Below, one piece after another: positions 1-64,000 of a DNA stretch of 64,000 nucleotides. How positions within the stretch are numbered: position 1 is the first letter of the stretch; every line of letters starts with the position of its first letter. Made by a program: the position numbers and the translations under genes. Source of the DNA: Ruania alkalisoli (GTDB lineage: Bacteria > Actinomycetota > Actinomycetes > Actinomycetales > Beutenbergiaceae); NCBI RefSeq assembly GCF_014960965.1, contig NZ_CP063169.1, forward strand, positions 157,581 to 221,580, written 5' to 3'. Below the pieces are notes generated by a model. That model searched no databases. It was given only the letters and a program-made list of their open reading frames with translations, and had not been told where the DNA came from.

Positions 1-1
1 A

Positions 2-2515
2 ACCGCATCCCCGCCGCGGCAGCCCGAGTTCGGGCACGATATCTTCGTCGACCCTGTTCGCGGCGACGACAGTTGCAGCGGTACTCAGCCGCAGCGCCGT
101 GGCCGCAGTCACAACGGCCCGGTCGCCACGCTTGCCGCGGCGATCGGTTGCGTACGAGCCTCCGACTACGCCGGCGCTGATGTTGTGATCTGGCTCCGCG
201 CAGGTCACCACCGCCTCGAGGACACGCTCGAGGTCAACGGTGGGGACGCCGTCGGGAACCTGACCCTGGCCACCTACCCGGGCGAGCGGGCAGTCATCAC
301 GGGCTCCCGCGTGCTCTCCGGCTGGCAGGAGACTCAGCACGCGGGGCGGCGGGCCTGGCAGACCCAGGTGCCGGACATCGACGGCGAACCCTGGTATTTC
401 CGCCAGCTCTACGTCGACGATGCGCGGCGGCCGCGTCCACGGTTACCCAAGGCTGTCAATGCTGTGGTCGAGAACCACGAGGCCGTCTCGGATCTGGACA
501 TGCAGTTCTACCACTTCGACCCCGCCACCCAGGCGGGCACCGGTGCGCGCACCTTCGTCTACCGCGAGGGTGACATCGATCCGTCCTGGTCGCGGCAGCA
601 GGACATCGACGTCGTCTGCATGCGCGAGTGGTTCGACGAACGCGCACCGCTGCAGTCCGTCGCCGCCGCGACCCGGGAGGCGACAGTAGCGTTCCGGCCC
701 TATCACACCAAGACGTGGCCGGAACGGATCTACTACCTGGAGAACGTCTACGAAGCTCTGACGGAGCCGGGGGAGTGGTACCTCGACCGGGCCACCAGCA
801 CCGTGACCTATCTACCCCACGATCACGAGGAGCTGGACGAGGTCGAGATCTCGGCACCTGCGGTGCGTCAACTGCTCCAGATCGCCGGGACGCCGGACGC
901 GCCGGTCATCGGGGTCCGCCTGCACGGTCTCGAGCTGCGCCACACCGACTGGGACTACTGGCGGATGAAGTCCTGGATGAGCGGCCAGTCGGGCTGCCAC
1001 ACGGTGGGTGCGGTGGACGTCATCAACGCCCACGACATCGAGATCACCGGATGCACGGTGAGCACTGTCGGTGAGTTCGGCATCACGGTGGGCGAGAACT
1101 GCCAGGACGTGACCGTTTCGGGCAACCGCGTCACCGAGACAGGCTCCGGCGGCATCAAGATCGCCAGCTGGCTCAGCCGACCCGACATCGACGAGCTGGC
1201 CACCGGCGGCAACCGCATCAGTGACAACGAGGTCGACCACATCGGCAAGGTCTTCCACCTCGGCGCCGGCATTCTCGCGATGGACGTCTTCGACACCGAG
1301 ATCTCCCACAACCATGTGCACGACACGTTCTATACGGGGATATCGGTCGGCTGGCGGTGGAGCTTCACGGAGTCCGATATCGGCGGGAATGTCGTGGAGC
1401 AGAACCACATTCACGACATCGCCAAGGGCATGCTCTCCGACCTGGCCGGCATCTACACCCTCGGACGCCAGCCTGGCTCGACGGTGCGTAGCAACCTCAT
1501 CCATGACGTGCGTGCCAAGAGCTACCCCTCCTCCGGGATCTATGCTGACGAGGGCAGCAGCCTGATGAGGTACGAGCACAACCTCGTCTACGGTTGCGGC
1601 ACCGGCTTCTGCGCGCCGAACCAGAGCGCCGGCAACATCGTCCGCAACAACATCTTCGCCGACTACTACCAGTTCGGTGTGGGCGGGGGGCTGAACGAGA
1701 CCGCCGGTCTGGCCGACTTCACGATCGACGTCAGCCAGAACATCGTGGCCTCCGCCGGTGTGCCTGTGTTCTTCGGTGGGCGCGGCTTCGATCCGGCCGT
1801 GACGAGGGTACGCAGCGAGAACAACCTCATCTGGGACTACTCGACCGATCTGGAGGACACGGGCGTCGCCTCCCCAGGCGGTGACGCGGTCTCGATTGTT
1901 GCTGCCGACGGGACGCCGGTACCTGGCGCCGAGATTCGGGTGACGCTCACTGACGCCGAACCGGACGCCTACGCTTTCAGCCCGCTACAAGTACCCGTCA
2001 CGCTCGCCGCAGACAGCGTCTATCACGTGGTGATGCACGTGAAGTCGCTCGGAAACTACTGGCACAACCCCTCGCCGGTGACGACGACCGACGCCGCGAC
2101 AGTTCTCGGGGACGTGTACCGCTCCAATGCGGACGGGTCCTACCGCACCGGTGCGACTCCGGGCAGCTTTGGACCGGTTGCTCTGCGTTATCTCAGCGAT
2201 GGGACCGAGACCGACTTCGTGACTGCGGCGGACCCCAGTGAGGCACGGCTGCGAAACGACTACTCCGGGCAGCTCGGCATGACGATCAGGACCGGCCCGG
2301 AGCCGATGACAGTCACAGCGCTGGGTCGGTGGCGGTCAGGCAAGAACTGGTGGGGATTGTGGCAGGACGCTGGACTGGACCAGGCCTCGGTGCTCGATGA
2401 CCCATTGTTCGAGGACCGAGCCTCCGCTCACTACCGACCCACTGCCGCGTCGCCGGCATGGCAGGCCCCGGTGGCGTTCGAGCCCATCGACGTCTCCCAG
2501 GTCGGACCTCGATGA
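2..2515 (+). CDS. Right-handed parallel beta-helix protein, 5' end outside window
   Basis: The frame is open from the window edge, so the gene starts upstream; 837 residues are visible. The first visible residues (DIFVDPVRGDDSCSG, then GPVATLAAAIGC) are the usual N-cap of extracellular beta-helix glycan-active proteins, so the GTG at 185 is not a real start. Repeated Asn/His ladder coils follow, for example NRVTETGSGGI, HNHVHDTFYTGI, QNHIHDIAKG and SNLIHDVRAKSYPSSGIY. The end has the common DDPLFED...SPAW signature. Roughly bases 1870-2210 encode a segment without coil repeats, probably an inserted beta-sandwich. No catalytic residues can be assigned; it could be a polysaccharide lyase, a glycosidase or a binding protein. 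It precedes a LacI regulator and a lyase-like gene, consistent with glycan catabolism. Confidence 0.85.
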   Translation, partial: TASPPRQPEFGHDIFVDPVRGDDSCSGTQPQRRGRSHNGPVATLAAAIGCVRASDYAGADVVIWLRAGHHRLEDTLEVNGGDAVGNLTLATYPGERAVITGSRVLSGWQETQHAGRRAWQTQVPDIDGEPWYFRQLYVDDARRPRPRLPKAVNAVVENHEAVSDLDMQFYHFDPATQAGTGARTFVYREGDIDPSWSRQQDIDVVCMREWFDERAPLQSVAAATREATVAFRPYHTKTWPERIYYLENVYEALTEPGEWYLDRATSTVTYLPHDHEELDEVEISAPAVRQLLQIAGTPDAPVIGVRLHGLELRHTDWDYWRMKSWMSGQSGCHTVGAVDVINAHDIEITGCTVSTVGEFGITVGENCQDVTVSGNRVTETGSGGIKIASWLSRPDIDELATGGNRISDNEVDHIGKVFHLGAGILAMDVFDTEISHNHVHDTFYTGISVGWRWSFTESDIGGNVVEQNHIHDIAKGMLSDLAGIYTLGRQPGSTVRSNLIHDVRAKSYPSSGIYADEGSSLMRYEHNLVYGCGTGFCAPNQSAGNIVRNNIFADYYQFGVGGGLNETAGLADFTIDVSQNIVASAGVPVFFGGRGFDPAVTRVRSENNLIWDYSTDLEDTGVASPGGDAVSIVAADGTPVPGAEIRVTLTDAEPDAYAFSPLQVPVTLAADSVYHVVMHVKSLGNYWHNPSPVTTTDAATVLGDVYRSNADGSYRTGATPGSFGPVALRYLSDGTETDFVTAADPSEARLRNDYSGQLGMTIRTGPEPMTVTALGRWRSGKNWWGLWQDAGLDQASVLDDPLFEDRASAHYRPTAASPAWQAPVAFEPIDVSQVGPR

Positions 2516-2531
2516 CAGCTGGTTCGGACGA

Positions 2532-2580
2532 CGTGCGGGGTGGGCCTGCGGGGCGACGCCCCGCAAGCCCACCCCGCACG
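2532..2580. terminator. Long near-perfect inverted repeat, probable terminator
   Basis: Two 23-base arms (2532-2554 and 2558-2580) are complementary except for one position and enclose a three-base loop (gac). The element sits 16 bases after the beta-helix stop codon and before the LacI gene. There is no T tract, as is common for high-GC terminators, so termination is inferred from stem length and position. Confidence 0.7.
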
Positions 2581-2638
2581 TCCCACCCGGGTGCCTCGTT
2601 GTCCGCATGCCAGCGACGAGCCGTCGTACTGTGGCCTC

Positions 2639-3676
2639 ATGACAGCGGCACCGCAGCGGGCTCGGCTCAAGGATGTCGCCCGGGAGGCGGGCGTCTCGCC
2701 GGCAACCGCCTCGCGCGTGCTGAACGGGAGCGATCGCGCGGTCGCGGAGGAGTTCCGCGCACGGGTGCTCGCTGCCGCGGAGAAGGTCGGGTACTTGCCC
2801 AACCTTGCCGCGCAGGCGACGGTACGCGGTCACTATCCCGCGATCGGTCTGGTCGTCGGGGACCTGCGGGACATCTTCTTTGCTCGAGTGGCCCACGGCG
2901 TCATCCTGGAGGCGACGCGGCACGATCTCGTGGTCAACATCCAGTCCACGGAGGGCGACCCCGGACGCGAGCAAAGCCTGATTCGCGATCTGCGCCGGCA
3001 ACGCCCGCAGTATCTCGTGCTCGTCCGCAAACGGGACGAGGACCGTGCTCGTACGCAGCTGTTGTCCGAGCTCCATCAGTTCGAGGTCGAAGGGGGGCGG
3101 GCGGTGGTCGTCGGCGAATCGACCGACCTCGTACCCGCAGTGCGTCCCCCCGACTTCGATGGTGGCAAAGCACTGGCCATCGCACTGGTCGGGCTCGGGT
3201 ACCGCTCGTTCGCCGCGATCTGCTCGACGGACAAGACATCCTGGCGCGAGCGACTCGACGGGTTCCGCACGGGATTGTCCGCCGCCGGGATCGCATTGCC
3301 CGACTCGGCCATCGCCACGACCGAGCACTCGCTCCCAGGCGGTGTCGCGGCGATGGCGGAGTTGCTGGCCAGGCGAGGACCGCTCCCGGAACTCATCTTC
3401 GCAATCGAGGATGCGATCGCATTGGGGGCGATCGCCGAGCTGCGGCGCAACCGCCTGGACGTGCCGCGGGATGTCGCGGTGTCTGGATACGGCGACCGCG
3501 AGCTGGGCGTCGTCGATCCCACCTCCATCACCCTCTCGACCGTGCGCACCCCGTTGGAGGAGATGGGGGCTCTGGGCGTACGCAGCTGCGTGAATCCGCT
3601 GGCGCCCGCAGCGCCGTTGATCCCCCAGGTCATCCTGCGTGGAACAACCCCCCGGGTGAGGGCACTGAAGGACTGA
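2639..3676 (+). CDS. LacI-family transcriptional regulator
   Basis: 345 residues, the usual LacI length. The N-terminal helix-turn-helix is RLKDVAREAGVSPATASRVL, with a hinge-like ending near residue 60, followed by a periplasmic-binding-protein-like effector domain (AIGLVVGDLRDIFFARVAHG). ATG 2639 is chosen because the HTH begins about 10 residues later; the frame extends upstream into the hairpin, which is unlikely to be coding. It lies between two glycan-active genes, and a perfect 16-base palindrome with a central CpG lies downstream at 3846-3861, in front of the next gene. It is probably a local repressor of the beta-helix and lyase-like genes, responding to a sugar released from their substrate. 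The ligand cannot be read from the sequence. Confidence 0.93.
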   Translation: MTAAPQRARLKDVAREAGVSPATASRVLNGSDRAVAEEFRARVLAAAEKVGYLPNLAAQATVRGHYPAIGLVVGDLRDIFFARVAHGVILEATRHDLVVNIQSTEGDPGREQSLIRDLRRQRPQYLVLVRKRDEDRARTQLLSELHQFEVEGGRAVVVGESTDLVPAVRPPDFDGGKALAIALVGLGYRSFAAICSTDKTSWRERLDGFRTGLSAAGIALPDSAIATTEHSLPGGVAAMAELLARRGPLPELIFAIEDAIALGAIAELRRNRLDVPRDVAVSGYGDRELGVVDPTSITLSTVRTPLEEMGALGVRSCVNPLAPAAPLIPQVILRGTTPRVRALKD

Positions 3677-3845
3677 CACCGGAGCAGGTGCCCGCGCGGT
3701 CGAGGCGGGCCTGCGGGAGGCCTCGGCTCGGGATCGGGCCGCGCCGGCAGTCTGTCCTGTCCGCGATCCGGAGTGTGCCGTGCGGAGTACACCCTTCCGG
3801 AGCCGTTGCCGGGTTGCCGGCACGAGGTGCGCTGCCCTGACCGCA

Positions 3846-3861
3846 GCACGTCGCGACGTGC
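3846..3861. promoter_or_regulatory. Candidate LacI-type operator palindrome
   Basis: The 16-base sequence GCACGTCGCGACGTGC is a perfect palindrome with a central CG, the architecture recognised by LacI-family HTH plus hinge helices. It lies 50 bases upstream of the lyase-like start, immediately downstream of a LacI gene. The rest of the 3677-3911 gap shows no gene. Confidence 0.5.
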
Positions 3862-3911
3862 GCATGCCTAGCGAAAGACCATGACCGTGATCTATCAGTC
3901 GATTGGATGCC

Positions 3912-5783
3912 ATGACCAGCATCACTGCCCCTGAGGTGGGCAAACGCCATCCCACCGTTGCCGAGTTCGATGCGATGCTCATCGGATTGGGTCGCCGTGC
4001 GGGCGACCATGCGTTCGACCCTGAGGTCGGCCTGATCGTCGAACCGTCCGCCTACAACCCCATTCACACTCGGATGTGGACGGGACAGCGTCACCCGTAC
4101 CGGGAGAGCATGGAGTATGCCCTCGCGTTGCTGGAGACCGGGCAAGTGCCGTTGGCTGAGCAGATCCTGCTTCAGGTGATCGCCGACCAGGACGTGGATC
4201 CAGAGTCGGCGACCTACGGCATCTGGAGCTACTTCCAGGAAGAGCCGTTGAGCGAGATGGTTCCACCGGACTGGAACTGGGCCGACTTCCTCGGGATCTC
4301 CCTGGCTTTGGTGCTTCTGCGCCATAGCGCAGCGCTGTCTGAGGGTGTGGTGTCAGCTGTCCGGGCGTCCTTGCGCCACGCAGCGACGTCCATCCGGCGA
4401 CGCAACGTCTCGATGGCGTACACGAATATCGCGGCCAAGGGCTCGTTCGTGACACTCGCGGCGGGGATGCTGCTCGACGACGACGAGATGGCCTCCTATG
4501 CCCGTGATCGGGTGCGCAGGCTGCGCGACCAGATCCGGACCGACGGCAGTTTCGCCGAGTACAACAGCCCTGGATACTGGGCGATCACGACCGAAGCGGT
4601 GACCCTGATCACCCAGTACATCCAGGACGAGCAGGCACGGGAGGACGCGCGCGAGATCCTCAACGAGCTCTGGTCGCACCTGGTGCAACGTTGGTGGACT
4701 CCTGGCGGACAACTTTCCGGGCCGATGGCCCGCGCCTACCGCGACAATCAGGGCGAGAACGCCTCGGTCCTGGCCCTGCTGGCGAAGGCGACGGGGATGC
4801 GGGCCCCCTTCGACCCGCCGCCCTTGCCGATCCAAGCTCCCCACCGCGGCGGTCTCGGGCTCGTGGTGCCATCGATCGTGGAGATCGATGTTCCGCTGTG
4901 GGTGCGGCACGGGCTGCTTCACAGCACCCTCGGTACGCTGCGCGAGCAGTTCAGCGTCACTGCGTGGCCGAGCGAGGTGCCGGCGGCCGTCGTGGGCACG
5001 ACCTGGAGGGGGCAGACCGCAACCGTCGGATCGGCAAACACCGGCGATTTCTGGCTGCAACGTCGCCCTCTGCTCGGGTACTGGTGCGAACCGGAGGATC
5101 GTATCTGGGAGGACGTTCACGTCCTTCGCCTCCGTGCACTCAAGAACGGCCGTGACTTCGCCTCCGGCCAGTTCCATTCCGTGCAGGACGAGGGTGATGT
5201 CGCGTGGATCGCTGGGTTCTGCACTCCCGGCGGGGATGAGCACATCATCCTGAACCCCATCGAGGAAGGCACGGCCATCCCAGTGGAGACGCTGCAGGTC
5301 CGGCTCGATCTGGCGGGAGCCACGAACCTGCGGATGCACATCAACGACCGTGTGATCGAGGACGTCGAGAGTGAGGTCATGGCCGGGGACCTCATCACGG
5401 CCGAGGTGAGCGGGTTCAGCCTGGCGGTTCGTATCCGAGCAGCGGTGTTCGGCGATCACGAGCCGCGTATCCGACTGGTCCGCACGGACGACGGCTGGCA
5501 GCTGGTCTGCGACCTGATCGACGAACCCGGCGAGTTGGTGCTGCGTGACGTGGGCCGCGCCTACGTGTGCGGGACGGTGAGTGTGTCTGGAACGCCTCAC
5601 GGCGCCAACGGTGTGATCAGCGAGGTCCGCACCGACGACGGCGCAGTATCCCTGACGTGGCCGAGCCGGACCGGTAAGCGACTCCTCGTCGCGGCTCCGA
5701 GCGCCGTGACCACCCACGAACGTCACCTGGAGCTCCACCGGTCCACCATTGACGGAGTGAGCCTCGCCGACGGCAGCGTCTAG
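3912..5783 (+). CDS. Heparinase II/III- or lyase-like (alpha/alpha) toroid protein
   Basis: 623 residues from ATG 3912; a TTG nine bases upstream is an alternative, and no clear ribosome site decides between them. The first ~270 residues are helical and rich in aromatic segments (YGIWSYFQEEPL, DWNWADFLGISLALV, MAYTNIAAKGSF, AEYNSPGYWAIT), resembling the alpha/alpha-barrel of heparinase/alginate-lyase-type proteins. The C-terminal half is beta-rich, as in the lyase sandwich domain. No signal peptide is visible, so it may act in the cytoplasm on imported oligosaccharides. The family call rests on fold-like pattern only; catalytic Tyr/His/Asn residues were not identified. It stands alone between a LacI gene and the convergent rlmC. 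Confidence 0.5.
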   Translation: MTSITAPEVGKRHPTVAEFDAMLIGLGRRAGDHAFDPEVGLIVEPSAYNPIHTRMWTGQRHPYRESMEYALALLETGQVPLAEQILLQVIADQDVDPESATYGIWSYFQEEPLSEMVPPDWNWADFLGISLALVLLRHSAALSEGVVSAVRASLRHAATSIRRRNVSMAYTNIAAKGSFVTLAAGMLLDDDEMASYARDRVRRLRDQIRTDGSFAEYNSPGYWAITTEAVTLITQYIQDEQAREDAREILNELWSHLVQRWWTPGGQLSGPMARAYRDNQGENASVLALLAKATGMRAPFDPPPLPIQAPHRGGLGLVVPSIVEIDVPLWVRHGLLHSTLGTLREQFSVTAWPSEVPAAVVGTTWRGQTATVGSANTGDFWLQRRPLLGYWCEPEDRIWEDVHVLRLRALKNGRDFASGQFHSVQDEGDVAWIAGFCTPGGDEHIILNPIEEGTAIPVETLQVRLDLAGATNLRMHINDRVIEDVESEVMAGDLITAEVSGFSLAVRIRAAVFGDHEPRIRLVRTDDGWQLVCDLIDEPGELVLRDVGRAYVCGTVSVSGTPHGANGVISEVRTDDGAVSLTWPSRTGKRLLVAAPSAVTTHERHLELHRSTIDGVSLADGSV

Positions 5784-5799
5784 TCCGTCCGGTGACCGG

Positions 5800-5816
5800 T
5801 CGGGCGATCAGCCCGA
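5800..5816. terminator. Small hairpin between convergent genes
   Basis: TCGGGC and GCCCGA pair around a five-base loop in the 109-base gap between the convergent lyase-like gene and rlmC. It is short, and a role as a shared terminator is a guess from position. Confidence 0.3.
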
Positions 5817-5892
5817 GATGAGCATCCGCGGCGGTGCAGATGTAGCTGCGGTGCATGGGGCTTGCGGCTGCTCCGACGGCATCGCCGGGGCC

Positions 5893-7008
5893 TCACCGCT
5901 CCAGCAGCACCAGCGTCTCGAAGTGCTCGGTGTGCGGGAACATGTCCAGCACTTGCGCCCTCACCGTTCGCAGTGACGGCATCGCGGTGAGGTCGCGCGC
6001 GAGGGAATCCACGTTGCAGCTGGAGTAGAGCACGTGCCGCACCCCAGAGCCTTCCAGCCACCCGGCGAGATCCGCCCCGATACCGCGACGCGGGGGATTG
6101 ACCACCACCAGATCTGGCTCCTGTGCGGCGCCCAGAGCGAAGGCGGTCGCGTCACCGGCCTCGAATCGGACCCCGCCCCCCGCGTCGGCGGCGCTCGCAG
6201 TCGCCGCCGCGACCGCTTCCTGGCTCGACTCGACACCGATCACCTCAACCCCTGGGCGCGCCAGGTGCAGTGCGAACCCACCCACGCCGCAGTACAAGTC
6301 CCAGGCCGTGCGGTAGGTCAGCTCCGCCGTCCAGGATGCTGCGAGCGTGTACAGCGCACCGGCCATCTGCGAACTGGTCTGGAAGAAGCCCTGCGGCCGC
6401 AGATACATCTCCACATCCCCTACCCTCATCGGCAGTAGCGCCCGCTCGGTGAGCACGATCTCTTCCTCACCCTCGAGAACCGCGCTGTGGGTGGGATGCA
6501 GGTTCACCGACGCCACGGCCAGGTGCGGTAACCGGTCAGTGAGCGACGGAAGATGTTTGCGGATACGGGGCACCGACTCGGTGGACCGCAGCACGAACCG
6601 CACCAGCAGCTCACCGGCGGGGGAGGCTGTCACCAGCACGTACTTCAGTTCACCCCGGCGGGAGGTGACGTCATAGGGCACCAGACGGGCCGCCGTCATG
6701 AACTCCGCCAGCACCGGAAGCGCCGCAGCCACCACTGGCTCGTGCAGCGGGCACTCGCGCAGATCCTGCACCGCCCCGTCCGCCCTGAGGATTCCGAGCC
6801 GCGGCTCGGCCACGGTGCCGCCGGCGACCATCTTCGCCTTGTTCCGGAACCCGGACTGCGCCGAGGCGAGGGGTTCCTCCCAGAGTGTAGGGACGCCGTC
6901 GAGGGCTTCTCGGGTGCGGGCATCCTTGCGCGCGAGCTGGTCGGCGTACGGAACCTCCAGGAGCGTGCACGAACGACACTGCTCGGCCTCGTAGTAGTCG
7001 CAGTGCAC
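5893..7008 (-). CDS. rlmC: 23S rRNA (uracil-5-)-methyltransferase RlmC
   Basis: 371 residues, close to the length of E. coli RlmC (RumB). It has no TRAM domain and begins directly with the iron-sulfur cysteine cluster (Cys3, Cys11, Cys14 in HCDYYEAEQCRSC). GFRNKAKMVAGG, KRGELKY-like RRGELKYVLVT and LYCGVGGFALHLA follow the RlmC order. The motif NPPRRGIGADL and the catalytic cysteine Cys331 in YSSCN are present, as is the terminal MFPHTEHFETL motif. It methylates C5 of a uridine in 23S rRNA with S-adenosylmethionine. The start is GTG at 7008, supported by the cysteine motif at the very N-terminus. It is a housekeeping gene unrelated to the sugar genes around it. Confidence 0.92.
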   Translation of the reverse strand: MHCDYYEAEQCRSCTLLEVPYADQLARKDARTREALDGVPTLWEEPLASAQSGFRNKAKMVAGGTVAEPRLGILRADGAVQDLRECPLHEPVVAAALPVLAEFMTAARLVPYDVTSRRGELKYVLVTASPAGELLVRFVLRSTESVPRIRKHLPSLTDRLPHLAVASVNLHPTHSAVLEGEEEIVLTERALLPMRVGDVEMYLRPQGFFQTSSQMAGALYTLAASWTAELTYRTAWDLYCGVGGFALHLARPGVEVIGVESSQEAVAAATASAADAGGGVRFEAGDATAFALGAAQEPDLVVVNPPRRGIGADLAGWLEGSGVRHVLYSSCNVDSLARDLTAMPSLRTVRAQVLDMFPHTEHFETLVLLER

Positions 7009-7047
7009 ACGGTGAGGGTACGCGGCCCGGAGGCTGCGCCGCTGAGG

Positions 7048-8514
7048 TCACACCAGCATGAGCGCGAGCATCGGAGCTGGAACGGCCCACACCGGACCAC
7101 TCACATCCAGGACCGACTTGGTGGCCAGGATGCCTCGCCCGTACTTGCCTGTGAGGGTGCGGGCTTCGCTCCTCCACCCCTGTGAGACCCACTTCGACTC
7201 CATCGCAACGCTCATCACCGTTCCCTTCGGTGACGGGAGCGAGACGGGAGCCAGATCGATCTCCTTGTCGTTGCTCGTCCTGCCGTACCCGATGGTGTCG
7301 CCTGCGATCCACCGGCCATTGCTCAGCTGTTCGATCGCACGGGCAAGATGTACCCCGATCGCCTGCTCCGTCAGTGCAGTCATGGCCGGTGTCGATGCGC
7401 CCGCTCGAAGCCGGGATGGCATCCATGCCAGCAGTGGATCGACCAGATAGTGCTTGGACTGCGTGCGCGGAACTATCCGGCCGTTTGCGTCCCGTTGGGG
7501 GCAACGGAGCACCGCGAACGAGGCAACCATGCGATGCAGGCGCGTATCCAACAACTCGCGACTGCGACCGAGCTCGATCGCCGTGGGGTTGACGGCCAGT
7601 GGGCTGGTGGCGCGCGCCGCCAGTGCCTCGAGCAGGAGCGGGATCGATTCGTCGCCCGCGTCCGGGTCGACATCGCGCTTGAGCCACCCTTCGAGGTCCA
7701 GCAGGTACTGGTCTGAGACCATGCCGTTGCGGACGTGTTCGGAGACAGCACGAGGGAATCCCCCCACACTCATGTAGTCCTGCCATGCCAAGTCGTAGTC
7801 GTCGACCAGGAACGACAACTCCTCCAAGCCTCGCCGGGCGGCCTCCGACTGTAGTGATGCTGGATGGCTTGCCGCGGGCAGCGGCAGGTCATAGCGGCTG
7901 ACAGCCAGGAACTCCCGGAACGACATCGGGAGTAACATGCGCCGTCTCCTGATCTCGGATCCAGCGCGCCCCGCGATCAGATTGCCGGTGATGTCCTCGG
8001 TCTTGTCCCACCGCGAACCCGTGGCAACGACGGTGTCGAAACTGAAGTCCGTGTTGTCGCGCTCTCCCTTGAACAGCGCGGACCAGCCCCTGATCGAGGT
8101 GACTTCGTCGAACAGCCAGACCCGGGGCCGAAGCGTGTCGCGATCGATCGCCGCGGTTTGTGCACGTGCGATAACAAGGACTCGGCGCAGGTCGCGCAGG
8201 TTCATTCCGTCGCAGGGCACATGTATGACTTGGCGCGGGTCGATATCAGCGCGCGCGCAGAGGCTCGCGACAGTCTGGAGCACGACGACGGACTTGCCGA
8301 TCCGGCGAGGTCCGGTCAGCACGACCAGCCGGTCGGTCACCGGGCCCGTGGCGACGTCGTCGAGAATCGACGCACGGTAGCCGACATCGTAGGAGGCTAG
8401 GCCTGTGAGGGCGGGGTGTCGCGTGCTCCATACCGTGGCGTCGGTTCCGAGGCTTGCGGCTGCCCACCACGGGTTGGATGACACCAGCTTCTGGCGGATC
8501 TCATCGTCACGCAT
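7048..8514 (-). CDS. AAA ATPase with DUF4143-like C-terminal region
   Basis: 488 residues. Walker A is GPRRIGKS (residues 68-75) and Walker B is WLFDE (133-137), followed by a sensor-like VATGSRWDK. The phrase LLPMSFREFLAVSRYDLPL marks the AAA_14/DUF4143 family. The C-terminal part contains an acidic/Lys arrangement (KEIDLAPV ... AMESKW) like the PD-(D/E)xK nuclease-type core often found in these proteins. Members are common, patchily distributed and functionally unresolved; a role in defence or toxin-like function has been suggested from distribution only. The start ATG 8514 lies next to three 33-bp tandem repeats that separate it from a divergent LacI gene. The gene is monocistronic. Confidence 0.85.
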   Translation of the reverse strand: MRDDEIRQKLVSSNPWWAAASLGTDATVWSTRHPALTGLASYDVGYRASILDDVATGPVTDRLVVLTGPRRIGKSVVVLQTVASLCARADIDPRQVIHVPCDGMNLRDLRRVLVIARAQTAAIDRDTLRPRVWLFDEVTSIRGWSALFKGERDNTDFSFDTVVATGSRWDKTEDITGNLIAGRAGSEIRRRRMLLPMSFREFLAVSRYDLPLPAASHPASLQSEAARRGLEELSFLVDDYDLAWQDYMSVGGFPRAVSEHVRNGMVSDQYLLDLEGWLKRDVDPDAGDESIPLLLEALAARATSPLAVNPTAIELGRSRELLDTRLHRMVASFAVLRCPQRDANGRIVPRTQSKHYLVDPLLAWMPSRLRAGASTPAMTALTEQAIGVHLARAIEQLSNGRWIAGDTIGYGRTSNDKEIDLAPVSLPSPKGTVMSVAMESKWVSQGWRSEARTLTGKYGRGILATKSVLDVSGPVWAVPAPMLALMLV

Positions 8515-8539
8515 GCTCCGACACTAGCATTGAGTGCCA

Positions 8540-8632
8540 CATCAAGGGGGAGGGTTGATGTGTCTCGTCCCGCATTAAGGGGGAGGGTTGATGTGTTTGA
8601 GCCCGCATGAAGGGGGAGGGTTGGTGTGGGAT
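8540..8632. repeat. Three 33-bp tandem repeats upstream of the ATPase gene
   Basis: The core AAGGGGGAGGGTTGATGTG starts at 8544 and 8577, and a third, slightly diverged copy (GGTGTG ending) starts at 8610: exact 33-base spacing. The units share a preceding CAT/GCAT and differ mainly in a short linker. They lie in the divergent promoter region between the ATPase start (8514) and the LacI start (8671), so they may be iterated binding sites. On the minus strand each unit would encode TSTLPL-like 11-residue repeats, but in a different frame from the ATPase. Confidence 0.8.
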
Positions 8633-8670
8633 GCCCCGGTCGCAGTGGCATGGGCCTACGCTTGTCGCTC

Positions 8671-9630
8671 ATGCGGGTCACCATGCGCGACGTCGCCGAG
8701 CGCGCCGGCGTCTCGGTCAAGACCGTCTCGCGCGTGGTCAACGGCGAACCCCACATCCGCCCCGAGACCCAGGCGCAGGTACGCACCGCCATCGCCGAGC
8801 TCGGCTGGCACCCGAATGCCTCCGCTCGCACCCTGCGCACCGGCCGGACGGGCGTGATCGCCATCATGGTGGCCGAGCTGCGCCGCCCTCTGCTCGCGGC
8901 GATGGTGGAGGCGCTGGTCACCGAGGTCGACCGGCACGGCCTTCATGCTGCCGTCGAGCCGATTCACGACGACGCAGCTCGCCTTCGCGAGGTCCTCGCC
9001 TCACGTGGACGAACCTTCGACGCGCTGCTGGCGGTGGATGCTCCCGAGTTGCCTGAGGTCACTGATGACGACGGCCCTGTCGTCCGCGTCGACCTCACCG
9101 CCGTCGTGCCCACCTCGGGTCATGATCGCGTCTACGTCGACCGCGAGCAGGCCGCCGACCTGGTGCTGCGTCACCTGCGATTGATGGGGCGTTCCCGGAT
9201 CGTGCGTCTCGGCCCTGGGTCGCTGGACTTCCATCCCGAGGCAGCGGCAATCCCGGCCCTCGCCCTGGAGGGGCCGGACCGGCGTGCGGGCTACCGCGGC
9301 GCGCAACGGGCGATCGTCGATCAACCGCAGGTGGACGCTCTGGTGTGCGGAACGGATGAGATCGCCCTCGGGGCGCTCGCCGGCTTGTATGCGGCGGGGA
9401 TCGAGGTGCCGGGCCGGATCGCCGTGACCGGCTTCGGTGACCTGGAGGACGGCAGGTTCGCGACGCCGTCGTTAACCACACTCGATCCGGACCCGGCGGG
9501 TATGGCGCGTGCTGCGGTGGATCTGGTTCGGGGCCGACTGCGTGGGGCCGCCGATGAGCAGGGGCGTGACCTGGCTGTCCCCGTATCCCTGATCCGGCGC
9601 GAGTCCACGATGGGGGCGAGCCCGAGATGA
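8671..9630 (+). CDS. LacI-family transcriptional regulator
   Basis: 319 residues from ATG 8671 (ATG 8683 is also possible). The HTH is MRDVAERAGVSVKTVSRVVN, followed by the hinge-helix region ASARTLRTGRTGVIAIM and the effector domain. The effector domain is shorter than typical: the first sensing lobe is compact and the total is about 15-20 residues under the usual LacI size. The stop overlaps the start of a second LacI gene (ATGA at 9627-9630), so the two regulators are translated from one message. Such tandem LacI pairs often respond to related sugars. Targets are not identifiable; the downstream otn and arabinan operons are candidates. Confidence 0.9.
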   Translation: MRVTMRDVAERAGVSVKTVSRVVNGEPHIRPETQAQVRTAIAELGWHPNASARTLRTGRTGVIAIMVAELRRPLLAAMVEALVTEVDRHGLHAAVEPIHDDAARLREVLASRGRTFDALLAVDAPELPEVTDDDGPVVRVDLTAVVPTSGHDRVYVDREQAADLVLRHLRLMGRSRIVRLGPGSLDFHPEAAAIPALALEGPDRRAGYRGAQRAIVDQPQVDALVCGTDEIALGALAGLYAAGIEVPGRIAVTGFGDLEDGRFATPSLTTLDPDPAGMARAAVDLVRGRLRGAADEQGRDLAVPVSLIRRESTMGASPR

Positions 9631-10637
9631 ACGGCAAGCCCACTCTCGATGACGTCGCCGCGGTGGCAGGCGTCTCGGCCAAGACAGTCTCGAACGTGCT
9701 GCTCGAGCGCCCACATGTCGCCGAAGCGACCCGTGCGCGGGTGCGTGCGGCGGTGCAGAAGGTCGGCTATCAGGTGAACCGCGCCGGCCGTGGGCTGGCG
9801 TCGGGCCGCAGCGGGCGTATCGCCGTCGTGGTGCCCAAGCTGTACCAGCCCTACTTCGCCGAGATCGCCGAACGGCTGATCGTGGCCCTCGGCGACGCCG
9901 GCTTCAGCTCGACCCTGCGCATCGCGCCGGACGCCCACGCGGAGCGGGATGCCGTGCTCGGGGTGACCACCGCCGACGCGGACGGCGTCATCATCTGCCC
10001 GCACCGCCTCACCACCGAGCTGCTGGGAGGTCATGTGCCGAGCCGGCCGGTCGTCCAGGTCGGCGGTGGCCGTACCGGCCTGATCGATGTGGTCGTGATG
10101 GGCGAGAGCACGGGGTTCGAGGCCGTCACCCGGCACCTGCTCGACTCCGGGCGGCAGCGCCTGGCGCTGGTGTCGAACTCCACCAGGAGTGGCCGCCCCG
10201 AGGGCGCGCGGTACGACGCCTTCGTGGCAGCGCACCGCGCCCGCGGGATGGAGCCGGACCCGGCCCTCATGGTGGCCGGTTCGGACTGGGACCGGCGCGT
10301 CTCCGGCTACGAGGCCATGACGGGCCTGCTGCGTTCCGGCGCCGAGTTCGACGCTGCGGTCGGGATCAACGACGCCGTCGCTGTAGGAGCGATGCGGGCG
10401 TTGCGCAGCCATGGCCTGCGGGTGCCCGAGGACGTCGCGGTGACCGGTTTCGACGACACCGACGAAGCCGGCTTCACCGTGCCGCCGCTGACCTCGGTCA
10501 GCCCTGAGCAACAGGAGATGGTCGCTGCCGCCGTGCAGATGCTGGTGGAGCGGCTGGACGGTCTTGACGTCGCGCCGCGTGAGCACCTCACCGGTGCACA
10601 CCTGGTGCCGCGGGCATCCTCCGGCGCTCGGCGCTGA
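9627..10637 (+). CDS. LacI-family transcriptional regulator
   Basis: 336 residues, start ATG 9627 overlapping the previous stop by four bases. The HTH is TLDDVAAVAGVSAKTVSNVL, the hinge follows near NRAGRGLASGRSG, and the effector domain reads IAVVVPKLYQPYFAEIAERL. Near the C-terminus VAVTGFDDTDEAGFTVPPLTSV is the standard LacI effector-domain signature. It shares the SVKTVSRV/SAKTVSNV HTH style with the preceding gene but differs in the effector part, so the pair probably recognises similar DNA and different ligands. It is the last gene before the separately promoted DeoR gene. Confidence 0.93.
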   Translation: MNGKPTLDDVAAVAGVSAKTVSNVLLERPHVAEATRARVRAAVQKVGYQVNRAGRGLASGRSGRIAVVVPKLYQPYFAEIAERLIVALGDAGFSSTLRIAPDAHAERDAVLGVTTADADGVIICPHRLTTELLGGHVPSRPVVQVGGGRTGLIDVVVMGESTGFEAVTRHLLDSGRQRLALVSNSTRSGRPEGARYDAFVAAHRARGMEPDPALMVAGSDWDRRVSGYEAMTGLLRSGAEFDAAVGINDAVAVGAMRALRSHGLRVPEDVAVTGFDDTDEAGFTVPPLTSVSPEQQEMVAAAVQMLVERLDGLDVAPREHLTGAHLVPRASSGARR

Positions 10638-10801
10638 CCTGATCGGCGGCCCCTCTCGTGAGCGTAGATCGCGCCCTCTCCGCAGGAGTGACGATGAGGG
10701 TGCCGGACCCTCGAGCGAGCATGGTCCCACGGGTGTGCGCTGGGTGTGATGCCGTGTGAAGCAATGTTAGACTGCCCAGGCTCGAGCAACGGAGGTAGCA
10801 C

Positions 10802-11599
10802 GTGATCCCGGACCAACGGCGCGAGGAGTTGCTGCGATACCTGCGCGAATCCCCCATTCTCTCCGTCCGCGAGCTGACTGAGCGGCTCGGGGTCTCGCAC
10901 ATGACGGTGCGGCGAGACATCGAGGTGCTGGAGCGCGCAGGGCGCGCCTACTCGGTCCCTGGGGGCGTACGACTAGCGGGCCAGTTGGAGGCCGAACCCT
11001 CGCGCGATGACAAGGAGACGGTCGATGTCGGCCACAAGCGTGCGATGGCTCGCGCGGCTGCCGATCTCGTCAGCGACGACATGACCATCTACCTGGACGC
11101 CGGGACCACGATCCTGGCGATGGTTCCGCACATCGTCGCACGTCAGCGGCTGACAGTCGTGACCAATGACTTCAGCACTCTCGACGCGCTCGTCGATGTC
11201 GAGACGGTGGACGTCATCCACGTCGGGGGACTGCTCGATCACCGCAACCGTTCCTCGGTCGGCCGCCTCGCGGCAGCGACTCTGCGCAGCCTCAATGTCG
11301 ACATCGCCTTCATCAGCTCCAGCAGTTGGGATGCGGTTCGTGGTGTCACGACCCCGCACGAGGCGAAGGTCGACGTCAAACGGGCGGCGTTGGACGTCTC
11401 TGCCAAACAGGTGCTCGTCGCCGGCAGCGTCAAGTACGGGCTCTTCGCCACGCATCGCGTCGCCCAACTGGGTGAGTTCGACAGTGTGCTGACCGATGAC
11501 GAACTACCCGAGGGCGCGGCCGCGGCTGTCCGTGATCGGGGGACGGAGCTGGTGCTCGCGACCGACCCGGCGGGTGCGCCCAGGTCACTGGTGGGCTGA
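10802..11599 (+). CDS. DeoR-family transcriptional regulator
   Basis: 265 residues. The N-terminal winged HTH is REELLRYLRESPILSVREL ending in SHMTVRRDIEVLERAGRA, followed by the sugar-phosphate-isomerase-like sensor domain (YLDAGTTILAMVPHI, VIHVGGLLDHRNRSSVG). Start GTG 10802 has a strong ribosome site GGAGGT at 10791-10796. The upstream sequence GCAATGTTAGAC resembles GCATGTTA and GAATGTTA in the otnK/COG4091 divergent promoter, suggesting that it controls both that region and itself. Its 3' end overlaps the convergent otnC by 15 bases. Regulators of this class respond to phosphorylated sugars, fitting the kinase/aldolase genes next to it. Confidence 0.93.
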   Translation: MIPDQRREELLRYLRESPILSVRELTERLGVSHMTVRRDIEVLERAGRAYSVPGGVRLAGQLEAEPSRDDKETVDVGHKRAMARAAADLVSDDMTIYLDAGTTILAMVPHIVARQRLTVVTNDFSTLDALVDVETVDVIHVGGLLDHRNRSSVGRLAAATLRSLNVDIAFISSSSWDAVRGVTTPHEAKVDVKRAALDVSAKQVLVAGSVKYGLFATHRVAQLGEFDSVLTDDELPEGAAAAVRDRGTELVLATDPAGAPRSLVG

Positions 11600-12268
11600 G
11601 CTGCCCTCGACGTCCCAGCACGAGCGGTAGTGCTCGGCCAGTTCGTGGGCTTGAGCATCGGTGAGTGGTGTGAAGTTCTGAGCACCCAGGTGGAGCAGGA
11701 CCTCGGCCGCGGTCTCGAGCTCGATCGCCGCCTCCGCGGCCTGGGGAATCGTATGACCGGCAACGATCGATCCGTGGTTCTGGAGCAACGCAGCGCGGAA
11801 CATGAAGGTGCGCTTGTCGAGCTGCGCGGCATGCTCGTCGGAGCCAGGGGGTGCGTATGGGATCAAGGGGGTTTGTCCGACCCGCATGACGAAGTACGGG
11901 GTGATCGGAGGCAGGGCGCTGCGCTCGGAGTAGGGCGGCAAGCAGGATGCCGCGACGGCGTGGGCTGAGTGCAGATGCACCACCGCCTGGGTGTGGGGAT
12001 CCTTGCGATAGAACGCCAGATGCAGCGGCGCCTCTTTCGTTGGCCGGGGACCGCTGAGGTGCTCACCGTCGAGGGAGAGTTCGGCCAGGTCGTCCTCGGT
12101 GATGGTGGACATACTGGATCCGGTTGCCGAGAGGTAGAGGCTGCTACCCACGCGGACGCTGATATTGCCTGAAGTGCCAGGGCTGAGTCCGAGAGAGGCG
12201 AGGCGGTGTGCCTGGTGTACGAGCTCGGTGATCTGTGTCGGCGCAGCCGCCGGGGCGAGGGGGGTCAT
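11585..12268 (-). CDS. otnC: Class II aldolase-family, OtnC-type 3-oxo-tetronate 4-phosphate decarboxylase
   Basis: 227 residues of the fuculose-phosphate-aldolase fold. It shows SPGTSGNISVRVG near the N-terminus, TKEAPLHLAFY with the catalytic acid, the zinc ligands in VVHLHSAHAVA and a further His in LQNHGSIVAG. OtnC enzymes split CO2 from 3-oxo-tetronate 4-phosphate, yielding dihydroxyacetone phosphate. The assignment to OtnC rather than another class II aldolase rests on the four-base overlap (12265-12268) with a DUF1537 kinase gene, the known OtnK-OtnC partnership. It is likely controlled by the convergent DeoR regulator. Confidence 0.85.
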   Translation of the reverse strand: MTPLAPAAAPTQITELVHQAHRLASLGLSPGTSGNISVRVGSSLYLSATGSSMSTITEDDLAELSLDGEHLSGPRPTKEAPLHLAFYRKDPHTQAVVHLHSAHAVAASCLPPYSERSALPPITPYFVMRVGQTPLIPYAPPGSDEHAAQLDKRTFMFRAALLQNHGSIVAGHTIPQAAEAAIELETAAEVLLHLGAQNFTPLTDAQAHELAEHYRSCWDVEGSSAHQ

Positions 12269-13524
12269 GTCAGTCGCCTCCAGGCGTCGGTGAAGAAGTC
12301 GGGTCCGCCGAAATTGCCGGACTTGAGGGCGAGGGCGACGGGCGTTCGACCGCCGGTGCCGGACGTGAAGGTCCAGGCGACGCCCGGGTCGATGGTCTGG
12401 CCCAGGATGAGGTCATGTGCGCCGAGAGCATCGACCACAGCGCCGGAGGTTTCGCCGCCGGCGACGATGAATCGGCGGATGCCGCTGCCCGCCAGCCCTC
12501 GTGCCAGGTCGGCGAACGCGGCCTCCAATGCTGCCGCCCGGGCAGCGCCGTCGGGGGAGGTTGCCTCGACCCGCCCTGGGGACTGCGCCGGTGCCACGAT
12601 GACGACGGACTCAGGGTTCGTGGCGAATCTCGCCTGCGCCTCGGCGCGAGCCCGCTGCACGCCCTCACCCAGCGCATCGAGGTCGAGCCGAAGGATCGGC
12701 ACGTTCGCTGCTGCGGCGCGCGCGAGCTGGATGTGGGTCGCCTCCGAAGCGCTGCCGGCCAGCACCACCCCTGGCCCGCTCCGTAGGTGCGTCGGGGCGG
12801 GTAGCGATGCGTGCGATGACGGGCCGCTCATACCCAGCGCGAGTCCTGATCCGCCGGTGATCACCGCATCGGTGGCGGTGGCGGTCGCGATCGTGGTGAG
12901 GTCGTGGTCATCGATGGCGTCGACGACGACGTACCGAACCCCCGCCTCGTCGAAGGTGTCGAGCGCCGCCCGGACGGCGCCAGGACCCTCCCGCACCGTC
13001 TCCAGGGAGAGGAGGCCGACCTGGGCTGCGGTCTGGGAGGCCAGGACACGGCGGATGTCCGGATCTGTCATCGGCGTGAGTGGATGATGAGCGAGCGAGC
13101 TCTCGCTCAGCAGCCGGTCTCCGACGAAGAGATGGCCACGGTAGAGCGTGCGGCCGTTGGCCGGGAAACTCGGGACCACCACGGCCGTGCGTGCAGACAT
13201 GCGCTCGATGACCGCATCGCATACCGGGCCGATGTTCCCGCGGGGAGTGGAGTCGAACGTGGAACAGTACTTGACATAGATCCGTTCAGCGCCCGCGGCG
13301 AGGAGCGCCCCAAGGCTGGCGAGACTCTGACCAACGGCATCCTCGACCGGGGCAGTGCGGGACTTCAGTGCCACGACGATCGCATCGGCTGACTCGGATG
13401 AATAGCCGGCCGGCGGCAAAGTCTCCGGAACGCCGAAGTGCAGGTGCGTGCGGAATCCCCTCGACACCAGGTTACTGGCGAGGTCGACGGCTCCGGTGAC
13501 GTCGTCGGCGATTGCTCCGAGCAT
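12265..13524 (-). CDS. otnK: Four-carbon acid-sugar kinase family (OtnK-like, DUF1537)
   Basis: 419 residues, typical for the family. It begins with the signature ADDVTGAVDLASNLVSRGFRT. It has YVKYCSTFDSTPRGNIGPV and FPANGRTLYRGHLFVG in the substrate domain, and the C-terminal nucleotide domain carries VAGGETSGAVVDAL and LKSGNFGGPDFF. OtnK phosphorylates 3-oxo-tetronates (from L-threonate or D-erythronate), and relatives act on other acid sugars. Start ATG 13524 has an AGGAGGAG ribosome site on the minus strand. It is translationally coupled to otnC and diverges from the COG4091-like gene across a promoter with a perfect palindrome. No OtnI isomerase or LtnD/DenD dehydrogenase is nearby, so the natural substrate may differ. 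Confidence 0.88.
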   Translation of the reverse strand: MLGAIADDVTGAVDLASNLVSRGFRTHLHFGVPETLPPAGYSSESADAIVVALKSRTAPVEDAVGQSLASLGALLAAGAERIYVKYCSTFDSTPRGNIGPVCDAVIERMSARTAVVVPSFPANGRTLYRGHLFVGDRLLSESSLAHHPLTPMTDPDIRRVLASQTAAQVGLLSLETVREGPGAVRAALDTFDEAGVRYVVVDAIDDHDLTTIATATATDAVITGGSGLALGMSGPSSHASLPAPTHLRSGPGVVLAGSASEATHIQLARAAAANVPILRLDLDALGEGVQRARAEAQARFATNPESVVIVAPAQSPGRVEATSPDGAARAAALEAAFADLARGLAGSGIRRFIVAGGETSGAVVDALGAHDLILGQTIDPGVAWTFTSGTGGRTPVALALKSGNFGGPDFFTDAWRRLT

Positions 13525-13567
13525 CCGGCTCTCCTCCTACGCGTCGATGCGGCCCACTCGATCTGTG

Positions 13568-13586
13568 ACAGCATGTTACATGCTGT
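13568..13586. promoter_or_regulatory. Perfect 8-3-8 palindrome in the otnK divergent promoter
   Basis: ACAGCATG-tta-CATGCTGT lies between divergent otnK (start 13524) and the COG4091-like gene (start 13666). A related half, GAATGTTA, follows immediately, and GCAATGTTA occurs in front of the DeoR gene. It is probably a DeoR- or LacI-type operator; which protein binds is inference. Confidence 0.55.
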
Positions 13587-13665
13587 TCTGGAATGTTATA
13601 GCCCTGGTAGGCTCGGAATCCGGTCATGGTCCCTGACCGGTACCGAGACGAAGGATCGCGCCGAC

Positions 13666-15054
13666 GTGAACGTCCCCGCCCATCTCGACACCCCTCCTGT
13701 GACGCGTGTGGCATTGACCGGTGCTGCCGGTGGTTTCGGTCGTACCGTCCTGCTCGCGCTGCGCACCCATCCGGCGCAGCGGCCGACTGTGCTGTGCGAT
13801 CTCGATCTCGGGGCGCTGCGCAGCACCATGGTCTCGCTCGGCTATGCCGATCACGAGCTGCAGGAGTGTTCCGCCGGCGAGAGTGTGCGTCAGGCCGTCG
13901 CTGCTGGGCACATCGCCCTGGTCGAGACCATCGCGCACCTGGACCCGGCGGCCTACGACGTGCTGATCGAGTCGACGGGTGTGGTGGGGGTGAGCGCACG
14001 TGCCGCCGTCGCAGCGATCGATGCCTCCCGGCCGGTGGTCCTGGCGAGCAAGGAGACCGAATCGCTCTTCGGTCGGGCGCTTGCACGACGCGCCCGCGCC
14101 CGCGGCGTCGTCTCGACCACGGGCGCCGGTGATCAGCCGGCGAATCTTCTCGCCCTGCTGCACTGGGCGCAGCGCCTCGGCCTCGAGGTCGTCGCAGCCG
14201 GGAAGTCGAGCGAGTACGACCTTGTATTGGACCGCGCCACCGGGAGGGCGTCGGTTCTCGACAACGCGACACCGGCATCCCGGCTCACCGATCACTGGAA
14301 CCTCGGCGAGGACATCGGGGCCACACTCGCGGCGCGGCGGGCAGCGGTGGGGCAACTGCGCCTGGGCGCAGCGGCGGATTACTGCGAGATCGCCGTCGTG
14401 GCCAACCTGTCCGGGCGAGGCGTTGACGTGCCCGGGCTGCACTATCCGATCGTTCGCTACCGCGAACTGGCCGACGTCTTCCGCACCCGCTCCGACGGCG
14501 GCATTCTGTCCTCCAGTGGCGTCCTGGACGTGTTCGTGCTGCTGCGGGAGGCTGATGAGGCGAGTTTCGCCGGTGGCGAGTTCATCGTCGTGCGGTGTCA
14601 CGATCGCGAGGTGGCACGCATGCTCGAACAGAAGGGCCACGTGGTCAGCCGTAGCCACGACCATCTCTGCATCGGCCTCCCGTTCCACCTCATGGGACTG
14701 GAGATCCCCGGCACCATCGCCGACGTCGTGGCCGGTGTCGCTGCCGGAGAACCGAGCGAGCGGAGGCTCGCGATGGTGGCCTGCGCTGCGGCGGATCTGC
14801 CCGCCGGCACCGCGTTCACCGTCACTGGGCACCACCACGAGATCGAGGGCACGAGACCGGAGCTGGTCTCGAGCCACGACGCCGGTCCACACCTTGTCCC
14901 GTACTACCTGCTCGATGGCGCCCGGCTCCGACATCCGGTCGCCGCGGGAGCCGCGATCCGGTACGCGGACGTGGAGGGTATTGACCCGCTGCTCCTTGAG
15001 CTTGCCGCCGAAGACCGTATCGCCGACCGCAGTCCCGCCGAAGGAGTCTCATGA
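13666..15054 (+). CDS. COG4091-like oxidoreductase (homoserine-dehydrogenase-like NAD domain plus SAF-like domain)
   Basis: 462 residues from GTG 13666, chosen for the AAGGA ribosome site at 13651 and because longer reading would run through the divergent promoter. The N-terminus is a Rossmann fold (VALTGAAGGFGRTVLLAL), followed by ESTGVVGVSARAAVAAI, VLASKETESLFG and the KSSEYDLVLDRATG region, all in the order of COG4091 predicted homoserine dehydrogenases. The C-terminal part (MVACAAADLPAGTAFTVTG ... GAAIRYADVEG) resembles a SAF domain. Its genomic partners are acid-sugar and arabinofuranoside genes, so it more likely oxidises or isomerises a sugar acid or aldehyde than homoserine. It overlaps the GH51 start by four bases, making it the first gene of the operon. 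Confidence 0.7.
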   Translation: MNVPAHLDTPPVTRVALTGAAGGFGRTVLLALRTHPAQRPTVLCDLDLGALRSTMVSLGYADHELQECSAGESVRQAVAAGHIALVETIAHLDPAAYDVLIESTGVVGVSARAAVAAIDASRPVVLASKETESLFGRALARRARARGVVSTTGAGDQPANLLALLHWAQRLGLEVVAAGKSSEYDLVLDRATGRASVLDNATPASRLTDHWNLGEDIGATLAARRAAVGQLRLGAAADYCEIAVVANLSGRGVDVPGLHYPIVRYRELADVFRTRSDGGILSSSGVLDVFVLLREADEASFAGGEFIVVRCHDREVARMLEQKGHVVSRSHDHLCIGLPFHLMGLEIPGTIADVVAGVAAGEPSERRLAMVACAAADLPAGTAFTVTGHHHEIEGTRPELVSSHDAGPHLVPYYLLDGARLRHPVAAGAAIRYADVEGIDPLLLELAAEDRIADRSPAEGVS

Positions 15055-16598
15055 CCGCCACCGCACGTGCCCTCGTCGACCCGAGCTTCTCGTTGGGCGA
15101 GATCGACCCCAGGGTGTACGGATCGTTCGTCGAGCACATGGGGCGCTGCGTCTACGACGGCATCTACGACCCCGATCACCCGACCGCCGACGAGGATGGC
15201 TTCCGCGGGGACGTCGCCGATCTTGTCCGTGAGCTCGGGCCGACGATCCTGCGCTATCCCGGGGGCAACTTCGTCTCCGGCTACCGGTGGGAGGATGGCG
15301 TCGGCCCGCGTGCGGACCGGCCGGTACGACGAGATCTGGCGTGGAAGAGCATCGAGCCGAACCTCGTGGGTACGAACGAGTTCCTGCGCTACTGCCAACG
15401 TGTCGCTGCGGAGCCGATGATGGCCGTGAACCTCGGCACTCGAGGAATCGAGGCCGCCACTGCGCTCGTCGAGTACACCACCCTCGCTGAGGGTTCCTAC
15501 TGGTCCGACCTGCGCCGGTCGCACGGGGTGGCCGAGCCGTGGGACGTGCGCGTGTGGTGCCTGGGTAACGAGATGGACGGTCCCTGGCAGCTCGGCCACA
15601 AGACTGCGTATGAATACGGGCGCCTTGCCGCCGAGACCGCCGTCGCGCTCCGGCGAGTCAATCCGGAGATCGAACTGGTCGCCTGTGGCACGTCCAAGCC
15701 GGTCATGCCCACCTTCGCCACCTGGGAGGCGCAGGTGCTGGAACAGTGCTATTCCCATGTCGACTACATGTCGATGCACATGTACGTCGACCCGGACCTG
15801 GCCGACGATGTGCCGACCCTCCTCGCCTCTGGCCTGGAGATCGATGCCTATATCGACTCGGTGATCGCCGCATCGGACTTCGCCCGCGCCGCCGGCAAGC
15901 ACAGCCGGCCGATGCCGTTGTCGTTCGACGAATGGAACGTCTGGTACAACTCCCGGCCGCGGGAGATCGGCGTCTGGCCCAGCGCCCCCGAACTCATCGG
16001 TGACATCTACTCGATGGCCGACGCCCTCGTCGTCGGGAGCTTCATCAACTCGATCTTGCGGCACTCGGACCGGGTGCGCATGGCCTGTCTGGCGCAGCTG
16101 GTGAACGTCATCGCCCCGATCCGCACCGAACCGGGCGGCGGCCAGGCGTGGCGGCAGTCGAGCTTCTACCCATTCGCACTGGCGAGCAGGTTCGGGCGCG
16201 GTGAGTCGCTGCGCGTGGGCCTGCAGGCCGGACGCCATGACACGGCACGCCACGAGGACGTCCCCGACCTCGACGTCGCAGCGGTACGCGATCCCGCGAG
16301 CGGAACCCTGACCTTCTTCGTGATCAACCGCGATCTCTCGAACACCATCCCGCTGGAGCTCGCTCTCGGGGGCTTCACCGGGTTCGAGGCGGGTGCACGG
16401 ATCGAACACACCGTGCTCACCGGACCGTCGGCGGCGGCAACCAACAGCGCCTCGCAACCGGACACGGTCGTCCCGCGCGCGGGACGGAGCGGGCGGTGGA
16501 GCGGCGAAGCCATCGCCATCGAACCCCTGTCGTGGAACATGATCCGCCTGCACACCGCAACAGTTGGTAACACTCAAAGCACATCGATTCACATGTGA
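15051..16598 (+). CDS. GH51 alpha-L-arabinofuranosidase
   Basis: 515 residues, normal for GH51. It begins at the (beta/alpha)8 barrel (DPRVYGSFVEHMGRCVYDGI) with RYPGGNFVSGYRW. The acid/base Glu174 lies in CLGNEMDGPW and the nucleophile Glu294 in SFDEWNVWYN. The C-terminal beta-sandwich includes EPLSWNMIRL. It has no signal peptide, so it removes alpha-L-arabinofuranosyl residues from imported oligosaccharides in the cytoplasm. The start ATG overlaps the preceding stop (ATGA), so it is coupled to the COG4091-like gene; the binding protein and permeases for its substrate follow. The stop codon lies inside a palindrome that forms the next promoter. Confidence 0.96.
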   Translation: MTATARALVDPSFSLGEIDPRVYGSFVEHMGRCVYDGIYDPDHPTADEDGFRGDVADLVRELGPTILRYPGGNFVSGYRWEDGVGPRADRPVRRDLAWKSIEPNLVGTNEFLRYCQRVAAEPMMAVNLGTRGIEAATALVEYTTLAEGSYWSDLRRSHGVAEPWDVRVWCLGNEMDGPWQLGHKTAYEYGRLAAETAVALRRVNPEIELVACGTSKPVMPTFATWEAQVLEQCYSHVDYMSMHMYVDPDLADDVPTLLASGLEIDAYIDSVIAASDFARAAGKHSRPMPLSFDEWNVWYNSRPREIGVWPSAPELIGDIYSMADALVVGSFINSILRHSDRVRMACLAQLVNVIAPIRTEPGGGQAWRQSSFYPFALASRFGRGESLRVGLQAGRHDTARHEDVPDLDVAAVRDPASGTLTFFVINRDLSNTIPLELALGGFTGFEAGARIEHTVLTGPSAAATNSASQPDTVVPRAGRSGRWSGEAIAIEPLSWNMIRLHTATVGNTQSTSIHM

Positions 16599-16617
16599 TG
16601 TGAATATTTGGTATAGT
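16587..16617 (+). promoter_or_regulatory. Operator palindrome and promoter for the first sugar ABC operon
   Basis: ATTCACAT-gtg-ATGTGAAT (16587-16605) is a perfect 8-3-8 palindrome. Immediately downstream is a -10-like TATAGT (16612-16617). The expected -35 position falls inside the palindrome, so a bound regulator would block the polymerase. It has the same 8-3-8 geometry as 13568-13586 but a different half-site, consistent with one of the nearby LacI regulators. Confidence 0.6.
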
Positions 16618-16674
16618 GGTGTCGTCCCGCGCGGCGCTGGAGCTCCGGGATCGTCTGCTTCAAGGAGGAATCAC

Positions 16675-18024
16675 ATGGCTGTTCACTCTTCCCACGCATC
16701 GCGACGATGGCTCGGGATCGGTATCGCTGCACTTGCCAGCCTCGGCTTGGTCGCGTGCAGTTCAAGCGACCCGGGCGGCGCTGCTCCCGGGGACGGGGGC
16801 GATGAGGGCGGCGTCACGACGGTGACCTTGTGGGCCTGGTATCCCGAGGTACAGCAGGTGGTCGATGTCTTCAACGAGAATCATGACGACGTCCAGGTCG
16901 ACCTGGTCAACGCCGGTGTCGGCGAGGACGCGTATGCGAAGTTGCGGACCGCGCTGGAGTCCGGAACCGGCGCGCCCGATGTGATCCAGATGGAACTCAG
17001 CGAGCTGCCGAGCTTCCAGGTGATGGACGGGCTCCTCGACATCGCACCGCACGGGGCGAACGACGTCGCCGGCGACTACCCGGACTGGGTGTGGGAGCAG
17101 GTGTCGCAGGACGGCGCCGTCTACGCCATCCCCGTCGATGCCGGCCCCATCGCCTCGATGTACCGCGCCGATCTCTATGACGAGTACGGACTGGAGCCAG
17201 CCCAGACCTGGGACGAGTACCGCGCGAATGCGCAGGCACTCCAGGCTGCGGACCCGGATCTGTACATCTCGGCCTTCCAGATCGGCAATGCCTCGAATCT
17301 CGTCGGGTTGATCCAGCAGGCCGGCGGAGAGCCCTACGGCTACGACTTCGAGAATCCTGAGGACGTCACGATCGACTTCGACAACGAGATCACCCGGAGG
17401 GTGCTCAACTACTGGGGTGACCTCATCGATGAGGGACTGGTCGCCGCACAGCCGTATCACTCGACCGAATGGGATAACGGCATCGCTACCGGCGCCTATC
17501 TGACGACCATCGAGGCGGCGTGGCGCCCCGGCTATCTGAGCAACGTGGCCGACTCCACCGCAGGGCAGTGGCGAGTGGCACCGATCCCGCAGTGGGAGGA
17601 AGGTGATGATCTGCAGGGCAATCACGGCGGATCGACCTTCGCGGTGACGAGTCAGACGGATTCCCCCGAGGCCTCGGCTCAGGTCGCGATCGAGATCTTC
17701 GGTTCGGACGAGCCGTGGGAGGTCGGCATCGAAGAGGCGTTCCTCTTCCCCGTCTACAACCCGGTCGCGCAGTCCGAGGAGTTCCTGGAGCGCCCGTATG
17801 AGTTCTTCGGCGGGGAGTCCGCGAACGAGGTGTTCGTTCCGGCCGCTCAGTCGGTGAGCCCCCTCGAGTTCACTCCGTTCGACTCGTTCGCCAAGTCGAC
17901 GATCAATGAGCAGGTGGCCGCCGCGATCGCGGGCGAGCAGACCATGGATGAGGCCGCCGCCGAGATTCAGCGAATCCTCGTCGAGTATGCACAGTCCGTT
18001 GGCATGACTGTCACTGAGCCCTGA
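16675..18024 (+). CDS. Sugar ABC transporter substrate-binding lipoprotein
   Basis: 449 residues from ATG 16675, with ribosome site AAGGAGGA at 16662-16669. The signal peptide ends in the lipobox LVAC, followed by a Ser/Gly/Asp-rich linker, so it is a membrane-anchored lipoprotein. TTVTLWAWYPEVQQVVDVFN and APDVIQMELSELPSFQVMDG are typical of family 1 sugar-binding proteins. It delivers an oligosaccharide, probably the arabinose-containing GH51 substrate, to the two permeases that follow. No ATPase is encoded, so a shared MsmK-type ATPase elsewhere is expected. The stop codon sits in a 7-base tandem repeat. Confidence 0.95.
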   Translation: MAVHSSHASRRWLGIGIAALASLGLVACSSSDPGGAAPGDGGDEGGVTTVTLWAWYPEVQQVVDVFNENHDDVQVDLVNAGVGEDAYAKLRTALESGTGAPDVIQMELSELPSFQVMDGLLDIAPHGANDVAGDYPDWVWEQVSQDGAVYAIPVDAGPIASMYRADLYDEYGLEPAQTWDEYRANAQALQAADPDLYISAFQIGNASNLVGLIQQAGGEPYGYDFENPEDVTIDFDNEITRRVLNYWGDLIDEGLVAAQPYHSTEWDNGIATGAYLTTIEAAWRPGYLSNVADSTAGQWRVAPIPQWEEGDDLQGNHGGSTFAVTSQTDSPEASAQVAIEIFGSDEPWEVGIEEAFLFPVYNPVAQSEEFLERPYEFFGGESANEVFVPAAQSVSPLEFTPFDSFAKSTINEQVAAAIAGEQTMDEAAAEIQRILVEYAQSVGMTVTEP

Positions 18025-18062
18025 GCCCTGAGCCCTGAGCCCTGAGCCCTGAACCCTGAGAC
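18014..18062. repeat. 7-base tandem repeat at the binding-protein stop codon
   Basis: Five perfect copies of CTGAGCC (18014-18048) are followed by CTGAACC and CTGAGAC. Because each unit contains TGA and the period is not a multiple of three, every frame meets a stop within 21 bases whatever the copy number. It lies just before the 18067-18092 hairpin. Confidence 0.9.
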
Positions 18063-18066
18063 CAGA

Positions 18067-18092
18067 GCCCGGTGCCGGCAACGGCACCGGGC
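18067..18092 (+). terminator. Intercistronic stem-loop between binding protein and permeases
   Basis: GCCCGGTGCCG and CGGCACCGGGC form a perfect 11-bp stem closed by GCAA, a GNRA tetraloop. It sits between the binding-protein gene and the first permease, where such structures commonly give higher binding-protein expression by attenuation or mRNA protection. There is no T tract, so partial read-through is likely. Confidence 0.7.
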
Positions 18093-18115
18093 ACCCCACG
18101 TCCACAAGGATCGCC

Positions 18116-19084
18116 ATGACCAAAGCCATTGCCGCCGACCACGTCGGTAGCACCACCGCGGCGGCGGGATCGACATCCGGTCCGACCCTGAAACGCCGTC
18201 GGACACAGGCCGAGAGCCGTGGCCGGTACGGATGGGTGCTGCTGGCTCCGTTCGCCGCCACCTTCGTGCTCTTCCTCATCGTGCCGCTGGCCTACGCGCT
18301 GTGGCTGAGCCTCCACTCGCGCTCGATCACGGGTTCGCAGAACTGGGCCGGATTCGACAACTACATCCGCGTCTTCAGCGACTCCTCCTTCCTAGGAGGC
18401 CTGGGGCGGGTGCTGCTGTACGGGGTGCTGCAGGCGCCCATCATGCTCGTCCTCGCGTTGGTGCTGGCCCTGATGCTGGACGCGGTCACCACACGTCTGT
18501 CCCGCCTGTCCCGCATCGTCGCGTTCATGCCCTACGCGGTGCCCGCGGTGATCGGTGTGCTGATGTGGGGTTTCCTGTACAGCCCGCAGCTCGGACCTGC
18601 CAGCATCCTCACCGCTCTGTTCGGGGATGCGGCACCGGATCTGCTGGGATCGAACCTGGTGCTGTACTCGCTCGTCAACATCGTGACGTGGCAGATGACC
18701 GGCTACAACATGATCATCATCTATGCGGCACTGCAGGGTCTGCCGCGCGAGATCTACGAGGCGGCCCGTATCGACGGCGCCGGCGGATGGAAACTCGCGA
18801 CGCAGATCAAGCTACCGCTGGTAGCGCCGGCCGTGGTGCTCTCGACCGTGTTCACCATCATCGCGACGCTGCAGCTCTTCTCGGAGCCGAAGGTGCTGCA
18901 GTCGACGCGACCTGACGCGGTACCCGCGGACTTCACGCCGAATATGTACGCCTACAACCAGGCGTTCGCGTACGGCCAGTTCAACTACGCCGCCACGATC
19001 TCGTTCGTGCTCGGTGTGGTCATCATCATCGGCTCGTACATCTTCCTGTACGTCACTCGCCGAAGGAGTGGACTCCATGACTGA
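18116..19084 (+). CDS. Sugar ABC transporter permease (MalF/UgpA type)
   Basis: 322 residues, ATG 18116 with AAGGA at 18106-18110. A charged N-terminal tail precedes six predicted membrane helices, starting WVLLAPFAATFVLFLIVPLA. The cytoplasmic EAA loop, which docks the ATPase, is EAARIDGAGGWKLATQIKLP. It is the first of two permeases of the arabinoside importer. Its stop overlaps the next start by eight bases, so the two subunits are made together. Confidence 0.95.
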   Translation: MTKAIAADHVGSTTAAAGSTSGPTLKRRRTQAESRGRYGWVLLAPFAATFVLFLIVPLAYALWLSLHSRSITGSQNWAGFDNYIRVFSDSSFLGGLGRVLLYGVLQAPIMLVLALVLALMLDAVTTRLSRLSRIVAFMPYAVPAVIGVLMWGFLYSPQLGPASILTALFGDAAPDLLGSNLVLYSLVNIVTWQMTGYNMIIIYAALQGLPREIYEAARIDGAGGWKLATQIKLPLVAPAVVLSTVFTIIATLQLFSEPKVLQSTRPDAVPADFTPNMYAYNQAFAYGQFNYAATISFVLGVVIIIGSYIFLYVTRRRSGLHD

Positions 19085-20015
19085 TCTCGCTACGGCGACG
19101 GGCGTCAGGGCCGGTGGGGCACCGCATCGAGTGCGATCCACACCGTCAGGCGGCCGGGCGCGCCGCCCGATGAGCATCGGTCGCATCGCGTTGATCCTGG
19201 GATTAATCGTCTCGATCGTCTACTTCTTCCTACCGTTCTGGTGGCTCGGGGTGGCATCGACCAAGTCCACCGGCGATCTCTACACCAGCCCGTCACTGTG
19301 GTTCGCCGACGGGTTCGCGTTCTTCGAGAACATCGCGCGCACATTCGCATATCAGAACGGCATCTTCTTCACGTGGATCTGGAACACGATCCTCTATTCG
19401 GTCACGTCGGCCGTGGGCGCTACCGTGCTGGCCACCATGGGAGGGTACGCGTTCGCCAAGTATCGCTTTCGCGGACGGAAGGTCTCGTTCGCGATTCTCC
19501 TGGGCGCGGTGATGATCCCTAATACCGTGCTGGTGCTGCCGACCTACATGATCATGTCGAACCTCGGCCTGGTGAACACGATATGGGCCGTGATCCTGCC
19601 CGGGCTGCTGAACCCGCTCGGCGTCTATCTGGTGCGCATCTATGGTCAGGATGCGGTCCCGGACGAGGTGCTGGAATCAGCACGCATCGACGGCGCCAAG
19701 GAGTTCCGGATCTTCACGCAGATCGCGCTCCCGATGCTGCGCCCGGCGATCGCCACTGTGCTGTTGTTCTCCCTGGTGAACACATGGAACAACTTCTTCC
19801 TGCCGCTGGTGATGATTTCCGACAACAGGCTCTATCCGCTCACCGTCGGTCTCAACAACTGGCGTGCACTCGCGACCATCGACGGTAGCGCCGGGCAGGA
19901 CCTGTACCCACTCCTGATCATGGGCTCACTGCTGGCCGTGGTCCCGCTGATCATCGCGTTCCTCGCGATGCAGCGTCAGTGGCAGAGCGGACTGGCGCTC
20001 GGTGCGGTGAAGTAG
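19077..20015 (+). CDS. Sugar ABC transporter permease (MalG/UgpE type)
   Basis: 312 residues from ATG 19077, with a GAAGGAG ribosome site inside the previous gene. Six membrane helices begin with IGRIALILGLIVSIVYFFLP; the EAA loop is ESARIDGAKEFRIFTQIALP and the family end LALGAVK is present. It partners the preceding permease. It is the last gene of the operon and is followed by a strong intrinsic terminator. Confidence 0.95.
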   Translation: MTDLATATGVRAGGAPHRVRSTPSGGRARRPMSIGRIALILGLIVSIVYFFLPFWWLGVASTKSTGDLYTSPSLWFADGFAFFENIARTFAYQNGIFFTWIWNTILYSVTSAVGATVLATMGGYAFAKYRFRGRKVSFAILLGAVMIPNTVLVLPTYMIMSNLGLVNTIWAVILPGLLNPLGVYLVRIYGQDAVPDEVLESARIDGAKEFRIFTQIALPMLRPAIATVLLFSLVNTWNNFFLPLVMISDNRLYPLTVGLNNWRALATIDGSAGQDLYPLLIMGSLLAVVPLIIAFLAMQRQWQSGLALGAVK

Positions 20016-20039
20016 GGAGACGGCGACCGGAGGCGGACG

Positions 20040-20106
20040 AAATCGACGGTCATACTGCCAACCAGGCTCGTATACGCACTCGTTGGCAGTATGACCGTCG
20101 ATTTTT
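20040..20106 (+). terminator. Intrinsic terminator of the first arabinoside operon
   Basis: Perfect 23-base arms (20040-20062 and 20082-20104) surround a 19-base loop and run directly into five T residues (20102-20106), giving stem plus U tract. It is the only terminator in the window with a proper T run. Confidence 0.9.
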
Positions 20107-20219
20107 CTGACCACCTTCGGGGTCAGCCGGCCGACGGCCGATGGCACCCAGCGCCCGTCACCTGGAGCCGGGCGCGATCAGGCTCAAGGTGAACGCTCAC
20201 ATCCATCCGTGTCTTGCTA

Positions 20220-20249
20220 TTGACAACGCTGAATGGTGGCGCCTACTGT
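20220..20249 (+). promoter_or_regulatory. Sigma-70-type promoter for the second arabinoside operon
   Basis: TTGACA (20220-20225) and TACTGT (20244-20249) are separated by 18 bases. The start codon GTG 20278 follows with ribosome site AAAGGAG at 20266-20272. The match to the housekeeping -35 is perfect. Confidence 0.65.
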
Positions 20250-20277
20250 CGACCGCAGTTCACGCAAAGGAGCACAT

Positions 20278-22212
20278 GTGACGCAGCAGCAGGTGGCCCC
20301 CACCGCCTCCCCTCCCTCGCCAGGTTCCGGCCGCCCGGCCGAGGTGGCCCCCGCCATCCCTCGCAGCACACCGGCGCATCGTCCCCTCGACCTGCGCTCG
20401 GTCCGGCTCAGCCCGGATGGCGCCCTCGGTACGTGGCAGGGCCTCAATGCCAAGGCCACCATCGGCCACTGCATCGCGAACCTCGAGACCTCCGGTGTGA
20501 TCGACAACTTCCGCCGGGTGATCGGTGAGTCCGGTGCCGACTACCGCGGCTTCGTCTTCGCCGACTCCGACCTGTACAAGACCATCGAGGCCGTCGCGTG
20601 GGAGATCGGCCGCACTGGCACCCACGAGTGGGACGCCTGGCTCGACGACGTGATCGACCTGGTGGCCCGCGTGCAAGAGCCGTCCGGTTATGTGATGACC
20701 TGGATCCAGGGCGTGCACCCGGAGAAGAAGTTCGCCGAACTCGAGTGGACGCACGAGATGTACGTGCTCGGCCACATGATCCAGGCCGCGGTCGCGTTGT
20801 CCCGCGCTGCCGGACGCGACGACCTGCTCAGCATCGCCCGACGCTTCGCCGATCTGCTCGACCGCCGCTTCGGACCTGGCCGGGACGAAGGCATCTGCGG
20901 GCACCCACAGATCGAGACCGCGCTCGTGGAGTTGTACCGCCACACCGGCGCCGACCGCTACCTTGCCCTCGCCCAGCGGATGGTCGACCTCCGTGGGAAG
21001 GGCCTGCTCACTCCCGGGCATCTTGGGGCGACCTACTTCCAGGACCACACCCCTGTACGGGAGGCGAGGGACGCCGTCGGGCATGCCGTGCGTCAGCTGT
21101 ACCTGAACGCCGGGGTGACCGACGTGCAACTGGAGACCGGCGACGCAACCCTGATGCAGGCGATGCACGCGCAGTGGACAAGCGCCCACCACCGCAAGAT
21201 GTACCTCACCGGCGCGTTCGGCTCCCGGCACCGGGACGAGGCCTTCGGCGACGACTACGAGCTTCCCTCCGATCGTGCCTACGCCGAGACCTGTGCCTCC
21301 ATCGCTGACGTGCACTGGACCTGGCGGATGATGCTGGCCAGCCCGGATCTCGTGCCGGAGTACGCGGAGACGATCGAGCGCGAGCTGCACAACGCCCTCG
21401 CTGCTGCCGTGGACTCCACTGGCACCCGGTTCTTCTACGCGAACCCGCTGCAACTGCGACCGGACCGGTTCAGCGAGGAGAACGCCCCCCGCGACCGGCA
21501 GCACTGGTACTCCTGCGCCTGCTGCCCGCCGAATCTGGCGCGACTGGTGGCCCAGCTCGGCTCCTATGTGGCTACGGCAAGTGAGCAGGAGCTGGCGCTG
21601 CACCTGTTCGCCGACGCCGAGATCGACGTACCCGCTCACCTGGGCGGTGGCGCCCTGCGTGTGAGCACGGCCTATCCCGACGACGGCCGGGTCACCTTCG
21701 CTCTGGACGGTTCGCCGAGCTTGCGCTTGGCCGTGCGGGTACCGAGCTGGTCAGCCTCCACCACTCTCGACGGCGGACCGGTCACCCTGGACGACGACGG
21801 CTACCTGCGCGTGGACCTGGAGTCTGCGGCGCCCCTCACGCTCTCCCTCGACCTCACCCCCCGGTGGACCCGCGCCCACCACCGCGCCGACGCGCTGCGC
21901 GGTGCACGGGCGATCGAAGTAGGTCCTCGGGTGTACTGCCTGGAGCAGGTGGACCTGCCCGAGGGTGTGGCCGTCGACGACGTCCGCGTGGCCGCCGACG
22001 CCGAGCTGGAGACAGTTGCCGGCCCGGACCGCACGCGGGTGCGGGTGGAGGGCTTGGCGAGGGACGCCGTCGAAGGCCTCTACCCGGCCACAGGCCGCGG
22101 CAATCCGAGGAATCCAGAGGGATCCCGCGCTGTGACCCTGACCGCCGTCCCGTTCTCGACCTGGGGAAACCGAGGCAGCACCGCGATGCGCGTGTGGCTG
22201 CCGATCATCTGA
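20278..22212 (+). CDS. GH127 beta-L-arabinofuranosidase
   Basis: 644 residues from GTG 20278. The (alpha/alpha)6 barrel carries the GH127 zinc/nucleophile set: Glu337 and Cys339 in AETCAS, and Cys415-Cys416 in YSCACCPPN, corresponding to the Glu/Cys/Cys/Cys site of the characterised Bifidobacterium enzyme HypBA1, in which a cysteine is the nucleophile. A beta-sandwich follows (LRLAVRVPSWSASTTL). There is no signal peptide (the N-terminus is a Pro/Ser/Ala tail), so it acts inside the cell. It should release L-arabinose from beta-arabinofuranosyl linkages such as those on hydroxyproline-rich plant glycoproteins. It heads an operon that includes its own importer. Confidence 0.93.
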   Translation: MTQQQVAPTASPPSPGSGRPAEVAPAIPRSTPAHRPLDLRSVRLSPDGALGTWQGLNAKATIGHCIANLETSGVIDNFRRVIGESGADYRGFVFADSDLYKTIEAVAWEIGRTGTHEWDAWLDDVIDLVARVQEPSGYVMTWIQGVHPEKKFAELEWTHEMYVLGHMIQAAVALSRAAGRDDLLSIARRFADLLDRRFGPGRDEGICGHPQIETALVELYRHTGADRYLALAQRMVDLRGKGLLTPGHLGATYFQDHTPVREARDAVGHAVRQLYLNAGVTDVQLETGDATLMQAMHAQWTSAHHRKMYLTGAFGSRHRDEAFGDDYELPSDRAYAETCASIADVHWTWRMMLASPDLVPEYAETIERELHNALAAAVDSTGTRFFYANPLQLRPDRFSEENAPRDRQHWYSCACCPPNLARLVAQLGSYVATASEQELALHLFADAEIDVPAHLGGGALRVSTAYPDDGRVTFALDGSPSLRLAVRVPSWSASTTLDGGPVTLDDDGYLRVDLESAAPLTLSLDLTPRWTRAHHRADALRGARAIEVGPRVYCLEQVDLPEGVAVDDVRVAADAELETVAGPDRTRVRVEGLARDAVEGLYPATGRGNPRNPEGSRAVTLTAVPFSTWGNRGSTAMRVWLPII

Positions 22213-22257
22213 CACGTGCGCGGCCGAGCGGCCGTGCCGGACTCGAGGAGGAGTCGT

Positions 22258-23877
22258 ATGTACCGCATCAGGAAGAGCCGGTCCGTGCCGGCAGTGGCCG
22301 CTGTGATGGCGGGGGCGCTGGCATTGAGCGCCTGCTCCGGTGGAGACGGGGATGAAGGCGGCGGTGGTGGCGACACCATCCAGATCCTGGTTCTCAAGCA
22401 CCCGCTGACCGGTGCGATGGCCGATATGGGCTGGGTAGCCGACCTGGAGGAGGCGGCCGGGGTCACCATCGAGTGGGAAGAAGTCTCAGCCGACTGGGAC
22501 CAGAAGAAGTCCACGATGCTGGCTGCCGGGGACATTCCGGATCTGGTGGTCGGGACCAACGCGATCACCAACGCCGACCTGGCCACCTTCACCGGCCTGT
22601 TCGAAGACCTCAGCGACGATATGGACGCCCTGCCGAACGTGGCGGAGATGTTCGACGCGGTACCCGTCACACAGGAGATGGCGACCATGCCGGACGGCGC
22701 GGTGTACTCCCTGCCCAGCTACCGGCGCTTCTGGCCGGAGACGGGAACCCGCCAGTTCATCAACCAGCAGTGGCTGGACACCCTCGGCCTCGAGCAGCCG
22801 ACCACCTGGGACGAACTGCACGAGGTGCTGCTGGCCTTCAAGGAGGAGGACGCCAACGGCAACGGCGACCCCGACGACGAGATCCCGATGGACTGGGCGC
22901 CGGCCGGTGATGACGGGTTCGGGCTGTTCCAGCCGACGGTGCTGCTCGGCAGCCTCGGCCTGCCGATCGCCGACGGTGGTGGCCAGGGCTACTTCGTCGA
23001 GGACGGCCAGGTGGGCAACTTCCTGATCGACGAACGCTATCGCGAGCTCATCTCCTTCCTGCACGAGCTCTACGCCGACGGGTTGATCAGCCAGGACGTG
23101 ATGACGCAGGACTATTCGGCCTACCAGTCCGTGGCCCGCGGCGATGGCGACAGCGCACGCGTCGGCTTCACGTGGGGCTGGACCGGTTCGGACCGCGTCG
23201 GCGCCCAGCTGGTCGAGCAGTATGCGCCGCTCGCACCGCTGCAGGCCGATAGCTCCATCGGTGCGGACGAGGTCACCTGGTCCTTCGACTCCTACCTGCT
23301 GAACTACGGCGTCAACTCCATCACGATGTCCGCGCAGTCGGACAACCGTGAGGGTGCCCTGGCAGTGATCGACGCCTTCTACGATCAGGACATCTCGATC
23401 CAGGCGCTCTGGGGCGAGCTGGGGGAGAACCTCGAATCCGCCGGGGAGGACGCCTATGAGGTGCTGCCCCCCGCGGACGGCGAGTCCGATCCCTCCACGT
23501 GGAAGTGGACCACCACCCTCGCCGACAACAGCCCCGGCTGGATCCGGGAGGACATCGACGTGGTGCTCCCCACGGATCTGCAGGAGGCGGCTGACCAGTC
23601 GGAGCCGTTGGATGCCGCGATCGCGAACGTGGACCCGTCCACCGACATCTTCCCGTCCCAGTTGATCCGTATGAGCGAGGAGGATCTGAACCAGCTGGCG
23701 CTCAACAACACCGCCGTCTTCGGCATCGCGATGCAGCGGTGGGCCACCTGGATCACCGAGGGTGGCGCAGACTCCGGCTGGGACGCCTACGTGGCCGAGG
23801 TGGAAGCCGCCGGGTTGACGCAGAACCTCGAGATCCACCAGCGCTTCTACGACGAGTTCGCGGCCTCGCAGGGGTAG
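22258..23877 (+). CDS. Extracellular substrate-binding lipoprotein, large LplA/LipO type
   Basis: 539 residues from ATG 22258, with GAGGAGGA at 22245-22252. Signal peptide and lipobox LSAC are followed by an acidic Gly-rich linker. It is about 100 residues longer than ordinary sugar-binding proteins, the size class of LplA/YtcQ proteins that pair with LplB/LplC permeases and DUF624 proteins, all of which follow here. TWDELHEVLLAFKEEDANGN is a Ca-site-like loop typical of this class. It probably binds the oligosaccharides processed by the two GH127-type enzymes. Confidence 0.93.
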   Translation: MYRIRKSRSVPAVAAVMAGALALSACSGGDGDEGGGGGDTIQILVLKHPLTGAMADMGWVADLEEAAGVTIEWEEVSADWDQKKSTMLAAGDIPDLVVGTNAITNADLATFTGLFEDLSDDMDALPNVAEMFDAVPVTQEMATMPDGAVYSLPSYRRFWPETGTRQFINQQWLDTLGLEQPTTWDELHEVLLAFKEEDANGNGDPDDEIPMDWAPAGDDGFGLFQPTVLLGSLGLPIADGGGQGYFVEDGQVGNFLIDERYRELISFLHELYADGLISQDVMTQDYSAYQSVARGDGDSARVGFTWGWTGSDRVGAQLVEQYAPLAPLQADSSIGADEVTWSFDSYLLNYGVNSITMSAQSDNREGALAVIDAFYDQDISIQALWGELGENLESAGEDAYEVLPPADGESDPSTWKWTTTLADNSPGWIREDIDVVLPTDLQEAADQSEPLDAAIANVDPSTDIFPSQLIRMSEEDLNQLALNNTAVFGIAMQRWATWITEGGADSGWDAYVAEVEAAGLTQNLEIHQRFYDEFAASQG

Positions 23878-23897
23878 TGACGCCGTCATCTGATGAA

Positions 23898-23937
23898 GGT
23901 GCGGCCGGCAGGGTCGAGTGACCCCACCGGCCGCACC
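23898..23937 (+). terminator. Intercistronic stem-loop after the second binding protein
   Basis: 18-base arms (23898-23915 and 23920-23937) pair with two mismatches around loop gagt, directly between the binding protein and its permeases. Position and shape parallel the hairpin at 18067-18092 in the other operon, although the sequences differ. An attenuator or stabiliser function is inferred. Confidence 0.65.
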
Positions 23938-23960
23938 ACCACCGATCGAAGGAGATCGCT

Positions 23961-24947
23961 GTGACTGTGACGAGGAGCGGGCCCGCCCAGGGGACGGCCG
24001 TGGCGCCCTCACGCGGCCCCACCCGCACGCGACCGAAGGGTCTGGCCGGGCTGCGCCGGCACGTGCACCGGTACTGGCAGCTGTGGGTGATGGCCCTCCC
24101 GGCCATCGGCTTCGTGGTGCTGTTCGCCTACGTTCCGATGTACGGGCTGCAACTCGCCTTCCGGGAGTTCGACTTCACCGCCGGGCTCACCGGGGGCGAG
24201 TGGGTCGGGCTGAAGTACTTCCGGCAGTTCTTCGAGAGCCCGCAGTTCTGGACTCTCATGCGCAACACCGTGGTCATCAGCGTCACCACGCTGGTGGTCG
24301 GGTTCATCGCACCGATCGCTCTGGCGCTGCTGGTCAACCAGGTGATCGGGCGCCGTCGGAAGAGGTTCCTGCAGACTGCGACCTATCTGCCGCACTTCAT
24401 CTCGATCGTGGTGATCGTGGGGATGCTGCAGGTGTTCCTCTCCCCCTCCTCTGGGCTCATCACCCGGGTGGCCGAGATGGTGGGGGTCTCAGGAGCGAAC
24501 TTCCTGGGCGACACCAGTGCTTTCGTGCCCGTCTATGTGATCTCCGAGGTGTGGCAGCACGCCGGGTGGAACAGCATCATCTACCTCGCGGCGCTCGCGA
24601 GTGTCGACACCCAGCTCTACGAGGCTGCCCGGATCGACGGTGCGGGGCGGTTCACGATCATCCGCCACATCGACGTACCCGCGCTGGTGCCGACGATGAT
24701 CGTGCTGTTCATCCTGAACATGGGCACGGTGCTGAGCACCGGCTTCGAGAAGATCTTCCTCATGCAGAACCCCCTGAACCTGGGGGTCTCCGAGGTACTC
24801 GCCACCTACGTGTACAAGATCGGCATCCTGTCGAACCAGTTCAGCTATGGCACCGCGATCGGGCTGTTCAACACCCTGATCAACTTCACGTTCCTGGTGA
24901 TCACGAACCAGGTGGCCAAGCGCCTCTCCAACACGAGCCTGTGGTGA
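23961..24947 (+). CDS. ABC transporter permease, LplB type
   Basis: 328 residues from GTG 23961 with GAAGGAG at 23948-23954. The N-terminus before the first helix has LplB character (YWQLWVMALPAIGFVVLFAY), followed by PMYGLQLAFREFDFTAGLTG, the standard periplasmic loop of the family. The EAA loop is EAARIDGAGRFTIIRHIDVP. It forms the import channel with the next gene; the energising ATPase is not in the window. Confidence 0.95.
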   Translation: MTVTRSGPAQGTAVAPSRGPTRTRPKGLAGLRRHVHRYWQLWVMALPAIGFVVLFAYVPMYGLQLAFREFDFTAGLTGGEWVGLKYFRQFFESPQFWTLMRNTVVISVTTLVVGFIAPIALALLVNQVIGRRRKRFLQTATYLPHFISIVVIVGMLQVFLSPSSGLITRVAEMVGVSGANFLGDTSAFVPVYVISEVWQHAGWNSIIYLAALASVDTQLYEAARIDGAGRFTIIRHIDVPALVPTMIVLFILNMGTVLSTGFEKIFLMQNPLNLGVSEVLATYVYKIGILSNQFSYGTAIGLFNTLINFTFLVITNQVAKRLSNTSLW

Positions 24948-24951
24948 TCCC

Positions 24952-25857
24952 ATGAGACTGTCAGCCCTCTCCCGCCGCACCCCTGGCGACATCGCCTTCA
25001 CGATCGGTCTCGTCCTGACCTGCGCCCTGGTGCTGTTCCTGACGCTGTATCCGATCTACTTCGTCGTGATCGCCTCCGTCAGCGATCCCACGATGGTCGC
25101 CACCGGGCGCGTGTGGTTCATGCCGCAGGGGATCTCCTGGTTCGGGTACGAGCAGATCCTCGCCGATGAGCGCATCTGGACCGGGTACCGCAACACGATC
25201 CTCTACACGGTGGTGGGCACCGCAGTGAACCTGCTGGTGACGCTTCCCGCCGCCTACGCCCTCTCCCGGCGCGAGTTCAAGCCGCGGAGGGTGCTGATGT
25301 TCTTCTTCGCGTTCACGATGTTCTTCAACGGCGGGCTCATCCCCATGTATCTGCTGCTGCGGGACCTGAACCTGCTCGACAACTGGCTCGTGTTCATCCT
25401 CCCGACGGCGGTCAACGTCTACAACCTCATCATCGCCCGGGCGTTCTTCGAGAACTCTCTGCCGGAGGAGCTGTACGAGGCCGCCACGATCGATGGGTCG
25501 AACTACTTCCAGTTCTTCCTCAAGATGGCCGTGCCGCTGTCGATGGCGATCATCTCGGTGATCGGTCTGTACTACCTGGTGCAGCACTGGAACGACTTCT
25601 TCACCGGTCTGGTGTTCGTGCGCGATTACGACAAGCAACCGCTGCAGATCGTGCTGCGCGACATTCTCATCTCCAACCAGGCGTTCTCCGGCGGCGCCGG
25701 TGGTGCCGGGGGATCGGGAGGCAGTTACGCGCAGCAGTACGCCGACCAGATCAAGTACGGCGTGATCGTGGTCTCCACCCTGCCGGTGATCGTGCTCTAC
25801 CCCTTCCTGCAGCGGTACTTCGAGAAGGGCGTGATGATCGGGTCGGTGAAGGGCTGA
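24952..25857 (+). CDS. ABC transporter permease, LplC/YtcP type
   Basis: 301 residues, ATG 24952, only four bases after the LplB-type gene. Six membrane segments are visible; MFFNGGLIPMYLLLRDLNLLD and the EAA loop EAATIDGSNYFQFFLKMAVP match LplC/YtcP proteins. A Gly/Ala/Ser-rich insertion (AFSGGAGGAGGSGG) lies in the last periplasmic loop. The C-terminus KGVMIGSVKG is the family end. The stop overlaps the DUF624 start by one base. Confidence 0.95.
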   Translation: MRLSALSRRTPGDIAFTIGLVLTCALVLFLTLYPIYFVVIASVSDPTMVATGRVWFMPQGISWFGYEQILADERIWTGYRNTILYTVVGTAVNLLVTLPAAYALSRREFKPRRVLMFFFAFTMFFNGGLIPMYLLLRDLNLLDNWLVFILPTAVNVYNLIIARAFFENSLPEELYEAATIDGSNYFQFFLKMAVPLSMAIISVIGLYYLVQHWNDFFTGLVFVRDYDKQPLQIVLRDILISNQAFSGGAGGAGGSGGSYAQQYADQIKYGVIVVSTLPVIVLYPFLQRYFEKGVMIGSVKG

Positions 25858-26600
25858 TGCACCACCTCCTCGATTGGCACCAGCGGATCGGGCGCCTCGG
25901 CCTGCGGCTGCTGTGCCTGCACCTGCTCTGGATGGCGTGGACGCTGCGCGGCGGCGTCCTCGCCGGGATCTTCCCCGCCACAGCCGCCCTGCACGGGGTG
26001 CTGCGCGATGACATCCGGCACGCCCTCCACTATCCGGGCGAGCCCCTCGGACTCGACCGAGCAGGCCGCCGGGCGTTGCGCACCCGCTTCGCCGGGCTCT
26101 GGCGGGCCGAGTTCGGACCGGCGAACGGTCTCGGCGCCGTGCTCACCGTGGCGTGGGCGCTGGTGATCGTGGACAGGATCGTGGTGGGAACCCTCGACCT
26201 CGGCGGCCTGGGCCCCGTGCTCGCCGGTGGCCTGACAGTGGCCGGGGCGGTGCTCGGTGTACTGACCGTGCTCGTGTGGCCGCTCCAGGCGCACTTCGAC
26301 GACGGAGCGTTCGCACTGCTTCGGCGCAGCGCCGTGCTCGCCGGTGGGCGCCCGGCCACGGCGGCGCTCGCGGCCCTCGGGGTCGGGGTGATCCTGTGCG
26401 CCTACTACGTGATACCTGGGCTGATCCCGGTGCTGGGCGTGGCGGCCCCCGCCGCGCTGGCCACCAGTGCGCTGTGGCGCACCGGGGTCCTGGCTGCGCC
26501 GCCGAGCACTCCACACGCCGGCACCACCCCACACGGGAAGGACCCGATCGGCCAGAGCGACCGGAATGAACGGACCGGCCGAACGCTGCAGCACGCCTGA
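25857..26600 (+). CDS. DUF624 (YesL-type) membrane protein
   Basis: 247 residues with about five hydrophobic segments. GIFPATAALHGVLRDDI and the LRLLCLHLLWMAWTLRG opening place it in DUF624, a family regularly encoded beside LplABC-type importers in Firmicutes and Actinobacteria. Its function is unknown; an accessory or regulatory role for the permease is the usual inference. It is translationally coupled to the upstream permease (TGATG). The C-terminal ~45 residues are polar, low-complexity and probably disordered. Confidence 0.85.
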   Translation: MHHLLDWHQRIGRLGLRLLCLHLLWMAWTLRGGVLAGIFPATAALHGVLRDDIRHALHYPGEPLGLDRAGRRALRTRFAGLWRAEFGPANGLGAVLTVAWALVIVDRIVVGTLDLGGLGPVLAGGLTVAGAVLGVLTVLVWPLQAHFDDGAFALLRRSAVLAGGRPATAALAALGVGVILCAYYVIPGLIPVLGVAAPAALATSALWRTGVLAAPPSTPHAGTTPHGKDPIGQSDRNERTGRTLQHA

Positions 26601-26625
26601 CGCACTCCACACCGAGAGGACATCG

Positions 26626-28419
26626 ATGTCCACCACCCCCGCGACCGACCGAGTTGCCACCGCACCCGTGCTGCGCTCGCTCGCCTACGACGGGCGGGTG
26701 CGCCTGGCGGGTGCCCTCGGCGAGCGAATCGCCGATGCCGCCCAGACCTACCTCAGTATGGATCCCGCCGACGTCCTGCACGGCTTCCGGGAACGGGCCG
26801 GCCTGCTCGCCCCGGGGCAGCCCATGACCGGATGGTCGCGGACCACCACGGAACCGACTTTCGGGCAATGGGTCAGCGGGCTGGCCCGTCTGGGCGTGAC
26901 CGCAGGGATCCCCGAGGCCTCCGCCCGGGCGATCGAACTGGTGGAGGGATATGCCGAGACCGTCGGCTCCGACGGCGACACCCGGATGTCGCTCTACGGC
27001 TACGAGAAACTCGCCTGCGGGCTCGTCGATACCGCGCTCTACGGCGGCCACCTGCCAGCCGTGGACCTGCTGAACCGGACGGTCGAGTGGGCCGCCCGCA
27101 CCCTCGAGCGTGACCGGCCGCCCGCCCACGCCGCCAACTTCGCCGGCGGCATCATCACGCCCACCTCACACGCCCGCACCATCGAGTGGTACACCCTCGC
27201 CGAGAACCTGCACCGTGGGTACCTCGCCGGCGCCGCCCCCGCTGTCGAGGACTTCGCCGGGCTGTGGCACTACGACTCCTACTGGGACCGCTTCGCCGAA
27301 GCGCCCACGCCCGGCCGCCCGTGGGACGTGCCCGTCTGGTTGCACGCCTACTCTCACGTGAACACCTTCGCCTCGGCAGCGGCCGCCTACGAGGTGACGG
27401 GCGATCAGCACTACCTGGACGTCCTGCGGAACGCCCACGACTACCTCACCACCACCCAGACGTATGCCACCGGTGGGTATGGCCCGAGCGAGTTCACCCT
27501 CCCCGAGGACGGGTCGCTCGGGCGCAGCCTGGAGTGGCGTACCGACACCGCTGAGATCGTGTGTGGCTCCTGGGCGGCGTTCAAGCTGTGCACCGCCCTG
27601 CTGCGGTTCACCGGTGAGGCGCGCTACGCCGACTGGGTCGAACAACTCGTGTTCTCCGGGATCGGGGCCGTCACGCCGGTCCGCCCCGGGGGCCAATCGC
27701 CCTACTACCAGGACTACCGGCTCGGGATCGCCACGAAACTGCCGCATTGGGACGACTGGCCGTGCTGCTCCGGAACCTATCTGCAGTGCGTGGCCCACCT
27801 GCCGGATCTGGTCTACCACGCCCACGACGGTGGACTGTCGGTCGCCCTGTACGTCCCCTCCTCCGTGACGTGGGCCCAGGAGGGGCGCGAGGTCACCCTG
27901 GACCAGCGCACCGATTTCCCCGTCGGGGACACCGCGACCTTGACGCTCAGTCTGCCGGACGGTCCGGCGACCTTCACGCTGCGCCTGCGGGTACCGCCGT
28001 GGAGTGAGCGATTCACGGTGACCGTCAACGGGGAGGTGACCTCCGCCGTCGTGGGGGAGGGCGGGTGGCGTGAGCTGAGGCGTGAGTGGCACGACCGGGA
28101 GGAGGTGCGCATCACCCTGGGTGCCGGGCTGCGGGTGCTACCGGTGGATCGCTGGCACCCGAACCGGGTGGCGTTCGCGCACGGGCCGGTGGTGCTGGCG
28201 CAGAATGCGGACTGGACGATGCCGATCTCGTTGCCCACACCGTGGGAGATGGTGGACCTGGATTGTGCCTTCACCCGCGACGACGATGGCCTGACCTACC
28301 GTCCGGTGGGGGTGGGCACCGCCCGACTGCCACTCGGGTGGATGGGGCCGCTCGCCGACGTGCCGGACCGCATCCCCTACCGCATTTACCACGACCTCGA
28401 CGATCCCCGGATCGTGTAG
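26626..28419 (+). CDS. DUF1680/GH127-like glycoside hydrolase
   Basis: 597 residues from ATG 26626, with GAGAGGA just upstream. An (alpha/alpha)6 barrel is followed by a beta-sandwich (FTLRLRVPPWSERFTVTVNG). It carries a Cys pair in WPCCSGTY (Cys380-Cys381) and an upstream Glu310/Cys313 (AEIVCGSW). The spacing E-x-x-C differs from the E-x-C of the GH127 enzyme at 20278, and CCPPN is replaced by CCSGT, so it belongs to another branch of the clan (GH127/GH142/GH146 region). It is probably a furanosidase with different linkage or sugar specificity; cytoplasmic, as no signal peptide is seen. It may act after or alongside the first enzyme on imported oligosaccharides. Confidence 0.8.
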   Translation: MSTTPATDRVATAPVLRSLAYDGRVRLAGALGERIADAAQTYLSMDPADVLHGFRERAGLLAPGQPMTGWSRTTTEPTFGQWVSGLARLGVTAGIPEASARAIELVEGYAETVGSDGDTRMSLYGYEKLACGLVDTALYGGHLPAVDLLNRTVEWAARTLERDRPPAHAANFAGGIITPTSHARTIEWYTLAENLHRGYLAGAAPAVEDFAGLWHYDSYWDRFAEAPTPGRPWDVPVWLHAYSHVNTFASAAAAYEVTGDQHYLDVLRNAHDYLTTTQTYATGGYGPSEFTLPEDGSLGRSLEWRTDTAEIVCGSWAAFKLCTALLRFTGEARYADWVEQLVFSGIGAVTPVRPGGQSPYYQDYRLGIATKLPHWDDWPCCSGTYLQCVAHLPDLVYHAHDGGLSVALYVPSSVTWAQEGREVTLDQRTDFPVGDTATLTLSLPDGPATFTLRLRVPPWSERFTVTVNGEVTSAVVGEGGWRELRREWHDREEVRITLGAGLRVLPVDRWHPNRVAFAHGPVVLAQNADWTMPISLPTPWEMVDLDCAFTRDDDGLTYRPVGVGTARLPLGWMGPLADVPDRIPYRIYHDLDDPRIV

Positions 28420-28430
28420 AAGGAGATCTG

Positions 28431-29543
28431 TTGACACTCGAACCGCTCACCACCATCATCCACCGCGGCGTCGTCGGGGAGATGGGCTCCCTGTACACCC
28501 GCCTCCTGGTCACCGACCCCGACGGCCCGAACGCCGGAGCCCTCTTCCTCACCTGGGAGTTGCGGCTCGGGGTGGCCGACGACGGCGGCCCCTCCTTCCC
28601 GATCTGGCGCAGCCTGGACGGTGGGCACAGCTGGGAGCACCTCGCGGACGTGGCCGATGCCCTCGGGCAGGGGAACCGGTACCAGCCGATGATGATCGAG
28701 CTGACCGACGATCTCGCACACCTGCGCCGCGGGGATCTGCTGCTCGCCGGGAACTCCATCCCCGCCGACGGTTCGTCGACCACTCTCGCCCTGTACTCCT
28801 CCTCTGACGGCGGAGCCTCCTGGGCGTATGAGTCGACCATCGATTCGGGTGGCCCGGCGATCTACTCTCCGCGTAGCGATGCCGCCACCACATCGGTGTG
28901 GGAACCGGATCTGCAGGTGATCGACGGCACCCTGCAGTGCTATCTGGCCGACGAGCGGGACAAGGCCGCCGGGATGCTGCAGACGATCACACGACGCTCC
29001 ACCACCGATCTGCGTACCTGGTCGGAGAAGGACCTGATCTGCGGGATCGCCGACCGCCACCACCGACCCGGCATGTTCGTGGGCACAGGCCAGATGCCCG
29101 ATGGCGTCCACCGCGCCGTGATCGAGGTGGTCGGCCCGCCGGAGGTGCCGATCCACCTCCTCACCAGCGACGACGGCCTGGATTGGGGCGATCCATCCGC
29201 GATCGGGCTTGCGTTGGTGGCCACCGACGGCACCAGCATCTCCGGCACCCCGAACCTTGCCTGGCGCGAGGTGGGCGGCCAGGTGGAGATGATCGCGACC
29301 GGCCGGACCAGCCTGCGCGACGGCGTGGCCGGCAACCGGGCGCTGCGCAGCCTCGACCTGGGCCGCACATGGACCTCGTTCGAACTACCCACCCCAGCCG
29401 AGCGTTCACTCACCGGGGACGGGTCCGGCTACTCCCAGTCGGTGCGGTGGAACGCCGCGGGCGAGCTGGTGCACGCCACCACGGTCCGTTCGCCCAGCGG
29501 CAGCCACGATGTGGTGGTCACGGTGGCAGCGCGGCAGAACTGA
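28431..29543 (+). CDS. Asp-box (BNR) beta-propeller protein, sialidase-fold
   Basis: 370 residues starting at TTG 28431, chosen because AAGGAG (28420-28425) lies five bases upstream and the first propeller strand follows at once. Asp-box motifs SLDGGHSW (61-68), SSDGGASW, SDDGLDW and SLDLGRTW mark at least four blades. There is no signal peptide, and the Arg triad of true sialidases was not identified, so it is better regarded as a putative exo-glycosidase of unknown specificity. As the last gene of the arabinoside operon it likely acts on a residue left by the GH127-type enzymes, such as a uronic acid or methylated sugar. The 175 bases after it show no gene or clear terminator. Confidence 0.8.
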   Translation: MTLEPLTTIIHRGVVGEMGSLYTRLLVTDPDGPNAGALFLTWELRLGVADDGGPSFPIWRSLDGGHSWEHLADVADALGQGNRYQPMMIELTDDLAHLRRGDLLLAGNSIPADGSSTTLALYSSSDGGASWAYESTIDSGGPAIYSPRSDAATTSVWEPDLQVIDGTLQCYLADERDKAAGMLQTITRRSTTDLRTWSEKDLICGIADRHHRPGMFVGTGQMPDGVHRAVIEVVGPPEVPIHLLTSDDGLDWGDPSAIGLALVATDGTSISGTPNLAWREVGGQVEMIATGRTSLRDGVAGNRALRSLDLGRTWTSFELPTPAERSLTGDGSGYSQSVRWNAAGELVHATTVRSPSGSHDVVVTVAARQN

Positions 29544-29718
29544 ACGGCTGGCCCGCTGGCGTCGCGGTTGGGGCTCTGGTGAGCAACCACGGTCGGGGTT
29601 GGTCACCGGGTCAACAGTGGGTCCGGCACCGCTTCGGCGCCCCGGTTTTGTCGGACCCGACAGCGCGCCGCGATGCCGGCGATCGCCACACTGGGAGAAA
29701 CCGAGACCTGGAGGATGC

Positions 29719-30324
29719 ATGACGATCGCCGCAGCCGCTCCCCGTGACTACCTGGTGCGCCCGTGGGCCGGTACCTGGGTCCGCGACCTTGCCCTCATCG
29801 GCGGGGCCGTCGCACTGACGGCGCTGCTCGCCCAGGTCTCCATCCCGGTCCCCGGATCCCCGGTGCCAGTCACCGGGCAGACACTCGCCGTCGTCCTCGT
29901 CGGAGCGACCATGGGCTTGCGGCGTGGTGTGGCAGCGATGGGCGCCTACGTCCTGCTCGGTGGGCTGGGCCTGCCGATCTACTCCGACGGTGCCGGGGGC
30001 GTGGCGGTCGTGGTGGGGCCGACGGGAGGCTACCTGCTCGGCTTCATCCTCGCGGCCGCCGTCATGGGCCATCTCGCTGAACGCGGCTGGGACCGTACGC
30101 CGCTGCGCACGCTGGCACTGGGGCTGACAGGCCAGGTGCTCGTTTTCGCCGTCGGGGTACCGTGGCTCGCCCTGGTGGCCGGGTTCGCTCCGGCCGAAGC
30201 GATCGCGGCAGGATTCACGCCGTTCATCGTCGGGGGGCTAGTCAAGGGGGCGATCGCCGGGATGCTGATCCCGGCCGCGTGGCGGGTGGTCAGGCGAGGT
30301 CAGCGCCCGGCCGAGCAGGGATAA
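29719..30324 (+). CDS. bioY: Biotin transporter BioY
   Basis: 201 residues, ATG 29719 with GGAGG-like tggagg at 29710. Six membrane helices are present. The family signatures are VSIPVPGSPVPVTGQTLAVV, LGGLGLPIYSDGAGG and GPTGGYLLGFI. BioY is the substrate-binding S-component for biotin and works with ECF energising subunits, which are not encoded next to it. No biotin-operator palindrome was recognised upstream. Confidence 0.95.
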   Translation: MTIAAAAPRDYLVRPWAGTWVRDLALIGGAVALTALLAQVSIPVPGSPVPVTGQTLAVVLVGATMGLRRGVAAMGAYVLLGGLGLPIYSDGAGGVAVVVGPTGGYLLGFILAAAVMGHLAERGWDRTPLRTLALGLTGQVLVFAVGVPWLALVAGFAPAEAIAAGFTPFIVGGLVKGAIAGMLIPAAWRVVRRGQRPAEQG

Positions 30325-30373
30325 AGCAGGGCAGACATGGGACTCGGGGACAGACACCACTAGGCTCGGCCAC

Positions 30374-31984
30374 GTGAACGATCGCCCTGCTCCTGGTCGC
30401 CGGTTGCGCCCCGGGCGGCGCCCGGCGAACCGGCCCCGGAAGGGACCGGAGCCCGAGGTTCCCATCGTCGACACCGACGGCGTTCCGGAAGCCTCCCAGG
30501 TACCGCCGCTGCGGCCGGCCGTGCCCCTGCGGGCTCGCGAGCAGACCGGGCCCTCCGCCGTCGTGCGCCCATGGTCGTTGCGGGAACAGGCACGGCGGAT
30601 GGTCGCCGGGAAGGGGCCGCCCACGCTGCCGTTCCCCGGCTCGCGTTTCCTCTCCTCCCTCAGCGCCGAGGAGGAGCGGTCCGTGCTGGACCTGGTGCTG
30701 CGTGCCGGGGAGGCGATGGTCGCCACCGGTGCGCCGGTGGGTGATGCCACCGCCGAGATGCTCCGGATGGCCGACGGGCTCGGTGTGAAGAACCTGAGCG
30801 TCGACATCACCTTCATCTCGGTCACGGCCACGATCGACCGGGACGACGACCCCGTCACCAAGGTGCGGGTGATCAGCACCCGCACGTCCGACTACAGCCG
30901 GCTGACCGACATCAGTCGCCTGATCGCGGAGATCACCCGGAAGCAGCTGAGCATCAACGAGGCCCATGAGCGGCTGACGGAGATCCTCACCGCACCCCAC
31001 CCCTACCGGCGGGCAGTGGTGACCGGCGCGCTCGGGATGATGGCGGCATCGGTGGCGGTGCTGCTCGGCGGTGGCTGGGCGGTCGCCCTGCTGGCGGCGG
31101 CGACCACGATGGTGATCGACCGGGTGCAGCGATTCCTGCGCCACCGAGGTTTGCCGTACCTGTTCCAGCAGGTGGTCGGCTCGGGGATCGCAACCGTGGT
31201 GGCTGTGGTGCTGCTCTGGGGCCAGAACACGTGGGGGTGGGACCGTGCGCTGTTCCCGCCCTCCCTCGTGGTCGCCTCCGGGATCGTGGTGCTGCTGGCG
31301 GGCCTGGCGCTGGTCGGGTCGGCGGAGGACGCGATCGCGGGCTTCCCGCTCACAGCCGCGGCCCGCACATTCGAAGTCGGCCTGTACACCGTGGGGATCG
31401 TGGCAGGAATCGGCATCGTGCTCGAGGTCGGGCGCCAGTTCGGGGTTCCGTTGAGCATCGGTGACGCCGGAGCCGGTGTGCATGTGCACCCGCTGCTGTT
31501 CATCGGCGCCGGTGGCGCGATCGCCGCGGCCTGGGCAGTGGCGAGCTATACCCGGATCCGCACCGTGGGTCTGGTCGCACTGGTGGCGGGGGTGGCATCC
31601 GCTGCGTACGTCGGAGTGACCGCCTTGGGGGTGAGTCCTTCGGAGAACCAGTTCGGTGCCGCAACGGCCGCATTCTCGGCGGCTCTGGCGATCGGGCTCC
31701 TGGCGGGTGTGCTGAGTGAGCGGGTGCGGGTGCCGACGATGGTCATCTCGGTGTGTGCGGTCACGCCCTTCCTGCCGGGCCTGACGATCTACCGGGCGAT
31801 GTACAACATCGTCGACACCGGCTTCATTCTCGAAGGGCTCGATCTGCTGGTGCGCGCCGGCTCGATCGGTTTGGCGCTCGCGGCCGGCGTGACTCTCGGG
31901 GAGTATCTGGCCACGCCGCTGACGTCCGAGGCCGATAAGTGGCAGCGGCGCATGATGGCCCGCGCCCGCGGCTCCCGCATCTGA
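30374..31984 (+). CDS. thrE: Threonine/serine exporter ThrE family protein
   Basis: 536 residues from GTG 30374. A Pro/Arg-rich cytoplasmic tail of about 90 residues precedes the ThrE domain (RAGEAMVATGAPVGDATAEM, VKNLSVDITFISVTATI), and then about ten membrane helices span both halves of the exporter. RAMYNIVDTG is a typical late motif. The Corynebacterium ThrE exports L-threonine and L-serine. It is monocistronic; the ribosome site is weak, so the exact start is less certain than the identity. Confidence 0.9.
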   Translation: MNDRPAPGRRLRPGRRPANRPRKGPEPEVPIVDTDGVPEASQVPPLRPAVPLRAREQTGPSAVVRPWSLREQARRMVAGKGPPTLPFPGSRFLSSLSAEEERSVLDLVLRAGEAMVATGAPVGDATAEMLRMADGLGVKNLSVDITFISVTATIDRDDDPVTKVRVISTRTSDYSRLTDISRLIAEITRKQLSINEAHERLTEILTAPHPYRRAVVTGALGMMAASVAVLLGGGWAVALLAAATTMVIDRVQRFLRHRGLPYLFQQVVGSGIATVVAVVLLWGQNTWGWDRALFPPSLVVASGIVVLLAGLALVGSAEDAIAGFPLTAAARTFEVGLYTVGIVAGIGIVLEVGRQFGVPLSIGDAGAGVHVHPLLFIGAGGAIAAAWAVASYTRIRTVGLVALVAGVASAAYVGVTALGVSPSENQFGAATAAFSAALAIGLLAGVLSERVRVPTMVISVCAVTPFLPGLTIYRAMYNIVDTGFILEGLDLLVRAGSIGLALAAGVTLGEYLATPLTSEADKWQRRMMARARGSRI

Positions 31985-32090
31985 CCACCTCTGGTGCGTG
32001 TGCCGCTGTGCCGCGGCGTGGCGCCTTGGTGTGCCGATAGTCGCGGGGCCACGATGGGAGCAGTTCCGACGAACGGCGAGGAGGCCAGGC

Positions 32091-32852
32091 GTGCGGATCG
32101 TGGTGACAGGTGGATCGGGCCGGCTCGGCACCCAGGTGGTGCGGCGCATCCGTGAGCTCGGGCACGTGGCCGTGCCGGTCAGCCGTCGGTGGGGCATCAA
32201 CCTCACCACCGGGCAAGGGCTCGGCACCGCTCTCGCTGGAGCCGACGCCGTGGTCCACTGCGCCAGCAACCCCTGGCGGCCTCGCGGCACCGACGTGGAG
32301 GGGACGGCGCAGCTACTCGCCGCCGTCGCAGCGCAGGAGCGGCCAATGCACCTGGTGCACGTCTCGATCGTCGGGTGCGATGCGAACCCCTACACCTACT
32401 ACCGGGCCAAGGCTGCAGCAGAGCGCCTGGTGATGGCCTCCGGGCTCCCGGCGACGATCGTTCGCGCCACCCAGTTCCACACCCTCGTCGCCGCTCTCGC
32501 CCGGCGTGCGACCATCGGGCGCACCGACGTCGGGCTCGACGCCGCCACCCAGCCGGTGGATGCCGGATGGGTGGCCACCGAGCTGGCTGATCACGCGCTC
32601 GGACGTGCCCCCGACGGTCCGGTGCGGGCTCTCGACCTCGCCGGCCCCGATGTCCTCTCCGTCTCCGACGCACTGACCGCGGTCCGGGTGCACGACGGAC
32701 GGCCGGCCAGTCATCACCTCCGGGTGCCGGCCATCGGAGGCACGCTCCAGGCGTTTGCCCGCCGCACCAATCTGCCGGGACCGCAGGTGCGTATCGGGGG
32801 TTGCACTTTCGACAGCTGGCTGTCGCGGCAACCGGTGCCCTCCGGGCACTGA
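32091..32852 (+). CDS. NAD(P)-binding NmrA/SDR-like protein
   Basis: 253 residues from GTG 32091 with GAGGAGG upstream. An N-terminal nucleotide-binding motif TGGSGRLGTQVVRRI, HCASNP and a Tyr-x-x-x-Lys (YYRAK) are present. It belongs to the atypical SDR/NmrA-like group, whose members act as oxidoreductases or redox sensors; its substrate is unknown. It lies between thrE and a convergent small gene, not clearly in an operon. Confidence 0.85.
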   Translation: MRIVVTGGSGRLGTQVVRRIRELGHVAVPVSRRWGINLTTGQGLGTALAGADAVVHCASNPWRPRGTDVEGTAQLLAAVAAQERPMHLVHVSIVGCDANPYTYYRAKAAAERLVMASGLPATIVRATQFHTLVAALARRATIGRTDVGLDAATQPVDAGWVATELADHALGRAPDGPVRALDLAGPDVLSVSDALTAVRVHDGRPASHHLRVPAIGGTLQAFARRTNLPGPQVRIGGCTFDSWLSRQPVPSGH

Positions 32853-32869
32853 CGGAGAGTTCGGAACGT

Positions 32870-33196
32870 CTAGCCCACGACGACGTCCCCCGGCTCGACC
32901 ATTGTCCGGTGGACGCCCTCCAGCAACAGCCCGGCCTGCACGCCAGCCTCGGCGACCGTGCCGCGTTGCTGGAACATCTCGACGCCAGCGATGCGCGACG
33001 CCACGACGACCTGGCCTGAGCGCAGAACGGTGACGTGCTGGCCCTCGGCGAGGCTTCCCGAGTCGACCGTGCCGGCGACCACGGTGCCCCGCCCGGTGAT
33101 CGTGAACACCGATTCCACGGTGAGTGAGCCGGCCGTGAACTCGGTCGGCCCGGTCGTGGTGGCGGAGTCCTTCGCCTTGCGCTTGCGCCAGAACAT
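32870..33196 (-). CDS. Stand-alone EF-Tu domain-2-like protein
   Basis: 108 residues. Residues ~24-100 (VESVFTITGRGTVVAGTVDS ... GLLLEGVHRTMVEPGDVVVG) are the beta-barrel domain 2 of translational GTPases, including the R-G-x-V-V-A-G and GxLLxG motifs. There is no GTPase domain upstream or downstream, and the basic N-terminus (MFWRKRKAKD) is unlike a truncation, so this is a complete small protein. Its function is unknown; an RNA- or protein-binding role is possible. Confidence 0.85.
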   Translation of the reverse strand: MFWRKRKAKDSATTTGPTEFTAGSLTVESVFTITGRGTVVAGTVDSGSLAEGQHVTVLRSGQVVVASRIAGVEMFQQRGTVAEAGVQAGLLLEGVHRTMVEPGDVVVG

Positions 33197-33238
33197 GCCT
33201 CCGACGGTACAACGCCGAACGAGCGGGACGCAGAGCGA

Positions 33239-34165
33239 TCAGCGCACGTCGGCCGCGTCGAGCAACTCGGCCGTGCTGTGCTCGGCGATCGCGGCCATGC
33301 ACGGGTCATCGTCGGCGTGTGCCGCGAACACACCCGCGAGGCTCGCTGCCCACGCCCGGGCACGTGACCACAGGGCGTCGTCACCGCCGTACCCGTCCGG
33401 AAGGCCTGACCCGGTGCGGTCCGCCGTCGCATAGGCGACCACGAACGCCGCCCGACCACGGGCCGTGAAGGTGAGCCACGCCGTCGCCAGATCAGTCGCC
33501 GGATCCCCGGCCGTGACATCGCCGAAGTCGAGGACCGCCGTCAACCGGTGCCGGTGCGTCAGCAGGTTCAGCGGGTGCGGATCTCCGTGCACCCACACCG
33601 GCGGGCCGCTATAGGCGGGCACATGCGCGTGCCGCTCGAAGACGGCGGCCAGCTCCTCGCGGCGCGGTACGGCCGGGTCGGCCAGTCTCGCCCGGATGGC
33701 CTCAGCCCGCTCCGCCAGCGGTACTCCACGCACCGGGTTGGCCGGCGCGTCCGGATCGGCCGGGCGATGCAGGGCTGCGAAGAACTTCCCCAGCCGTGCG
33801 GCCCAGGCATCGCGTGCCAGCGCGGGATCGTGCGCAGCCGGCCGGCCCTCGATCCACCGCACGATCGACCACGCCCACGGGTAGTAGGCAGTCGGTCGCC
33901 CGACCCGGACGGGCTCGGGGACCGGCACCGGCAGGAGTGGTGCCAGGCGCGGCAGCACGAGCTGCTCGTGTTCCACCAGCCGGGCCGCCGCCTCGCGACG
34001 CGGCAGGCGCGCCAGCAGCGTCGAACCCAGGCGGACCATCACGTTGTCCCAGCCGTTCGCCACCACCCGTAGCGGTCGTTCGGCGAGCTCGGGATGCTGA
34101 TCGGCCAGCAGGCGGCGCACGAGATCCTCATCGATGTGGACCTCGGCCGCCGGTGTGCCCGCCAT
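33239..34165 (-). CDS. Aminoglycoside phosphotransferase-family (APH) kinase
   Basis: 308 residues. It has the ATP-binding region NGWDNVMVRLGSTLLARLPR, the Brenner catalytic motif VWVHGDPHPLNLL and the metal-binding motif LDFGDVTAGDPATDLA. Such proteins phosphorylate diverse small molecules, and chromosomal members of this type are usually not resistance genes. The start overlaps the stop of the epimerase gene by one base (34165), so it is the third gene of a coupled operon with a phosphoribosyltransferase and an epimerase. Confidence 0.9.
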   Translation of the reverse strand: MAGTPAAEVHIDEDLVRRLLADQHPELAERPLRVVANGWDNVMVRLGSTLLARLPRREAAARLVEHEQLVLPRLAPLLPVPVPEPVRVGRPTAYYPWAWSIVRWIEGRPAAHDPALARDAWAARLGKFFAALHRPADPDAPANPVRGVPLAERAEAIRARLADPAVPRREELAAVFERHAHVPAYSGPPVWVHGDPHPLNLLTHRHRLTAVLDFGDVTAGDPATDLATAWLTFTARGRAAFVVAYATADRTGSGLPDGYGGDDALWSRARAWAASLAGVFAAHADDDPCMAAIAEHSTAELLDAADVR

Positions 34166-35109
34166 CAGGAAGTGCCTTCGTGCAGAGCCGCCAGTGCCTG
34201 ACTCAGGTGCGGGTACCGGAACGTGAAGCCGGTGCCGCCCAGTCGCTCCGACGTCGCGTGGCGGCCGGTCAATGCCAGCTGCGGATCGGTGCGCAGCACC
34301 ACCGCGGCCGCCCGGAGCAGCAGGGCCGGCGTGGGCGGAGCCCAGGCAGGACGGCGCAACGTCCGCCGCATCCCGGCCATCAGTTCCGCATTGGTCACCG
34401 GGTGAGGGGATGCCGAGACCAGCACCCCCTCCGGGAGGTTCACCGTCTCCTCCAGGCCGAGTGCGGCACAGGCCATCGTGAGCCAGTCGGTGAGGTGGAT
34501 CCAGGAGAACCACTGCCGCCCGTCGGCGATCGGGCCACCGAGCCCCAGCTTGACGGGCAGCAGCAGCCGGTTCAGCACAGGTGAGTCGCCACCGAGCACG
34601 ATCGAGGTGCGCAGGATCCGGACCTGCTCGGCCCGGGCACCCTCGACCGCGGCCTCCCACAGGGCGGCCACACCGGTCATCTGCGGCAGCCCTGGCGGGA
34701 TGTCCGGCACAGGTGAGGGCTCGGTGAGGCGAGCATCCGCGCCATCGGACCAGATCGCCGTCGTGGATGCCTGCAGCCAGTGCCGGACGGCGCCGCTCGC
34801 CTGGTGTGAGGCGGTCACCAGCGCTCTCGTGGCGTTCACCCGGGACGAGCGCAGCTCGGCGATGTTCGCCTCGGTGGGGCGGCAGTCGACCAGCCGGCCG
34901 GCCAGGTTCGCCACCCGGACGTCCTCCCCGTCCAGCTCACGGGCCCACGGGCCCATGGTGTGGCCGTCCCAGGCAACCTGCCGGACGTCGAGGTCCTCGC
35001 GCGGGGAGCGGGTCAGCACCACCACCTCGGCACCACGCGCGGCCACGGCGCCGGCGAGAGCCCGGCCGAGGTAGCCGGTGCCGCCGGCGATCACCACACG
35101 CGCCGGCAT
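34165..35109 (-). CDS. TIGR01777-family sugar epimerase/SDR
   Basis: 314 residues. The dinucleotide motif is VVIAGGTGYLGRALAGAV. NLAGRLVDCRPTEANIAELR and the late FSWIHLTDWL identify the TIGR01777 (YfcH-like) NAD-dependent epimerase/dehydratase family, with a C-terminal DUF1731-like tail (PAWAPPTPALLLRAAAVVLR). Its substrate is unknown. It overlaps its neighbours by one base on each side, indicating translational coupling. Confidence 0.9.
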   Translation of the reverse strand: MPARVVIAGGTGYLGRALAGAVAARGAEVVVLTRSPREDLDVRQVAWDGHTMGPWARELDGEDVRVANLAGRLVDCRPTEANIAELRSSRVNATRALVTASHQASGAVRHWLQASTTAIWSDGADARLTEPSPVPDIPPGLPQMTGVAALWEAAVEGARAEQVRILRTSIVLGGDSPVLNRLLLPVKLGLGGPIADGRQWFSWIHLTDWLTMACAALGLEETVNLPEGVLVSASPHPVTNAELMAGMRRTLRRPAWAPPTPALLLRAAAVVLRTDPQLALTGRHATSERLGGTGFTFRYPHLSQALAALHEGTS

Positions 35110-35666
35110 CACGCCTCCGTGTTGCGCGCGTTCGCAGCATCCGGACCCGCGGTGACCGGGGGCAGCGCGGACCACGGGAAGGAGATCCACCGGTCAGTCC
35201 GTCGCCAGGTGTAGTCCGGTTCGATCACCGAGCGGGGTTTGGTGTAGAGCACGGCGCTGCGGGCTTGCGCGGGCAGGTGCTGCGAGGCCGGGCCACCGGG
35301 TGTCGGGGAGCCGGTGCGCAGCAACCGCATCACCATCTCCAGGGTGCGGCCGGAGTCGGCGACGTCGTCCACCACCAGCACCTTCGCACCCGCGAGCACG
35401 GAGGTGTCCAGCAGCGGCGGCAGCACCTGCGGTTCGGCGAGTGTCTGCTCGACGTCGGTGTAGAACTCGACGTTCATGGTGCCCATGGCCTTCACCCCGA
35501 GGGCGTAGGCCACGGACCCCGCGGGGACGAGGCCGCCGCGGGCGACGGCGACGACGAGTTCAGGCAGCCACCCGCTGTCGGCGACCATCTGCGCGAGTTC
35601 GCGGGTCGCGTCTCCGAACCTGTTCCATGGCAACACTTCGCGCGGCGGCGGGGCAGTGGCACTCAT
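35109..35666 (-). CDS. Phosphoribosyltransferase-family protein
   Basis: 185 residues from ATG 35666; an in-frame ATG at 35705 would add 13 residues but would take most of the divergent promoter. The PRPP-binding loop VLVVDDVADSGRTLEMV is clear, as is PELVVAVARGGLVPAGSVAY. It resembles the xanthine/guanine (Gpt-like) type of purine phosphoribosyltransferase found in Actinobacteria. It heads the operon with the epimerase and APH-like kinase; the link to those enzymes is unexplained. Confidence 0.88.
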   Translation of the reverse strand: MSATAPPPREVLPWNRFGDATRELAQMVADSGWLPELVVAVARGGLVPAGSVAYALGVKAMGTMNVEFYTDVEQTLAEPQVLPPLLDTSVLAGAKVLVVDDVADSGRTLEMVMRLLRTGSPTPGGPASQHLPAQARSAVLYTKPRSVIEPDYTWRRTDRWISFPWSALPPVTAGPDAANARNTEA

Positions 35667-35749
35667 GGGCCCGACCTTATCCGCCGTGAACCCGGTGACC
35701 TCCATCTACCTGTGCGGTGCCCGGTGTCGCGCCCGATAGCGTGAGGCGC

Positions 35750-36562
35750 ATGCCCGTGCGCCTCATCGCCACCGACCTCGACGGCACGCTGCTCGCTCCG
35801 GACCTGTCGGTGAGCCGACGTACCCGCCGGGCGCTGGACGCGGTCCGTGCTGCCGGGATCGACGTCGTGCCCGTGACGGCGCGCCAGCCGATCGGATTGC
35901 GGGAGATCGCCGTGGACGCGGGGTTCACCGGGTGGGCGTTGTGCGGGAACGGGGCACGCGCCTATCACCTGGATCGCGGTGAGACGCTGTTCGAGGCCTA
36001 CCTGACCGTCGCCGCTCAGACCGAGCTGGCGCGGGCGTTGCTCGATGTCGTCCCTGACGTCGTCTTCGTCTCGGTGCGCCAGGGCGGTGAGCAGTTCGTG
36101 GCGCAGGAGGGCTACGCCGATCTCGCCGAGTTCGCCGACCACAAGCGCGACCCGGCCACCATGGGCGCAGTGAGCCTGGCGGAGGTGCTGGCCGAACCTA
36201 GCCTGAAGCTGGTGGTGCGCCGGCCCGGGATCGACAACGACGAACTGGTTGCCACCATCCGCGGCCTGGGGGTGACCGGCTTCGAGGTCACCCACTCGGG
36301 CGCGCCCTTCGTGGAGGTGCTGGCCGAAGGGGTGACCAAGGCCTGGGGCCTGGCCCGGCTCTGCACGCATCTGGGCCTCACCCCCGCTGACGTGCTCGCC
36401 TTCGGCGACGCTCCGAACGACGCCGAGATGCTCGCCTGGGCCGGCCGCGGGATCGCGGTGGCGAACGCCGCTCCGGTCACGCGCGAGGCAGCGGACGAGA
36501 TCACCGCGGCCAACGATGAGGACGGCGTGGCGGCTGTGCTCGAGGCTGTCCTGCGGGAGTGA
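35750..36562 (+). CDS. Cof-type HAD-IIB family phosphatase
   Basis: 270 residues from ATG 35750. HAD motif I is DLDGTLLAPD, motif II VTARQP, the motif III lysine lies in GVTKAWGLARL, and motif IV is GDAPNDAEML. A Cof-type cap domain sits between motifs II and III. These enzymes dephosphorylate sugar phosphates or nucleotides in the cytoplasm with broad specificity. The gene diverges from the phosphoribosyltransferase operon and ends just before a bidirectional terminator. Confidence 0.92.
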   Translation: MPVRLIATDLDGTLLAPDLSVSRRTRRALDAVRAAGIDVVPVTARQPIGLREIAVDAGFTGWALCGNGARAYHLDRGETLFEAYLTVAAQTELARALLDVVPDVVFVSVRQGGEQFVAQEGYADLAEFADHKRDPATMGAVSLAEVLAEPSLKLVVRRPGIDNDELVATIRGLGVTGFEVTHSGAPFVEVLAEGVTKAWGLARLCTHLGLTPADVLAFGDAPNDAEMLAWAGRGIAVANAAPVTREAADEITAANDEDGVAAVLEAVLRE

Positions 36563-36563
36563 G

Positions 36564-36592
36564 GTGCTGGTGCGGCAGGGCCGCACCAGCAC
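36564..36592. terminator. Bidirectional terminator between HAD and CsbD genes
   Basis: GTGCTGGTGCGGC and GCCGCACCAGCAC form a perfect 13-bp stem with loop agg, starting one base after the HAD stop codon. The CsbD gene converges from the other side and ends at 36629. The symmetric arms would serve both strands; there is no T tract. Confidence 0.75.
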
Positions 36593-36628
36593 GCGTGGCT
36601 CACGCCAGGCGAGGCCGGCGTCAGGGCG

Positions 36629-36802
36629 CTACTTGTCGAAGGCGTCCTTGACGTTCTCCCCGGCCTGCTTCAGGTTGGCCGCCGCTTGGTCCTTGCGGCC
36701 CTCGGTGGCGAGGTCGGAGTTGTCGGTCGCCTCGCCGACGGCCTCCTTCGCCTTGCCAGCTGTTTCCTGAGCGGTGTTCTTGATCTTGTCCCCGATTCCC
36801 AT
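36629..36802 (-). CDS. CsbD-family stress-response protein
   Basis: 57 residues, MGIGDKIKNTAQETAGKAKE at the start, with the family's DNSDLATEGRKDQAAANLKQ repeat-like helix. The protein is hydrophilic and probably natively disordered or helical. The start ATG at 36802 follows an AGGAGA ribosome site, and longer upstream reading is not needed. CsbD proteins are general-stress proteins of unknown mechanism. It is adjacent to the Asp23 envelope-stress cluster and may be co-regulated. Confidence 0.92.
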   Translation of the reverse strand: MGIGDKIKNTAQETAGKAKEAVGEATDNSDLATEGRKDQAAANLKQAGENVKDAFDK

Positions 36803-36886
36803 GTCCTCTTCTCCTCTCGATACCCGTGTACACGAATGGGGCGGAGTGCCCCGGCGGGTGGCGGTGCCACCCACGACTGTGGTGTT

Positions 36887-37465
36887 TCACCCGATGCGGC
36901 GCGGCGCCTCCCGCCCGGTGAGGGCGAGCCGGATGTCCCCGACGGCGTCCTCTGCGCCGAGCATGTCGCGCGCCTGGGCCGCCACCTGCTCCACGAGGTC
37001 TGCCACGCGCGCCAGGTCTGCCGTCGCGGCCACGGTGACGGTGCCTTCGAGCACGGTGCGGCGCCGTCGGCGGACGAAGGCGAAGCGGGCGCGGACGACC
37101 TGGGGGTCGTCGGCGCAGACATGTGCGGCAGCAGCGGTCACGGCGCCGGGCTCGACGCCGACCAGGACGGATGCATCGCGTGTCACCGTGTGTGCCGGGC
37201 GGCTCAGGAGGCGCAAGCGGCGGATGGCCCAGCCGGCCACCAGCACCAGCAGGATCGCCGCAGTGACCGCAGCGACGACCGGCGCATTCTGCTGCGCGAG
37301 TGCCGCTGCGGCCCGGCCGGTGATGTCCCATGGCAGTTCCGGCCGTCCCCAGGGCCACTGTTCCAGGACGGCGGGAGCGAGCACCAGCGCGCCTGCGAGT
37401 ACCAGCAGCAGACCGGCCACCGCCGTGACCACGCGTGCAGTGACAGTTCCGGGGCGGCGCCTCAT
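36887..37465 (-). CDS. DUF6286-like membrane protein
   Basis: 192 residues with two membrane segments (VVTAVAGLLLVLAGALVLAP and VAAVTAAILLVLVAGWAIRR) and a cytoplasmic C-terminal alpha/beta domain ending DIRLALTGR. The topology (two helices then a soluble domain) resembles AmaP, the membrane anchor of Asp23. It overlaps the preceding gene by four bases (ATGA) as the last gene of the Asp23 cluster. Confidence 0.75.
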   Translation of the reverse strand: MRRRPGTVTARVVTAVAGLLLVLAGALVLAPAVLEQWPWGRPELPWDITGRAAAALAQQNAPVVAAVTAAILLVLVAGWAIRRLRLLSRPAHTVTRDASVLVGVEPGAVTAAAAHVCADDPQVVRARFAFVRRRRRTVLEGTVTVAATADLARVADLVEQVAAQARDMLGAEDAVGDIRLALTGREAPRRIG

Positions 37466-38049
37466 CGCCGGTCTCCCGTGGGCCCCGATCCGTCCGGTGT
37501 CCGCACCTGCGGCCGGATGCGGAACGACCCCGCGACCAGAGCGAGTCGTCGCTGCACGGCAGCGTGCACGTCCTCACTGATCCCATCGAGCCCGGTAGCC
37601 GTCACGTGCACGCGGATGCGGCGACCCGAGACTGTGGTGGTCGCGGCCAGCACCCCGTCCACCTCTCGTGCAGCTGCCGAGGCAAGGCGGGCCAGATCGA
37701 CGGTGCGCAGGTGCAGGGCCGGCGCAGCGCTTAACCGGTGCACGCGCTGCCGACGCGGCCAGGCGAGCACCAGGAGCAGCACACCCAGCGCGACCGCCGC
37801 GGCTGCCACGATCGGCACCCACCGGCTCTGCGCACTGATCAGTTCGATCCCATGCTCCAGCCAGGACGGATCCGGTATGACTGCCCAGGCGGCCAGGGCG
37901 TGCTGGCTCAAGAGGGCAGCCACACCGACGAGCACGAGCAGCACCAGGACGACGGCCACCCGCAGCCCGGGGCGGTTGCTCGCCCCCGGGGCCGCCGCAA
38001 GCCGCGGCACGTCGGCACTGGGTGTCTCCGAGGTGGCAGGAGTGCTCAT
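37462..38049 (-). CDS. DUF6286 domain membrane protein
   Basis: 195 residues. A Pro/Ala-rich N-terminus is followed by two membrane helices (VAVVLVLLVLVGVAALLSQ and VPIVAAAAVALGVLLLVLAW) and a soluble domain with VDLARLASAAAREVDGVLAA and VTATGLDGISEDVHAAVQRR, the DUF6286 pattern. It is a distant paralogue of the next gene, with which it overlaps by four bases. It is probably an envelope anchor for the Asp23-like proteins encoded upstream. Confidence 0.8.
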   Translation of the reverse strand: MSTPATSETPSADVPRLAAAPGASNRPGLRVAVVLVLLVLVGVAALLSQHALAAWAVIPDPSWLEHGIELISAQSRWVPIVAAAAVALGVLLLVLAWPRRQRVHRLSAAPALHLRTVDLARLASAAAREVDGVLAATTTVSGRRIRVHVTATGLDGISEDVHAAVQRRLALVAGSFRIRPQVRTPDGSGPTGDRR

Positions 38050-38372
38050 CGGATCGACCTCGCTATCGGAGCTGATGGCGGCAGGACCGTGACGACCTTC
38101 ACCTCCACGTGGTCGGCGCGGACCTGGGCCAGCACGGCCAGGTCGTGCCGGACGCGCTCGGCGATCCGTGCTCCGGCCGTGGCCACCGGCTCGGGCCAGT
38201 ACGTCGAGGTCTCCACCTGGACCCGCGCGCGCTGCCCGGCGACGTCGGCGTGCGCCCGGGTCTTCGGACGGTCGCCGGTGCGACCGTCCCGGGAGGCCTC
38301 GGCGGCTGCCTGCTCGGCAAGCCGCACGATCACCCGGTCAGCGATCGTGGTCGTGCCGGGCACCTCAGCCAC
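38046..38372 (-). CDS. Asp23/Gls24-like protein
   Basis: 108 residues from GTG 38372 (GTG 38363 is equally possible; neither has a good ribosome site, so translation is probably coupled to the overlapping DUF2273-like gene). GTTTIADRVIVRLAEQAAAE is the same opening as the larger Asp23 protein at 38872 (STTIADQVVSKIAGIAAREV), followed by VQVETSTYWPEPVAT and VRHDLAVLAQVRADHVEVKV. It is a short family member without a membrane segment, four bases overlapping the next gene. Confidence 0.75.
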   Translation of the reverse strand: MAEVPGTTTIADRVIVRLAEQAAAEASRDGRTGDRPKTRAHADVAGQRARVQVETSTYWPEPVATAGARIAERVRHDLAVLAQVRADHVEVKVVTVLPPSAPIARSIR

Positions 38373-38541
38373 GGCGGCGCCCCAGCAGGCTGCGCAGGTC
38401 GAGCGTGCCGTCGAGCTGGGCGCCGAGCACGGTGCCCACGGCGCCGAGCACGAGGGCGAGCAGGAAACCGGTGAAACCGCCCGTGATCGCCGCAATCGCG
38501 ATCAGCAGGCCGGCGATGAGGCCGATGGCGGTCGCATTCAT
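38365..38541 (-). CDS. DUF2273-like small membrane protein
   Basis: 58 residues: a start MNATAIGLIAGLLIAIAAIT, a second hydrophobic stretch with glycine zipper pattern, and a basic end (LRSLLGRRRG). Two short membrane helices with a positively charged cytoplasmic tail match DUF2273, the small membrane protein found in Asp23 clusters. The start overlaps the preceding stop (ATGA at 38541-38538) and its stop overlaps the next gene. The tight overlaps on both sides support it as a real gene despite its size. Confidence 0.85.
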   Translation of the reverse strand: MNATAIGLIAGLLIAIAAITGGFTGFLLALVLGAVGTVLGAQLDGTLDLRSLLGRRRG

Positions 38542-38882
38542 GATGTGCTCCTGATGGGTCGCTCGGTCGTGGCCACATCGTCCACATGGATCACCACCTC
38601 GAATCCAGTGGCCGCCGCGACGGCCGTGTGGACGAGGCCAGTCGTGGCAGGGATGTCACGGTCAGGGGCGAGCACGACGTGCACGTGCATGACGCCGTCC
38701 TCGACGCGGACGCCGGGAACCGTCGCCCCGGGAAGGTAGGTACGAACCTCGGCGAACTTGCCGGCGTGCAGTTCCGAGACCCCGTCGATACCCAGTGCCA
38801 CCTTCCGGGCACGGGTGGCCGCCTCGGCCGTGGTGGACGGGTCGAGGCGGCCCGCAGCGGGCGCGAGATCGTCAGTGGACAC
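38538..38882 (-). CDS. Asp23-like small protein
   Basis: 114 residues from GTG 38882, overlapping the Asp23 gene by 11 bases. GIDGVSELHAGKFAEVRTYL and VHVVLAPDRDIPATTGLVHT show the Asp23/Gls24-like alternation of two beta strands with a helix, without a clear family label. It lies in the same coupled operon and probably forms hetero-oligomers with the other Asp23-like products. Confidence 0.7.
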   Translation of the reverse strand: MSTDDLAPAAGRLDPSTTAEAATRARKVALGIDGVSELHAGKFAEVRTYLPGATVPGVRVEDGVMHVHVVLAPDRDIPATTGLVHTAVAAATGFEVVIHVDDVATTERPIRSTS

Positions 38883-39339
38883 GGGCCTCGGCCGGTTCCT
38901 GCTCGGACTCCTCTTCCTGCTCGCCCTGCAGGTGCACGTCGGTGACGGCGACGTTCACCTCGACGACCTTCAGTCCGGTCATCCGTTCGATGGAGGTGGC
39001 GATGTTCTGCCGCACGCTGGTGGCGACGTCGGCGATCGCGACCCCGTACTCGGCCACGAACTCCACATCGACGGCGCACTCGACGGCGCCGACCTCGACC
39101 TGCACGCCCTGGCTGTAGTTGGTGGAGCCACCGGGGATGCGCTCGCGGATAGCACTGAACGCGCGCGCCGCGCCCCCGCCGATCGCGTACACGCCTGTGA
39201 CCTCGCGCGCCGCGATCCCGGCGATCTTGCTCACCACCTGGTCAGCGATGGTGGTCGAGCCCAGATCCGAGTTCAACGGGCCTTGCGGGCGCTCCATCTC
39301 GGTGGACGCGGACTGGTTGGTTCCGGACTTCTCGGCCAT
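38872..39339 (-). CDS. Asp23/Gls24 family envelope stress protein
   Basis: 155 residues, ATG 39339 with an AAGGAGAG ribosome site. TTIADQVVSKIAGIAAREV, GVQVEVGAVECAVDVEFVAE and VRQNIATSIERMTGLKVVEV are the classical Asp23 core; the acidic tail (EQEEESEQEPAEA) is typical. Asp23 forms a membrane-associated network in Staphylococcus aureus, anchored by AmaP. It is the first gene of a six-gene minus-strand operon and diverges from an ECF sigma factor gene. Confidence 0.92.
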   Translation of the reverse strand: MAEKSGTNQSASTEMERPQGPLNSDLGSTTIADQVVSKIAGIAAREVTGVYAIGGGAARAFSAIRERIPGGSTNYSQGVQVEVGAVECAVDVEFVAEYGVAIADVATSVRQNIATSIERMTGLKVVEVNVAVTDVHLQGEQEEESEQEPAEARVH

Positions 39340-39432
39340 GGGGGCACCTCTCCTTGATGGGGTGTGTCGTCTGGTGAGTTCCGCCTGCCACCCCAGACGT
39401 CACGGTCCACTGTATGTGTTCTGCGTCACACG

Positions 39433-39447
39433 TATGCTGTGGGTGTG
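39433..39447 (+). promoter_or_regulatory. -10 element and likely leaderless start of the sigma-factor gene
   Basis: TATGCT (39433-39438) lies about seven bases before GTG 39445. No ribosome site precedes either candidate GTG (39439 or 39445), so transcription probably begins at or next to the start codon, giving a leaderless message. Confidence 0.4.
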
Positions 39448-39990
39448 CCCGATCCTGCCGACGCCGATCTCGTTCGGCGAGCCCGGAACGGGGAGAAGGT
39501 CGCCTTCGAGGAGATCGTGCGCCGGCACGGACCAGCGATGTACCGGTTCGGCTTGCGGATGCTGCGGGACGAGCACGCGGTACGCGACTGCGTGCAGGAA
39601 GCGTTCGCCTCGGCATGGGAGGCTCTGGACCAGTTCCGGGGGGATGCGGCGGTCAAGACCTGGTTGTTCTCGATCCTTGCCAACAAGGTGCGCCGCTACC
39701 TGCGCAGCCAGGGTCGCACCGTTCCTGCAGAGATCGATGAGACGGCGATCCGCAGCCCCGCGCAGCACGAACCCGAACGCCGGGCGATCGCCGGGACGAT
39801 GATGGCTGCGCTGGAGGAGGCGCTCGACGAGCTCCCGCTGGCGCAGCGCGCATGCTGGATCCTGTACGAGGTGGAGGGGTTGAGTTATCGGCGCATCGCG
39901 CAGATTCAGGGGATGTCGGTGGACGCCGTGCGCGGGGCCATCTACCGTGCTCGCCAAGGCCTGGAACGGAGGCTCGAGGCATGGAGATGA
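39445..39990 (+). CDS. ECF-type RNA polymerase sigma factor
   Basis: 181 residues. Sigma region 2 is RNGEKVAFEEIVRRHG through VRDCVQEAFASAWEAL and DAAVKTWLFSILANKVRRYL. Region 4 is LPLAQRACWILYEVEGLSYR with the HTH ending SVDAVRGAIYRARQGL. GTG 39445 is preferred (39439 is two codons longer). No anti-sigma factor is recognisable; instead, an Asp23-like gene overlaps its 3' end. It may control the divergent Asp23 operon as part of an envelope-stress response. Confidence 0.93.
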   Translation: MPDPADADLVRRARNGEKVAFEEIVRRHGPAMYRFGLRMLRDEHAVRDCVQEAFASAWEALDQFRGDAAVKTWLFSILANKVRRYLRSQGRTVPAEIDETAIRSPAQHEPERRAIAGTMMAALEEALDELPLAQRACWILYEVEGLSYRRIAQIQGMSVDAVRGAIYRARQGLERRLEAWR

Positions 39991-40481
39991 GTCGCGAACG
40001 TGATCTCGGCCCGCCCTCGGACCTCCTCGCGCGTGCGGCGGGGGAACTGAGGCAGCTCACCGACGACGGGTGGGTGCGCGCCGAGCAAAGCGTGCTGGAC
40101 CGGGTGGCGCGCGCCCTGCGCAGCGCGCGCCCGGTACGCGGCCGGCACGAAGGCGGTGACTTCTTCCTTTCCTCGACGGTGCTCAGTGCCCGGGTGGGGA
40201 CGCGGGTGGACTCGATACCGGGGGTGCGAGCGTCGTCGGTGCGCATCATCACCGACGACGTCGATCACCTCGAGGCGGTGACCTTGGCCGTCAGCGTGGC
40301 CTATGGGCAGACGATCGCCGACGTCGGCTCACGAGCGCGAGGAGAAGCTGCGGCGGCTGCCTCCGAGGCGCTCGGGGTGCAGGTGCGAACCGATCAGGTC
40401 ACGGTCGACGTGCTGGTGGAGGACGTATTCGTCGACGAGGCCCGCGATGATAGCGGGGCAGACGATGCCGGCGAGGACTGA
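39981..40481 (+). CDS. Asp23-like protein co-transcribed with the sigma factor
   Basis: 166 residues from ATG 39981 (GGAGG at 39968-39972); ATG 39987 would give an exact ATGA overlap. The N-terminal ~50 residues are helical (PPSDLLARAAGELRQLTDDG). Then STVLSARVGTRVDSIPGVRA, VTLAVSVAYGQTIADVGSRA and VQVRTDQVTVDVLVEDVFVD follow the Asp23 pattern. It occupies the position normally taken by an anti-sigma factor, so a sensing role that couples envelope Asp23 status to the sigma factor is a reasonable inference. The 3' end overlaps the PHP gene. Confidence 0.75.
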   Translation: MEMSRERDLGPPSDLLARAAGELRQLTDDGWVRAEQSVLDRVARALRSARPVRGRHEGGDFFLSSTVLSARVGTRVDSIPGVRASSVRIITDDVDHLEAVTLAVSVAYGQTIADVGSRARGEAAAAASEALGVQVRTDQVTVDVLVEDVFVDEARDDSGADDAGED

Positions 40482-41502
40482 CGAGTTCGCCTCGCGTGCG
40501 ATCGCCGCCCTGGAGCGGGCGGCCTTCCTGCTCGAACGGCGCCTCGCCGACACGCATCGGGTGCAGGCGTTCCGCCGCGCTGCCCGCCGGCTGCGTGCCA
40601 CCGATACGACGGAGTTGAGCGAGCGGATCGACGCCGGAACCCTGAGCGAGCTGCGGGACGTCGGTCCCCGAACCGCGCAGGTGGCGGCCGAGGCTGCCAG
40701 GGGATCGGCGAACCCCTACCTGGACGAGCTCGAGGCCGGTGCGGGGCCGCTGACCAAGGGCGGTGAGGAGGTCCGCGCGTGGCTGCAGGGGGATCTGCAC
40801 ACCCACTCCGACGCATCCGACGGCGGGAGTCCGGTGCGGGAGATGGCCTTGGCTGCGATCGCGGTCGGTCATGGGTATCTCGCACTCACCGATCACTCCC
40901 CGAGCCTGACTGTGGCCCGCGGACTGACGGCTGACCGGCTGCGCGACCAGCTGGCGGAGGTGGCTGATCTCAACGCCGAGCTGGCGCCCCTGCGGATCCT
41001 GACCGGTATCGAGGTCGACATCCTGCCCGACGGATCGCTGGACCAGGATCCGGATCTGCTGGACCAGCTCGACATCGTGGTCGCGAGCGTGCACTCCAAG
41101 CTGGCCATGCCGGCCGAGGCCATGACCCGCCGGATGGTGCGAGCGATCGCGAATCCGCGCGTGGACGTCCTGGGGCACTGCACCGGACGTAAGGTCGCGG
41201 GCCCGAGGCGACGGCCGCCGTCGGAGTTCGACGCCGAGATCGTGTTCGAGGCGTGCCGGCGGTTCGACGTCGCGGTCGAGATCAACAGCCGCCCCGAACG
41301 GGTGGACCCGCCGCAGGATCTGCTCGAACTCGCCCTCGACATCGGGGTCCTGGTCGCGATCGACTCCGATGCTCATGCGCCTGGCCAGCTGGACTTCCTC
41401 GACTACGGCTGCGCGCGGGCGGCTGAGCACGCGATCGCGCGCGATCGGATCCTCAACACCTGGGATGCTGACGCCCTGCTGGAGTTCACCAGGGCTTCGT
41501 GA
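40465..41502 (+). CDS. PHP-domain metal-dependent phosphoesterase, PolX-like
   Basis: 345 residues from ATG 40465 (ATG 40447 is possible). An N-terminal helix-hairpin-helix-like region (FRRAARRLRATDTTELSERI, LRDVGPRTAQVAAEA) resembles the N-terminus of bacterial DNA polymerase X. The PHP domain follows with metal ligands in DLHTHSDASDG, LTDHSPSL, GIEVDILPDG, ASVHSKLAMP, LGHCTGRK and IDSDAHAPGQL. The polymerase catalytic domain itself is missing. It is probably a phosphatase or nuclease involved in DNA metabolism. It overlaps the Asp23-like gene by 17 bases. Confidence 0.88.
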   Translation: MPARTDEFASRAIAALERAAFLLERRLADTHRVQAFRRAARRLRATDTTELSERIDAGTLSELRDVGPRTAQVAAEAARGSANPYLDELEAGAGPLTKGGEEVRAWLQGDLHTHSDASDGGSPVREMALAAIAVGHGYLALTDHSPSLTVARGLTADRLRDQLAEVADLNAELAPLRILTGIEVDILPDGSLDQDPDLLDQLDIVVASVHSKLAMPAEAMTRRMVRAIANPRVDVLGHCTGRKVAGPRRRPPSEFDAEIVFEACRRFDVAVEINSRPERVDPPQDLLELALDIGVLVAIDSDAHAPGQLDFLDYGCARAAEHAIARDRILNTWDADALLEFTRAS

Positions 41503-41625
41503 GGTCCTCACCGCGGTCTGTGGCTCACCAGTGGCGATCCGCCAGCTCAGCGCAGCCCCGCGGAACCCGAGGGCCCGACCGCACGTTAGATTGGGCACCC
41601 AGGCTCACCATGACGAAGGACCTCC

Positions 41626-41892
41626 ATGGCCACACGTACCGCCACGATCGCCTCACCCGTGGGACTGCACGCGCGACCTGCCGCCGTCTTCACGCGCGCC
41701 GTCGAGGACACCGGGCTGCCGGTCCGGATATCGAAAGCGGGGTCAGTCCCGCAGGACGCCACGAGCATTCTGGGCGTCATGAGCCTCGGTGTCGAACACG
41801 GCGACGAGGTCACCCTCCACGCCGACGGGCCGGAAGCGGACTCCGTACTGGCGGACCTGGCTTCCCTGCTCTCCCGCGACCTGACGGCCTAG
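41626..41892 (+). CDS. ptsH: Phosphocarrier protein HPr
   Basis: 88 residues, the standard HPr size. The phosphorylated histidine is His15 in GLHARPA and the regulatory serine is Ser47 in TSILGVMSLGV. ATG 41626 has GAAGGA at 41615-41620, and a TAGATT -10-like element lies at 41587-41592. It transfers phosphate from enzyme I to sugar-specific PTS permeases; no other PTS gene is in the window. Confidence 0.96.
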   Translation: MATRTATIASPVGLHARPAAVFTRAVEDTGLPVRISKAGSVPQDATSILGVMSLGVEHGDEVTLHADGPEADSVLADLASLLSRDLTA

Positions 41893-41896
41893 CGGC

Positions 41897-42448
41897 GTGG
41901 CGCGCGGCGAAGAGGTGGATCGCAGGATCCACGAGGCTGCGCTGGAGCTGCTGCGCTCCCGGGGCCCGGCGGCTGTGACTGTGGAGGCCGTCGCCGCCGA
42001 GTCCGGGGTGGCGCGCACGACGATCTACCGGCGTCACCGGGACCGGGACGAGGTGCTGGAGTCCGCGCTGAAGGAGATCGCGGCGACCAATCTCCTCACG
42101 CCGACCGAGGACGTCTGGGCCGATATGCGGCAGGCGATCGAGCTGCTGATCGCGACCTTCCAGCAGAACCAGGGCGTCGGGGTGTTCCTCGGTCTGATCA
42201 CGGGGGGCGACCCCGAGCTGGTCGAGCTCATCCGCGCCAAGCTGCTCCGCCCTCGTATCGAGCTCGGGATCATGCGGATGCGAGCAGGTGTGGCGACCGG
42301 TCAGATCAGGCCGGATGCCGATGTGGAGACCGCCGCCGACCTGGTGCTCGGGGCCGTGGCGGCACGTTTCGCGCACGCCGGCACGTTCCCACAGGAGTGG
42401 ATCGACTCCGTGGTGGACCTGGTCAGGAGCGCGCTCGAGGTGCGTTGA
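41897..42448 (+). CDS. TetR-family transcriptional regulator
   Basis: 183 residues from GTG 41897. The HTH is AAVTVEAVAAESGVARTTIY followed by RRHRDRDEVLE, and the ligand domain is all-helical and of TetR_C type. It lies only four bases after HPr but in front of the lipid cluster. A perfect 10-5-10 palindrome at 42591-42615, between this gene and the first diiron gene, is its likely operator. It is probably a repressor of the ether-lipid-like operon responding to an acyl or alkyl compound. Confidence 0.92.
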   Translation: MARGEEVDRRIHEAALELLRSRGPAAVTVEAVAAESGVARTTIYRRHRDRDEVLESALKEIAATNLLTPTEDVWADMRQAIELLIATFQQNQGVGVFLGLITGGDPELVELIRAKLLRPRIELGIMRMRAGVATGQIRPDADVETAADLVLGAVAARFAHAGTFPQEWIDSVVDLVRSALEVR

Positions 42449-42590
42449 TGGTGATGTCCGACGGCGTAGCTCACGTCGTGAGATCCGCCTCATCGCCGGT
42501 GGTCATGACCCATCCGGATCCGGCCGGGCTGCGAATCTGTTCCGAGCGCTGGTACGCGTAGGGCGAACCGCGTAGAGTCGGGCCAGGGTC

Positions 42591-42615
42591 GAACGCTACA
42601 GTCTGTGTAGCGTTC
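42591..42615. promoter_or_regulatory. Probable TetR operator of the lipid cluster
   Basis: GAACGCTACA-gtctg-TGTAGCGTTC is a perfect inverted repeat of 10-base arms with a 5-base centre, a typical TetR site. TAGAGT (42573-42578) is a -10 candidate, so the operator would cover the transcription start. The first structural gene begins at 42653. Confidence 0.72.
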
Positions 42616-42652
42616 CAGTGGCGCATCGCATACGAACTCCGAACGAGGAACC

Positions 42653-43447
42653 ATGGCCTTCAACATCGACCGCTTCACCCGGGACTCCGTCCGGGTGAAC
42701 TGGGAAGACCTCGACCTCGACGTCTTCCGCGAGGACCCACTGCCGGCGGAGTCGCTGCGCACGCTGCGCTACATGTGCGATGTGGAGTATCACACCGTCT
42801 GCTACCTGCGGGACATGCTCGTGACCCCCTCCCGCGGTGAGGGCGAGGTCAACGCGTTCATGACGATGTGGAACCGTGAGGAGTTCTGGCACGGTGAGGC
42901 ACTGGCGCACGTGCTGGACCTGCACGGCATCACGGTCTCCTACGACGAGCTGAAGGCCAAGCGGGTCAAGCTCGGGTGGCGCGACCGGATCGCCCCGGTG
43001 AAGCAGGCGATGCTCTCCAACATCATCGGTAAGGACTTCGTCGCAGTTCACATGATCTGGGGAGCGGTCAACGAATGGTCGGCGTCGGCCGCGTACAAGC
43101 GGCTGGCGGTGCTCGAGGGGCACCCGGCACTGGGGGTGCTGCTGAAGCGGATCGCGGCCCAGGAGGCGCGCCACGTGGCCTTCTACGCCACCCAGGCTCG
43201 TCAGCGGCTCGAGGGCAACCGGAAGGCGCAGAAGCTGGCGAGACTGGCGTTGTCGACCGCGTGGCGGCCCGTCGGTTCCGGGATCGCCTCAGACGATGAG
43301 GTCACACATGTGATGGGTCACCTGTTCGGCGGTGCGGACGGGCGCAAGGAGATCCGCGCCATCGATGCCCACATCGCGAAGCTCCCGGGGATGGAGGGTC
43401 TGACGATCGTGTCGGACTCTCTCGATGCCCGCGGGATCGCGGCCTAG
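42653..43447 (+). CDS. Ferritin-like diiron protein with complete metal site
   Basis: 264 residues. A four-helix-bundle ligand set is visible: Glu45 (DVEYHT), Glu77 and His80 in EEFWHGE, Glu141 (AVNEWSAS), and Glu171 and His174 in QEARHVAFY. This is the E, ExxH, E, ExxH pattern of diiron oxidases such as acyl-ACP desaturases and ribonucleotide reductase R2. There are no membrane helices. Start ATG 42653 lies behind the TetR operator. The next gene is a paralogue that has lost most ligands. The downstream genes make fatty alcohol and ether-lipid precursors, so it is a candidate desaturase or oxygenase acting on acyl or alkyl chains. The exact reaction is unknown. Confidence 0.85.
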   Translation: MAFNIDRFTRDSVRVNWEDLDLDVFREDPLPAESLRTLRYMCDVEYHTVCYLRDMLVTPSRGEGEVNAFMTMWNREEFWHGEALAHVLDLHGITVSYDELKAKRVKLGWRDRIAPVKQAMLSNIIGKDFVAVHMIWGAVNEWSASAAYKRLAVLEGHPALGVLLKRIAAQEARHVAFYATQARQRLEGNRKAQKLARLALSTAWRPVGSGIASDDEVTHVMGHLFGGADGRKEIRAIDAHIAKLPGMEGLTIVSDSLDARGIAA

Positions 43448-43467
43448 CTGGTGAGGAGCCCCACGGA

Positions 43468-44301
43468 GTGAGTGCGTCATCCCCCACCTTCGATGTGCGC
43501 GCCTACGTGCGCGAGCCGGTCGACCTGCGTCCGGACCAGCTGGACCTGGAGGCCATGGCGAACCTGCCTGCTCTGGTGGCCGGCGCCGTCGGCCATCTGT
43601 GGAGCGTGGAACGGACGATCCTGGACCTGATGCGGGACCTGCTGGTCACGCCCACGCACGCTGAGGCACGGGTGACGGCGTTCCTGGGGACTTGGGCGTA
43701 CGAGCAGTTCTGGATCACCGAATCGCTGGCCGCGGTGCTCAGGCTCGGGGAGGAACCCACGGACCCGCCTGACTCCGGCCTGGGCGCGCTGCGACGGATC
43801 TGGGACGAGCGAGTACGGCCGACGGTGGACGCGGTCCGGACGAATCTCCTCGGTAGTGATGTGGTGGCCGCCCACATGGTCACCGGCTGGCTGAACACGG
43901 CCGTGGTTGCGCTCGCCTACGAACGACTGGGCGCGATCGCCCCGCGGTTGCGGCCCTTGACGGCGGCCGTCGCGCCGATCAAGTCACGGCACCTGGCGTT
44001 CTACGAGGACGAGGCACGTGCTCGGTTGAGCGGGTCCGCCGGTGCCCTCCGGCTCGCGCGACGTACCGTCACCCGATGGCAGTGGCCCGGGGTGCGCTAT
44101 TGCGGGCATGATGCGGCAGCTGGCCCCGTGCGGACGTTGCTGGCCGACCCTGCCGCGCGGCCCGGTGTGCGGGCCGTCGACGCAGGCGTCGCGGCGCTGA
44201 CTGGGCTGGGGGATACGGCGCCGCTGCGGGTGGCACTGGGCGGATTCGTGAAGCGTTCACCCGTGGGTGGCACCGCAAGGGCCTCGACCCGCGTACAGTA
44301 A
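43468..44301 (+). CDS. Ferritin-like paralogue lacking most diiron ligands
   Basis: 277 residues from GTG 43468. It aligns along its length with the preceding protein (RDMLVTPS/RDLLVTPT, FMTMW/FLGTW, HVAFYATQAR/HLAFYEDEAR). The ligand positions read Glu48 (kept), Gln80 instead of Glu, Ile83 instead of His, Thr144 instead of Glu, Lys172 instead of Glu, and His175 (kept). It therefore cannot bind a normal diiron centre. The ligand-less, conserved fold next to an intact copy recalls the alpha/beta subunits of soluble methane and toluene monooxygenases, suggesting a structural or regulatory partner. It ends six bases before the reductase gene. Confidence 0.85.
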   Translation: MSASSPTFDVRAYVREPVDLRPDQLDLEAMANLPALVAGAVGHLWSVERTILDLMRDLLVTPTHAEARVTAFLGTWAYEQFWITESLAAVLRLGEEPTDPPDSGLGALRRIWDERVRPTVDAVRTNLLGSDVVAAHMVTGWLNTAVVALAYERLGAIAPRLRPLTAAVAPIKSRHLAFYEDEARARLSGSAGALRLARRTVTRWQWPGVRYCGHDAAAGPVRTLLADPAARPGVRAVDAGVAALTGLGDTAPLRVALGGFVKRSPVGGTARASTRVQ

Positions 44302-44306
44302 CCGGG

Positions 44307-46616
44307 GTGTCGGACCCTCTGAAGAACGCCCACATCCTGGTGACCGGTGCCACCGGATTCGTCGGTCAAGCCGTCGTGGAGAAGCTGCTCGCGACCCACC
44401 CGACGACGCGGATCACGCTGCTCGTGCGCCCGCGTGGTGCCCTGGCTGCCGAGGACCGGGTGCGCAAGCTGCTGAAGAAGCCCGTCTTCGGGCCGTGGCG
44501 TGAGCGCATAGGTGCTGACGCCGCCGAGGCCCAGTTGGCGGAGCGGATCACCGTCCTGGCCGGCGACCTGGGTGATGTGCCGCCGCTTCCCACGGACCTG
44601 ACCCACGTCGTGCACTCCGCCTCCACGGTCTCCTTCGACCTGCCGATCGACGAGGCCTTCGCCGCCAATGTCGGTGGGCCGGTGAGTCTGTACGAAGCGC
44701 TCGAAGCGACCGGTGCGGATCCGCACGTGGTGCACGTCTCCACGTGCTATGTGGCGGGTCTGCGCAAGGGGCTGGCCGAGGAACGTAGCCTCGACCATGA
44801 CGTGGACCGTCGCGTCGAGACCACGCGCGCGCTCCGGGCCCGCGAGTCCGCCGAGGCTGCCTCGCGCCGGCCGCAGGTGCTCGACAAGATCGTCGCCAAG
44901 GCTCGCGCCACCCATCGTCGCGCCGGGGCTCAGGCCGTGGCACAGGCAGCGGAGGAGGCGCGCCGGGCGTGGGTGAACGATCAGCTCGTCACCGCGGGCC
45001 GTACCCGCGCCACCTCACTCGGGTGGCCGGACGTGTACACCTTCACCAAAGCACTCGGTGAGCGGGTCGCCGAGGATCTGTGGGCCGGTGCCGGGCACCG
45101 CCTGTCGATCGTGCGCCCGACCATCATCGAGAGCTCGTTGCAGCACCCGTTCCCCGGCTGGATCGACGGGTTCAAGGTGGCCGACCCGCTGATCGCCGCC
45201 TACGGGCGCGGCATGCTGCCGGAGTTCCCAGCGCTCGCGGACTCCATCCTGGACGTCATCCCCGTCGACCACGTGGTGAACGCGATCCTCGCCGCGGCGG
45301 CGAGCCCGCCGGACGTCGCGGAGGAGCCTGACGAGACCACGGTGACGAGCGTGGATCCGCGGACCAGAGCCGCCTACTACCAGGTGGCCTCCGGCAGCCG
45401 GAACCCGCTGCGGTTCGGCACGATCCTGCGCCTGCTGCGGGAGTATTTCGAGCAGCACCCGCTCACTGGTGATGACGGGTCGTTCGTGCAGGTGCCGAAC
45501 TGGACCTTCCCGCACGGGCCGGCGGTGCAGCGGTCGCTGCGTCGCCGGGAGATGGCGGTCGATGTCGCGGACTCGCTGGTGGGCAAGTTGCCGCCGAACG
45601 ACACCACCCGCTCGTGGATCTCCTCGGTGTACAAGGCCAAGCGCGACCTCGGTACCCTGCGCAAGTTCACCGATCTGTACCAGGCGTACACGCAGACCGA
45701 GGTGGTCTTCGACGACACCAACACGCATGCCTTGCATGAGGCTGTCCCGGCGGAGCGGAGCGAGGAGCACGGCTTCGACGTGTCCGCGATCGACTGGACG
45801 TACTACATGAAGGAGGTGCACGTCCCGAAGGTGCCGGGGCTGATGCGCGCCCGTCGGCCGCACAGCAAGCCGAGCACGAGCGCGAAGAGCCTGCCGCAGC
45901 GTGAGGACGTGCTCGCCGTGTTCGACCTGCACGGCACGGTCGCGGCGGCGAGTCTGATCGAGCACTACGTGTGGGTCGAGCTCGCGGCCAAGGGCGCGGT
46001 GCCCGCACTTCGCGGGCTCGGCGGGATGGTCGCCTCCTCGGGTACCTACCTGCAGGCCGAGTGGCGCGACCGGGGCGACTTCATCCGCTCGTTCATGCGC
46101 CGGTACGCGGGGGTGGATGAAGCGGTGCTGCGCGAGGTGATCGCCACGAAAGTCACGCCGTCGCTGCGGGCGAGGCTGTTGTCGGAGGCTACGGAGCGGA
46201 TCGCGTTGCACCGCGCCGCCGGTCACCGGACGGTGCTGGTCAGCGGTCAGATCGACGTGTTCGTGGAACCGCTCGCTGACATGTTCGATGTGATCGTGGC
46301 CGGGCAGATGGAGAAGGACTCGGGCGGTCGCTGGACCGGTCACCTGGCGAGCTCGCCGCTCGTGGACGAGGCGCGCGCCTCGTGGCTGCGCCGGTACGCC
46401 CGCGAGGAGGGGATGGACCTGGCGGGCTCGTACGCCTACGGCGACACCTACGCCGACCGGCCCTGGCTGGAGGTGGCGGGGAAGCCGAACGTGGTCAACC
46501 CGGACGCCACCCTGTACCGCTATGCCCGTGAGAAGCGCTGGCCGGTCCACTCGTGGACCACGACGGCGGAAGGTAGGTTCTCGCCCGTCCTCCGTTCGCT
46601 GGGGTCGCGTCGATGA
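44307..46616 (+). CDS. Fatty acyl reductase (extended SDR) fused to an HAD-IB-like domain
   Basis: 769 residues. Residues ~8-500 form an extended SDR/thioester-reductase type domain: nucleotide motif HILVTGATGFVGQAVVEKLL, VVHSAS, HVSTCYVAG and the catalytic Tyr244/Lys248 in YTFTKALGERV. This is the fatty acyl-CoA/ACP reductase pattern, giving fatty alcohol. The C-terminal domain from about residue 535 is HAD-IB-like: AVFDLHGT (Asp540; the usual second Asp is His542), LVSGQ, EKDSGG and GDTYADRPWL. The altered motif I may weaken phosphatase activity. The stop overlaps the next start (ATGA). The start is GTG 44307. Confidence 0.88.
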   Translation: MSDPLKNAHILVTGATGFVGQAVVEKLLATHPTTRITLLVRPRGALAAEDRVRKLLKKPVFGPWRERIGADAAEAQLAERITVLAGDLGDVPPLPTDLTHVVHSASTVSFDLPIDEAFAANVGGPVSLYEALEATGADPHVVHVSTCYVAGLRKGLAEERSLDHDVDRRVETTRALRARESAEAASRRPQVLDKIVAKARATHRRAGAQAVAQAAEEARRAWVNDQLVTAGRTRATSLGWPDVYTFTKALGERVAEDLWAGAGHRLSIVRPTIIESSLQHPFPGWIDGFKVADPLIAAYGRGMLPEFPALADSILDVIPVDHVVNAILAAAASPPDVAEEPDETTVTSVDPRTRAAYYQVASGSRNPLRFGTILRLLREYFEQHPLTGDDGSFVQVPNWTFPHGPAVQRSLRRREMAVDVADSLVGKLPPNDTTRSWISSVYKAKRDLGTLRKFTDLYQAYTQTEVVFDDTNTHALHEAVPAERSEEHGFDVSAIDWTYYMKEVHVPKVPGLMRARRPHSKPSTSAKSLPQREDVLAVFDLHGTVAAASLIEHYVWVELAAKGAVPALRGLGGMVASSGTYLQAEWRDRGDFIRSFMRRYAGVDEAVLREVIATKVTPSLRARLLSEATERIALHRAAGHRTVLVSGQIDVFVEPLADMFDVIVAGQMEKDSGGRWTGHLASSPLVDEARASWLRRYAREEGMDLAGSYAYGDTYADRPWLEVAGKPNVVNPDATLYRYAREKRWPVHSWTTTAEGRFSPVLRSLGSRR

Positions 46617-47416
46617 GGGGCAGGTCTCACACCACCCCGGTACCGATCGCCGGGACTGCGATGGTGACAGGCGGGACCTCCGGGATCGGCTTGGCTTTCG
46701 CGCGGGCACTGGCCGCACGTGGGTGCGACCTGGTGCTGGTGGCGCGGAACCGCCAGCGCCTGGATGCCACGGCCGAGGCGCTGCGCTCCGAGCACGGTGT
46801 GGCTGTGGAGACGCTTGTGGCCGACCTGGCCAGACGTGGGGACGTCGACGTCGTCGCCCGGCGTCTCGAGGACGCGGGCGCGCCGGTGGACATCCTGGTC
46901 AACAACGCCGGGATGGGCGTGCACACGCCGCTGACGTCCACCGAGATCGCGGTGCACGACGAGGCGATCGACGTGATGATCCGGGCGGTGCTCGTGCTCG
47001 GCGGGGCGGCGGCGCGGACGATGGAGCAGCGTGGGAGCGGCATCATCGTGAACGTGGCGTCGGTGGCCGGCCAGGTGGCGATGGGCTCCTACTCGGCGAT
47101 CAAGTCCTGGGTGGCGACGTACTCGGAGTCCCTCAGCCTCGACATGGAGGGCAGCGGGGTGCAGGTGATGACCCTGATGCCCGGGTGGGTGCGTACGGAG
47201 TTCCACGAACGCGCGAAGATCCGGACGAGTTCGATCCCGGGCGCGCTGTGGTTGGACGCGGACGATCTGGTGACCGACTGCCTGGCCGACCTGGAACGGG
47301 GGCGGACCAGGTCGATACCATCCAAGCGGTTCCGGGTGATCTCGTGGCTCGCGCAGCGCCTGCCGCGCGCCGTGGTCCGGAGAGCGACGGCACGGATCAA
47401 GAAGGGGCGCCGATGA
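46613..47416 (+). CDS. Short-chain dehydrogenase/reductase
   Basis: 267 residues of a classical SDR: AMVTGGTSGIGLAFARALA, NNAGMG, a catalytic Ser-Tyr-Lys set in NVASVAG and YSAIK. The C-terminal part is extended and basic (RRATARIKKGRR), as in membrane-associated members. It overlaps both neighbours by four bases. By position in an ether-lipid-type cluster it is a candidate 1-acyl- or 1-alkyl-dihydroxyacetone-phosphate reductase, the step done by an SDR in animals. Another fatty-acid-related reduction remains possible. Confidence 0.9.
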   Translation: MRGRSHTTPVPIAGTAMVTGGTSGIGLAFARALAARGCDLVLVARNRQRLDATAEALRSEHGVAVETLVADLARRGDVDVVARRLEDAGAPVDILVNNAGMGVHTPLTSTEIAVHDEAIDVMIRAVLVLGGAAARTMEQRGSGIIVNVASVAGQVAMGSYSAIKSWVATYSESLSLDMEGSGVQVMTLMPGWVRTEFHERAKIRTSSIPGALWLDADDLVTDCLADLERGRTRSIPSKRFRVISWLAQRLPRAVVRRATARIKKGRR

Positions 47417-48174
47417 GCACGAGGGACGAGCGCAAGCGCACCTCGCGCTACCACTCTGCCGTGCACCGGTGGGCCCGGTACATCGCGCAGCGGTTCATCT
47501 TGCGCCCGATCGTGTTCTCGAACGTGCGGGTGACCGTCGAGGGTGAGCGACATGTGGCGGACCTCGACGGTCCCTTCATCGTCGTGGCCAACCACTCCAG
47601 CCACCTGGACGCCCCGCTGTGCATCACGGCGCTGCCTTACTCGGTGACCAAGCACGTCGCGACGGCGGTGGCGGCCGACTACTTCTACCGCTCGACCTGG
47701 CGCAGTTCGCTGACGTCGTTGTTCTTCAACTCCTACCCGGTCGAACGCGGCAAGGCGCGTGGGAAGTCGTCGGGACTGTCGGTCTCGCTGTTGCGGCAGG
47801 GGGTGCCGTTGCTGATCTTCCCGGAGGGAACGCGTTCGCGCACCGGTGAGATGGCCGACTTCACGCCCGGTGCGGCAGCCCTGGGCCGGGCGTTGCGGGT
47901 GCCAATCGTGCCGGTGGCACTGGTGGGTGCTCACGATGCGATGCCGCCGGGCACGTTCTGGCCCAAGACCGGCCGGATGCCGGTGAAGGTGCTGATCGGT
48001 AAGCCGGTGCGGGTGCGCCCCCGGGAGGCGCTTGCTGACCTGAACGCACGACTGACCGCACGGGTGCGGGCGATGCACACGATGCAGACCTCGTACGTGC
48101 TGGTCACCGATGACGACCGTCCGTCCAGTTCCGGTGAGTCGGAGCTGCCGGACGCACAGGAAGGGATCTCATGA
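47413..48174 (+). CDS. PlsC-type 1-acyl-glycerol-3-phosphate/DHAP acyltransferase
   Basis: 253 residues. The catalytic HX4D is NHSSHLD (His61, Asp66); FPEGTRS, followed by VPIVPVALVG, is the acceptor-binding block. It lacks long membrane helices and has a polar 20-residue tail. Start ATG 47413 overlaps the SDR stop by four bases. PlsC-family enzymes acylate glycerol phosphate backbones; next to an alkyl-DHAP synthase gene it may acylate dihydroxyacetone phosphate (sn-1) or the later alkyl-glycerol phosphate (sn-2). Confidence 0.92.
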   Translation: MSTRDERKRTSRYHSAVHRWARYIAQRFILRPIVFSNVRVTVEGERHVADLDGPFIVVANHSSHLDAPLCITALPYSVTKHVATAVAADYFYRSTWRSSLTSLFFNSYPVERGKARGKSSGLSVSLLRQGVPLLIFPEGTRSRTGEMADFTPGAAALGRALRVPIVPVALVGAHDAMPPGTFWPKTGRMPVKVLIGKPVRVRPREALADLNARLTARVRAMHTMQTSYVLVTDDDRPSSSGESELPDAQEGIS

Positions 48175-49853
48175 GCGACGTCGTGCACCAGAAGTGGTGG
48201 GGCTGGGGTGTGGAGGGTGTGGCCTTCAACCCCGACAACAAGCCGGGCTTCGCCCCGTTCGTCCGCAAGGTGATCGGGATCGATGTGACCGGGCCCGCTG
48301 GGAGCCCGCCCTCGTTCGACGAGCTGGACGTTCCGGCCTCGCGCCTTCCGGACGAGCTCGGCGCCACGTTACGTCGGCTGGTGGGCGACCACCAGGTCAC
48401 CACGGACGACATGGATCGCGTGGTGCACACCTACGGCAAGGGCTTGCGTGATCTGGTGCGGGTGCGTGCCGGTGACCTGCCGCGGGTACCGGATGTGATC
48501 GTGTACCCGGCGAACGAGGACGAGGTCCGCGCGGTCGTCGACGCTGTGGTGGGTGCCGACGCCGTGCTCATCCCCTTCGGTGGTGGGTCCAACATCTCCG
48601 GGTCGCTGACCCCGCAGGCGGACGAGGACCGCACCGTGGTCTCGCTCGACCTGGGGCGGTTGAACCGGGTGCTGGAGATCGACTCCGATGCCGGGCTGGC
48701 ACGGGTGCAGGCCGGTGGCCTGGGTCCGGACCTGGAGGAGCAGCTCACTGAGCGCGGCTGGACGATGGGGCACCAGCCGGACTCGTTCAAGCACTCCACT
48801 CTCGGCGGTTGGATCGCGACCCGGTCCTCGGGTATGCAGTCCGACAAGTACGGCGATATTGCCGAGATCGTGCGCGGGCTGACCGCGGTGCTTCCCGGCA
48901 AGGTCCTCACGCTGCGGCCGCTGCCGAGCACGTCCACCGGTCCGAGCGTGCGGGAGATGATCCTCGGTTCGGAGGGCCGGCTCGGTGTGATCACCGAGGC
49001 GTGGGTGCATGTGCACCGGCTGCCGGAGAACCGCGAGGTCATCGCCTACCTCTTCCCGAACTGGGCTGCGGGGATCGCCGCGATGCGCGACATCTCGGTC
49101 TCGGATGCGACGCCGTCGATCACCCGCGTCTCGGACGCGAATGAGACGGCCTTCTCGCTGGCTACCCGCAAGGAGTCCAAGGGCCTGTCCTCCAAGGTGG
49201 GCGAGGGGCTGTTCGAGCTGCTCCGCCGCCGCGGATGGGACCTGGAGAAGGTCTGCATCTCCTACATCGGCTACGAGGGCGGTTCGGCGAAGGTCCGTGC
49301 CGACAAGTCCGAGGTCGGGAAGATCGTCGGCGAGCACGGCGGCATCAAGCTCGGCAAGGGCCCGGGCGCGATGTACGACCAGAAGAAGTTCGACACCCCG
49401 TACCTGCGGGACTTCCTGCTCGACCGCGGTGCGCTCGGCGATGTCTCCGAGACCGCGGCGCCGTGGTCACGCCTGGGTGAGGTCTACGTCTCCACCGTGC
49501 GAGCGGCGAAGAAGGCGTACGAGGAGGTGGGCGTGCAGGGGTTCATCATGTGCCACCTGTCGCACTCCTATCACTCGGGTGCATGCCTGTACTTCACGTT
49601 CGCCTTCCCGCCGCGCGAGGACACTCCGGAGCTGGAGCAGTACGACGTGGTGAAGTCGGCGATCCAGCAGTCGTTCATCGACCACGGAGGGACCCTTTCC
49701 CACCACCACGGGGTGGGCACCGACCACGCCCCGTGGATGGAGCAGGACATCTCCGAAGCCGGTGTGGACCTGATGGTGGGACTCCTCTCCTCGGCCGACC
49801 CGGGCCGCAACCTGAACCCGGGCACGCTGCTTCCGCCCGAGCGGGAGTGGTGA
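48171..49853 (+). CDS. FAD-binding oxidase of the alkyldihydroxyacetonephosphate synthase family
   Basis: 560 residues, comparable to AGPS without its peroxisomal targeting extension. The opening QKWWGWGVEGVAFNPDNKPG is characteristic. The FAD (PCMH) domain includes LIPFGGGSNISGSL, GHQPDSFKHSTLGGWIATRS and GSEGRLGVITEAW. The catalytic histidine block is LSHHHGVGTDHAPWM and the end is GRNLNPGTLLPP. The enzyme exchanges the acyl group of acyl-DHAP for a fatty alcohol, forming the ether bond. It is the last gene of four overlapping genes (ATGA at 48171-48174) and is followed by a large terminator hairpin. Confidence 0.93.
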   Translation: MSDVVHQKWWGWGVEGVAFNPDNKPGFAPFVRKVIGIDVTGPAGSPPSFDELDVPASRLPDELGATLRRLVGDHQVTTDDMDRVVHTYGKGLRDLVRVRAGDLPRVPDVIVYPANEDEVRAVVDAVVGADAVLIPFGGGSNISGSLTPQADEDRTVVSLDLGRLNRVLEIDSDAGLARVQAGGLGPDLEEQLTERGWTMGHQPDSFKHSTLGGWIATRSSGMQSDKYGDIAEIVRGLTAVLPGKVLTLRPLPSTSTGPSVREMILGSEGRLGVITEAWVHVHRLPENREVIAYLFPNWAAGIAAMRDISVSDATPSITRVSDANETAFSLATRKESKGLSSKVGEGLFELLRRRGWDLEKVCISYIGYEGGSAKVRADKSEVGKIVGEHGGIKLGKGPGAMYDQKKFDTPYLRDFLLDRGALGDVSETAAPWSRLGEVYVSTVRAAKKAYEEVGVQGFIMCHLSHSYHSGACLYFTFAFPPREDTPELEQYDVVKSAIQQSFIDHGGTLSHHHGVGTDHAPWMEQDISEAGVDLMVGLLSSADPGRNLNPGTLLPPEREW

Positions 49854-49867
49854 ACCACCTCCACCCG

Positions 49868-49926
49868 CGCGAACGCTGATGTGTTCGGCATCTGACGCAC
49901 AGATGCCGAACACATCAGCCTTCGCG
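49868..49926. terminator. Terminator hairpin of the ether-lipid cluster
   Basis: 27-base arms (49868-49894 and 49900-49926) pair with one mismatch around a five-base loop, starting 15 bases after the AGPS-like stop. It marks a clear boundary between the lipid cluster and the next operon. No T tract follows. Confidence 0.75.
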
Positions 49927-49975
49927 CAGTAGCGGGCCCTTGCCTCCTGGGTCTCGGTGCTCTTGACTGCGTGAT

Positions 49976-51313
49976 GTGACCTCACCGGACGTGGACCGCG
50001 ACCAGAAAGCTACCGCGCCCCCCACCCCACCCTGGCGCTACGCCGTCGGGATGTTCGGGACATCGATCCCGATCAACCTGATCAAGGGCTCGATGATCCT
50101 CTACTACGTGGACATCCTCGGCCTGGATGTGCGGGCGTACGGGGTGGTCATGGTGATCTACGCGATCATCGACGCCCTCGACAACCCGCTGCTCGGCTTC
50201 CTCTCGGACCGCACGCGCACCCGCTTCGGCCGCCGCCGGCCGTGGTTGCTCATCGGGGCGCCGCTACTGGCCGCGTGCATGATCGCGTTCTTCTCCGCAC
50301 CCACCTCGCTGGACGGGATGGGCCTGGTGCTGTGGTTCGCGGTGTTCGCCATCCTGTGCGAGGCCTTCGACTCGATGCTCAACGCCAACTACGGCGCCCT
50401 GCTGCCGGAACTGTTCCCGGCCGAGCGCCGCCGCGCGGTGGCAAACTCGATGCGCCAGGGATTCCAGCTGGTGGCACTGGTGATCTCCCTCGCCGTCACC
50501 CCGGTGCTGACCACGAGCGTGTTCGGCACCGAGACCACCACCGAGGGCTTCACCACCACCGCGATCATTTACGGCGCGATCGCCGTCGTCGTGATCGCCT
50601 TCATGGTCCTCTCGGTCCGGGAGAACCCGCGCTACTCCACCCGCGAGCGCCCTCGGTTCCTGCCGGCGATCGGTTCGGTGCTGCGCAACCCGCTGTTCTG
50701 GCAGGTGGGCCTGGTGGGTGCCTGCTACGGCATCGCGATGGCGCTGGTGCTCAGCGGTGTGCAGCTGTACGTGCGCTACAGCCTCGGCCTACCCGTGGCC
50801 AACGCGCTGTACCTGCAGGGCGCCGTGATCGGGGTGACGGCCCTCGCGCTGCTCGCCTGGACCCGGCTCGTCGCGCGGTTCGGGGCGCCGCGGATGTGGC
50901 GGATCGCGTTCCTTGTCCTCGCCGGCGGATTTGTCGCCCTGTTCTTCGCTACGGATCTACTCACCGGCATCCTCGCCGGGGTCGTGCTTGGCCTGGGATG
51001 GTCCGGCATGCTCGCCACCAACGACCTCATCGTCGCTCGCGTACTCGACGGCGACGCCGCCCGCCACGGTGAGCATCGCGAGGGCCTGTTCCTCTCCGCG
51101 TTCGGGTTCTTCGGCCGCCTCAACGGCGTGGTCACCGGGCTCGCGCTGACCTCGCTGGGCGTGTTCTTCGGCTACAACTCCGGCGACGATCCCGGCAGCG
51201 ACCCGGGCTTCGCGTTCCGCGTCTACCTCACCGTGTATCCGTTCGCGCTGACGGTGATCGGCGCCGTCGCCTCCCGCTTCGTGCGGCTCCCCGAGGCCGG
51301 TGCGCCGCGATGA
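49976..51313 (+). CDS. GPH-type glycoside/pentoside/hexuronide symporter (MFS)
   Basis: 445 residues with twelve membrane helices. YYVDILGLDVRAYGVVMVIY, DNPLLGFLSDRTRTRFGRRR and WLLIGAPLLA are the GPH signature in the first half. The start is GTG 49976 without an evident ribosome site. Such carriers import glycosides with Na+ or H+. The stop overlaps a ChbG/YdjC-like gene (ATGA), followed by a PHP hydrolase, so a three-gene operon for uptake and hydrolysis of a substituted sugar or related metabolite is likely. No local regulator is present. Confidence 0.9.
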   Translation: MTSPDVDRDQKATAPPTPPWRYAVGMFGTSIPINLIKGSMILYYVDILGLDVRAYGVVMVIYAIIDALDNPLLGFLSDRTRTRFGRRRPWLLIGAPLLAACMIAFFSAPTSLDGMGLVLWFAVFAILCEAFDSMLNANYGALLPELFPAERRRAVANSMRQGFQLVALVISLAVTPVLTTSVFGTETTTEGFTTTAIIYGAIAVVVIAFMVLSVRENPRYSTRERPRFLPAIGSVLRNPLFWQVGLVGACYGIAMALVLSGVQLYVRYSLGLPVANALYLQGAVIGVTALALLAWTRLVARFGAPRMWRIAFLVLAGGFVALFFATDLLTGILAGVVLGLGWSGMLATNDLIVARVLDGDAARHGEHREGLFLSAFGFFGRLNGVVTGLALTSLGVFFGYNSGDDPGSDPGFAFRVYLTVYPFALTVIGAVASRFVRLPEAGAPR

Positions 51314-52137
51314 GACGCCTGGTCCTCACCGCCGACGACCTGGGACGAGACGCGGCCACGACCGCGGAGATCGTCGCCCTTGCGCGCGAGGGACTGATCA
51401 CGGCCACCACGGTGATCCCTGTGGCGCCTGCCTCCGCCGAGGCAACCGAGCAGATCACGACGGCGCAGGTCGCCACCCGTGTCCACCTCACGTTGACGAG
51501 TGAGGCCAGCGAGACCAGCACGACGAGCGAGTTGGGCGTGGCTGCGTGGCGACCGCTCGCCGATGTCCCGAGCCTGGTTGAGGCCGACGGGAGCCTGACG
51601 ACCGATCCGTACCGGCTCGGTGCGCGCGGCAGGACCGAGCACGTGCTCACGGAGCTCGAGGCGCAGCTGGCGTGGACCCGCGCGCAGGGCCTTCACGTCA
51701 CGGCCGCCGATTCCCATGCCGGCACCCTCTACGGTCTGCACGGCCAGTCCTGGCTGGAGCCGGCACTGCGCTGGTGCGCCCGGCACGGCCTCGGCTTCCG
51801 GCTGCCGCGCGACCTCGCCCCCTACCTGGGTGGCCCGGCGCCAGAACCCCTGCGCTCCGCCCACGCGGCTGCCGTGGCCCTGGCCGACGAGCTCGGCGTG
51901 CCGATCCCGCAGACGATGATCACCAACGACCGCACGGCCGCCGAGTGGGGCGACTACGAGGCGTTCAGGCGCGGCATGCTCGCCCGGGTCGCCACCCTGG
52001 GGGAAGGCACCAGCGAACTGTTCCTCCACCCCTCGTCCGCTCCGGAGATCCGGGCGTGGGAGGCGCGGTTGCTGCGCGATCCTGCCCTGCGGGAGACCTT
52101 TCGTTCCGAAGGCATCACCCTCGTGGCAGGGTGGTGA
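51310..52137 (+). CDS. ChbG/HpnK (YdjC-like) carbohydrate deacetylase
   Basis: 275 residues. The metal-binding motifs are present: LTADDLGRDAATTAEI (Asp-Asp), VHLTLTSE with His, DSHAGTLYGLHG and ELFLHPSSAPE. ChbG-type enzymes remove N-acetyl groups from chito-oligosaccharides, and HpnK-type relatives act on hopanoid-linked sugars. The second motif reads HLTLTSE rather than the common HLNLT(x)G. It is coupled to the transporter upstream and to the PHP gene downstream. Confidence 0.88.
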   Translation: MRRLVLTADDLGRDAATTAEIVALAREGLITATTVIPVAPASAEATEQITTAQVATRVHLTLTSEASETSTTSELGVAAWRPLADVPSLVEADGSLTTDPYRLGARGRTEHVLTELEAQLAWTRAQGLHVTAADSHAGTLYGLHGQSWLEPALRWCARHGLGFRLPRDLAPYLGGPAPEPLRSAHAAAVALADELGVPIPQTMITNDRTAAEWGDYEAFRRGMLARVATLGEGTSELFLHPSSAPEIRAWEARLLRDPALRETFRSEGITLVAGW

Positions 52138-53369
52138 GCGTGGCACCCGCCGTGCACCGCCTGCGCCTCGGCCGCGCCGATCTGCTCACGACGCCGTACC
52201 TCGCCCTCGGCTTCGAGGTGCCGCCTGGGTGCGCCTCGCTTGAGGTGAGGCTCGAGTATGACCGGACGTCCGCCGTCGTGGATCTGGGGTGCGAGGGGCC
52301 CGCCGGCTGGCGGGGGTGGTCCGGTGGGGCGCGGGAATCGTTCGTGATCGGGGCCGACCGTGCGACGCCCGGATACCTGCCCGGGGAACTGGAGGCGGGG
52401 GAGTGGACCGTGCAGCTGGGGCTGTACCGCTTGCCCGCCGAGCCGATCGAGGTGACGGTCACGGTGCTCACCCCAGCCGAATCCGACGTGATGCCGGATC
52501 CCGCTCCGGTCGCTCCGCAGCAGGCGGCCCCGCGTGGGAGCACCCGTGGCCTGCCCGCCGAGCCCGGGCTGACCTGGTATGCCGGGGACCTGCATGCGCA
52601 CAGCACGCACTCCGACGGCGAGCAGTCCCTGGCCGAGCTCGCGGCTCTCGCAGTGCAGGCGGGATTGGACTTCCTCGCCGTTACCGAGCACAACACCGTC
52701 TCCCACCACCGGCTGCTGCCGGAGGTGGGGCGGGCGCTGGGGATCCCGCTGCTGCCCGGGCAGGAGGTGACCACCGATCGCGGGCATGCGAACGTGTTCG
52801 GTGAGGTGGGCTGGATGGACTTCCGCCGGCCGGTGGCCGAGTGGATCGCCGACGCGCAGGCACGTGGTGGGCTGGTGAGCATCAACCACCCGCTGGAGGG
52901 GGAGTGGGCGTGGCAGCACCGGTTGGATGCGTGGCCGGAGGCGGTGGAACTGTGGCACGTCACGTGGTTCCGGGATCTGCGTTCCACGCAGCCCTGGGGG
53001 CTGTGGCCGCACTGGCGCCAGGATGCGGTGCTGCTCGGCGGCAGCGACTACCACCACCCCCGCCACGGGTACCTCCCCGGTACGCCGACCACGTGGGTGG
53101 CGGCCGAGTCGCCTGAGCCGGAGGCGGTCCTCGCGGCGATCCGGGCGGGACGGACGGCGATCTCGCACCCGGGTCCGAACTCCGCGGCGCTGCTGCGGGT
53201 GGGGGAGGAGCTGGTGGCCGAGGGTGCCGAGGGGGCAGTGCTGACCGATGCTGACGGCCGGGCACAGGTCATCAGGCAGGCGCGTGCGCGGGTGAGCCTG
53301 GACCGGGCGGGGCGGGGGCCGTTCCGGCTCACCTCACCGGATCGGGAGCTGCTGGCGATCAGTCCGTGA
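52134..53369 (+). CDS. CehA/McbA-family PHP metallohydrolase
   Basis: 411 residues from GTG 52134, whose GTGA overlaps the ChbG-like stop (GTG 52131 and 52140 are alternatives). An N-terminal beta-sandwich (~1-130; LEVRLEYDRTSAVVDLGCEG) is followed by a PHP domain with LHAHSTHSDGEQS, VTEHNTVSHH, PGQEVTTDRGHANVFG, SINHPLEGEW and GGSDYHHPRHG. CehA/McbA enzymes are best known for carbamate hydrolysis but most members are uncharacterised phosphoesterases. The operon with a glycoside importer and deacetylase suggests a sugar-related substrate. Confidence 0.87.
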   Translation: MSVAPAVHRLRLGRADLLTTPYLALGFEVPPGCASLEVRLEYDRTSAVVDLGCEGPAGWRGWSGGARESFVIGADRATPGYLPGELEAGEWTVQLGLYRLPAEPIEVTVTVLTPAESDVMPDPAPVAPQQAAPRGSTRGLPAEPGLTWYAGDLHAHSTHSDGEQSLAELAALAVQAGLDFLAVTEHNTVSHHRLLPEVGRALGIPLLPGQEVTTDRGHANVFGEVGWMDFRRPVAEWIADAQARGGLVSINHPLEGEWAWQHRLDAWPEAVELWHVTWFRDLRSTQPWGLWPHWRQDAVLLGGSDYHHPRHGYLPGTPTTWVAAESPEPEAVLAAIRAGRTAISHPGPNSAALLRVGEELVAEGAEGAVLTDADGRAQVIRQARARVSLDRAGRGPFRLTSPDRELLAISP

Positions 53370-53469
53370 CCCACTGCACTGTGACCCGGCACGCTGTGGG
53401 CAGGCCCACCCGACTGTGCACGGACCAGGGGATTCGTTACCTCCTGGACACCCGCTCCGTCGTCGAGGG

Positions 53470-53596
53470 TGTGGACAGGAGGCACCCGTTCTGTGGACAA
53501 CTCCTCCGTGTCGTGGTGTACCCACACGTCGGTCCCCAGGCCGTACACAGGAGAGGCTCAGAAGTCCACAGCAACACGCCGTCTGCCTGTGGATGA
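53470..53596. promoter_or_regulatory. Cluster of four DnaA-box-like 9-mers upstream of nrdHIEF
   Basis: TGTGGACAA (53492-53500) is the exact complement of the actinobacterial DnaA box TTGTCCACA. Variants are TGTGGACAG (53470-53478), AAGTCCACA (53562-53570) and TGTGGATGA (53588-53596). All lie in the 431-base gap between the PHP gene and nrdH, which holds no gene. Confidence 0.5.
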
Positions 53597-53652
53597 CACG
53601 CGTGTAACTCGACACGCCAACACAACCCCTTGGGGTCTGCCGCACCGGCCAC

Positions 53653-53729
53653 CACTAGGTGTAGTGTCTTTCTTGTCGCTCACGATCGAGGCCGACGTAG
53701 CGGCACGAGCGAATCACACGGTTGTAGTT
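53653..53729. promoter_or_regulatory. Candidate NrdR boxes upstream of nrdH
   Basis: CACTAGGTGTAGTG (53653-53666) is a 5-4-5 palindrome of the NrdR-box type. A second site whose right half TGTAGT matches lies at 53716-53729, exactly 63 bases (about six helical turns) later, the paired arrangement usual for NrdR. The left half of the second site is degenerate. Confidence 0.6.
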
Positions 53730-53800
53730 ACAGTGCAGGAACTTGCGGGGCGAGACCGGGTGAGGACGAGACGAAGGATGAGGAAGGGACGCGGAGAACA

Positions 53801-54058
53801 ATGACCATCACCGTCTTCAGCAAGCCGGCGTGCGTGCAGTGCGATGCCACCTACCGTGCGCTCAAGAAGCACGGCCTGGAGTACGACGTGGTGGACATCT
53901 CCACCGACGCCGAGGCGCTCGAGTCCGTCAAGGCGCTCGGGTACCAGCAGGCACCTGTCGTGTTCGCCGGCGGCGATCACTGGTCCGGTTTCCGTCCGGA
54001 CAAGATCAAGGCGCTCGCCGCGGCGAACGTCACGCAGTCCTCGGCCGCGCTGGCCTGA
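53801..54058 (+). CDS. nrdH: Glutaredoxin-like NrdH
   Basis: 85 residues from ATG 53801. The redox motif is Cys11-Val-Gln-Cys14 ([11 protein letters not shown]), and the family's C-terminal WSGFRPDKI binding segment is present. NrdH reduces the class Ib ribonucleotide reductase with electrons from thioredoxin reductase. It is the first gene of the nrdHIEF operon and lies behind candidate NrdR sites. Confidence 0.97.
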
Positions 54059-54113
54059 TCGCACTGATCTGATCGTCCCGACTGGCCGATCGGCTCGAAA
54101 GGGGGCCCGCACC

Positions 54114-54499
54114 GTGCCGGGCATCGTGTATTTCTCCTCCGTATCGGAGAACACGCGCCGATTCGTGGACCGGCTCGAGCTGCCGGCCGCGCGGATCCCG
54201 CTGCGGCCGGTGGATGCACCCCTGCACGTGAAGGACCCGTATGTGCTCTTCACGCCGACCTATGGGGGCGGCGACGGCCAGGGTGCGGTGCCCAAGCAGG
54301 TGATCCGGTTCCTCAACGATGAGCACAACCGGTCCCTGATCCGTGGGGTGGTGGCCGCAGGGAACACGAACTTCGGGTCCGCCTACTGCCTGGCCGGGAA
54401 CATCGTGGCACGCAAGTGCAAGGTGCCCCATCTGTACAACTTCGAACTACTAGGAACCGCTGAGGACGTCACGCGCGTCCGTGAGGGATTGGGACAGTT

Positions 54500-54515
<16 letters not shown>
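54114..54515 (+). CDS. nrdI: Flavodoxin-like NrdI
   Basis: 133 residues from GTG 54114 with GAAAGGGGG just upstream. FMN-binding loops are [17 protein letters not shown] and [34 protein letters not shown] and [10 protein letters not shown] are NrdI signatures. NrdI supplies the oxidant that activates the manganese cofactor of NrdF. It overlaps the start region of nrdE. Confidence 0.96.
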
Positions 54516-57720
<3,205 letters not shown>

Positions 57721-57736
57721 CCGGACCTGTCTGGTG

Positions 57737-57761
57737 CCTCCTTCCAATGAACGGAGGGAGG
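57737..57761 (+). terminator. Possible weak terminator after nrdF
   Basis: CCTCCTTCC and GGAGGGAGG pair over nine positions (one T-G) with loop aatgaac. It is 18 bases after the nrdF stop and just outside the repeated segment. Confidence 0.35.
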
Positions 57762-58026
57762 AGTCCCGAGATCGACCAAGAGTTCTGACATGGCTGCCGA
57801 GATGCACCCGTGGTCATCCCGTTTTCGTGAGTTCGCGGCTCAGGGCGCTAGGCGGCTGAGCCTGACAGGATGTGTCGGTGGGTGCGCATGATGGGGGAGC
57901 GTTCATGCTCGTTTGCTTCCGGAGATGCGTAGATGCATTGCGCAGAGGATGTAGCCGCGGCCGGTCGCTCGGACCACCTGCTCCCAATTTGGCGAGTTCT
58001 GACACTAGGAGTTGAGTAGTTCAGCC
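57762..58026. other. Non-coding left flank of the inserted gene
   Basis: No gene is seen. The stretch contains an 11-base direct repeat GAGTTCTGACA (57780-57790 and 57994-58004) and an inverted repeat GGCTCAG/CTGAGCC (57837-57843 and 57856-57862). It presumably holds the promoter of the inserted gene, but no confident -35/-10 pair was found. Confidence 0.5.
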
Positions 58027-60270
<2,244 letters not shown>

Positions 60271-60301
60271 TCGGTGAGTTCGTGGCGTTGGGTGCCGTCT
60301 G

Positions 60302-61633
60302 CTACCGCACGGAAGCCGTGACGGTGAACTTCGGATCCCGCACGATCTGTCGGGTGGTACCGACGAGCGCCCCCAACTGCGGCCGATAGCGCAGGTGCGA
60401 GTTCCACACGCACCACAGCTCGCCACCGGGTCGCAGCACGCGGGCCGCGTCGGCGAACAGGCGCGGCGCGATCCGAGCGGTGACCGCAGCGCCGGAGTGG
60501 AACGGCGGATTGAGCAGAATCAGATCGGCCGACGCGTCGGGCTGGGCGCCCAGTGCGTCGTCCCGGACGACGGTGACGCCGGGCGGCCCGCCGAGAGGTG
60601 AATGCGGAGCCGATCCGCTCGCAGCGGCGACTCCGTTGGCCATGGCCGTCGCGGTTGCCGACGCGACGGCCGCGGAGGACTGGTCGGTGGCGATCACCCG
60701 CGCATCGGGGTGCGCCCGTGCGTAGGACACCGCGAGGACGCCCGTGCCGCACCCCAGGTCGATCACCCGCGACGCGTCGGGTGCCTGGTCGAGCACGCTG
60801 AGCAGCAGACGTGTGCCGATGTCGACGCCCGCGCCGGCGAACGCGGCGCCGTGTGCGCAGATCGTCAGCCCCGTTGCCTCGTCGCGTTCTGTCCGCGGCC
60901 AGGTCAGTGCGCCGGGGCGAGCGCGGCGTCCGCTCGAGCCCGGGCGCACGGCGGACGGATCTACGCGGGCTCGAGGATCCGAGGCGCGCAGCACCCTCGA
61001 CTTGCCGACGCCCCTGTCGGCCGTGACCGTGGCGAAGTGCCGGGCCAGCACACCGTTCATTGCGGGTGTCATGTGCTTCACTCGCCCGCCCGCAACGACG
61101 TGAACCGCCGGGTCGGCGTGATCCGCAATCAGGCCCGCGATCTCGTCGAGCGCGCCGAGCGACCGCGGTAGCTGCATCAGCACGAGCGTCGCGCCTGCGA
61201 ACAGGTCGCCGTCCAGCGGGTGCCAGGTCACTCCTGGCACCACGATGCTGTCGACGTCCGACGCCTGCGCCAGCCCGACGGCGACCGCGTTCAAGCGCGC
61301 CGCTCGCTCTCCGGAGAGGGCGTCCTGATGTACCAGTACTCGGAGGCCTGCGGCAGCCAGTGGCAGCGCCAGCGCCCCATACCGATCCCCCACCACGACC
61401 ACGCTCCCGACGTGTGACGTTGCCGTGGGTGTAGCCGGAATGTGCTGCTTCGGATGTTCGAACGCGTGAGACGGGCGCATCTCGCGAGCGGACTCCGGAC
61501 GATCGAGGCCGGCCGATTCCAGAATCAGCCGATCGCTTGCGTCTGCGGCCACGAGATCGTGCGCCTCGACATCCGGCCGCCGCCGCATGTGTGGGGCGAA
61601 CGCGTCGAACGCTTCGCGGACCGTCGACGCCAT
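60302..61633 (-). CDS. RsmC/RlmG-like rRNA guanine-N2 methyltransferase
   Basis: 443 residues from ATG 61633. It has two methyltransferase-like halves: a degenerate N-terminal one (SVVVVGDRYGALALPLAAAG, LMQLPRSLGALDEI) and an active C-terminal one with the SAM motif VIDLGCGTGVLAVSYARAHP and catalytic NPPFHSGAAV. This duplicated layout is typical of RsmC/RlmG, which methylate G1207 of 16S or G1835 of 23S rRNA; which of the two cannot be decided here. It probably was the original neighbour of nrdF before the insertion. Confidence 0.88.
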   Translation of the reverse strand: MASTVREAFDAFAPHMRRRPDVEAHDLVAADASDRLILESAGLDRPESAREMRPSHAFEHPKQHIPATPTATSHVGSVVVVGDRYGALALPLAAAGLRVLVHQDALSGERAARLNAVAVGLAQASDVDSIVVPGVTWHPLDGDLFAGATLVLMQLPRSLGALDEIAGLIADHADPAVHVVAGGRVKHMTPAMNGVLARHFATVTADRGVGKSRVLRASDPRARVDPSAVRPGSSGRRARPGALTWPRTERDEATGLTICAHGAAFAGAGVDIGTRLLLSVLDQAPDASRVIDLGCGTGVLAVSYARAHPDARVIATDQSSAAVASATATAMANGVAAASGSAPHSPLGGPPGVTVVRDDALGAQPDASADLILLNPPFHSGAAVTARIAPRLFADAARVLRPGGELWCVWNSHLRYRPQLGALVGTTRQIVRDPKFTVTASVR

Positions 61634-61711
61634 ACCGTCCACACTAGGGCACCTCGGTGCGTCCGCTGGCGGCGAGAATGCTCCGCCTGATCGCATCGGT
61701 TGGATGGCGTA

Positions 61712-61741
61712 AGCGAGAACAGGCAACTGGTTGTTCTCGCT
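61712..61741. repeat. Perfect 10-10-10 inverted repeat upstream of the Fic remnant
   Basis: AGCGAGAACA (61712-61721) and TGTTCTCGCT (61732-61741) are perfect complements around a 10-base centre. It lies about 50 bases before the Fic-like remnant and may be its former operator or a hairpin. Confidence 0.65.
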
Positions 61742-61789
61742 ACAGGCAGGCGCGCTCGATGAACCAGGCTTCATTTCCTGCGCATGGGC

Positions 61790-61969
61790 ATGAGGTGCTC
61801 GAGCAACCCCATCGTGGATGTGCGGGAGGTGATGCGCCTGACCGGAGCCTCCCAGGCTCGCGCATACGCAACGATCGAGCGACTCACCGACGCCGACGTG
61901 CTGCGACCGATCACTCAATCCGGGAGGGACGAAGCCGACCTGATGGTGAACAGGCTCCGGTTGCATTGA
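61790..61969 (+). pseudogene. Remnant of a Fic-family protein C-terminal domain
   Basis: NPIVDVREVMRLTGASQARA followed by YATIERLTDADVLRPITQSG matches the winged-helix C-terminal segment common in Fic/DOC proteins. The reading then diverges (DEADLMVNRLRLH) and stops. No Fic core (HPFxxGNGR) is found upstream, so only a fragment remains. The rest of 61634-62190 shows no gene. Confidence 0.5.
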
Positions 61970-62148
61970 CGTGGCGCGTTTCGATGGGCGTCAGGGCCGC
62001 GTGCCGATCGGCGCACGGGCCACGGACTGCCCGATCAGGTGACGACGAGGGATCTCTGGCAACTCCAGACAGGATCCGGTGGACGGCCCCAGGCCGAGGC
62101 GCTGATGACCGCTAGCAACTGGACGTTGACCGGCTCAGGTTCTTGACT

Positions 62149-62179
62149 GCGAGGTGCGGGCGCGCCGCCTGCACCTCGC
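62149..62179. terminator. Hairpin downstream of the GntR gene
   Basis: GCGAGGTGC and GCACCTCGC form a perfect 9-bp stem around a GC-rich 13-base loop, 12 bases beyond the GntR stop codon on its strand. It is a probable terminator without T tract. Confidence 0.5.
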
Positions 62180-62190
62180 GCTGACGTTGC

Positions 62191-62970
62191 TCAGCCGCCA
62201 CCAGAACTCAGGGATCGAACGGCGTATGGCGGATCCACTGGACCCCCTGGTCGGTCAAGATGTGCCGGCCGCTCCTGGTCGATGTCGAAGACGATCCGCT
62301 CACCCACGTAGCGGACGACGACGAGTTGCACCGGGACGTCGTGCTCGTCGACGAGCAGCAGCCGCTGCACCATCAGGGCAGTGCCGATCGCGACGTCGAG
62401 GAGCTTGGCGTGCTCAGGTGCGGCGGCCTCGGCCGTCATGGTGCCCCGGGACCGCACCGGACGGTGACCGCACTCACCCAGTGCCGCGTGCAGGGAACCG
62501 GTCAGGTCGGCGTCGCGAACGGCGGCGCACCGTAGCGGCAGGACGGCATCCTCCACAGCGAAAGGGACGCCGTCACCGTTGAGGACCCGGCTGAGCGTGA
62601 TGACCGAACTGTCACCTGGCTGGTCGAGGTCCGCGTTCTCGTCCCGGCTTCCGTCCCGTTCGGACATGCTCACCACGACGGCGGACGGGATGCGACCCTG
62701 TCGTCTCATGTGCTCGGTGAACGAGAGCAACCGGCTCATCCGCCGGTGGACGGGCTGCTCGGCCACGTAGGTGCCGCTGCCGCGCACCCGGTACACCCGG
62801 CCCTCGGTCACCAGCGTGGCCACGGCTTGCCGCGCCGTCATGGGGCTCACCTGGAAACGTTCGGCGAGCTCGCGATCCCCCGGAAACTGGTCGCCCGGTG
62901 TGTAGTCGGTGAGCTCGTCCCGGAGCTGCTGGGCGATCGTCGCGTGGGCCGGCCGGGTGTCCGCCGTCAT
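62191..62970 (-). CDS. GntR-family regulator, HutC/UTRA type
   Basis: 259 residues. The winged HTH is PGDQFPGDRELAERFQVSPM followed by TARQAVATLVTEGRVYRVRG and GTYVAEQ. The UTRA ligand domain (LLSFTEHMRRQGRIPSAVVV, LVVVRYVGERIVFDI) follows. It diverges from a sulfatase gene across 74 bases containing repeated ATCTAG/GTAC elements, so it most likely regulates the sulfatase (and any operon it heads) and itself, in response to a sugar or sugar sulfate. Confidence 0.93.
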   Translation of the reverse strand: MTADTRPAHATIAQQLRDELTDYTPGDQFPGDRELAERFQVSPMTARQAVATLVTEGRVYRVRGSGTYVAEQPVHRRMSRLLSFTEHMRRQGRIPSAVVVSMSERDGSRDENADLDQPGDSSVITLSRVLNGDGVPFAVEDAVLPLRCAAVRDADLTGSLHAALGECGHRPVRSRGTMTAEAAAPEHAKLLDVAIGTALMVQRLLLVDEHDVPVQLVVVRYVGERIVFDIDQERPAHLDRPGGPVDPPYAVRSLSSGGG

Positions 62971-63000
62971 TATTGCCCTCCAGAGCCGTACGTGGTCAGG

Positions 63001-63034
63001 TTATCTAGAGTACTGCATTTGAGTGATCTAGTAC
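63001..63034. promoter_or_regulatory. Divergent GntR/sulfatase promoter with repeated ATCTAG-GTAC elements
   Basis: ATCTAGAGTAC (63003-63013) and ATCTAGTAC (63026-63034) are near repeats in an AT-rich island within GC-rich sequence, between divergent starts at 62970 and 63045. It is a likely GntR operator with overlapping promoters. Confidence 0.5.
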
Positions 63035-63044
63035 GCTGAGGTGC

Positions 63045-64000
63045 ATGTCCGTGTCACGTGAGTCCCGACCAAACATCGTTCTGATCCTCACCGACGATCA
63101 CGCTGCACATGCGATCAGCTGCTACGGGAGCAAGGTCAACCACACCCCGCACATGGATCGGCTCGCCGCCGGGGGAGCCAGGCTCGACTCCTGCTTCTGC
63201 ACGAACTCGATCTGTTCACCCTCACGTGCTTCGATCCTGTCCGGCACCTACGGGCACGTGAACGGCGTCACCAGCATCTACTCCCACATCGACTACCGCG
63301 TCCCCAATTTCCCCCAGGTGCTGCGCGAGTCGGGCTACCGGACGGCGCTGTTCGGCAAGTGGCACCTGGGCGAGACCGAGCCGCACCTACCGCGCCCCGA
63401 GGACTTCGATGCTTGGCAGGTCTTCCCCGGCCAGGGGGAGTACAACGATCCCGTGATGATCAGCCCCGACGGCGAGACGACAGTTCCCGGGTACGCCACC
63501 GATATCGTCACTGACCTGAGCCTGGACTGGCTGGACGAGCAGTCCGGCGAAGACCCCTTCTGTCTGATGATCCACCACAAGGCGCCGCACCGGCCGTGGG
63601 TGCCCCACCCCAAGCACCGGGAGCTGTACCCGGTCGGCAGCATCGCCGAGCCGGACACCCTGTTCGACGACTATGCGACCCGGAGTGAGGCGGCCTCGGC
63701 CGCGAACATGCGGATCAGCGACGATCTCCCCGACCGTGATATCCGCGAGGAGATGCCCCCAGAGCTCGCCGGCGAGGAGAATCGCGAGGAGCGGACCCGG
63801 TGGTTCTACCAGCGCTACCTGCGCGAGTACCTGCAGACCGTGCAGTCGGTGGACGACAATGTCGGCCGCGTACTGGACCACCTCGAGGAGCGGGGCCTCG
63901 CGGACAACACCATCGTCGTCTACACCTCCGACCAGGGCTTCTTCCTCGGCGACCACGGCTGGTACGACAAGCGCTTCATCTACGAGGAGTCCTTGCAGAT
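63045..64000 (+). CDS. Sulfatase (alkaline-phosphatase superfamily), 3' end outside window
   Basis: 318 residues are visible and the frame is still open at the window end. NIVLILTDDHAAHAISCYG gives the metal ligands Asp17/Asp18. The formylglycine motif is Cys57 in ICSPSRASILSG (C-x-P-x-R). GKWHLGETEPH, HHKAPHRPWVPHPKH and TSDQGFFLGDHGWYDKRF follow in family order. No signal peptide is visible, so it is probably cytoplasmic, acting on an imported sulfated sugar. A sulfatase-maturing enzyme is needed but is not in the window. It diverges from a GntR regulator. Confidence 0.95.
   Translation, partial: MSVSRESRPNIVLILTDDHAAHAISCYGSKVNHTPHMDRLAAGGARLDSCFCTNSICSPSRASILSGTYGHVNGVTSIYSHIDYRVPNFPQVLRESGYRTALFGKWHLGETEPHLPRPEDFDAWQVFPGQGEYNDPVMISPDGETTVPGYATDIVTDLSLDWLDEQSGEDPFCLMIHHKAPHRPWVPHPKHRELYPVGSIAEPDTLFDDYATRSEAASAANMRISDDLPDRDIREEMPPELAGEENREERTRWFYQRYLREYLQTVQSVDDNVGRVLDHLEERGLADNTIVVYTSDQGFFLGDHGWYDKRFIYEESLQ

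Follow-up and report, generated by a model that had tools for sequence, protein, structure and literature searches.

Positions 41897 to 49926 (+ strand) of the window, by which we mean the whole 64,000-nt stretch of Ruania alkalisoli DNA that was analyzed, very probably carry an operon for alkyl-ether lipids. The fuller reading, an aerobic operon of the AGPS (alkylglycerone-phosphate synthase) type in which the FerA/FerB pair is a candidate vinyl-ether desaturase, is an evenly balanced proposition. The features, in their order along the DNA, are as follows:

41897..42448, + strand: TetR-family repressor (TetR_N and TetR_C_11; Pfam 3.7e-11 and 1.4e-16)
42591..42615: putative operator, inverted repeat GAACGCTACA-N5-TGTAGCGTTC with perfect 10-bp arms
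42653..43447, + strand: FerA (working label), soluble ferritin-like diiron protein, distant relative of acyl-ACP desaturases
43468..44301, + strand: FerB (working label), FerA paralogue with a degenerate diiron site
44307..46616, + strand: FAR, fatty acyl reductase (NAD_binding_4 and Sterile-like; Pfam 5.3e-47 and 3.6e-30) with a C-terminal HAD domain
46613..47416, + strand: SDR oxidoreductase, candidate alkyl-DHAP reductase by presumed specificity (Pfam adh_short 4.5e-39)
47413..48174, + strand: PlsC-type acyltransferase (Pfam PF01553, 1.2e-21)
48171..49853, + strand: AGPS (alkyl-DHAP synthase) homologue, assigned by bit scores against AGPS structures
49867..49927: hairpin past AGPS (−52.5 kcal/mol, z −11.75)

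FAR and SDR, SDR and PlsC, and PlsC and AGPS each overlap by 4 bp, which couples four genes. These overlaps, and the placement of all genes on the + strand at the positions listed, bear out the single coupled operon described in an earlier reading of the DNA (the sequence-only reading). The region ends, at 49926, at the foot of the strong hairpin; a terminator scan returned no T-run terminators, and the hairpin is probably a terminator without a T run. The apparent TetR operator of the earlier reading was likewise confirmed, the perfect repeat matching once in the window where 0.01 matches are expected. Other families also have the cluster, in several gene orders; two of these orders contain the exact operator core, which was found in 12 of 80 named loci, always on the promoter side of the cluster. 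In the window's family, TetR precedes FerA in 13 of the 17 AGPS-bearing genomes. TetR would be expected to bind at 42591 to 42615. The common operator, like the protein families, the operon, the ligand conservation, and the FerA-AGPS association, is read directly from the sequences.

We infer the individual reactions, their order, and the site of desaturation as follows. FAR would produce the fatty alcohol by reducing a fatty acyl thioester, and the PlsC enzyme would acylate DHAP. AGPS would then replace the acyl group with the alkyl chain at its FAD, and SDR would convert alkyl-DHAP to alkyl-glycerol-3-phosphate. Last, FerA, with pseudo-subunit FerB and O2, would introduce a C1′-C2′ double bond into the alkyl chain, yielding a vinyl ether (plasmalogen). 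Taken whole, the cluster would encode a TetR-controlled aerobic route to ether lipids of the AGPS type. FerA/FerB probably acts on the ether-lipid chain; that it specifically forms the vinyl ether is possible but somewhat doubtful.

The sequence-only reading had proposed two soluble ferritin-like diiron proteins, of which FerA is intact and FerB degenerate. FerA retains all six diiron ligands (E45, E77, H80, E141, E171, and H174), which are invariant in 28 of 28 family members, and its sequence and all-helical AF2 model (pLDDT 88.9) predict a helical bundle with a diiron site formed by all six. The FerB of the window has lost four of the six ligands, and therefore the pair has one intact diiron site, not two; this loss led us to reject the idea that both proteins are enzymes. 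As judged from its residues, FerB is probably a pseudo-subunit, a noncatalytic partner that would form a complex with FerA.

Soluble acyl-ACP desaturases have the ligand pattern E, ExxH, E, ExxH, and FerA resembles plant stearoyl-ACP desaturase and Mycobacterium tuberculosis DesA1 and DesA2 in fold and in this pattern. It differs from these enzymes in scoring below the Pfam gathering cut-off for soluble acyl-ACP desaturases (PF03405; 16.8 against 22.7 bits) and in being paired with a degenerate paralogue. The best Foldseek matches of FerA were acyl-ACP desaturases, none reaching an E value of 0.001, and identity to these and the other matched proteins was 12 to 18% among the 50 alignments listed. 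An acyl-ACP desaturase was also the top Foldseek match of FerB (pLDDT 84.8; E 0.013), which matched no Pfam family, PF03405 included.

We at first favored the view that FerA/FerB is a chance neighbor of the ether-lipid genes because the pair lies on another contig in three genomes of the window's family and because, in a phylum sample of 396 genomes with FerA in 23 and AGPS in 34, the overlap was the window's genome alone. The distant FerA relatives in that sample (at most 46% identity) did not track AGPS. This view was reversed by a scan of named loci and a survey of the order. FerA and FerB both lie within the stretch fetched around AGPS in 39 of the 80 named loci, and FerA occurs in 23 and is absent from 12 of 35 named AGPS-subfamily genomes hand-picked from these loci. 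The survey of 396 genomes of the order found FerA in 55, the AGPS subfamily in 74, and both in 47, leaving 27 AGPS genomes without FerA and 8 FerA genomes without the AGPS subfamily. Counted by genus, AGPS was present in 12 of 15 FerA genera versus 6 of 94 others. The AGPS cut-off in this survey (E 1e-190) was set after a gap between 52% and 39% identity had been seen; at a looser E of 1e-60, 110 of the 396 genomes were AGPS positive, genome G321 then included. Across 40 loci, FerA identity rises and falls with AGPS identity (r 0.90). The assignment of the diiron genes to the ether-lipid genes, as originally suggested, is thus upheld by co-occurrence, with the AGPS subfamily in 47 of 55 FerA genomes.

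Within the window's family, 17 of 24 genomes have the AGPS subfamily; 16 of these have an unbroken FAR-SDR-PlsC-AGPS unit, which contig ends cut in the remaining one, and one AGPS genome is without the FerA/FerB pair. Two Jiangella genomes have FerA with no FerB match. The gene picker used on neighborhoods misses or mislabels some genes, and tblastn was used as a check where decisive. Ten neighborhoods of FerA away from AGPS were scanned (nine plus one AGPS check) and had no common link to ether-lipid synthesis. Their genes include one AMP-binding enzyme and one dihydroxyacetone kinase.

Dimethylacetals (DMAs) are a signature of plasmalogens. They are reported at 21 to 29% in Subtercola vilae, S. 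frigoramans, S. boreus, and S. lobariae, with chains almost all saturated, and at 22% in S. vilae DB165, whose genome has all six genes. Aerobically grown Frigoribacterium (F. adelgis) is reported to contain anteiso-15:0 aldehyde/DMA, and published DMA results for Frigoribacterium species are positive in some and negative in others. Agreia has little or no DMA reported, despite having all six genes. The literature was searched for DMA in Ruania, Occultella, Herbiconiux, and Labedella; the passages on Herbiconiux give major fatty acids only, and the text of the Actinotalea paper does not contain "DMA." The lipid evidence comes from Subtercola and Frigoribacterium, Ruania being known here from its genes. 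The vinyl ether suggested by the sequence-only reading gains from the DMAs of these two genera and from the full cluster in S. vilae DB165, and the step itself is plausible. The cluster offers a concrete six-gene candidate for the DMAs of aerobic actinobacteria. The Subtercola DMAs go back to work from 2000 that both PMC5945732 and PMC7472656 cite; the later of these papers calls DMAs in aerobic actinobacteria "surprising" at first sight; the relevant passages of the two papers name no gene for them.

It is also conceivable, if unlikely, that only saturated alkyl ethers are made and that FerA/FerB, either before the ether forms or once it has formed, desaturates or oxidizes the fatty alcohol or the acyl chain (giving, for instance, anteiso-15:1) rather than the ether position. 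Known acyl-ACP desaturases, the closest structural relatives of FerA, act on acyl-ACP and not on ether lipids, and the eight FerA genomes without the AGPS subfamily point the same way. So does Kineococcus rubinsiae, known here from its fatty acids alone, which has both anteiso-15:0 DMA and anteiso-15:1 w10c. Against this, unsaturation in the four DMA-rich Subtercola species is near nil, a-15:1 being a trace in one of the four.

Lower still in probability is that FerA/FerB is an unrelated diiron oxidase (acting on a fatty aldehyde, alkane, or hydroxy-lipid, or cleaving ethers) and that another enzyme, one not found in this analysis, forms the vinyl ether. Foldseek matches to FerA also include R2lox and ribonucleotide reductase R2, and the protein families searched assign no function to FerA or FerB; however, the best natural protein matched by the FerA profile in the PDB is DesA2 (4.3e-05), and 22 of 28 FerA family members match FA_desaturase_2 weakly. 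A search for other plasmalogen enzymes found CarF/PEDS1 (PF10520) in 0/1 and 0/20 genomes, S. vilae DB165 included, but the control genomes were likewise without a match, so CarF absence is unproven. HGD-D (PF06050), which we take to be the PlsA family, was found in 0/1 and 0/20 genomes, S. vilae DB165 included, and two control genomes matched.

That the AGPS-like protein is no more than a FAD-dependent hydroxyacid dehydrogenase, the cluster then making wax esters or another neutral lipid, is very hard to credit: generic Pfam and NCBIfam models do place it among GlcD-like proteins, but it scores 380 bits against Dictyostelium AGPS (2uuu) and 309 against guinea-pig AGPS (4bby) versus 76 against the best hydroxyacid dehydrogenase (D-lactate dehydrogenase), it conserves residues in common with AGPS, HHH among them, and its neighbors are FAR, PlsC, and SDR. 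Over most of its length, it is closer to true AGPS than to other FAD-oxidase families. The residues aligned to H, R, R, and HHH of guinea-pig AGPS, presumably active-site residues, are conserved in all 81 AGPS proteins compared. The AGPS assignment, as first made, is on comparison of sequences firm. At the position aligned with guinea-pig Tyr578, the window has Tyr; 12 of the 81 proteins, including all eight from Subtercola, have Met, Glu, or Ala.

FAR was also correctly recognized, since in addition to its Pfam domains, of which Sterile falls slightly below the cut-off, it matches the fatty acyl-CoA reductase structure 7eoz (7e-46). Its NAD_binding_4 domain contains TGxxGFxG and YxxxK, which we assume to be the functional motifs. 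PlsC carries NHxxxxD and FPEGTR, taken here as its motifs, and matches the PlsC structure 5kym (3.3e-12), but its resemblance is to AGP acyltransferase and not specifically to GNPAT. Family models and a PDB search place SDR no more narrowly than among short-chain dehydrogenases in general. Therefore, of the GNPAT and alkyl-DHAP reductase steps assigned earlier to these two proteins, the enzyme families hold and the specificities are presumptive.

The animal peroxisomal pathway (FAR1, GNPAT, AGPS, and alkyl-DHAP reductase) has homologous early steps and an O2-dependent last step, but PEDS1/TMEM189 belongs to another family and sits in the membrane, while the Ruania candidate is a soluble ferritin-like protein, and the Ruania genes all lie in one cluster. 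Anaerobic PlsA/PlsR shares the product class, vinyl ether lipids, with the proposed Ruania route but works by reductases acting on diacyl lipids; according to PMC9702350, DHAP is not a precursor. The Myxococcus xanthus operon MXAN_1676-1674 encodes AGPS, a FAR-GNPAT fusion, and a member of the NAD-dependent epimerase family (PMC9131029), so that, as in Ruania, AGPS, FAR, and acyltransferase genes adjoin in an aerobic bacterium. An oxygen-dependent bacterial route, which the sequence-only reading considered would be notable, is therefore no novelty in itself, since an aerobic one with AGPS and FAR homologues and CarF is already described there. The Myxococcus double bond is made by the O2-dependent membrane protein CarF, unlike the soluble FerA/FerB candidate; the domain fusions differ, and the relevant parts of PMC9131029 describe neither a soluble diiron pair nor a TetR operator. 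In titles and abstract beginnings of the open literature, we found no description of a ferritin-like protein in ether-lipid synthesis, and the FerA/FerB pair is the part of the system without such a description.

We tentatively, and with some reservation, propose FerA/FerB as a third, independently evolved vinyl-ether route, a soluble O2-dependent heteromeric diiron desaturase unrelated to PEDS1/CarF and PlsA/PlsR, that would account for the DMAs reported from aerobic actinobacteria, Subtercola and Frigoribacterium among them. Were the pair to form the vinyl ether, plasmalogens would have three chemically unrelated origins, and their production could draw on a soluble enzyme. A further likeness to Myxococcus concerns the HAD domain fused to the FAR C terminus, whose catalytic motif is altered: the elb cluster includes a HAD protein, ElbB (PMC9131029).

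The span 41897–49926 carries seven genes on the forward strand, in the order TetR, FerA, FerB, FAR-HAD, SDR, PlsC, and AGPS. FerA and FerB are working labels for two paralogous soluble ferritin-like proteins, FAR is a fatty acyl reductase, SDR is a candidate alkyl-DHAP reductase, and AGPS is an alkylglycerone-phosphate (alkyl-DHAP) synthase homologue. The FerB stop lies 5 bp from the FAR start, and the last four genes are joined by consecutive 4-bp overlaps. Two features are referred to below:

44307–46616, forward strand: FAR gene, with a HAD domain (residues ~537–722 of the protein) fused C-terminally to FAR
49867–49927, 3′ of AGPS: hairpin with a perfect 20-pair inner stem

In a search of solved structures, the 560-aa AGPS matched the Dictyostelium (380 bits, residues 66–553) and guinea-pig (309 bits) AGPS, against 76 bits for the top hydroxyacid dehydrogenase. 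Judged by these scores, the protein is probably an alkyl-DHAP synthase, as the sequence-only reading had proposed, rather than an unrelated FAD oxidase or hydroxyacid dehydrogenase. A profile scan of named loci was examined for the best 80 of 351; the nearest AGPS among these came from Ruania rhizosphaerae (98% identity) and R. albidiflava (84%), which makes the window's genome a probable Ruania. The His of GHQPDS, the Arg of SITR, the Arg of YLRD, and the HHH motif, which we take to be active-site residues, are conserved in 81/81 subfamily members (the window's and the 80 named loci). The Tyr of HSYHSG is present in 69 of the 81; the other 12, which include all 8 Subtercola proteins, have Met, Glu, or Ala at this position.

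FAR matched the fatty acyl-CoA reductase 7eoz (7e-46, residues 6–510), after which the HAD domain follows. In 60/60 FARs compared (those detected by the gene picker among the 81 loci), His, Glu, or Gln replaces the second Asp of the HAD domain's DxD motif, with the first Asp conserved; DxD is intact in two more distant FARs. The domain appears to be a retained but altered phosphatase-like one. SDR is a generic short-chain dehydrogenase on sequence, and the acyltransferase matched PlsC 5kym (3.3e-12). The assignments proposed earlier are supported by sequence for AGPS and FAR, while those of SDR as alkyl-DHAP reductase and PlsC as DHAP acyltransferase are suggested by operon context.

The top Pfam match of FerA, FA_desaturase_2 (0.0032, 16.8 bits), falls under the cut-off of 22.7, and no family exceeded its cut-off; the same match was found at ≤0.01 in 22/28 FerA relatives. 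A profile of the 28 members recovered M. tuberculosis DesA2 (4.3e-05) and R2lox (0.0013), with a designed helix bundle ranked first. The FerA structure model (pLDDT 88.9) gave zero matches at E 0.001 or better; the nearest to the predicted fold were plant acyl-ACP desaturases (E 0.0012, TM 0.60, probability 1.00), closely followed by R2 and R2lox. E45, E77, H80, E141, E171, and H174 are invariant in 28/28 FerA sequences. In a larger set, 53 of 57 rows scored as FerA had all six ligands, the other 4 being FerB rows placed wrongly by the score cut-off. Among 46 FerB-scored rows, 43 carry Lys, Arg, or Gln at position 77, 44 carry Ile or Leu at position 80, and 44 carry Lys or Arg at position 171; Glu141 is retained in 33 and is Thr in the window's FerB. 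The structure model of FerB shares FerA's fold class and gave weaker matches. The description of both proteins as diiron proteins therefore fits FerA, with its six ligands, and does not fit FerB, where positions 77, 80, and 171 are mostly replaced. We read FerB as a conserved, putatively non-catalytic partner and infer a FerA-FerB complex.

Window-type AGPS was found in 17/24 genomes of the window's family. FAR, SDR, PlsC, and AGPS are contiguous in 16 of these, the remaining one being split by contig ends, and TetR-FerA-FerB lies 5′ of FAR in 13; FerA/FerB is on a separate contig in three and absent in one. FerA was absent from all seven family members without AGPS. FerA and FerB both occurred within the fetched AGPS stretch in 39 of the best 80 of 351 loci, and never singly. 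By tblastn, another order, with FerA, FAR, and FerB on one strand and SDR, PlsC, and AGPS on the opposite strand, was seen in Subtercola, Agreia, Frigoribacterium, Herbiconiux, Labedella, one Phytoactinopolyspora, and one Streptomyces. Two additional arrangements occur in a second Streptomyces (L208) and a second Phytoactinopolyspora (L224), with FerA, FAR, and FerB still grouped. Whole-genome search of 35 genomes that we chose from the named loci found FerA in 23, 21 of them with a second, FerB-like match. The sequence-only reading had joined the diiron and ether-lipid genes in one cluster, and co-occurrence agrees: across 396 genomes of the order, FerA was found in 55, the AGPS subfamily in 74, and both in 47 (raw counts, shared descent ignored). 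By genus, again ignoring shared descent, AGPS was present in 12/15 genera with FerA and 6/94 others. Across 40 loci, the pairwise identity of FerA follows that of AGPS with a correlation of 0.90.

HGD-D, a PlsA-type family that we take to include PlsA, gave no match in 20 genomes, with a positive control. PF10520 (CarF/PEDS1) had no match in the searched genomes; its controls were likewise silent, so this search is uninformative on absence.

Dimethylacetals (DMA), the plasmalogen signature, make up 22% of peak area in Subtercola vilae, 27% in S. frigoramans, 29% in S. boreus, and 21% in S. lobariae (our sums over the table of PMC5945732, traces excluded), and the same table has a-15:1 as a trace in one of the four. 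S. vilae DB165, the strain whose lipids were measured, has FerA, FAR, FerB, SDR, PlsC, and AGPS in its genome. The full set is also present in S. lobariae and in three genomes of S. boreus; for S. boreus, the sequenced strains are not identified as that with measured lipids. The word "aerobic" is absent from the S. vilae paper (PMC5945732); S. boreus and S. frigoramans are termed aerobic taxa in PMC7472656. Frigoribacterium adelgis, grown aerobically, contains anteiso-15:0 aldehyde/DMA and 17% "C14:0 2OH"; both are also listed for F. faeni and not for two other Frigoribacterium species (accessible part of PMC12823222). In Kineococcus rubinsiae, the "C14:0 2OH" peak of the automatic system was anteiso-15:0 DMA by GC-MS (PMC7472656, accessible part), and through such miscalling aerobic actinobacterial plasmalogens may be under-reported.

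Since Subtercola chains are saturated and branched and the DMA share is large, a desaturase relative tied to AGPS in this genus would, on co-occurrence, fit vinyl-ether formation better than a double bond placed mid-chain. Against the vinyl-ether reading count FerA without window-type AGPS in 8/55 genomes and AGPS without FerA in 27/74 (order survey), as well as the altered Tyr of Subtercola AGPS. Agreia is a further weak point: A. pratensis carries the cluster, despite DMA being not detected in one table and ≤4% in the text (accessible part of PMC5945732).

In Myxococcus xanthus, a three-gene operon encodes AGPS, a FAR-GNPAT fusion, and an NAD-dependent protein, and the elb cluster is also present; disrupting the AGPS gene causes only a slight drop in ether lipids, and the double bond is introduced by CarF (PMC9131029, accessible part). 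AGPS homologues are catalogued in many bacterial phyla, including Actinobacteria (PMC11868695, accessible part). The alkyl-ether part of the window's operon therefore belongs to a known kind, sharing AGPS, FAR, and acyltransferase genes with M. xanthus, where FAR is fused to GNPAT instead of HAD. The diiron pair, the FAR-fused HAD, and putative TetR control set it apart. FerA/FerB as a vinyl-ether enzyme, if true, would be new.

The inverted repeat of the window, a putative operator, has arms of at least 8 bp in 9/12 related regions 5′ of FerA. An exact copy of its core, CGCTAC-N7-GTAGCG, occurs in 12 of the best 80 of 351 named loci: 59–90 bp 5′ of the FerA match in six Ruania/Occultella loci and at the FerB/SDR junction in six Microbacteriaceae loci. 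Three one-mismatch matches lie at other positions. Because 120 shuffled stretches, searched with one mismatch allowed, yielded 13 matches, only exact matches count. A TetR homologue lies within ~3.5 kb 3′ of AGPS in 6/6 Microbacteriaceae with the exact core, and at a like position in S. vilae and Labedella, both without it.

Some loci depart from this layout. L082 and L143 carry FerB-FerA pairs without the window-type AGPS subfamily, in L082 between peptidyl-tRNA hydrolase and RNase H genes; the genome of L143 (G321) has an AGPS-like gene elsewhere (36%). These pairs seem to need another substrate or route. The Mycobacterium loci L184 and L187 have the AGPS subfamily and SDR, with a FAR-like gene 3′ of AGPS (28–30% identity); L187 also carries a 53% FAR, and their genomes gave no FerA match. 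Subtercola loci L192, L195, L197, L201, L203, and L220 have, between FerA and FAR, a second PlsC-type acyltransferase (5/5 loci checked) and a LarA-type hydroxyacid isomerase, an odd neighbour; a diacylglycerol-kinase-like gene adjoins FerA (domain scan of L192 only for the last two).

Downstream, 49976–52137 encodes a GPH-type sugar transporter and a YdjC-family deacetylase (Pfam), probably unrelated to the operon since both follow AGPS in only 3/7 other genomes of the genus. Directly 5′ of TetR, a small ORF (41626–41892) resembles an HPr phosphocarrier, of which we take its GLHARPAA motif to be a sign; a comparable small ORF (cluster c22) precedes TetR in some relatives.
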